Of a DNA stretch of 24,552 nt, positions 1 to 24,552 are shown piece by piece. This DNA is from a virus, in IMG/VR virus record IMGVR_UViG_3300048550_000544, positions 1 through 24,552 of that record. One strand, written 5' to 3'. How positions within the stretch are numbered: position 1 is the stretch's first letter; the number at the start of each line of letters is the position of its first letter. Made by a program: the position numbers and the translations under genes. The notes under the pieces were generated by a model. The model saw nothing but the letters and a program-made list of their open reading frames with translations, was not told where the DNA came from and made no database searches.

Positions 1-329
1 TTATCTTGACTATGGGATACCCCACCCTAAAGTCATTTGTTGAAATGAATTTTGGTGACGGTGAAACACCAGGTGTTGAGCAAATGTTTAAGATGGCAGC
101 AAACTGTGTTCAAAGCATTGCAGATCCCAATCAAGTTTATGATTGTAAAGATACTCCTCAAAATGAACTTTTAGAATTCTTTGATGGAATGAGTTCTGCT
201 CAGTTTAAACAGATTCAAGAATTCTTTGAAACTATGCCAAAACTTGAGCATACTGTAAAGGTTATGAATCCCAACACTAACGTGGAAAGTGAAGTTAAAC
301 TTGAGGGTTTATCGGCTTTTTTCGCTTAG
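1..329 (+). CDS. 26: Baseplate hub subunit gp26-like, 3' part only
   Basis: The reading frame is open from the first base to the TAG at 327-329, so this is the C-terminal ~108 residues of a gene that begins upstream; the TTG at position 6 is not a credible start. The visible part opens with a GYPTLKSF segment, then helical acidic stretches and a C-terminal LEGLSAFFA. It resembles the C-terminal part of the T4 gp26-type baseplate hub proteins. In T4, gp26 belongs to the central hub complex and lies directly upstream of gene 51 and gene 27. The same order appears here, with two extra large genes inserted before gp27, which supports the call. Only five bases separate it from the next start. Family assignment is from recognition, not from a search. 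Confidence 0.75.
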   Translation, partial: ILTMGYPTLKSFVEMNFGDGETPGVEQMFKMAANCVQSIADPNQVYDCKDTPQNELLEFFDGMSSAQFKQIQEFFETMPKLEHTVKVMNPNTNVESEVKLEGLSAFFA

Positions 330-334
330 CCCTT

Positions 335-517
335 ATGCATACTAGTTTGATAAATTACTATCAAACTAATTTTGCATTAATACATCATCATAAGTGGGCA
401 ATTGATCATATTGAAAACTTGATGCCATGGGAGAAGGACATTTATATAAGCATGTTAGTTGACTTCCTTAAAGAAGAAGAACAGCGCATGAAAGAAAGAC
501 AAAGATCACAAGGATAA
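335..517 (+). CDS. Small gp51-like baseplate hub assembly protein (tentative)
   Basis: This is a 60-residue acidic/basic helical protein with an ENLMPWEKDIYISMLVDFL core and a charged tail rich in Glu, Lys and Arg. It starts with ATG five bases after the gp26 stop and ends seven bases before the next gene, so the three are probably co-translated. The position directly after gp26 is where T4 carries gene 51, whose product helps assemble the baseplate hub, and cyanophage genomes often label a short gene here gp51. T4 gp51 is about four times longer, so any relationship covers only a short core. The core is a helix with an N-terminal Pro-Trp, as in assembly chaperones. Product call is mostly from context; that it is a real gene is much surer. 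Confidence 0.6.
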   Translation: MHTSLINYYQTNFALIHHHKWAIDHIENLMPWEKDIYISMLVDFLKEEEQRMKERQRSQG

Positions 518-523
518 AACTAA

Positions 524-3500
524 GTGGCAAAACTGGATGCATATAAATTTACAGGAGGTCAACCAGAATCTTCTGATAGGGGCATAGCAATCGCAAAGGT
601 TGTTACGCCTCTTGCAAATTCCAGTGTAAGGGCATTAGGTAATATTACTGCAAGTCTGAGTGGTATTGATCAGACTTTAAAGGGGCTGTATTCAGTCTCA
701 ATGTCATCTATTAAAAATGATAAGTTAAAAGAACAAGCAGAACGTCGTAGATTACGAAGAGAACAAGACGCTGCTAGAGAAGATGAAATTGAAAATCGCC
801 CATCTCCGGGTGCTGCTTCTGGTATTGCTAAAACTGGTACTCTAACAGGTAAAGATAAGAGTTGGGGATCAAAGTTATTTGAATCTCTATTTGGAGGTTT
901 TGGGGGTTTATTAGCTGCGGCAGCCAAATTCTTAATTAGTTTAGTAACTTTTGCAGCAGTTAGAACTATTCTGCAGATCGTTGGTGATCCTGAAAATAAA
1001 AAGAAGATGGAGCTCTTCTTAACGAAGCTCCAATTTGTATGGAATAAAATATCTGCATTTACTAGTTGGTTAGTACAAGATAACCTACTAGATGGATTTA
1101 CATCATTATTTGGTGAAGATTCTACCTTTGGTGATCGATTGCAGGGGTTAGGAAAAATCCTAATCGGCATCATTGGACTGAAACTGTTACTTGATCCTTT
1201 TGGGTTAATTTTTGGAGTTCTTGATTTATTAAATGCTCGCGAAAGAGCAGCAGGAGCACCTCAAGTGCCAGGTGTAGATCCTAGTGCACAGACACCAGGT
1301 GGTAGTAAGAATCCCAAAACTCAAACTAAAATACCTCCGACAAGAAAGAGAGATATTATACTTAAGAGAAGCAGAGTTGATAGACTTAGCCGTTTAAAAA
1401 CTTCTCTACAAAGAATTAAAGCAAAACAGGCAGGTATTTTTGATTATGCCAGGGTAGGTATTCGTCGTCCCGGTAGAGTACCTGGATTTATTAATCAGGG
1501 ATTAAAGCAGACTCCCAGAATGCTTTGGAGAGGAGTTAAAGGTATTTTTAGTGGGGCAAAAGGTTTTTTCAGTAGAATTCCTGTAGTTGGAACATTAATT
1601 CACTTTGCACTGTCTATTTTAGACGTTGACGATCAGGGTAATATAATATTTGATATCAAAGGGAAAGGAGAAAAGGCAGCATATCAGTCTATTGGTGGTG
1701 CAATTGGCGCTGCTGCTGGATCATTTTTACCCGTACCTATTATTGGTACTATTGTTGGTAGTCTTATTGGTCAGTTTGGTGGTGAGTTAATTTACGATAT
1801 GGTCAAGGGTGCCGGTAAAGAGGCAACCTTTGCCAAAATGAAGGCAGGGTGGAATACTAGTATCGAGAGAATTAAATCAGGTGCTGAGGGTGCTTCCAAT
1901 TGGGTTAGTGGCGCTTGGAACCAATGGTATAGGGGTGTTGATAAGGTAAAATTTCCTGATGTACCTGATTGGATTAAAAATACACCAGGTATTGGAAATT
2001 GGGTATCAAGTTTCCCTATTTGGGGAATGATGGTTCCAGATCCGAGAGTAATCACCGATCCTATGAAGATAGGATTTACATATGGCATGAATTTCTTCAA
2101 GTCATTATTTGGTGGTGTAGTTCAATCAGGTAAAACTACGTTCTTGCCGGGTGCAAACCGACCAGCAGTTGGTCAAAAGGCTACATTAGGTGGTAAATCT
2201 GTAGTTTGGGATGGAAATAATTGGGTTCCTGAAGGAGAGGATAACCCCTATGGAACAGCAACTCCACCAGTGCAGCAATCTCCTGCTGTACCGGATAGTG
2301 AAGGTAGTGTTGATCCTGGTGTATCTACCGCTGGCGGAAAAGAAAAGGCAATCCTTGATTTGATTGCATCGGTAGAAGCACCTGGATATGATGCTGTAAA
2401 TGGTACTGCGGCTAAGAAATTAACAGAATGTACCATTAGAGAAATTGCTAGCTACGCACATCTTCAGGGAAGATCTGGAAGTGGTGCTGCTGGTCGATAT
2501 CAGCACATGCCAGCTTACATTGCCGGTAGAGCAGTCGTTGCGGGATTTAATGCCGACACTAAATTTACTCCTGGAGTGCAGGATAAGATAACAATTGCTA
2601 TGTTGAACGCTCCTCCGCACAACATGCAGGCTTTCTTAGCGAAAAGAATGTCTGCCGAAGCATTCGGTAGTGTATTGGCGGGTACATGGAGAGGATTCCC
2701 TCAAGGTCCCATAAATGCTAGAAGATTGGGTGGTACTGAGGATCAAACTTATGCTGATAGTGCATCTGGAAGAAACGCTGCTAAAAGGGGATTCAAATGG
2801 AAGGATTTTCTGAAAAAACTGAAGCAGATTCAGGGCAGTTCTGCTTCCATCTCAGCACCAGACACTACTCCACCAGGACCAACACCTCAAGATACTACTC
2901 CTACACCTGGAATGCAAATCGGTGGTGGCGATGCTCCCATTTCCTCTGGATATGGAACTAGAACTCATCCTGTAACAGGTGAAGTTGGTAGTCATCATGG
3001 TGGTATTGATATTGCTGTTCCTAGCGGTACTTATATTGCAGTTAAAGAACCTGGTGAGGTGATGGGAGCTGGTACATATGGGAATTATGGTCAAGTAGTT
3101 GATATTTGGATTCCTAGTAGAGGCATTCAACTTAGATTCGCTCATTTATCTCAATTATTAGTTAGAACCGGTACTAAAGTTGAGGCATATACACCAATTG
3201 CTAGATCTGGTGGTGGTATTAATGATCCTGGAAGAGGAAGATCTACAGGACCACATATTCATTTTGAAGCAGATACTCAAAAAGATGGTAGAACTGGTGG
3301 CGGATCCGGTAATCCAAAATCTTATCTTAGTTTAATACATTTAACTAAAGATGATCCGCGTAAATCTACTAAGGTAACCGGTAAAGTAGATACTGCTGCT
3401 CCCACTGGTCAAGCAAATACTGTTCCTGGAAGACCTATAGGTCAAAAGGCTACATTGAATGGTCAACCTGTAGTATGGGACGGTCGGAATTGGATACCTG

Positions 3501-5062
3501 ACACTAAAACATCAGTGCAACTCGATCCTATGGCTGCTTTGCTGAAGGGTGTATTAGCATTGCCTCGTCAACAAAAGGGGTTGTCTCCTGTTCCTGAAGA
3601 TTCTAAATCTGCATTTATCAAGGGTGTAACTGACGGCACATTCAAGTTATATCTGGCACCTGATGGTCTTCCTTTAGCTGGTGCTGCTCTAAATGCAGGA
3701 GGATCTTTAGTTGATGCTGCTGGTAATATAATCGGTGGTCTCTTCGGAGGCGGCGGTAGCAGCAGCGATGGCGGTGGAGGAGGTGGAGGAGGAGCAGGAA
3801 GTTCTGATGGTTCTGGTATTAATCTTCCGAAAAATCCTTTCGATGAAGCATATTCTAAACCGGAATTGGATGATCCAATTGCTGATTATTTAAAACTGGC
3901 ATATGGTGATATTCCTGCTGATGGTCCTTCTGGTAATCCGTTTTCGCAACCTTTAACTAAAGAGGGTATTCTTAATAATTTTTATGGATATAATCCATTA
4001 AGTCTAAAAGATGGGTGGGAGATATTTAAAGCTAAATTAGGTCTTCCTGGCGTTGGGTCTCCTAAACCTAAAGAAGAACCTAATGAATCTTCTGATGTAA
4101 AAACTAGTGATATTGATTTTAGTAATTTATTTAATTTCAGTTCTGGTGGTCAACTTCCTAATAATCTCCCTCAGGCATTTTTAGGTAAAGTATTCAAATC
4201 TGTTGGTAAGGCAATTAGTGGCGCATTTAATGGTATAAAGAAAGCAGTTAGTAGTGTTGGTAATGCAATTGGAGGATTCTTAAATTCTCCAATTGGTCAA
4301 GTTGTTGGTTTGGGATTATCATTTATTCCTGGTGTTGCTCCCATCATGGCGGGTATTAGAGCAGTTGTTGCTCTATCACAAGGCGATATTATGGGTGCCA
4401 TCGTTGGTGGTATGGGTGCTCTGGGTGGTATGTTCCCTGGTACTTTTGGTGCGGAAGGTACATTCTTCGCTGGACTGAATAGTACCTTTGGTGATGGTCT
4501 TGGTGGTGTTATGAAGGGATTCCTTACTGGAGGATTTGGTGGCGCATTAGGTGCATTACCTGGAATGTTACCTCAAGGTATGCAAAGTTTTTTCCAAGGT
4601 GTTGGGGGATTCTTAGAAGAAAATCAAGGTGTTGCTAAGATTGCTCAGATGCTTCCTGGTGTTATGGCATCAACTGGTTTTGGACAGATGCTTGGTTTAC
4701 CAGACCCCCAAGCAATGGGTGGAATGGGATCCCTTCAGGAAGTATTTCAGGAAGGTAATGCTACTGGTATTCTTGCTGCTGTTATGGGACAAGCAATGGG
4801 TAACAGAAGTTTCCAAGATGCACTTACTGATATATCGGCAGAATTAGGTGTTGATCCTACAGTTCTTGGTGGTCAAATGAGTAGATCTCGTATGAGAAAT
4901 CCTATGGATGAAAAGAGTAGAGAATTAGCACTACAGACAAAAATTGAAGTTCAGCAAGTTCCTATTGTCGTTGAAAAACTAGTTGCAATACCTAAGGGTG
5001 TACCTATAAATAATTATGTCAGGGTGCCTGTTAGAGTTCCTGTAGCACAACCTCAGCAGTAA
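524..5062 (+). CDS. Giant hub/tape-measure-like virion protein with lambda-R-like and M23 peptidoglycan hydrolase domains
   Basis: 1512 residues, GTG start with AAGGAT about eight bases upstream. N-terminal ~250 residues: amphipathic and hydrophobic segments shared with the next protein (GLYSVSMSSIK; GDPENKKKMELF; FGDRLQGLGKIL). Residues ~610-780 resemble the lambda R endolysin fold: LDLIASVEAPGYD (candidate catalytic E618), TIREI, and AAGRYQ (655-660). Residues ~800-930 form an M23 (LytM-like) endopeptidase with all expected zinc/catalytic positions: H825-x3-D829, H874, H911-x-H913. The two enzymes would cut glycan strands and peptide cross-links during DNA entry. A 20-residue motif occurs at 550-569 and again at 973-992, bracketing the enzymatic part. 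A Gly/Ser linker lies at ~1069-1095; the C-terminal third is Gly/Ala-rich and hydrophobic, as in tape-measure-like proteins. Position between gp51-like and gp27 suggests a hub or tape-measure component; that role is inference, while the M23 call is firm. Confidence 0.8.
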   Translation: MAKLDAYKFTGGQPESSDRGIAIAKVVTPLANSSVRALGNITASLSGIDQTLKGLYSVSMSSIKNDKLKEQAERRRLRREQDAAREDEIENRPSPGAASGIAKTGTLTGKDKSWGSKLFESLFGGFGGLLAAAAKFLISLVTFAAVRTILQIVGDPENKKKMELFLTKLQFVWNKISAFTSWLVQDNLLDGFTSLFGEDSTFGDRLQGLGKILIGIIGLKLLLDPFGLIFGVLDLLNARERAAGAPQVPGVDPSAQTPGGSKNPKTQTKIPPTRKRDIILKRSRVDRLSRLKTSLQRIKAKQAGIFDYARVGIRRPGRVPGFINQGLKQTPRMLWRGVKGIFSGAKGFFSRIPVVGTLIHFALSILDVDDQGNIIFDIKGKGEKAAYQSIGGAIGAAAGSFLPVPIIGTIVGSLIGQFGGELIYDMVKGAGKEATFAKMKAGWNTSIERIKSGAEGASNWVSGAWNQWYRGVDKVKFPDVPDWIKNTPGIGNWVSSFPIWGMMVPDPRVITDPMKIGFTYGMNFFKSLFGGVVQSGKTTFLPGANRPAVGQKATLGGKSVVWDGNNWVPEGEDNPYGTATPPVQQSPAVPDSEGSVDPGVSTAGGKEKAILDLIASVEAPGYDAVNGTAAKKLTECTIREIASYAHLQGRSGSGAAGRYQHMPAYIAGRAVVAGFNADTKFTPGVQDKITIAMLNAPPHNMQAFLAKRMSAEAFGSVLAGTWRGFPQGPINARRLGGTEDQTYADSASGRNAAKRGFKWKDFLKKLKQIQGSSASISAPDTTPPGPTPQDTTPTPGMQIGGGDAPISSGYGTRTHPVTGEVGSHHGGIDIAVPSGTYIAVKEPGEVMGAGTYGNYGQVVDIWIPSRGIQLRFAHLSQLLVRTGTKVEAYTPIARSGGGINDPGRGRSTGPHIHFEADTQKDGRTGGGSGNPKSYLSLIHLTKDDPRKSTKVTGKVDTAAPTGQANTVPGRPIGQKATLNGQPVVWDGRNWIPDTKTSVQLDPMAALLKGVLALPRQQKGLSPVPEDSKSAFIKGVTDGTFKLYLAPDGLPLAGAALNAGGSLVDAAGNIIGGLFGGGGSSSDGGGGGGGGAGSSDGSGINLPKNPFDEAYSKPELDDPIADYLKLAYGDIPADGPSGNPFSQPLTKEGILNNFYGYNPLSLKDGWEIFKAKLGLPGVGSPKPKEEPNESSDVKTSDIDFSNLFNFSSGGQLPNNLPQAFLGKVFKSVGKAISGAFNGIKKAVSSVGNAIGGFLNSPIGQVVGLGLSFIPGVAPIMAGIRAVVALSQGDIMGAIVGGMGALGGMFPGTFGAEGTFFAGLNSTFGDGLGGVMKGFLTGGFGGALGALPGMLPQGMQSFFQGVGGFLEENQGVAKIAQMLPGVMASTGFGQMLGLPDPQAMGGMGSLQEVFQEGNATGILAAVMGQAMGNRSFQDALTDISAELGVDPTVLGGQMSRSRMRNPMDEKSRELALQTKIEVQQVPIVVEKLVAIPKGVPINNYVRVPVRVPVAQPQQ
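2171..2230 (+). repeat. 20-residue coding repeat, copy 1 (before the enzyme domains)
   Basis: Encodes a GQKATL-x-G-xx-VVWDG-x-NW-x-P motif at residues 550-569 of the 1512-residue protein. The second copy lies at 3440-3499. Fourteen or more of the twenty residues are identical. Together they bracket both hydrolase domains. Confidence 0.85.
3440..3499 (+). repeat. 20-residue coding repeat, copy 2 (after the enzyme domains)
   Basis: Encodes the same GQKATL-x-G-xx-VVWDG-x-NW-x-P motif at residues 973-992, shortly after the M23 domain. Nucleotide identity with copy 1 is incomplete, so the duplication is not recent. Confidence 0.85.
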
Positions 5063-5065
5063 ATA

Positions 5066-8000
5066 ATGGCAATACAACAGAAGTTAAATATATACAAGTT
5101 TGTAAAAGCTCCGAATATTAGTGCTGACGCGGTAAGGGATGCTGGTCCTTTGGGGAAGAGTCTAGTACAATCCCAGTCAGCTCAACTCAAATCACTTAAT
5201 AGCATTGGTAATGCTTTAAACAGTATTGGTGCATCATTAAAAGGTTTATATGGTGTTGAGCTTAATAGACTAAAGAAAGAGAAAAAAGAAGCAAGACAAA
5301 ATTTTACTCCCAATTATACAAAAGCGCAGGGACTATCGACAAAGACTTTAAAATCTCCTTTTAAGGGTTTACCAATAAAAGGATTTTGGGAAGGTTTACT
5401 TGGTATTTTAGGTGGTCTATTAAAGTTTTTCATTATTAGACCAATTCTTGAATATCTGGCAAATCCAGAAAATCAGGAGAAGATCAAGAATACCCTTGAG
5501 ACATTTAAGAAAATATTTGTTTGGATATACGAGTTTACTCGAAGTAGAATTGTTGGAATTGTTGATGGTCTTTATGACTTTTTCAATGAAGAAAATAGTT
5601 GGCAAGACCGCCTTGGCGGATTTCTGCGAGGTTTTGGTAATCTAGGAGTTTTATTATTAGGACTACGATGGCTTTCTAATCCCCTACGGATTATCAGTGA
5701 TCTGAGATCGGTTTTAACATTCTTCTATAATAGACTTAGGGGTGCGAAAAATAGATTAACTGGAGCAACACCAGGACGAACTACTGCTGGCAAACCTCGC
5801 GGTGGTAGAGTTAAAGGTGCTGTTAAAGGTGTTCTTGGTACTGCTGTTGTACTTGGTACTGGTGCTTATGCTTGGGGTAGATTCAAAGAATACCAAGAGG
5901 AGCAAAACGCGAAGGCTGATGAAATCAATGATAATCAGCAGGGTAGTATTGATGGATTAAGTGCTGGAGTAGAAGATCTTATCAATCAATTTGAGGAAAA
6001 ATATCTTAATATTGTTGATCCTTCAGGTGTTGAAGAAAAATCAAAAGGTGGTAGCGTAAGGAGAAGAGGAAGAAAATCGTCTGGCGGATATATTTCTGGA
6101 CCTCAGTCTGGATATCCTGTATCGCTTGATGGTAGCGGTGTTGACTTTATCGGTCATGGTACAGAGTATGTTAGTCAAAAATCAGGTGGTGATGCATTTG
6201 TCGTTCCTTTAGATACACCTCATACTAGAAAAGATCCGAAACTAACTGATAAGCGAATTGCTCAGGCAATGGGCAAGGGTTATGGATTTAGTGAAGGTGG
6301 TGAAGTACAATATAAACCTGAAGGGGGTTGGATTACTGGACCTATGTCTGGTTATCCTGTTTCTGTTAAAGGAAGAAATAGACCAGATTTTATTGCACAC
6401 GGTACAGAATATATTTCAAAAGGTTCTTCTGGTGATTTTGGTGTTATTCCCTTCCATAAAGGTGTTTCTAAGGAATATACCAAAACTTTAGCACAAATGA
6501 CTGCTATGGGTGGCGGTACTTTGCCTTCTAAAAAACCATCCAAAAAAGATTTTAAGACTGGTTCTGGACTAGGAACTAGAAATGCTGCACCTCAGGCATT
6601 TTTAGGTAAAATGTTCTCCGGTATTGGTAATGCTGTCAAGGGTATGTTTGGTGGTGGCGGATCTTCGGGAGGATCTTCGGGAGGATCTTCTGGTGGCGGA
6701 GGAGGAGGCGGCGGATTCTTTAGCGGAATCAGTAACTTCTTCGGCGGCATGTTTGGTGGCAAGAAGAATGAAAGTCAATATTCATTTGGTCCATTAGCAA
6801 GTGGTGACAAGTATGGTGCTGCACTTGCTGGCAATAAAACCTTTGGTTTTGATTATAATGAGCAGGGCAATCTCAAAGGCAGCACTTTCTTACCGGGAAT
6901 TTTAAGCCAAGGTCCTGGCATAGGTAGTAAAATTGGTAAGATATTTGGTAACGAATCTCTTGGTGGTAGTATTGGTGGACTACTGAAGCAGTTTGGTGGT
7001 GTCATGGGCAAACAGGAGGGATTTGATTTAGGATCTCTCATTCAAAGTGGACTTGGAGTTGCTGGTCAGTTCTTTAAAGATAAGAAAGGACTTCTTGGTA
7101 AGATTGGAAAGTATGCTGGTATTTTCGCAGGACCGAATGCAGATAAGTTTACATTTGGCGAAAAGTTGGTCATGGCTGCCAAGATGGCATTGGGAGATAC
7201 TGATGCTGGAAAATATATTGAACCCGTTGCTGATATGTTGGGTGTCAATATTGATAATGTTACTGCCATGGCAGGTCAAGCAGGTATTGCCGGTGGTGGA
7301 ATTAGTAGTCCATATGATATTCCCCCAAACGCTGCTTTTGATTCTGGTCAAAATGTTGGTGTTCAAGGTGGTGGACTTAGAGCCGCAGTAGATTTAGGTA
7401 AATGGGCACTCAGTAGGGGTATGACTGTCATGGGTCACCCAAACTTTAGAAATAACAAATGGTCTGAATTTGGTGCTAACACTGGTATTGGTTACAGTTC
7501 TGCTGGTAGAGAATATATTGGTAATCCTGCTAAAGGAACTCAAAGATCTATGGGTCTTTCTCTTGATGTTAAAGATTATCGAGCAGATGAAGGTGGTCTT
7601 AATAGACTGGCTGCACTTGCGGCTGAGGCATATGGAAATAGAACTGGTCATAAAATTTCAACAATTGCTCATGATGGTTGGGGTTATTGGGCAGCAGGAG
7701 GCAAAAAAGAGAGTCCTGGATCATTTGGATATCCAGATAGTTTATACTTAGGTGTTGCTAGAGAAGCACAGCAAGGTGGTGGACAAGGTATTGAAGAAGG
7801 TGCAGTACAATCTTCTGCTATTAATTCGATGATAGAGTCGGGAGCATCCGATATGTCTTATGAAGAGAAGTTACTTGCTGCTCGTGCAAAAGTTAATCAA
7901 TCTCAAATGGAGGATGGTGCTTTAAAAGATTCTAATTGGTTGACGAATATAACTGATTTATTCAACACACCTAAGGGATCTGATAATGAAAGAAATGAAC

Positions 8001-8767
8001 TGTCAAGTCTTCTTCCATTAGCAGCAGATTCAAATTATTTGGCGGAAGTTTTTAAATCTGGTGGTGCTGATGCCGAAGGTGTCAACCGAGCACTGAATGT
8101 TACTTCTATTGGTACTAATGATGCTTTAAAGAATGCATTTTCAATGAAATCTGATTCTAAGTATAGTTTTGGTACTGATGGTAATAATTTCTATAATTCA
8201 TTTGCCAAATCAAAGGAAACTGGAGCAGGAACTGGTGGTGGTGGGGGGAATAAATTCACTATTGCTCCGTTAGGTAATTTAACTACTAATGATAATCAGA
8301 CTAAAGAATCTGGTGGAAATGCCGGTTCCTTCCTGCCTAATTACTTAAAGAGTAGTCCATTAACTATGGACAAGAACATATTTAATACTGATGATGCAGG
8401 TCAGCAATTCGGCGGAACCGGTGATGGTGAAGATAAGAAGGGAAGTAGCGTTTCTAGTCTCGGACCTCTTGAAACGATGAAAAAACATTTTGAAAATCGT
8501 AGAGGTGATGCTTCTAAAGAAGCAGCAAAGGAAAGAGCAGCAGCATCGTCGGAATTGGCGACAAGAAACGCTCAGTCGATGAACTCTTTAATTGGAAAGG
8601 TTAGAGCAAACAATGCTGAAGTAGCATCAAACGTAGCGAAAGCTCATGCAACTATTAGTAGTTTAGTAAATAATGCTGCAGGTGGCGGCAATTCAAGTGA
8701 AACAGCGAGTAAGATTATGCAAGGTACTGCTTCTACTTTAGCCCAACCTAGTTTCTCAAGGACGTAA
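5066..8767 (+). CDS. Giant hub/tape-measure-like virion protein, paralogue of the preceding one, with degenerate DD-peptidase-like domain
   Basis: 1233 residues, ATG start three bases after the previous stop. The N-terminus parallels the upstream protein in order and wording: ISxxLKGLYGVELNRLKKE, then NPENQEKIKNTL, then WQDRLGGFLRGFGNLG. Both also carry a PQAFLGKxF segment (509-517 here). Two repeats with consensus GGxIxGPxSGYPVS...DFIxHGTEYxS lie at 340-385 and 420-466. A Gly/Ser-rich linker at ~529-550 follows. Residues ~770-890 (GHPNF at 790-794, GLSLDV at 830-835, HDGWGYW at 869-875) look like the DD-peptidase-type domain seen at the ends of some phage tape-measure proteins, but the His expected before GLSLDV is Arg827 and the terminal HxH is replaced by aromatic residues, so it is probably inactive. 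The C-terminal ~130 residues are Ala/Ser-rich and helical. A structural role beside gp27 is likely; the exact position in the tail is unknown. Confidence 0.7.
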   Translation: MAIQQKLNIYKFVKAPNISADAVRDAGPLGKSLVQSQSAQLKSLNSIGNALNSIGASLKGLYGVELNRLKKEKKEARQNFTPNYTKAQGLSTKTLKSPFKGLPIKGFWEGLLGILGGLLKFFIIRPILEYLANPENQEKIKNTLETFKKIFVWIYEFTRSRIVGIVDGLYDFFNEENSWQDRLGGFLRGFGNLGVLLLGLRWLSNPLRIISDLRSVLTFFYNRLRGAKNRLTGATPGRTTAGKPRGGRVKGAVKGVLGTAVVLGTGAYAWGRFKEYQEEQNAKADEINDNQQGSIDGLSAGVEDLINQFEEKYLNIVDPSGVEEKSKGGSVRRRGRKSSGGYISGPQSGYPVSLDGSGVDFIGHGTEYVSQKSGGDAFVVPLDTPHTRKDPKLTDKRIAQAMGKGYGFSEGGEVQYKPEGGWITGPMSGYPVSVKGRNRPDFIAHGTEYISKGSSGDFGVIPFHKGVSKEYTKTLAQMTAMGGGTLPSKKPSKKDFKTGSGLGTRNAAPQAFLGKMFSGIGNAVKGMFGGGGSSGGSSGGSSGGGGGGGGFFSGISNFFGGMFGGKKNESQYSFGPLASGDKYGAALAGNKTFGFDYNEQGNLKGSTFLPGILSQGPGIGSKIGKIFGNESLGGSIGGLLKQFGGVMGKQEGFDLGSLIQSGLGVAGQFFKDKKGLLGKIGKYAGIFAGPNADKFTFGEKLVMAAKMALGDTDAGKYIEPVADMLGVNIDNVTAMAGQAGIAGGGISSPYDIPPNAAFDSGQNVGVQGGGLRAAVDLGKWALSRGMTVMGHPNFRNNKWSEFGANTGIGYSSAGREYIGNPAKGTQRSMGLSLDVKDYRADEGGLNRLAALAAEAYGNRTGHKISTIAHDGWGYWAAGGKKESPGSFGYPDSLYLGVAREAQQGGGQGIEEGAVQSSAINSMIESGASDMSYEEKLLAARAKVNQSQMEDGALKDSNWLTNITDLFNTPKGSDNERNELSSLLPLAADSNYLAEVFKSGGADAEGVNRALNVTSIGTNDALKNAFSMKSDSKYSFGTDGNNFYNSFAKSKETGAGTGGGGGNKFTIAPLGNLTTNDNQTKESGGNAGSFLPNYLKSSPLTMDKNIFNTDDAGQQFGGTGDGEDKKGSSVSSLGPLETMKKHFENRRGDASKEAAKERAAASSELATRNAQSMNSLIGKVRANNAEVASNVAKAHATISSLVNNAAGGGNSSETASKIMQGTASTLAQPSFSRT
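6083..6223 (+). repeat. Tandem protein repeat, unit A, in the 1233-residue protein
   Basis: Encodes residues 340-386, GGYISGPQSGYPVS followed by DFIGHGTEYVS and a VVP segment. Unit B follows 80 residues later with one inserted residue. The pattern resembles short adhesion or assembly modules found in phage tape-measure proteins. Confidence 0.8.
6323..6463 (+). repeat. Tandem protein repeat, unit B, in the 1233-residue protein
   Basis: Encodes residues 420-466, GGWITGPMSGYPVS followed by DFIAHGTEYIS and a VIP segment, clearly the same module as unit A. Confidence 0.8.
6659..6694 (+). repeat. Three tandem 12-base repeats encoding Gly-Ser linker
   Basis: GGATCTTCGGGA occurs twice in succession (6659-6682), followed by GGATCTTCTGGT. 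Each encodes Gly-Ser-Ser-Gly, and the run continues into poly-Gly. A slippage-prone linker in the 1233-residue protein. Confidence 0.85.
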
Positions 8768-8769
8768 TT

Positions 8770-10161
8770 ATGTCGAATTTCTTAAATACAACATATACAG
8801 GTGAAGTTGACTATTCTGTTTTCTTAAAGAGAAATGGTATTCGACTTAAGAATGATCAGGGTGTAAGTAATATTGCTGATTTTGTTTTAGGATTTACCAT
8901 CACTGAAGGTCTTGGTCGAGTTTGTATGGAATGTAATATTATGATAGAAGATGCTGCCGGACTGTTGGGTGCTATTACTGGTAGTGAACAAATTGAAATT
9001 AGACTTCGTAGTGCTATGGGTGATAGAATGTATGTGTTTAGGGCAATGGGTATCTCTAATAGAGTAAAATCTAGTAGAGGTTCTGATGTATATGCTCTTA
9101 AATGTGTATCTGAAGAGTACATTAAAAACGAAGCTATAAATGTTTTTGGACATTCTAATGTAATATTTTCAAATACAGAGGGATCTGAAATTGTTAAAAC
9201 TTTATTGAAGGGTAAAAATTTCTTAAATTCAGACAAGCAATTTTATTCCGAAGAGACTTTAAATACACATCCATTCATTGCTCCAAATCTCAGACCACTT
9301 GATGTCTTATTCATGGTTGCTCAAAGAAGCATTAGAAAACCTAAGGCAGGCGGTATGTTACAAAATGGATTTGTATTTTACGAAAACTCTTTGGGGTTTC
9401 ATTTTAAGTCATTGGATAAACTAGTTGCTGATATTACGGATCAGATGGCTAGGGCGGAAACTAGTACGGTTAAAGGTTTACCTAGAATGTATAGGTATGA
9501 TTTATCTGAACCGCAGGTTGAAGAAACAAGAGATAATTTTATAATGACTGGCACTGGTTTTGAAAATGATACTTGCTATATGAAACCTCTTAGAGAGGGT
9601 AGTTATTGCGGGTATAGTATTGGATTTGACCCGGTTTCATTACCATCATCGCAAATTGGAATTAGTGAAGATTCTCCAGCAGCAACTTATAGATACAGTT
9701 TGAGTGATATGTGGAACAAGATGGAACATCTTGACGATAAAAACTCAGTCAATCCATATACTCAGTTCGACAAAGATGTAAAGAGTTATATTGACTCTGC
9801 TAGAAGAATTAGATATAGTCCCATTCCAAATAGAATTTTTGATAGTAAAGATGGTCAAGCACAAGCGACTTATACTGAATTGACTCAATTAGAAGCATAT
9901 GAATTTGCAAGAAGGCAAAGTCTTAAAAATGTTCAAGTAAATGCTGAAGTCCCCATAAACATGGATTTGTATGCAGGAACTGGCATTGACATTAACGTCC
10001 CTGCAATCTATAATGATGGAGACTACAGAGAAAATGACAAAAGATATAGTGGACGTTATTTAATCCATAGTCTTACACACAATGTCACTTCTACGTCGGC
10101 AACTACGGAATTGCATCTGATGAAGGATTCTACCCTCAGACAGAGAGACCAAATTGCCTAA
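8770..10161 (+). CDS. 27: Baseplate central hub protein gp27
   Basis: 463 residues, ATG start two bases after the preceding stop. The N-terminal YSVFLKRNGIRL and FTITEGLGRVCMECNIMIEDAAGLLGAITGSEQIEI segments, and the later LRPLDVLFMVAQRS stretch, match the gp27 family, whose trimer forms the torus at the centre of the T4 baseplate and seats gp5. The C-terminal region (NVPAIYN...RYSGRYLIHSLTHNVT) is the domain that in contractile tails resembles hub and tube proteins. It is somewhat longer than the 391 residues of T4 gp27, as is usual in cyanophages. The partner gp5 is present but separated here by six accessory genes and a tRNA. A late-type promoter box overlaps the stop codon region, so downstream genes may be transcribed on their own. 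Confidence 0.88.
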   Translation: MSNFLNTTYTGEVDYSVFLKRNGIRLKNDQGVSNIADFVLGFTITEGLGRVCMECNIMIEDAAGLLGAITGSEQIEIRLRSAMGDRMYVFRAMGISNRVKSSRGSDVYALKCVSEEYIKNEAINVFGHSNVIFSNTEGSEIVKTLLKGKNFLNSDKQFYSEETLNTHPFIAPNLRPLDVLFMVAQRSIRKPKAGGMLQNGFVFYENSLGFHFKSLDKLVADITDQMARAETSTVKGLPRMYRYDLSEPQVEETRDNFIMTGTGFENDTCYMKPLREGSYCGYSIGFDPVSLPSSQIGISEDSPAATYRYSLSDMWNKMEHLDDKNSVNPYTQFDKDVKSYIDSARRIRYSPIPNRIFDSKDGQAQATYTELTQLEAYEFARRQSLKNVQVNAEVPINMDLYAGTGIDINVPAIYNDGDYRENDKRYSGRYLIHSLTHNVTSTSATTELHLMKDSTLRQRDQIA

Positions 10162-10167
10162 TAAATA
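10160..10167 (+). promoter_or_regulatory. Late-type promoter box AATAAATA
   Basis: AATAAATA overlaps the gp27 stop codon and lies 25 bases before the CP12-like ATG. It differs from the T4 late box TATAAATA only at the first base. Similar boxes stand before gp5 and before the 20269 gene, which argues against chance in this AT-rich DNA. In T4-like phages such a box is read by the phage late sigma factor gp55, without a -35 element. Confidence 0.55.
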
Positions 10168-10192
10168 TTATTATTACGGATCTACACCCAAC

Positions 10193-10420
10193 ATGGAAAG
10201 CATCGAAAAGCACATTGAAAAAGACAAAGAAATCCTTCAAGATCCCACAACAAATCCTCAAATGCGCCGTCATATTGAAGGCGAACTGCACGAACTAGAG
10301 GAATATGTAGAGCATCATAAAAAAGAAATCGATGCAGGTGACCATCACGACCCATCTTATCTTGAACTGTTCTGCGATCAGAATCCTTCTGAACCTGAAT
10401 GTTTGATTTATGACGACTGA
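10193..10420 (+). CDS. CP12-like Calvin-cycle regulator
   Basis: 75 residues from the ATG at 10193. An in-frame TTG at 10154 would add 13 residues overlapping gp27 but fits the family less well. The C-terminus, SYLELFCDQNPSEPECLIYDD, matches the diagnostic CP12 tail, with the Cys pair C61-x8-C70 and the final YDD. The N-terminus (MESIEKHIEKD) and the helical GELHELEEYVEHH also follow the CP12 layout. CP12 is a small redox-controlled scaffold that binds GAPDH and phosphoribulokinase and switches off the Calvin cycle; phage copies are thought to steer host carbon into the pentose phosphate pathway. The N-terminal Cys pair of standard CP12 is absent, so the redox clamp for phosphoribulokinase may be lost while the GAPDH-binding tail is kept. 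It overlaps the next gene by 11 bases. Confidence 0.8.
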   Translation: MESIEKHIEKDKEILQDPTTNPQMRRHIEGELHELEEYVEHHKKEIDAGDHHDPSYLELFCDQNPSEPECLIYDD

Positions 10421-10862
10421 CTTTGAAGAATGCCTTACGGGCAAATATAATAATTTCAGACAAGCACAATCAGCACCAACTCTTTTCTCTCAGATTGAGA
10501 TTCTTTGGGAGAAAATTCCCGGTGGTCTGCATTCTCGGCAATGGTATAGACGCGAAAGGGATCATCCTTATAGAGAAGGACATCATAAGGTGATTCATGT
10601 TTCCGATAAGGAGGTTGTTGTAGAAAACTACAATATAGACTGGACACGCAGAGAGAATTGTGATATGATATTCAAGTTCGATGGTAGAGCATGGAATGGC
10701 AACATCTTAGGTAATAAGTGTTATCGTAGAAATGCTTGTGTTCAATCAGAAGTTATTCTTATCAATAACCAACTACATAGTAGAGACAAGGGATTGGATG
10801 AGTCTGGTAACCGCGTATGGGGATCTGATACTCTATACATTTTTACTAAACAGGGCGAATAG
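10410..10862 (+). CDS. cpeT: CpeT/CpcT-family phycobiliprotein lyase
   Basis: 150 residues; the ATG overlaps the CP12-like stop by 11 bases, implying coupled translation. Family features in order: LTGKYNNFRQAQSAP at the N-terminus, an RRERDHPYREG strand region, GNKCYRRNACVQSE (G101, C104), and the closing DKGLDESGNRVWGSDTLYIF. These fit the T-type lyases, which attach phycoerythrobilin to phycobiliproteins or chaperone it in host cells. Phage members are shorter than host ones, as here. The expected action is in the infected cell's cytoplasm, altering bilin handling and light harvesting. The last codons and TAG lie inside the following tRNA-Val gene, so the mRNA is lost when the tRNA is cut out unless transcripts are left unprocessed. 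The family call is confident; catalysis versus bilin binding cannot be told from sequence. Confidence 0.85.
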   Translation: MTTDFEECLTGKYNNFRQAQSAPTLFSQIEILWEKIPGGLHSRQWYRRERDHPYREGHHKVIHVSDKEVVVENYNIDWTRRENCDMIFKFDGRAWNGNILGNKCYRRNACVQSEVILINNQLHSRDKGLDESGNRVWGSDTLYIFTKQGE

Positions 10863-10924
10863 CTCAGCGGTAGAGCTACTCGTTTACACCGAGTCGGTCG
10901 GGGGTTCGATCCCCTCTTCGCCCA
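10853..10924 (+). tRNA. tRNA-Val (anticodon UAC)
   Basis: A complete cloverleaf of 72 bases. Acceptor GGGCGAA pairs perfectly with TTCGCCC at 10917-10923 and A is the discriminator. The D stem is GCTC/GAGC, and the anticodon stem ACTCG/CGAGT encloses loop TTTACAC with TAC at 10885-10887. T stem GGGGG/CCCTC carries loop TTCGATC. CCA is not encoded. The first ten bases overlap the 3' end of the CpeT-like gene. Confidence 0.95.
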
Positions 10925-10940
10925 TTAATGCTTTATTATT

Positions 10941-11630
10941 ATGATATTTGATTTGTTTCCAGTTCCAGTCTATGTTGTTGAATTGGATGGATATAATAAA
11001 AACTTAATGATTGGTGAGATTGACAAAATCTGCGATAAGCCTTATAATGAATTTGATCAGAAACTAAAAGATCCTAATGTCGATCGGGTAAAACTGCTGA
11101 AACAATACTTTGTCGATCAAACAAGTTACTTTGGCGATACTAAAAAGTCTGGTCACATTCACTTTAAACCTGGATTTCAATGGCTGAATGATCAAATTAA
11201 ATATCACACAACACAATATCTAGATGGTATGGGTTATCTTAGTGATTGTGATATCGCAGTTCAAAAATCTTGGGCAGTTCGATTGAATCGTGGCGGTTCG
11301 GTTCAACCTCATAGGCATATTAATTCTCATATTAGTTGTGTCTTTTATCTTCAAACAGGTGAGAGTAGTTTAAAATTTATTAGACCACCAACTCACTGTA
11401 CAGAATATCTACCTCTACAAACTGCAACCGAAGGGAAATATAGTTCTAACGAAAGTTTTGTCCCTGTTGAAAGTGGAATGTTAGTATTATTTCCTGCTCA
11501 ATTGCGTCATATGGTAGAACCTTACGATGATGAAACTACTAGATATTCTGTATCTTATGACTTAATGTTAGTCGCAAAAAAACCCATGGAAAACATGGTT
11601 GTTAATCCCAAACAATGGAAATTTTTATGA
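10941..11630 (+). CDS. 2OG-Fe(II) oxygenase-like protein (first of two)
   Basis: 229 residues, ATG 17 bases after tRNA-Val. The core runs KSWAVRLNRGGSVQPHRHINSHISCVFYL, with candidate iron ligands in H124-R-H126. The distal FPAQLRHMVEPY supplies H190, and R201 in TTRYSVSYDL would bind the 2-oxoglutarate carboxylate. This His...His-x10-Arg order is that of the double-stranded beta-helix 2OG-Fe(II) dioxygenases common in cyanophages. These couple 2-oxoglutarate decarboxylation to oxidation of a substrate, usually hydroxylation; no substrate is known here. Its stop TGA overlaps the ATG of the next gene (ATGA). Adjacent to a second family member at 12307, from which it is clearly diverged. It is not a virion protein by appearance, though its position in the late region means it could be made late. 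Confidence 0.78.
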   Translation: MIFDLFPVPVYVVELDGYNKNLMIGEIDKICDKPYNEFDQKLKDPNVDRVKLLKQYFVDQTSYFGDTKKSGHIHFKPGFQWLNDQIKYHTTQYLDGMGYLSDCDIAVQKSWAVRLNRGGSVQPHRHINSHISCVFYLQTGESSLKFIRPPTHCTEYLPLQTATEGKYSSNESFVPVESGMLVLFPAQLRHMVEPYDDETTRYSVSYDLMLVAKKPMENMVVNPKQWKFL

Positions 11631-12307
11631 AAAATGTTATCATTTCTGGCCTTATTCTTGGTGCTCTACATGGAATGTCTATTCCAGTTATTGCTGGTGA
11701 AGATAAGATCACTAAAGGATACAACAGCATGGATGCTATGGGTTGTATGTTAGTGCGTGAATGTAAGAAAGATGTAGAAGAAGTTCACTCCCTTCTTGAT
11801 ATCTCCTCACAGTATGATAATACTGAAGAGTTCACATCAGTAGCACATGAATTTAATACCATGCTGATGGCGATGAATCAGATTGGTATCAAAGTATTCC
11901 TTGCTGATCAACGATACTTCCCTACAATGCATCGTGGTGTATACCACACTGTGTCCAACAATGTGTATCTCAACAGGAATTATATGGGTGATCCTGGTAC
12001 ACTGATGATGTTGATGCGTCATGAAGGATGGCACGCTGCACAGGATTGTATGGCAGGAACTATTGATAATAGTTTGATCGCTATTATTAGACCAGAGGAT
12101 GAAGTTCCTATGATCTGGAGAGTAATGGCAGAGCGTACATATCCTAAGAATGCTGTTCCTTGGGAAGCAGAAGCACAGTGGGCAGGTAGAACAGAGAACA
12201 TGACTATGGATGCCCTTACTGCTTGTGCAAAGGGTAACATGTGGGAAGTCTATAAACCGACTCCTCTCACTCGTAAATGGTTGTTGGAAAATAATTATAT
12301 CAAATAA
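11627..12307 (+). CDS. Exported HExxH metallopeptidase-like protein
   Basis: 226 residues from the ATG at 11627, which overlaps the upstream TGA; an in-frame ATG at 11615 would put charged residues ahead of the signal and is less likely. The first ~24 residues form a signal peptide: K2, a hydrophobic run from V4 to L14, and a V-I-A cleavage-like site at 21-23. H132-E133-G-W-H136 within LMRHEGWHAAQDC is a zincin HExxH motif. Downstream PWEAEAQW (E180, E182) offers a third zinc ligand 40-50 residues away, as in gluzincin-type enzymes. Five Cys residues are present after the signal, so disulphides are possible outside the cytoplasm. It probably acts in the host periplasm or envelope; its substrate is unknown. 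Its stop overlaps the next ATG (TAATG), locking it between two oxygenase-like genes. Confidence 0.65.
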   Translation: MKNVIISGLILGALHGMSIPVIAGEDKITKGYNSMDAMGCMLVRECKKDVEEVHSLLDISSQYDNTEEFTSVAHEFNTMLMAMNQIGIKVFLADQRYFPTMHRGVYHTVSNNVYLNRNYMGDPGTLMMLMRHEGWHAAQDCMAGTIDNSLIAIIRPEDEVPMIWRVMAERTYPKNAVPWEAEAQWAGRTENMTMDALTACAKGNMWEVYKPTPLTRKWLLENNYIK

Positions 12308-12942
12308 TGATTTTTAATTTACCCGTTAAAACTTTTAGAGTTGATCCTACCTTATATGATAAGGAGCAAATCATTTCTCGTATTACTGGTAACTATGCAT
12401 TAGATCCTAATAGAAATGTAAAACCAGATATGGGACCTTTACATCAATGTTATGTTGATTATGGCAATCCAAAATTCAATGATCCTGATTACACTAAATT
12501 AGCTCCTGTCTATCAGACCATAGTTGAAAAATTCTTGGGAACTATGGATCTTGATGAAGGAACCAAATATACATGGGAGTTTGTCAATTATGCTGCATAT
12601 GGAGACACAAAGTCTACTATGAGAAGTCATTTTCATAGTTTTTGTGACTTCTCTGCAGTACATTATATGCAGTTTGATGAGGAAAATCATTCTCCTACAG
12701 TTTTTTCTAATCCTTTTATTTGGGGAGAGTTTACTAAACATTCTAGACCAAATCTTGATAGATGTTTGAAAAAAACAATTAATAATTCTTGGGTAGAAGA
12801 ATGGTACAAAATTCCAACTAAAGAAGATGATATGGTATTTTTTCCTGCACAGTTGAAACATGAGGTCATGCCACAGGGTAAGAGTGACAAACTTAGAATT
12901 ACTGTAGCTATCAATATCACTATTGATATTATAATGAGTTAA
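12307..12942 (+). CDS. 2OG-Fe(II) oxygenase-like protein (second of two)
   Basis: 211 residues; the ATG shares a base with the preceding TAA. Candidate iron-binding residues are H108-F-H110 within RSHFHSFCDFSAVHYMQF, and H185 in FFPAQLKHEVMP; R197 in KLRITVAINI would hold 2-oxoglutarate. The FFPAQLKH segment closely parallels FPAQLRH in the 10941 gene, and both genes begin MIF, so the two are homologues with different specificities. This copy has a longer acidic insert (QFDEENHSPTVFSNPF) between the metal motifs. Likely a cytoplasmic oxidation or hydroxylation enzyme of unknown substrate. The 3' end is followed by a late-type box ahead of gp5, so this is the last gene of the accessory block. 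Confidence 0.72.
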   Translation: MIFNLPVKTFRVDPTLYDKEQIISRITGNYALDPNRNVKPDMGPLHQCYVDYGNPKFNDPDYTKLAPVYQTIVEKFLGTMDLDEGTKYTWEFVNYAAYGDTKSTMRSHFHSFCDFSAVHYMQFDEENHSPTVFSNPFIWGEFTKHSRPNLDRCLKKTINNSWVEEWYKIPTKEDDMVFFPAQLKHEVMPQGKSDKLRITVAINITIDIIMS

Positions 12943-12948
12943 TAAATA
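12941..12948 (+). promoter_or_regulatory. Late-type promoter box AATAAATA upstream of gp5
   Basis: AATAAATA lies 20 bases before the gp5 ATG and overlaps the end of the preceding gene's stop. The following CTTAAAAG resembles the ACTAAAAAG after the box at 20241. A separate promoter would explain how gp5 keeps late expression although it is cut off from gp27 by the accessory genes. Confidence 0.6.
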
Positions 12949-12968
12949 CTTAAAAGACCCTAGACGTA

Positions 12969-15317
12969 ATGGCATTCAATGTAGACGGTATAACCTCTGA
13001 ATCTACAACCAATTTTATTGGTAAAGACGGATTCTTTTGGTGGGTCGGTGAAGTAGAAGATAACGAAGATCCTATGGAGATTGGTAGGGTTAAAGTCAGA
13101 ATTTTAGGATATTATACTAACTTTAGAGGTGGTACTGTAGGTGATCTACCTACAGATTATCTACCATGGGCAACTGTGTTGCAGCATACTTCTCAGGCAG
13201 GTAATGATGGTCAAGGAGAATCCTCCGGACAATTGCAACCCGGTGCGGTTGTTATGGGATTTTTCATGGATGGTGAGTATGCTCAAATGCCAATTGTGAT
13301 TGGTGTTATGAGAGTTGAAAAGTCTGATCGAACATTACAGAGTAGACTTTTTTCATTCTCTAATCAAACTATTCCATCTGGTAATGGCGTAAACAAATCT
13401 GCAAAACATCCTGCAGATATTAATGTGGTAAAACCTGAAGCACCTTTAAGGCAAGGTTCTACCAATGTTGTTGCATATCCTGGTCAGAAGTCAACAAACA
13501 ATGGATCAGAAGGTTCTCCTAAAAATATAGGTAATGCAAAGATATCTGGTAGTTCTTCTAATCCAATTAAACCAATTGATCCTGAGAATCCTATTCCTGT
13601 AGCGAATGGGGTTGGTGGTCCATGGTTAAGTCTTGAATATAAGTTATCCTATTTAATTGAAGATTTAGCAAATAATCTTTCCACTCTAATAAAGAGTAAT
13701 GGGTACTATTTGGATATGGTAACTGGTAAGAAAGTTACTGAAGGAGATCTTACTAGAAGTATTGGTAATTATATTGGTGCAGTATATGCTCAGATTATCT
13801 CAGCAATGAGGGAATCTTTAGTTAATCTTGCTACTGATCTAGAAAAGAAGAAGACCCTTACATATTCTAATGGAGTGCCTACTAATGTGCAGAAAAGACT
13901 TCAGAGTGCCATTAGTAAAGTTTTAACTACATCCTGTTCTATGGATCAAAACTTGGAGATTTATGTAAATGATTCTCTTAAACCGGTTAATGATGCTGTT
14001 GACAAATATCTAGCATCAACACTTGATAGGCAAGAATTAGTTGTTAAGACTGTAGATAAAGTGATCGAGAGTATCACTACTACGGCAAAAAGCATTACAA
14101 CTGAAATCGGTGATGTAACAAAACAGATCAAAGAAGGTGTGCGGGATACTGATACTCTAAGCGTGATTGAACATTGGGAAACTAAGAGTACGGTATTTGC
14201 ATTGAGCACTAATCTCACAGAGATGCATAAAACAAATTTGACAGGACTTATGAAAGTTCTAGCAACATTTACTAGTGCGTCTTGTGAAAGAAACCCATCT
14301 ATGCATCTTGCACATAGACATGGATGGTTTCCTTTATATGGTGTTACGCATGGTACACCAGATCAAATAGAAAAACTCTCTAAAGTTAGAGGTGAGGACG
14401 GTAATAGATTATTCTCTCTCATGTTTAATGATGCAGATCCATATCTAACAACGGCTAAGAATTATCCAAACGGAGCATATGATTTGTATCTTGGTACACC
14501 TGGTCGTCAAGGTCAGGTGCATAAACATGCCAATGGAACAACACATTCATCGATTTCATTCAATAATGCTCAGTATGCTGAAAAAGTTGCGAGAGATAAT
14601 TATCGTAAAGCTAATCCAGATGCTAGTCAGGAAGTTGTAGATGCTTACGTTGCTGAATATGTAAAAACTACAACTGGAGAATTGGGTGATACGGGTAATT
14701 TGATTGCAGATCATATTACATATGCTGGTGTTCTTACACAGGAAGTTCATGGTGATGATTGTAAGTTAGTCAATAAAGATTATGTTAGAACTGTTGAAGG
14801 TGATTACTATCTGAAAGTCAGTGGTAACATGCATATTGAAGTTGGTGGAGGATTTTTTCTTGGTGCTGAGGGATATGGAAAGGAAGGTATTCAACAACAT
14901 CAACTTAGATTTGGATCTGACGTTAACATGAATGTTGTTGGTGCTAAGTTTGAATTGCAATCTTCCGAGTCTGTAATTTCATCTGTGATGACAAAAGTTA
15001 CAGGTAGTATGTATGAGAACTCTTGTAATCAGCAGAATAGAAGTGGTCTGGAACTTAATATGTCTGCCGAAAGTTCTATCATCATGTCTACTCCTCATTT
15101 ATTGCAGTTAATTAATCTTGAGAATTATGAATCACCTAAGAGTGTGACGGGATTGAGAACGGTTGTTAGGGGTGGTGTTGAATTGTTAATGGATCCTACA
15201 AGAGCGGGAGATTATCGAGTGTCATTGACCAATGATAGTTCTGCCTATAGAGATCCAATTGCCCATCCGGACAAATACAGGATTCTAAGGCAGGATACGC
15301 AGTTGACACAGTTCTAA
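12969..15317 (+). CDS. 5: Baseplate hub/spike protein gp5, without recognisable lysozyme domain
   Basis: 782 residues. The N-terminus (FFWWVGEVEDNEDPMEIGRVKVRILG; LPWATVLQ; QLQPGAVVMGFFMDG) is the gp5/VgrG OB fold that seats on gp27. Residues ~612-720 (GDYYLKVSGNMHIEVGGG and onward) form the repetitive beta-strand region of the triple-stranded spike needle. Between them T4 gp5 has a T4-lysozyme-like domain. Here residues ~216-430 are a long helical, charged, coiled-coil-like region, followed by His-containing loops (HLAHRHGW; QVHKHANGTTHSS); no lysozyme catalytic pattern is visible. The protein is therefore probably a spike without its own muramidase, unlike the ~575-residue T4 protein. The enzymatic domains of the 524 gene could replace it. 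The -35 hexamer of a strong promoter is embedded in its last codons. Confidence 0.85.
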   Translation: MAFNVDGITSESTTNFIGKDGFFWWVGEVEDNEDPMEIGRVKVRILGYYTNFRGGTVGDLPTDYLPWATVLQHTSQAGNDGQGESSGQLQPGAVVMGFFMDGEYAQMPIVIGVMRVEKSDRTLQSRLFSFSNQTIPSGNGVNKSAKHPADINVVKPEAPLRQGSTNVVAYPGQKSTNNGSEGSPKNIGNAKISGSSSNPIKPIDPENPIPVANGVGGPWLSLEYKLSYLIEDLANNLSTLIKSNGYYLDMVTGKKVTEGDLTRSIGNYIGAVYAQIISAMRESLVNLATDLEKKKTLTYSNGVPTNVQKRLQSAISKVLTTSCSMDQNLEIYVNDSLKPVNDAVDKYLASTLDRQELVVKTVDKVIESITTTAKSITTEIGDVTKQIKEGVRDTDTLSVIEHWETKSTVFALSTNLTEMHKTNLTGLMKVLATFTSASCERNPSMHLAHRHGWFPLYGVTHGTPDQIEKLSKVRGEDGNRLFSLMFNDADPYLTTAKNYPNGAYDLYLGTPGRQGQVHKHANGTTHSSISFNNAQYAEKVARDNYRKANPDASQEVVDAYVAEYVKTTTGELGDTGNLIADHITYAGVLTQEVHGDDCKLVNKDYVRTVEGDYYLKVSGNMHIEVGGGFFLGAEGYGKEGIQQHQLRFGSDVNMNVVGAKFELQSSESVISSVMTKVTGSMYENSCNQQNRSGLELNMSAESSIIMSTPHLLQLINLENYESPKSVTGLRTVVRGGVELLMDPTRAGDYRVSLTNDSSAYRDPIAHPDKYRILRQDTQLTQF

Positions 15318-15331
15318 GACTCTGCTATAAT
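15303..15331 (+). promoter_or_regulatory. Perfect sigma70-type promoter with extended -10
   Basis: TTGACA at 15303-15308 and TATAAT at 15326-15331 are separated by exactly 17 bases, and TGC directly before the -10 makes an extended -10 (TGn). The -35 lies inside the last codons of gp5 and the gp5 TAA is within the spacer. Such consensus promoters are typical of cyanophage early genes read by the host RNA polymerase. The start point would fall near 15338, about 20 bases before the next ATG. It should drive the small-gene and tRNA island that follows. Confidence 0.85.
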
Positions 15332-15356
15332 ATGAGGGTACTCAAGGGAACCCCCC

Positions 15357-15554
15357 ATGCATACTGACGAACTCTGTCAGGTATTTGTCAACTTCTCAAA
15401 GCGCAGCATCAATCTGCTTGATATTGAAGGTTATGAAAAGACCGTAAATTGGAAGTGGGATGCTGAAGGTGCAGAGGGATTTGCGGAAACAGTATCTGTA
15501 CTACATAGAGTGTTAGATCGCGACATGATCACCTATCAGTGTGCTGTAAAATGA
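15357..15554 (+). CDS. Small protein of unknown function, first gene of the promoter-led island
   Basis: 65 residues, ATG with AAGGGAA six bases upstream, directly behind the consensus promoter. The sequence is acidic, with a VNWKWDAEGAEGFAETVSVLHRVLDRD centre and two Cys residues near the ends. I do not recognise a family. Small acidic early proteins of this kind in phages often act on host enzymes, but nothing here shows a target. The stop TGA overlaps the next ATG, so the two are translationally coupled. Confidence 0.75.
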   Translation: MHTDELCQVFVNFSKRSINLLDIEGYEKTVNWKWDAEGAEGFAETVSVLHRVLDRDMITYQCAVK

Positions 15555-15781
15555 TTGGACCTATTGGAGTTACTGAAGAACAAGCAGAACAGTATCTAGA
15601 ATTCTTGGTTGATTTGACTGATACACAACGTGTATGTTGGAAGATTACTCGAAAGGATGGTAAGTCTGTTATGATGGTTCCTGTTAACGAAATTCCTCCT
15701 GTTCCTGAAGAGATTCAGAGTGAGGTAGAAGAATTTCGTAAAAGTTTCTTAGAAAATAAAGGATTGCCTGATGAGACCTGA
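15551..15781 (+). CDS. Small acidic protein of unknown function
   Basis: 76 residues from the ATG at 15551, which overlaps the preceding TGA; the GTG at 15539 would only extend into the upstream gene. It contains TEEQAEQYLEFLVDLTDTQRVCWKITR, a central beta-like VMMVPVNEIPPVPEE, and an acidic helical end. No family is recognised. It ends 11 bases into the next gene, continuing the chain of overlaps. Confidence 0.65.
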   Translation: MIGPIGVTEEQAEQYLEFLVDLTDTQRVCWKITRKDGKSVMMVPVNEIPPVPEEIQSEVEEFRKSFLENKGLPDET

Positions 15782-15932
15782 AACCCGCGAATCAATGGAA
15801 AATCTTTGGTCAGCAAAATGGAACTTGCCAAAAGCAGCAAATAATGCTAACCTAACTCATAAGGAGATGAAAATCATTTTCAATGAGTATTGTGCTTTTC
15901 ATCCTCCCACTTGGACGGGTGAAAACGAGTGA
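15771..15932 (+). CDS. 53-residue protein of unknown function
   Basis: An ATG at 15771, inside the preceding gene, opens 53 codons to the TGA at 15930-15932. The product reads MRPETRESMENLWSAKW near the start, then LTHKEMKIIFNEYCAFHPPTW. The WSAKWN...LTHKEMK...NEYC pattern resembles short conserved cyanophage proteins as I remember them. It bridges exactly the gap between two neighbours, overlapping both (the last base of its GAG and its TG form the next GTG), which supports it as real. Function unknown. Confidence 0.65.
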   Translation: MRPETRESMENLWSAKWNLPKAANNANLTHKEMKIIFNEYCAFHPPTWTGENE

Positions 15933-16222
15933 AACAACTCTTTGTCGTACCTATTAGTGATAAATCGTGCGTTACTCATGATGGGTATATTCAAATTGGA
16001 ATCTTCGATCATTCTGTTGAGAAGCATCTGGAATTAAATCCTTTGATTGACTGGCAAGTGACCTATTGGATGCCAGATCCATTCTGCATCAGATATAAGA
16101 GGATCAACTATCAGCATACTATGAAAGCGAACGAGGGTTCACCTAGAACTGATAATGCTGGTGATAGTAGACCAAGAGATTTTCCAGATCAACCAATGGA
16201 GAGATTAGAGAGAACCTTGTAA
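15929..16222 (+). CDS. Small protein of unknown function, GTG start
   Basis: 97 residues. A GTG overlaps the upstream TGA (GTGA) and no internal ATG would leave a sensible protein, so GTG is chosen. The sequence is KQLFVVPISDKSCVTHDGYIQIGIF at the start, with the aromatic VTYWMPDPFCIRYKRINYQ in the middle and a charged, Arg/Asp/Pro-rich tail that looks disordered. No family is recognised. Its TAA lies four bases before tRNA-Leu, so the transcript would read into the tRNA. Confidence 0.65.
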   Translation: MKQLFVVPISDKSCVTHDGYIQIGIFDHSVEKHLELNPLIDWQVTYWMPDPFCIRYKRINYQHTMKANEGSPRTDNAGDSRPRDFPDQPMERLERTL

Positions 16223-16226
16223 TGAC

Positions 16227-16311
16227 GGGAGTGTGGCGGAATCGGTAGACGCACCAGACTTAAAATCTGTTGACCGTTAAGGTCGTGGGGGTTCAAGTCC
16301 CCCCACTCCTA
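16227..16311 (+). tRNA. tRNA-Leu (anticodon UAA)
   Basis: 85 bases with the long variable arm of a class II tRNA. Acceptor GGGAGTG pairs with CACTCCT at 16304-16310 (one G-T), and A16311 is the discriminator expected for Leu. Anticodon loop CTTAAAA gives TAA. T stem GGGGG/CCCCC holds TTCAAGT. The discriminator base is also the A of an ATG, the nominal start of the next reading frame. Confidence 0.95.
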
Positions 16312-16328
16312 TGTTCTGTAATTATTTT

Positions 16329-16508
16329 ATGGATAAAGAAAAGTTAGTCCGAATGCTTCATCAAAATGAAAATGATTATCATGAATTACCGATGTATGGT
16401 TTGATTGCTGACTGGTATCTTCGTTATTGGCATCTGCACATTGCACTGTATCAGTATCTTGAACTAGACAAAGAAGACTATTTTGGTCCTTGGCCCTTAC
16501 GTCAATGA
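16329..16508 (+). CDS. 59-residue aromatic-rich protein of unknown function
   Basis: The ATG at 16329 is chosen over the ATG at 16311 because that codon would use the tRNA-Leu discriminator base. The product begins MDKEKLVRMLHQNENDYHEL and continues with a Trp/Tyr/His/Leu-rich helix (DWYLRYWHLHIALYQYLEL). No family is recognised. The aromatic-rich amphipathic helix suggests protein binding or membrane association, but this is a guess. The TGA overlaps the next ATG (ATGA). Confidence 0.6.
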   Translation: MDKEKLVRMLHQNENDYHELPMYGLIADWYLRYWHLHIALYQYLELDKEDYFGPWPLRQ

Positions 16509-16678
16509 AACCCGTAGATATACTTCTACTCATCTCAGAGTTAGAAGGTTCTTACACACATACCAAGAGACTTGGATTCGATGAAGACAGAGATGTACTC
16601 AGAGAAATGTGTAATAGATACTACAAGATCTATTTCAAACTAAAGAAAGAAGAACGCCAAATTAGCTCAGCTGGATAG
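16505..16678 (+). CDS. 57-residue charged helical protein, 3' end inside tRNA-Thr
   Basis: The ATG at 16505 overlaps the preceding TGA. The protein is mostly helical and charged: VDILLLISELEGSYTHTKRL, then DEDRDVLREMCNRYYKIYFKLKKEE. The last seven codons plus TAG fall inside the tRNA-Thr acceptor and D arm, so its C-terminal residues (ISSAG and the stop) are dictated by tRNA sequence. No family is recognised. The true stop could be selected simply because tRNA D arms supply a TAG. Confidence 0.6.
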   Translation: MKPVDILLLISELEGSYTHTKRLGFDEDRDVLREMCNRYYKIYFKLKKEERQISSAG

Positions 16679-16729
16679 AGCAACTGTTTTGTAAACAGTA
16701 GGTCAACGGTTCAAGTCCGTTATTTGGCT
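16656..16729 (+). tRNA. tRNA-Thr (anticodon UGU)
   Basis: 74 bases. Acceptor GCCAAAT pairs perfectly with ATTTGGC at 16722-16728. D stem GCTC/GAGC, anticodon stem ACTGT/ACAGT with loop TTTGTAA giving TGT, and a T loop of TTCAAGT. Its first 23 bases are also the 3' end of the coding sequence upstream. Confidence 0.95.
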
Positions 16730-16736
16730 CTTAGAC

Positions 16737-16804
16737 GGGGAATGAGCTCGCCCGCGACGGTACTAACCATACTGTGATTGAGAGTTGGTTACTCTCTTGC
16801 TCCA
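16737..16804 (+). ncRNA. Possible tRNA-like or structured RNA with complementary hairpin loops
   Basis: Between tRNA-Thr and tRNA-Asn lies a stretch with two hairpins: ACGGTA/TACTGT around loop CTAACCA (16757-16775), and GAGAGT/ACTCTC around loop TGGTT (16780-16796). AACCA in the first loop is the exact complement of TGGTT in the second, allowing a kissing interaction. GGGG at 16737-16740 can pair with CTCC at 16800-16803 to close both (one G-T). The spacing resembles a tRNA with anticodon arm, five-base variable region and T arm, but the D arm and T-loop consensus are missing, so it may be a decayed tRNA. No function is known. Confidence 0.3.
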
Positions 16805-16874
16805 TTACAAACTGTCAGAATGTTAGGGTTTAGAAAATGCCCCATAGCAAGCATTCGGATAAGTGTAATGTCAT

Positions 16875-16946
16875 TCCCGAGTAGCTCAGTGGCAGAGCTG
16901 GTGACTGTTAATCACTCGGTCGCAGGTTCAAATCCTGCCTCGGGAG
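16875..16946 (+). tRNA. tRNA-Asn (anticodon GUU)
   Basis: 72 bases. Acceptor TCCCGAG pairs perfectly with CTCGGGA at 16939-16945, with the G discriminator (16946) typical of tRNA-Asn. The D stem is GCTC/GAGC, the anticodon loop CTGTTAA gives GTT, and the T loop is TTCAAAT. It is the last tRNA of the cluster. Confidence 0.95.
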
Positions 16947-16955
16947 TTATACATA

Positions 16956-17003
16956 AGTGGGGGAGTACAATAGATCTGCATTTAGAAGCAGCGCCCCCTT
17001 ACT
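16956..17003 (+). terminator. Possible hairpin/terminator after the tRNA cluster
   Basis: AGTGGGGG at 16956-16963 can pair with CCCCC at 16994-16998 plus ACT at 17001-17003 (two-base bulge). An inner CTGC/GCAG stem lies at 16976-16991. The 3' side runs into CTTTATTTT. It could end or process the tRNA transcript, but the next ATG is only 17 bases on, so full termination is doubtful. Confidence 0.3.
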
Positions 17004-17019
17004 CTTTATTTTATGATCT

Positions 17020-17250
17020 ATGGTTGAAGAACACCCATTTTTTGGACCGAACACTACCTATGAAGAGCAACGCAAATGTCGTATGCAAGATGCTATCGAC
17101 GATTATCTTCAAGATTCAAAGGTAGATGCACGGAGAACATATGAAGAAATGCTCTCTTGTGTTGACGATGTAATAGAGTATCATAAACATAATTATGAAA
17201 AAGCAAAACAACTCCGAGAACTTATGCTTGGAAATAGAGATCCCTTCTGA
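17020..17250 (+). CDS. Small conserved cyanophage protein of unknown function
   Basis: 76 residues starting with ATG. EEHPFFGPNTTYEEQRKCRMQDAIDDYLQD is followed by ARRTYEEMLSCVDDVIEYH and a basic helical end. The HPFFGPNTTYEEQRKC segment looks like a small protein I have seen in several marine cyanophages without a known role. It is rich in helix and charged residues, probably a coiled two-helix protein with two Cys. It follows the tRNA-Asn hairpin and overlaps the next small reading frame by 56 bases. Confidence 0.7.
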   Translation: MVEEHPFFGPNTTYEEQRKCRMQDAIDDYLQDSKVDARRTYEEMLSCVDDVIEYHKHNYEKAKQLRELMLGNRDPF

Positions 17251-17356
17251 TCTTACTGAAGAATGGGAATCTTATCTTGATTGTTGTCATTCTCTAGAAG
17301 TTGAACCTAATAAGAGAAGATTCCTCAGATACAATGAGTTGTATCCGTATAAATAG
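17195..17356 (+). CDS. Probable 53-residue protein overlapping the preceding gene
   Basis: An ATG at 17195 opens 53 codons to the TAG at 17354-17356. The product begins MKKQNNSENLCLEIEIPSDL and ends RRFLRYNELYPYK, a soluble acidic protein with two adjacent Cys (DCC). The later TTG at 17228 could also start it. The only alternative use of 17251-17356 would be untranslated sequence, which is unusual in this compact region, so a gene is likely. Its stop overlaps the late box at 17348-17355. No family is recognised. Confidence 0.5.
   Translation: MKKQNNSENLCLEIEIPSDLTEEWESYLDCCHSLEVEPNKRRFLRYNELYPYK
17348..17355 (+). promoter_or_regulatory. Perfect T4-type late promoter box TATAAATA
   Basis: TATAAATA, the exact T4 late consensus, lies 27 bases before the GTG of the next virion gene and overlaps the end of the last island gene. 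It marks the switch from the promoter-led small-gene island back to late structural genes. Confidence 0.75.
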
Positions 17357-17382
17357 ACCTGTAGCAAACTGTGTAATTATTC

Positions 17383-18708
17383 GTGGGAACAAGAAAGATT
17401 TCTCAATTAGATACAATTGCCGATAGTAACCTATCGGGTGAGGCAATTTTGCCTGTAGTTGTATCTGACCCTTTGATTCCTAACAGGAAAGCAAAGATCA
17501 ACCAATTATTTAAAGGTGTTGCTCAGGGTGTAAAATCTGCTCCTGGACTATGTTTCGATTTGGACCGTGACACTGGTTTATATCAAGATGCTTACGATCA
17601 AATTGGATTATCTTTTGGTGACGGTGGTGTTTATTACAGCAGAATTCAAAATAGCAGCGAATTTGTTTCACTGTATATGACTGCTGTTGATGCCACCGCA
17701 GACAATGCGGACATCGTTCTTTCTCCTAAGGGTACGGGTTCTGTTAAAGTAACAGGATCTTTTGTTATGGGTGATGGGAACTTTATTCTTGAAGATTCTC
17801 AGGGTCCTCGTGCTAGATTTGAAGTCAGTAACGTAGGTACTGGTACAAATACCAGAATCATGACATTACCGCCTATTACTGTTGGTAATGGTACGATTCT
17901 TGTTGGTGATGACACAGAGCAAACTCTGAGAAATAAAACTCTTCTCATTGATGAAGATAATTTTGTTCTTGTAGATGGTGATGAAGAGGCAATCTTTCAG
18001 ATTAATTGGCCTTTATCCTCCGGTCTTCGTAGATCATATTTCTTACCTGATGCAGGACCAGTAACAACTGCTGGTGAACCTACAGCAACAGTATCAACTT
18101 TAATTGACACAAAAACTGAGCAGATTTTACTCTCTAAAACATTAGTCAATTTAAAGTTAACTTCTATTGCTGAGGATACTGCCTTTTGGGCACAGTTTAA
18201 TACTGATGTATTAACCGCAAATAGAATTATAACTGTACCAGATCAAAGTTTGACTTTGGTTGGTGAAGATTCTACACAAACTCTTAGTAACAAAAGTATT
18301 AAGTCTCTTTCACTTGCTGACCCGGATGATGTTACGAAGAGAATTACGTTTGATGTAGCAAATTCTAACACCTTAACTAATCAGGTGATGGAGTTCCCCC
18401 CTACAACTGCTCTAAATACAAATGTAACAACAAACAATACACTTGTTACGGAGTTAGCAACACAGAATTTAACAAACAAAACTCTGTTTCAACCTCTGCT
18501 TAAAGAAAATGATGCAGCTGCCGGTGTACTGGCATTCCGTACTGATAACTTAACTGATACCAGAACGATTCGTTTCCCTGATGCAGATGCAACACTTCTT
18601 TCTACAGAAAACGTTTCACTTGATGATGTAAACTTTGGTGCTGGTATTGGTGCCGCAAACTTAACTGGTAGAACCAGACAACAACAATTTTTCTACGCAG
18701 GATTTTAA
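17383..18708 (+). CDS. Fibre-like virion structural protein with spaced TLxNKTL repeats
   Basis: 441 residues, GTG start after the late box. The N-terminus (TRKISQLDTIADSNLSGEAILPVV) is a tail-attachment-type segment. PGLCFDLDRDTGLYQDAYDQIGLSF at ~52-80 is a strand motif common in phage fibres. A short motif of the form Q-T-L-x-N-K-T-L recurs at ~180-187, 247-254, 299-305 and 361-368, about 52-67 residues apart, indicating repeated beta units. Thr, Asn and Asp are abundant and Cys is nearly absent, as expected for extracellular fibre shafts. It ends with RTRQQQFFYAGF. Most likely a minor tail or fibre protein attached at the baseplate rim. It is co-oriented and nine bases upstream of the next structural gene. 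The receptor is unknown. Confidence 0.7.
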   Translation: MGTRKISQLDTIADSNLSGEAILPVVVSDPLIPNRKAKINQLFKGVAQGVKSAPGLCFDLDRDTGLYQDAYDQIGLSFGDGGVYYSRIQNSSEFVSLYMTAVDATADNADIVLSPKGTGSVKVTGSFVMGDGNFILEDSQGPRARFEVSNVGTGTNTRIMTLPPITVGNGTILVGDDTEQTLRNKTLLIDEDNFVLVDGDEEAIFQINWPLSSGLRRSYFLPDAGPVTTAGEPTATVSTLIDTKTEQILLSKTLVNLKLTSIAEDTAFWAQFNTDVLTANRIITVPDQSLTLVGEDSTQTLSNKSIKSLSLADPDDVTKRITFDVANSNTLTNQVMEFPPTTALNTNVTTNNTLVTELATQNLTNKTLFQPLLKENDAAAGVLAFRTDNLTDTRTIRFPDADATLLSTENVSLDDVNFGAGIGAANLTGRTRQQQFFYAGF

Positions 18709-18717
18709 TAACTAGCC

Positions 18718-20235
18718 ATGTCAAAAACAGGATTACTTGGACAATCAAAACCAGCGGCAAATACTAACACATTGCTGTATAGCGCACCTATTGATAAATC
18801 TGCGAGTGCGGTATTAACAGTTGCTAATGATGGTACGGGATCTGCATATTCAGTAGCTATTAAGAACTGGGATCAGGTTCTTACGGTCGGTGCATCTAAT
18901 TATTTACTTCATAGTGGTGACTTATTCTCAAGTTACCAACTCACAATGGGTACTACGATGACCTCTACTTCAGGTTTTACTGAAGGTGCAACCTATACTA
19001 CTGAAGATGGGGAAAAGTCTTTTAAATTTGAATCGTTTGTTATTCCTGAGCTTTCAACTATATTTGTAAAGGATGTTCTGGTTCGTGCAATTACACTTGA
19101 AACTGGAACTGGAACATTTACCGTAGGTGATACTATTCAAGCTGGCGATGTTGCTGGTGGTAACCATACAACAGCAGTTGTATTTGGTGTAAGTGGCACA
19201 TCAGCTGATCCAATCATTTATGTTGGTCCCTCCACAATTAATGGTACTGGTGCTGATTTTGCTGCTGGTGATAGTATTGCAAACTCAGGTGCTACTGCAT
19301 CTGGTACTGCCGCTGCTGGTGGTGTTGCGACTGCCGCACAAAGATTGGTATTCTCAACTACAACTTCTGGTGGTGTATACGATCTTTTCCTCACAGGATT
19401 ACAAACTTTAACTGATAGAACATATCGTTTTGATCTTTCCGATTCCTCTATGACTGGTAGAGATTTCAAACTTTCTACTACTGTTAATGGTGAATGGGGT
19501 GCTGATGGTGTTTTTGGTTCAGGAACTCCAGTTGATGATGGAACAGAATATACTACCAATAAAACATCTAACGGAACGGCAGGTTCTAGTGGTGCATATG
19601 TTCAGTATGCATTCAAAGGAACTAATTTAACTGGTTTCCTTTATTACTATGATGGTGGTACAGGAACTGCAGGAAATAATATTTACGGTGGTAGTGATCG
19701 CTCCTTGCAAATGTCTAGTGCATATACATTTGACGCAATGTATGTGTATGATGTAGTAGGTACTATCGCTGCAGGATCTGATACTTTCCTGTTTAATAAT
19801 GTTACATATACAATTAGCACAGTTACTCCTGATGCTTATGGATATGTTCGTGATTATACAGGTAGTACGTTGAAAATTTGTCTTGGTGCGGGATCTCCTG
19901 CTGCTACAACTTCAACTACATTCTTTGATAATCCGAAGGATGATGATGCTAACAGAACAGGAGTAACAGTTTCTGCTGTTGTTTCTGGTCAGACTGATCT
20001 AGATGCTGAAAATTATATTGTTGTTGGTGGTGCAAATGCTGCTAACAATGTTGCTCGTACTACATCTATTGTCATCGGTCCTAGTGAAAAACTTGTAGTT
20101 AATTCTGTAACACAAAATAATACATTTAGTCTCTTGGGATTTGAAGATAATTCAACATCATTCCAGATCAGAGGAAATGTTACCGACTACTCTGGCATGG
20201 GTGGCGGTGGCGGCGGCGGTGCTGCCGCTCCCTAA
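18718..20235 (+). CDS. Virion structural protein, beta-rich with poly-Gly C-terminus
   Basis: 505 residues, ATG nine bases after the previous stop. GQSKPAANTNTLLYSAPIDKSASAVLTVAND at the start resembles conserved cyanophage virion proteins. Beta-rich, Thr/Ser/Gly/Ala-heavy sequence follows, including ALETGTGTFTVGDTI-like and AAGDSIANSGATASGTAAAGG stretches around residues 125-205 that look like an inserted domain. Aromatic strands (GFLYYYDGGTGTAGNN; DAMYVYDVVG) come later. The end is GMGGGGGGG followed by AAAP, encoded by a run of GGC/GGT codons, a flexible tip perhaps for assembly or adhesion. No enzymatic motif is seen. Position between two fibre-like genes suggests a baseplate-peripheral or fibre component. 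Confidence 0.68.
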   Translation: MSKTGLLGQSKPAANTNTLLYSAPIDKSASAVLTVANDGTGSAYSVAIKNWDQVLTVGASNYLLHSGDLFSSYQLTMGTTMTSTSGFTEGATYTTEDGEKSFKFESFVIPELSTIFVKDVLVRAITLETGTGTFTVGDTIQAGDVAGGNHTTAVVFGVSGTSADPIIYVGPSTINGTGADFAAGDSIANSGATASGTAAAGGVATAAQRLVFSTTTSGGVYDLFLTGLQTLTDRTYRFDLSDSSMTGRDFKLSTTVNGEWGADGVFGSGTPVDDGTEYTTNKTSNGTAGSSGAYVQYAFKGTNLTGFLYYYDGGTGTAGNNIYGGSDRSLQMSSAYTFDAMYVYDVVGTIAAGSDTFLFNNVTYTISTVTPDAYGYVRDYTGSTLKICLGAGSPAATTSTTFFDNPKDDDANRTGVTVSAVVSGQTDLDAENYIVVGGANAANNVARTTSIVIGPSEKLVVNSVTQNNTFSLLGFEDNSTSFQIRGNVTDYSGMGGGGGGGAAAP

Positions 20236-20240
20236 TGTCT

Positions 20241-20248
20241 AATAAATA
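20241..20248 (+). promoter_or_regulatory. Late-type promoter box AATAAATA
   Basis: AATAAATA is 20 bases before the ATG of the 1317-residue gene, in the short gap after the preceding stop. The spacing equals that of the gp5 box, and both are followed by a CTTAAAAG/ACTAAAAAG-like stretch. Confidence 0.65.
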
Positions 20249-20268
20249 ACTAAAAAGCAGCGTAGAAA

Positions 20269-23200
20269 ATGTCTCTAACTAGACTTAAGAATATTATTAC
20301 GTCCCGAACAGGACGTATTATCTATGTCAACCCTGACGATTTTGATGCCTCTGATGCTATTGATAACAGGGGTAACTCTGCGTTGCGTCCTTTCAAAACT
20401 ATTCAAAGGGCATTCTTAGAAGTTGCTAGATTTTCGTATCGAGTAGGTCTGTCAAATGACGAATTTGACGCCTTCTCGATTATGCTGTATCCAGCAGAAT
20501 ATCAAGTTGATAATCGTCCTGGTGATATTCTCTATACAAACGTTGCTCCTATTGATGAGAATTCAAACCTTGACTTAACATCTCCTAACAATGTTCTTTA
20601 TAAGTTTAACTCTGTAGAAGGTGGTATCATCGTTCCTAGAGGTTGTTCCCTCGTTGGTACTGATCTTCGTCGTACAAAAATTATTCCTAAGTATGTTCCT
20701 TACCCAACCATCCTTCCGTCGAAGGGTATCAACACTGAGGAACAATCACCCCCTAGAACTGCAATCTTTAAGGTAACTGGTGGTACATATTTCTGGCAGT
20801 TCTCTTTCTTCGATGGTGCTGAAGAAGGTGTATATTATAAACCCGATAGTGTAGAGACACTTGCACCTAAATTCTCACATCACAAACTTACCTGCTTTGA
20901 GTTTGCTGATGGTCGTAACACTCTGAGTGATCTTATTACTAGCGGCACTGTTCCCAATGGTGACTATTCTGCTGTTCCAAATATTCTAGAGCGTACCGAC
21001 TTAGAGATTTACTATCAGAAGGTATCTAAAGCATTTGCTACAATTCCTGATACATCTGGCGATCCTACACAAGATCAGATTCAGGCAAGAGTCGAAGAAA
21101 ATAGAATTGTTGGTCCTATTTCCGATGAATACAGAGTCCTTCAGATCACAAGAAATGGTCAGACAGCAACGGCAGTTACTGTTGACGAGTTTGATAACCC
21201 CAGAGATCACGGATTTTCCGTTGGTGTTAACATTAACGTTAGTGGAGTTACTGGATCTACTGGACCGCAATCCGAGATTGATGCAACTCTTTATAACGGA
21301 AGTTTCACAGTCACATCCGCATCTGGTAACGTCTTTACTTACCAAATGCAAGGAGAACCAACAGGAAATGCTGTAGGTTCTAATATTGCTGTTAAAACTG
21401 AGATTGATACTGTTGACTCTGCATCTCCTTATGCGTTTAACCTGTCACTAAGATCGGTGTGGGGTATGAATGGTATGCACGCTAATGGTGCTAAAGCAAC
21501 TGGTTTCAAATCGATGGTTGTGGCACAGTTTACTGGTCTATCTCTACAGAAAGATGATAGAGCATTTGTAAGATATAATGAATCGACTGGTAGTTATGAT
21601 GTTGCAACTGCTGGTGATGGTGCTCACTTAGATGGTTTTGCTGAGTATCGTAAAGGATGGGGTCATGAACACATTAAGTGTAGTAATGATGCGTTTATTC
21701 AGGCAGTTTCGGTGTTTGCTGTGGGATACTTCGGTCACTTCACTGCAGAAAGTGGAGCTGACATGTCGATCACAAACTCAAACTCCAACTTCGGCAATAC
21801 AGCTTTAAGATCTGCAGGTTTCAAAGCAAAATCATTCTCTAAAGATAAAGCAGGAGAAATCACACATGTTATTCCTCCTAAAGCACTGAATGTTATTTCA
21901 ACAACAGCAACAGGCACTAACGGAGAATCTTCAATCACTCTTCTTAATGATGGTTCTATTGAAGGTGTCATTCAAGGCATGACAGTTTCAGGTGACGGTA
22001 TTGGTCTTAACTGTACAGTTGGTTCTGTAAATACTAGTACAAGAGTAATTACATTAACATCAGCAAATACAGCAACAGTTAACGGGAATGTCATCTTTGG
22101 CGAGGAAGTATCTATCAACTGGGTTAACATTGATATCCCAAGAACTAAAGCAATTAATGCTGCTCTGGCAGGACAAGGAGGAACACCAGGAACGAGATTA
22201 TATCTATACGGATATACGGTGGACGCTTCACCTCCTACAACTAGAGTCCAAGGTTTCACCGTTGGTGCTCGTCAAGATGGCACGGGTGCGACTGCTGTCG
22301 CAGACTCAATCAACTGCTTATTAGTTGGCACTGGTCAAACATCAGCAACGGTTCAATCTGCACACATTGCACCTTATGGTCCTAGTGTATCTGGTAAAGC
22401 AGCAGGTACGACTGGATCTCCTATTCAATATGATATCAATACATATACTATTAATGGTGTTGCTGGTAGAGTTGGCGGTTGGTACTTGACAGTATCTTCT
22501 ATTGATAATGAAATCTATACAACATTATCTACTAACACACAATACAATACAGTTAACTTCACTCCTACTACATTCCTTAAGAGGATTCCTGACCCTCGTG
22601 ACTTACAAGACAGAACATATCGTGTTCGTTATGTAATTGACAAGGATAAGACTAATCCCCTGCCTCGTCCTCCTATCAGCGGTTATGTAATGCAACCTCT
22701 GAATAGTGATACGACAAACTATAATCTCAATCGTGCATTCTATGTGTATGATATTGAGGAAGTACAAGCATTTGAGAGAGGCGTTAAAGATGGAATCTTC
22801 TACCTTACCTTGCTTTGTGCATCTATTGCACCTTCAACTTCTAACTTCAATAACAGGAAATTCTCTCAAAACGTCAACGAAGTCTATCCTACGTTTGACA
22901 GAGACAACCCTGTTGCTGACCCTGTTGCTGCGGTATCCGTCGCTGACAACGAAACTATCGGACTTGTAAATTCTACTGATGGTGCTACTCCGACACCAAA
23001 TAAAGATCCTAAGAGATCTGTAACGAAAGAATCAATTGAATTCTTACTAACTGATACTGGTTGGACACAACCAGGTACTACACCTAATTATGACTCTATT
23101 AATAAGAGACTGTCTTCTATTAGTTTAACTGCTCGTGCAGGTGATGAAGAAACTCGTAAGATCAATGTAAGAGAGAATAATGATGGTACAGTTGCACCTA

Positions 23201-24222
23201 TTCCGGTTGAACTTCGCAGACACTCTATTCTGAGATCTGGCAACCATACATTTGAATATCTTGGTTTTGGTCCTGGTAACTACTCAACTGCATTCCCGCA
23301 GACACAAGTAGAAACTTTGAGTAATGATCAAGTTAAATTCTCTCAGTCAATTAAAGAAGAAGCAGGCGTTGCTTTCTACTCTGGTCTGAACTCTAATGGT
23401 GACCTGTTTATTGGTAACCAGGTTATTAACCCGGTTACTGGTCAGATTACTAATGAAGATATTGCACAACTTAATGTTGTTGGTGAAGAAAATACGACTA
23501 TCGAAACATTCTCGGAACTTGTTCTTACCGATAAACTTACTGTTATCGGTGGTGCATCTAACCAATTAGAATCTATCTTTGCTGGTCCTGTTACTTTTCA
23601 AGGTCAAACTACATTTACAGCAAATTTATCCTCTAAGAAGATCACATACTTCAACCAGGATGGTACGGTTCTAAAGCAAACCTTACTGGCACCTGAATTA
23701 AATGGACAACCAAATTTCAGCGCAATTACTGGGTATGATACGCCCTCTGATGGTGATCTTGTTTATAACATCAATTGGTCACCAGGCAAGTCGCTTGGTT
23801 GGATATACTACGGTGGAGTGTGGAAAGAGTTTGGTCTCACAGATACTGGTGAAATCAATATTGCTACTTTCAATAATACTCAACACATTGGTATTGGCAC
23901 TGCTGCTACGTCTGCTAATCGTATTACCGTAGATGGTAATATAAGTGTTGATGGTAATGTTTCAGGTACTGGTAGAGGACTAGTAGGATCTGATAAGTAT
24001 GTCACTAGAACTTACACTGGTGATGGTGTGACTTTAACTTTCGGTGTTACTACATATGCATCACCTTACCAACATGCTGATGACTCTGTTCTGGTATTTC
24101 TGAATGGTGTTGCTCAGGTTGCAGGAACAGATTATACAATGGACGCAAATGGTTCTAACGTTGTGTTTACTGATGCTCCACAAAGCACAGATACAGTACA
24201 CATCTTAGAACTGCCTATCTAA
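20269..24222 (+). CDS. Large beta-helix-like virion structural protein
   Basis: 1317 residues. The N-terminal RTGRIIYVNPDDFDASDAIDNRGNSALRPFKTIQRAFLEVARFSY pattern, with IMLYPAEY and VPRGCSLVGTDLRRTKIIP following, is the pectate-lyase-like right-handed beta-helix opening of a large protein conserved in cyanomyoviruses. Residues ~305-372 (HGFSVGVNINVSGVTG...YNGSFTVTSASGNVFTYQM) and ~544-612 (TATGTNGESSITLLNDGS...ITLTSANTATVNG) look like Ig-like or small beta modules. The C-terminal YTGDGVTLTFGV...DSVLVFLNGVAQVAGTDYTMD is a fibre-end domain found at many phage tail-fibre tips. It is probably a long fibre, spike or baseplate-arm protein. It has no identifiable catalytic residues; the beta-helix could bind polysaccharide. 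It is preceded by its own late box. Confidence 0.75.
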   Translation: MSLTRLKNIITSRTGRIIYVNPDDFDASDAIDNRGNSALRPFKTIQRAFLEVARFSYRVGLSNDEFDAFSIMLYPAEYQVDNRPGDILYTNVAPIDENSNLDLTSPNNVLYKFNSVEGGIIVPRGCSLVGTDLRRTKIIPKYVPYPTILPSKGINTEEQSPPRTAIFKVTGGTYFWQFSFFDGAEEGVYYKPDSVETLAPKFSHHKLTCFEFADGRNTLSDLITSGTVPNGDYSAVPNILERTDLEIYYQKVSKAFATIPDTSGDPTQDQIQARVEENRIVGPISDEYRVLQITRNGQTATAVTVDEFDNPRDHGFSVGVNINVSGVTGSTGPQSEIDATLYNGSFTVTSASGNVFTYQMQGEPTGNAVGSNIAVKTEIDTVDSASPYAFNLSLRSVWGMNGMHANGAKATGFKSMVVAQFTGLSLQKDDRAFVRYNESTGSYDVATAGDGAHLDGFAEYRKGWGHEHIKCSNDAFIQAVSVFAVGYFGHFTAESGADMSITNSNSNFGNTALRSAGFKAKSFSKDKAGEITHVIPPKALNVISTTATGTNGESSITLLNDGSIEGVIQGMTVSGDGIGLNCTVGSVNTSTRVITLTSANTATVNGNVIFGEEVSINWVNIDIPRTKAINAALAGQGGTPGTRLYLYGYTVDASPPTTRVQGFTVGARQDGTGATAVADSINCLLVGTGQTSATVQSAHIAPYGPSVSGKAAGTTGSPIQYDINTYTINGVAGRVGGWYLTVSSIDNEIYTTLSTNTQYNTVNFTPTTFLKRIPDPRDLQDRTYRVRYVIDKDKTNPLPRPPISGYVMQPLNSDTTNYNLNRAFYVYDIEEVQAFERGVKDGIFYLTLLCASIAPSTSNFNNRKFSQNVNEVYPTFDRDNPVADPVAAVSVADNETIGLVNSTDGATPTPNKDPKRSVTKESIEFLLTDTGWTQPGTTPNYDSINKRLSSISLTARAGDEETRKINVRENNDGTVAPIPVELRRHSILRSGNHTFEYLGFGPGNYSTAFPQTQVETLSNDQVKFSQSIKEEAGVAFYSGLNSNGDLFIGNQVINPVTGQITNEDIAQLNVVGEENTTIETFSELVLTDKLTVIGGASNQLESIFAGPVTFQGQTTFTANLSSKKITYFNQDGTVLKQTLLAPELNGQPNFSAITGYDTPSDGDLVYNINWSPGKSLGWIYYGGVWKEFGLTDTGEINIATFNNTQHIGIGTAATSANRITVDGNISVDGNVSGTGRGLVGSDKYVTRTYTGDGVTLTFGVTTYASPYQHADDSVLVFLNGVAQVAGTDYTMDANGSNVVFTDAPQSTDTVHILELPI

Positions 24223-24225
24223 ATA
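24219..24225 (+). promoter_or_regulatory. Possible late-type box CTAAATA
   Basis: CTAAATA overlaps the stop of the 1317-residue gene, 24 bases before the next ATG. It matches the shortened late motif reported for cyanophages. GGAGGA at 24231-24236 lies 12 bases before the ATG, further than ideal for a ribosome site; AAGG at 24241-24244 is closer. Confidence 0.45.
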
Positions 24226-24248
24226 GAATCGGAGGACTCTAAGGCGTA

Positions 24249-24552
24249 ATGTCAATAACTAAAATTAGTGGGAATCAAATTTCCCCAACAACCGAAGCAA
24301 TTATTGAGGCACTCTCATTCACTAGTCAAGATAGTGTTCTGAGATTGCCTTCTGGTACTACAGGTAATCAACCTACTGGTGTTGCTTATGGTACTGTCAG
24401 ATATAATACTGAAGAAGACTTTGCGGAGATTTATGTTTTAGATACTGGACAAGGTAGTCCAGGTTGGAAACCTATTGGTTCCGGTGGTACTAGTCTAGGA
24501 AGTACAGGTTTTATTAGATGTAATACTAATCTTATTCAAGAGAATATTGATA
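24249..24552 (+). CDS. Fibre-like virion structural protein, 5' part only
   Basis: An open frame from the ATG at 24249 runs off the window after 101 codons, so the C-terminus is not visible. SITKISGNQISPTTEAIIEALSF is followed by SQDSVLRLPSGTTGNQPTGVAYGTVRYNTEEDFAEIYV and GWKPIGSGGTS. The GTVRYNT...F.EIYV...GW.PIGSGG stretch is a classic phage fibre beta-hairpin module that caps or repeats along shafts. It continues the series of beta-rich peripheral proteins. A host-recognition or fibre role is likely but not shown. Confidence 0.7.
   Translation, partial: MSITKISGNQISPTTEAIIEALSFTSQDSVLRLPSGTTGNQPTGVAYGTVRYNTEEDFAEIYVLDTGQGSPGWKPIGSGGTSLGSTGFIRCNTNLIQENID

Follow-up and report, generated by a model that had tools for sequence, protein, structure and literature searches.

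The window analysed here (i.e., the whole 24.5 kb virus record) belongs to a T4-like cyanophage and carries, on its plus strand, three genes between a tRNA gene and the gene for the baseplate hub/tail lysozyme gp5. Upstream of this site lie a phrog_627 gene, whose counterparts in this position in Syn19 and WH25-B are annotated as CP12 or 'carbon metabolic regulator CP12', and a CpeT-like gene (10410..10862, plus strand; PF06206, phrog_488). A tRNA-Val gene (TAC; 10853..10924, found by ARAGORN and Rfam) forms the upstream edge of the variable site. It is followed by ox1 (10941..11630; 229 aa), a 2OG-Fe(II) oxygenase gene of PF13759, TIGR02466 and phrog_81; by the gene for an exported HExxH protein (11627..12307; 226 aa), a putative gluzincin-type metallopeptidase of phrog_591 and T4-GC 945; and by ox2 (12307..12942; 211 aa), a diverged PF13759 oxygenase gene whose product is modelled as a double-stranded beta-helix. 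A T4-type late-promoter-like core, ATAAATA (12942..12948, plus strand), lies between the three genes and gp5 (12969..15317; phrog_694), just upstream of the latter, which forms the downstream edge of the site. We recovered the open reading frames 10941-11630, 11627-12307 and 12307-12942 where an earlier note on this DNA had placed them, together with the two start/stop overlaps it described (ATGA at 11627-11630 and TAATG at 12305-12309). A second in-frame ATG for the exported gene is present at 11615; alignments of relatives agree with the start at 11627.

The two flanking genes are oxygenase-like, as had been proposed, with PF13759 scores of 70.4 and 34.7 bits. Both exceed the curated cutoff of 27, while the TIGR02466 cutoff is reached by ox1 only. 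A double-stranded beta-helix had been expected in both products; it was recovered in the model of ox2 (pLDDT 80), and for ox1 it is supported by the Pfam match. The ox2 model matches 3bvc (E 1.8e-7), 2rg4, PHD2 and P. putida P4H, so that its fold resembles 3bvc, 2rg4 and prolyl hydroxylases. The textbook iron motif of 2OG-Fe(II) oxygenases is HxD/E...H. Neither ox1 nor ox2 contains a literal HxD/E triad; both have HxH (H124-R-H126...H190 in ox1 and H108-F-H110...H185 in ox2), which is also found in most of the PF13759 relatives that were aligned. Similarity between ox1 and ox2 is restricted to one short stretch. Cyanomyoviruses were reported to contain 1-5 oxygenases per genome (Sullivan 2010, PMC3037559), and S-SCSM1 was reported to contain 24 (PMC9602691). 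Our data indicate 1-14 PF13759 places per genome in the 15 genomes examined, and oxygenases elsewhere in cyanophage genomes are also arranged in tandem.

The earlier note held that the overlaps tie the three genes into one translation unit and described the genes as a coupled triad. Translational overlap was rejected as evidence for a unit since overlapping junctions are common, occurring at 580 of the 1237 neighbouring same-strand gene pairs (47%) in related loci. Most loci have no oxygenase adjoining the exported gene, and oxygenases on both sides were found in only 2 of the 114 loci with both flanks, namely the window and L008, whose two flanking oxygenases belong to subfamilies other than those of the window. 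In the close relative L179 (92% DNA identity with window positions 12003-15400), the exported gene comes straight after tRNA-Val, with ox2 behind it, and ox1 is cleanly absent. In a second close relative, L004 (approximately 81% DNA identity on both sides of the site), tRNA-Val, the exported gene and gp5 follow one another, and both oxygenases are absent. The earlier note had named lack of conservation of the neighbourhood as a refutation, and conservation was not found. Since L179 lacks ox1, L004 lacks both oxygenases and flanking pairs are confined to two loci, the triad is not a fixed system, and we rejected it as a conserved operon. Comparison of L179 with the window also shows that the exported genes (L179:117-797 and window 11627-12304) share only 68% amino acid identity despite 96% for ox2; judged from these sequences, the surroundings of ox1 and the exported gene are a case of mosaic replacement.

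A location 'near gp5 with tRNAs' was previously described as one where Synechococcus-enriched genes form a hot spot (Sullivan 2010, PMC3037559). The window resembles this Synechococcus myovirus hot spot in having a tRNA gene beside gp5 and CpeT upstream, and it differs from other gp5/tRNA hot spots in the order ox1-exported gene-ox2, which is found only in the lineage of the window. Our data indicate that ox1, the exported gene and ox2 sit side by side in a known hot spot of gene exchange, from tRNA-Val to gp5, and do not make up a dedicated system; the triad mainly illustrates how look-alike operons arise from hot spots. An ox1-type oxygenase gene just 3' of tRNA-Val is seen in S-RIM32, S-H9-2, S-RS29 and the window (10853-11630), an arrangement that spans two different genome regions and that in S-RS29 includes one small gene between the two.

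Of 145 loci (the window left out), 17 (12%) have an oxygenase immediately upstream of the exported gene; within these loci, the same is true of 27 of 1428 other genes (2%). This enrichment is overstated because the loci share ancestry. These upstream oxygenases fall into eight distinct subfamilies (nine counting the window); of the 30 neighbouring families compared, gp5 alone reaches a similar rate, and there with a single oxygenase cluster. A loose link between oxygenases and the exported gene might therefore exist. In such a partnership, phages would repeatedly pair the exported gene with whatever oxygenase is available, and the 2OG oxygenases would act by hydroxylation, either on the exported protein while it is not yet secreted or on its host target. 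The excess and its spread over subfamilies favour this idea, as does the recurrence of the exported gene-ox2 pair in a second, different genomic context in L024. The pair itself is seen in both L179 and L024, where an ox2 relative directly follows the exported gene; ox2 is 100% identical in L178, 96% in L179 and approximately 47% in L024. Against the partnership stand the majority of exported-gene loci, which have no adjoining oxygenase, the abundance and tandem arrangement of oxygenases elsewhere, and the shared ancestry that inflates the counts. Furthermore, in S-RIM32 and S-H9-2 ox1 relatives (>40% identity) come after tRNA-Val with no exported gene beside them, while in S-RS29 an ox1 relative, also above 40% identity, precedes the exported gene. 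We consider the partnership unlikely; insertion into the hot spot is the simpler reading of the adjacency.

The exported protein belongs to phrog_591 over its full length (profile match of 409 bits, E 7.5e-123, residues 1-226), and the relatives from Syn19 and S-SSM7 are assigned to T4-GC 945. Members are annotated as 'hypothetical protein', or as 'proteolytic enzyme' in S-SCSM1 and WH25-B, and a functional study of the protein or of phrog_591 was not found in the literature. The motif RHE[GV]WHA[AV]Q with a downstream E-x-E-A is present in 173 of 173 relatives examined. R131-H132-E133-x-W-H136 and E180/E182 are invariant among the relatives, and the candidate metal ligands are H132, H136 and either E180 or E182. 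A putative signal peptide spans approximately residues 1-23 (MKNVIISGLILGALHGMSIPVIA), and 162 of 167 long relatives have a hydrophobic N-terminus. The earlier note's description of the middle protein (i.e., signal peptide, H132, H136, E180 and E182) thus extends across the family. For the relatives in L155, L156 and L169, the chosen start gives an N-terminus (MGGSLPKTTGG...) without an obvious signal peptide. Cysteines 40, 46, 141 and 200 are nearly invariant, and C141 and C200 are invariant as far as the T7-like relatives, at 22-28% identity. The near invariance of the four cysteines is in keeping with an oxidising compartment. The median dN/dS of the gene is about 0.10, from the 8 pairs close enough to measure.

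We found the exported protein by tblastn in 366 phage records at a coverage of at least 80%, every one of them a cyanophage. By record name, 301 of these are Synechococcus, 61 Cyanophage and 4 Prochlorococcus, compared to 312, 61 and 24, respectively, for gp5-like matches. The Prochlorococcus-named carriers seen, Syn33 and Syn1, were both isolated on Synechococcus, and a profile search did not find the protein in P-SSM2, P-SSM4 or P-RSM4. The name counts suggested strict specificity for Synechococcus phages, which was rejected since the profile search found the gene in P-TIM40, isolated on Prochlorococcus. The association with Synechococcus hosts is therefore strong but not absolute. The gp5 site of both P-SSM4 and P-TIM40 is without the exported gene, and among phages the position of the gene varies between the gp5 region, the MazG/gp41 region and the gp43 region. 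A scan for host homologues (strict pattern, genome contigs) returned three contigs, none with a cyanobacterial title. One of them (L174), deposited as Nonlabens xiamenensis, contains the exported gene together with psbA and a gene resembling those of 2OG oxygenases, and looks like cyanophage contamination of a bacterial assembly.

A shorter version, phrog_16003, is found in the T7-like cyanophages Syn5, P60, S-TIP28 and S-CBP42. The phrog_16003 proteins (i.e., Syn5 gp14 and those of other T7-like cyanophages) share the signal peptide, RHExxHxxQxC and E-x-E-A with the exported protein, which matches the phrog_16003 profile at E 1.3e-9. They differ in size, at approximately 150-160 aa, and are without an N-terminal region of approximately 40 residues and the C-terminal part. 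In Syn5 and P60 the phage RNA polymerase gene comes immediately after the homologue, while in S-TIP28 and S-CBP42 one small gene separates the two. Genes upstream of RNA polymerase in T7-like phages are early genes, and it is mainly because of this position that we read the exported protein as a factor of early host takeover. For the exported gene itself, we infer early expression from the position of the T7-like relatives only, and the nearest upstream promoter-like motif in the window (10161), which is late-type, argues against it.

The protein could instead act late, in lysis or in disrupting the envelope, or be carried by the virion. The exported gene often adjoins gp5, itself a baseplate/tail lysozyme gene, and the nearest ATAAATA motifs both upstream (10161) and downstream (12942) are of the late type. 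In other phages, however, the gene adjoins MazG/gp41 or lies close to DNA polymerase genes, the T7-like relatives lie just upstream of RNA polymerase, and virion proteins seldom have a Sec signal peptide. A late role is in our view doubtful, and early takeover remains the reading we prefer. Five ATAAATA motifs occur in the window (5006, 10161, 12942, 17349 and 20242), every one on the plus strand and approximately 20-55 bases 5' of a gene start, in the manner of T4-type late promoters.

The AlphaFold2 model of the exported protein (pLDDT 90.2, pTM 0.84) places the HExxH motif (H132-E133-G-W-H136) in a helix of residues 123-142 and E180/E182 in a helix of residues 174-187. This arrangement of an HExxH helix followed by a helix with an invariant Glu is like that of MA-clan gluzincins, and MA-clan enzymes (lethal factor, IrrE/PprI, M61 and selecase) are among the best Foldseek matches in the PDB. 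No PDB fold match reaches significance by itself (best E 0.06; query-normalised TM at most 0.32), and non-peptidases, including a transcriptional regulator, also appear in the list. In the viral library, the matches are cyanophage homologues, including Syn5 gp14. The protein differs from MA-clan gluzincins in its weak fold scores, in an extra N-terminal part, in conserved cysteines, and in having no significant sequence match: Pfam and NCBIfam gave no significant peptidase match, and a sequence search against solved structures gave nothing significant. We read the exported protein as probably a gluzincin-type zinc-dependent metallopeptidase. The want of significant peptidase matches by sequence or fold would also suit a protein that keeps a zincin-like fold for metal binding or another periplasmic role and is no protease. 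This we regard as quite unlikely, as T4-like and T7-like phages alike, over 22-100% identity, keep the catalytic Glu of HExxH without exception.

We propose that the phage makes this probable metallopeptidase during host takeover, a timing suggested by gene position, and that the Sec pathway would secrete it. Disulphides would stabilise the protein in the periplasm or thylakoid lumen, where it may act as a zinc-dependent endopeptidase that cuts a host protein of the periplasm, outer membrane or lumen. A protease with an envelope target is plausible, and cleavage might serve, for example, to block superinfection or to disarm an envelope response. The products of ox1 and ox2 would be separate cytoplasmic enzymes of the AMG type, inserted beside the exported gene and replaceable. 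We favour this explanation as a whole (i.e., hot-spot neighbours, an exported gluzincin-type takeover peptidase and separate, replaceable oxygenases) with moderate confidence, which rests mostly on the three genes not forming a unit and on the metallopeptidase assignment. The oxygenases and the secreted protease might alternatively form a module in which the oxygenase is interchangeable and hydroxylation of the peptidase or of its substrate is part of the action; we think this rather improbable. A reading as a defence system was rejected, as PADLOC matched neither the exported protein nor ox1 and gave only a weak, generic '2OG' match for ox2.

Nearly all sequenced Synechococcus T4-like phages encode this exported probable zinc peptidase, and several T7-like phages encode its shorter form. 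Such breadth suggests that these phages have an envelope or thylakoid-lumen target in common when they infect a globally important phototroph. The protein is a small, conserved, unstudied and testable infection factor for which an obvious active-site mutation suggests itself. One genome holds a tandem, diverged paralogue of the exported gene (L042:3983-4678 and 4671-5312), which has its own signal peptide and an RHEGWHAAQDC motif.
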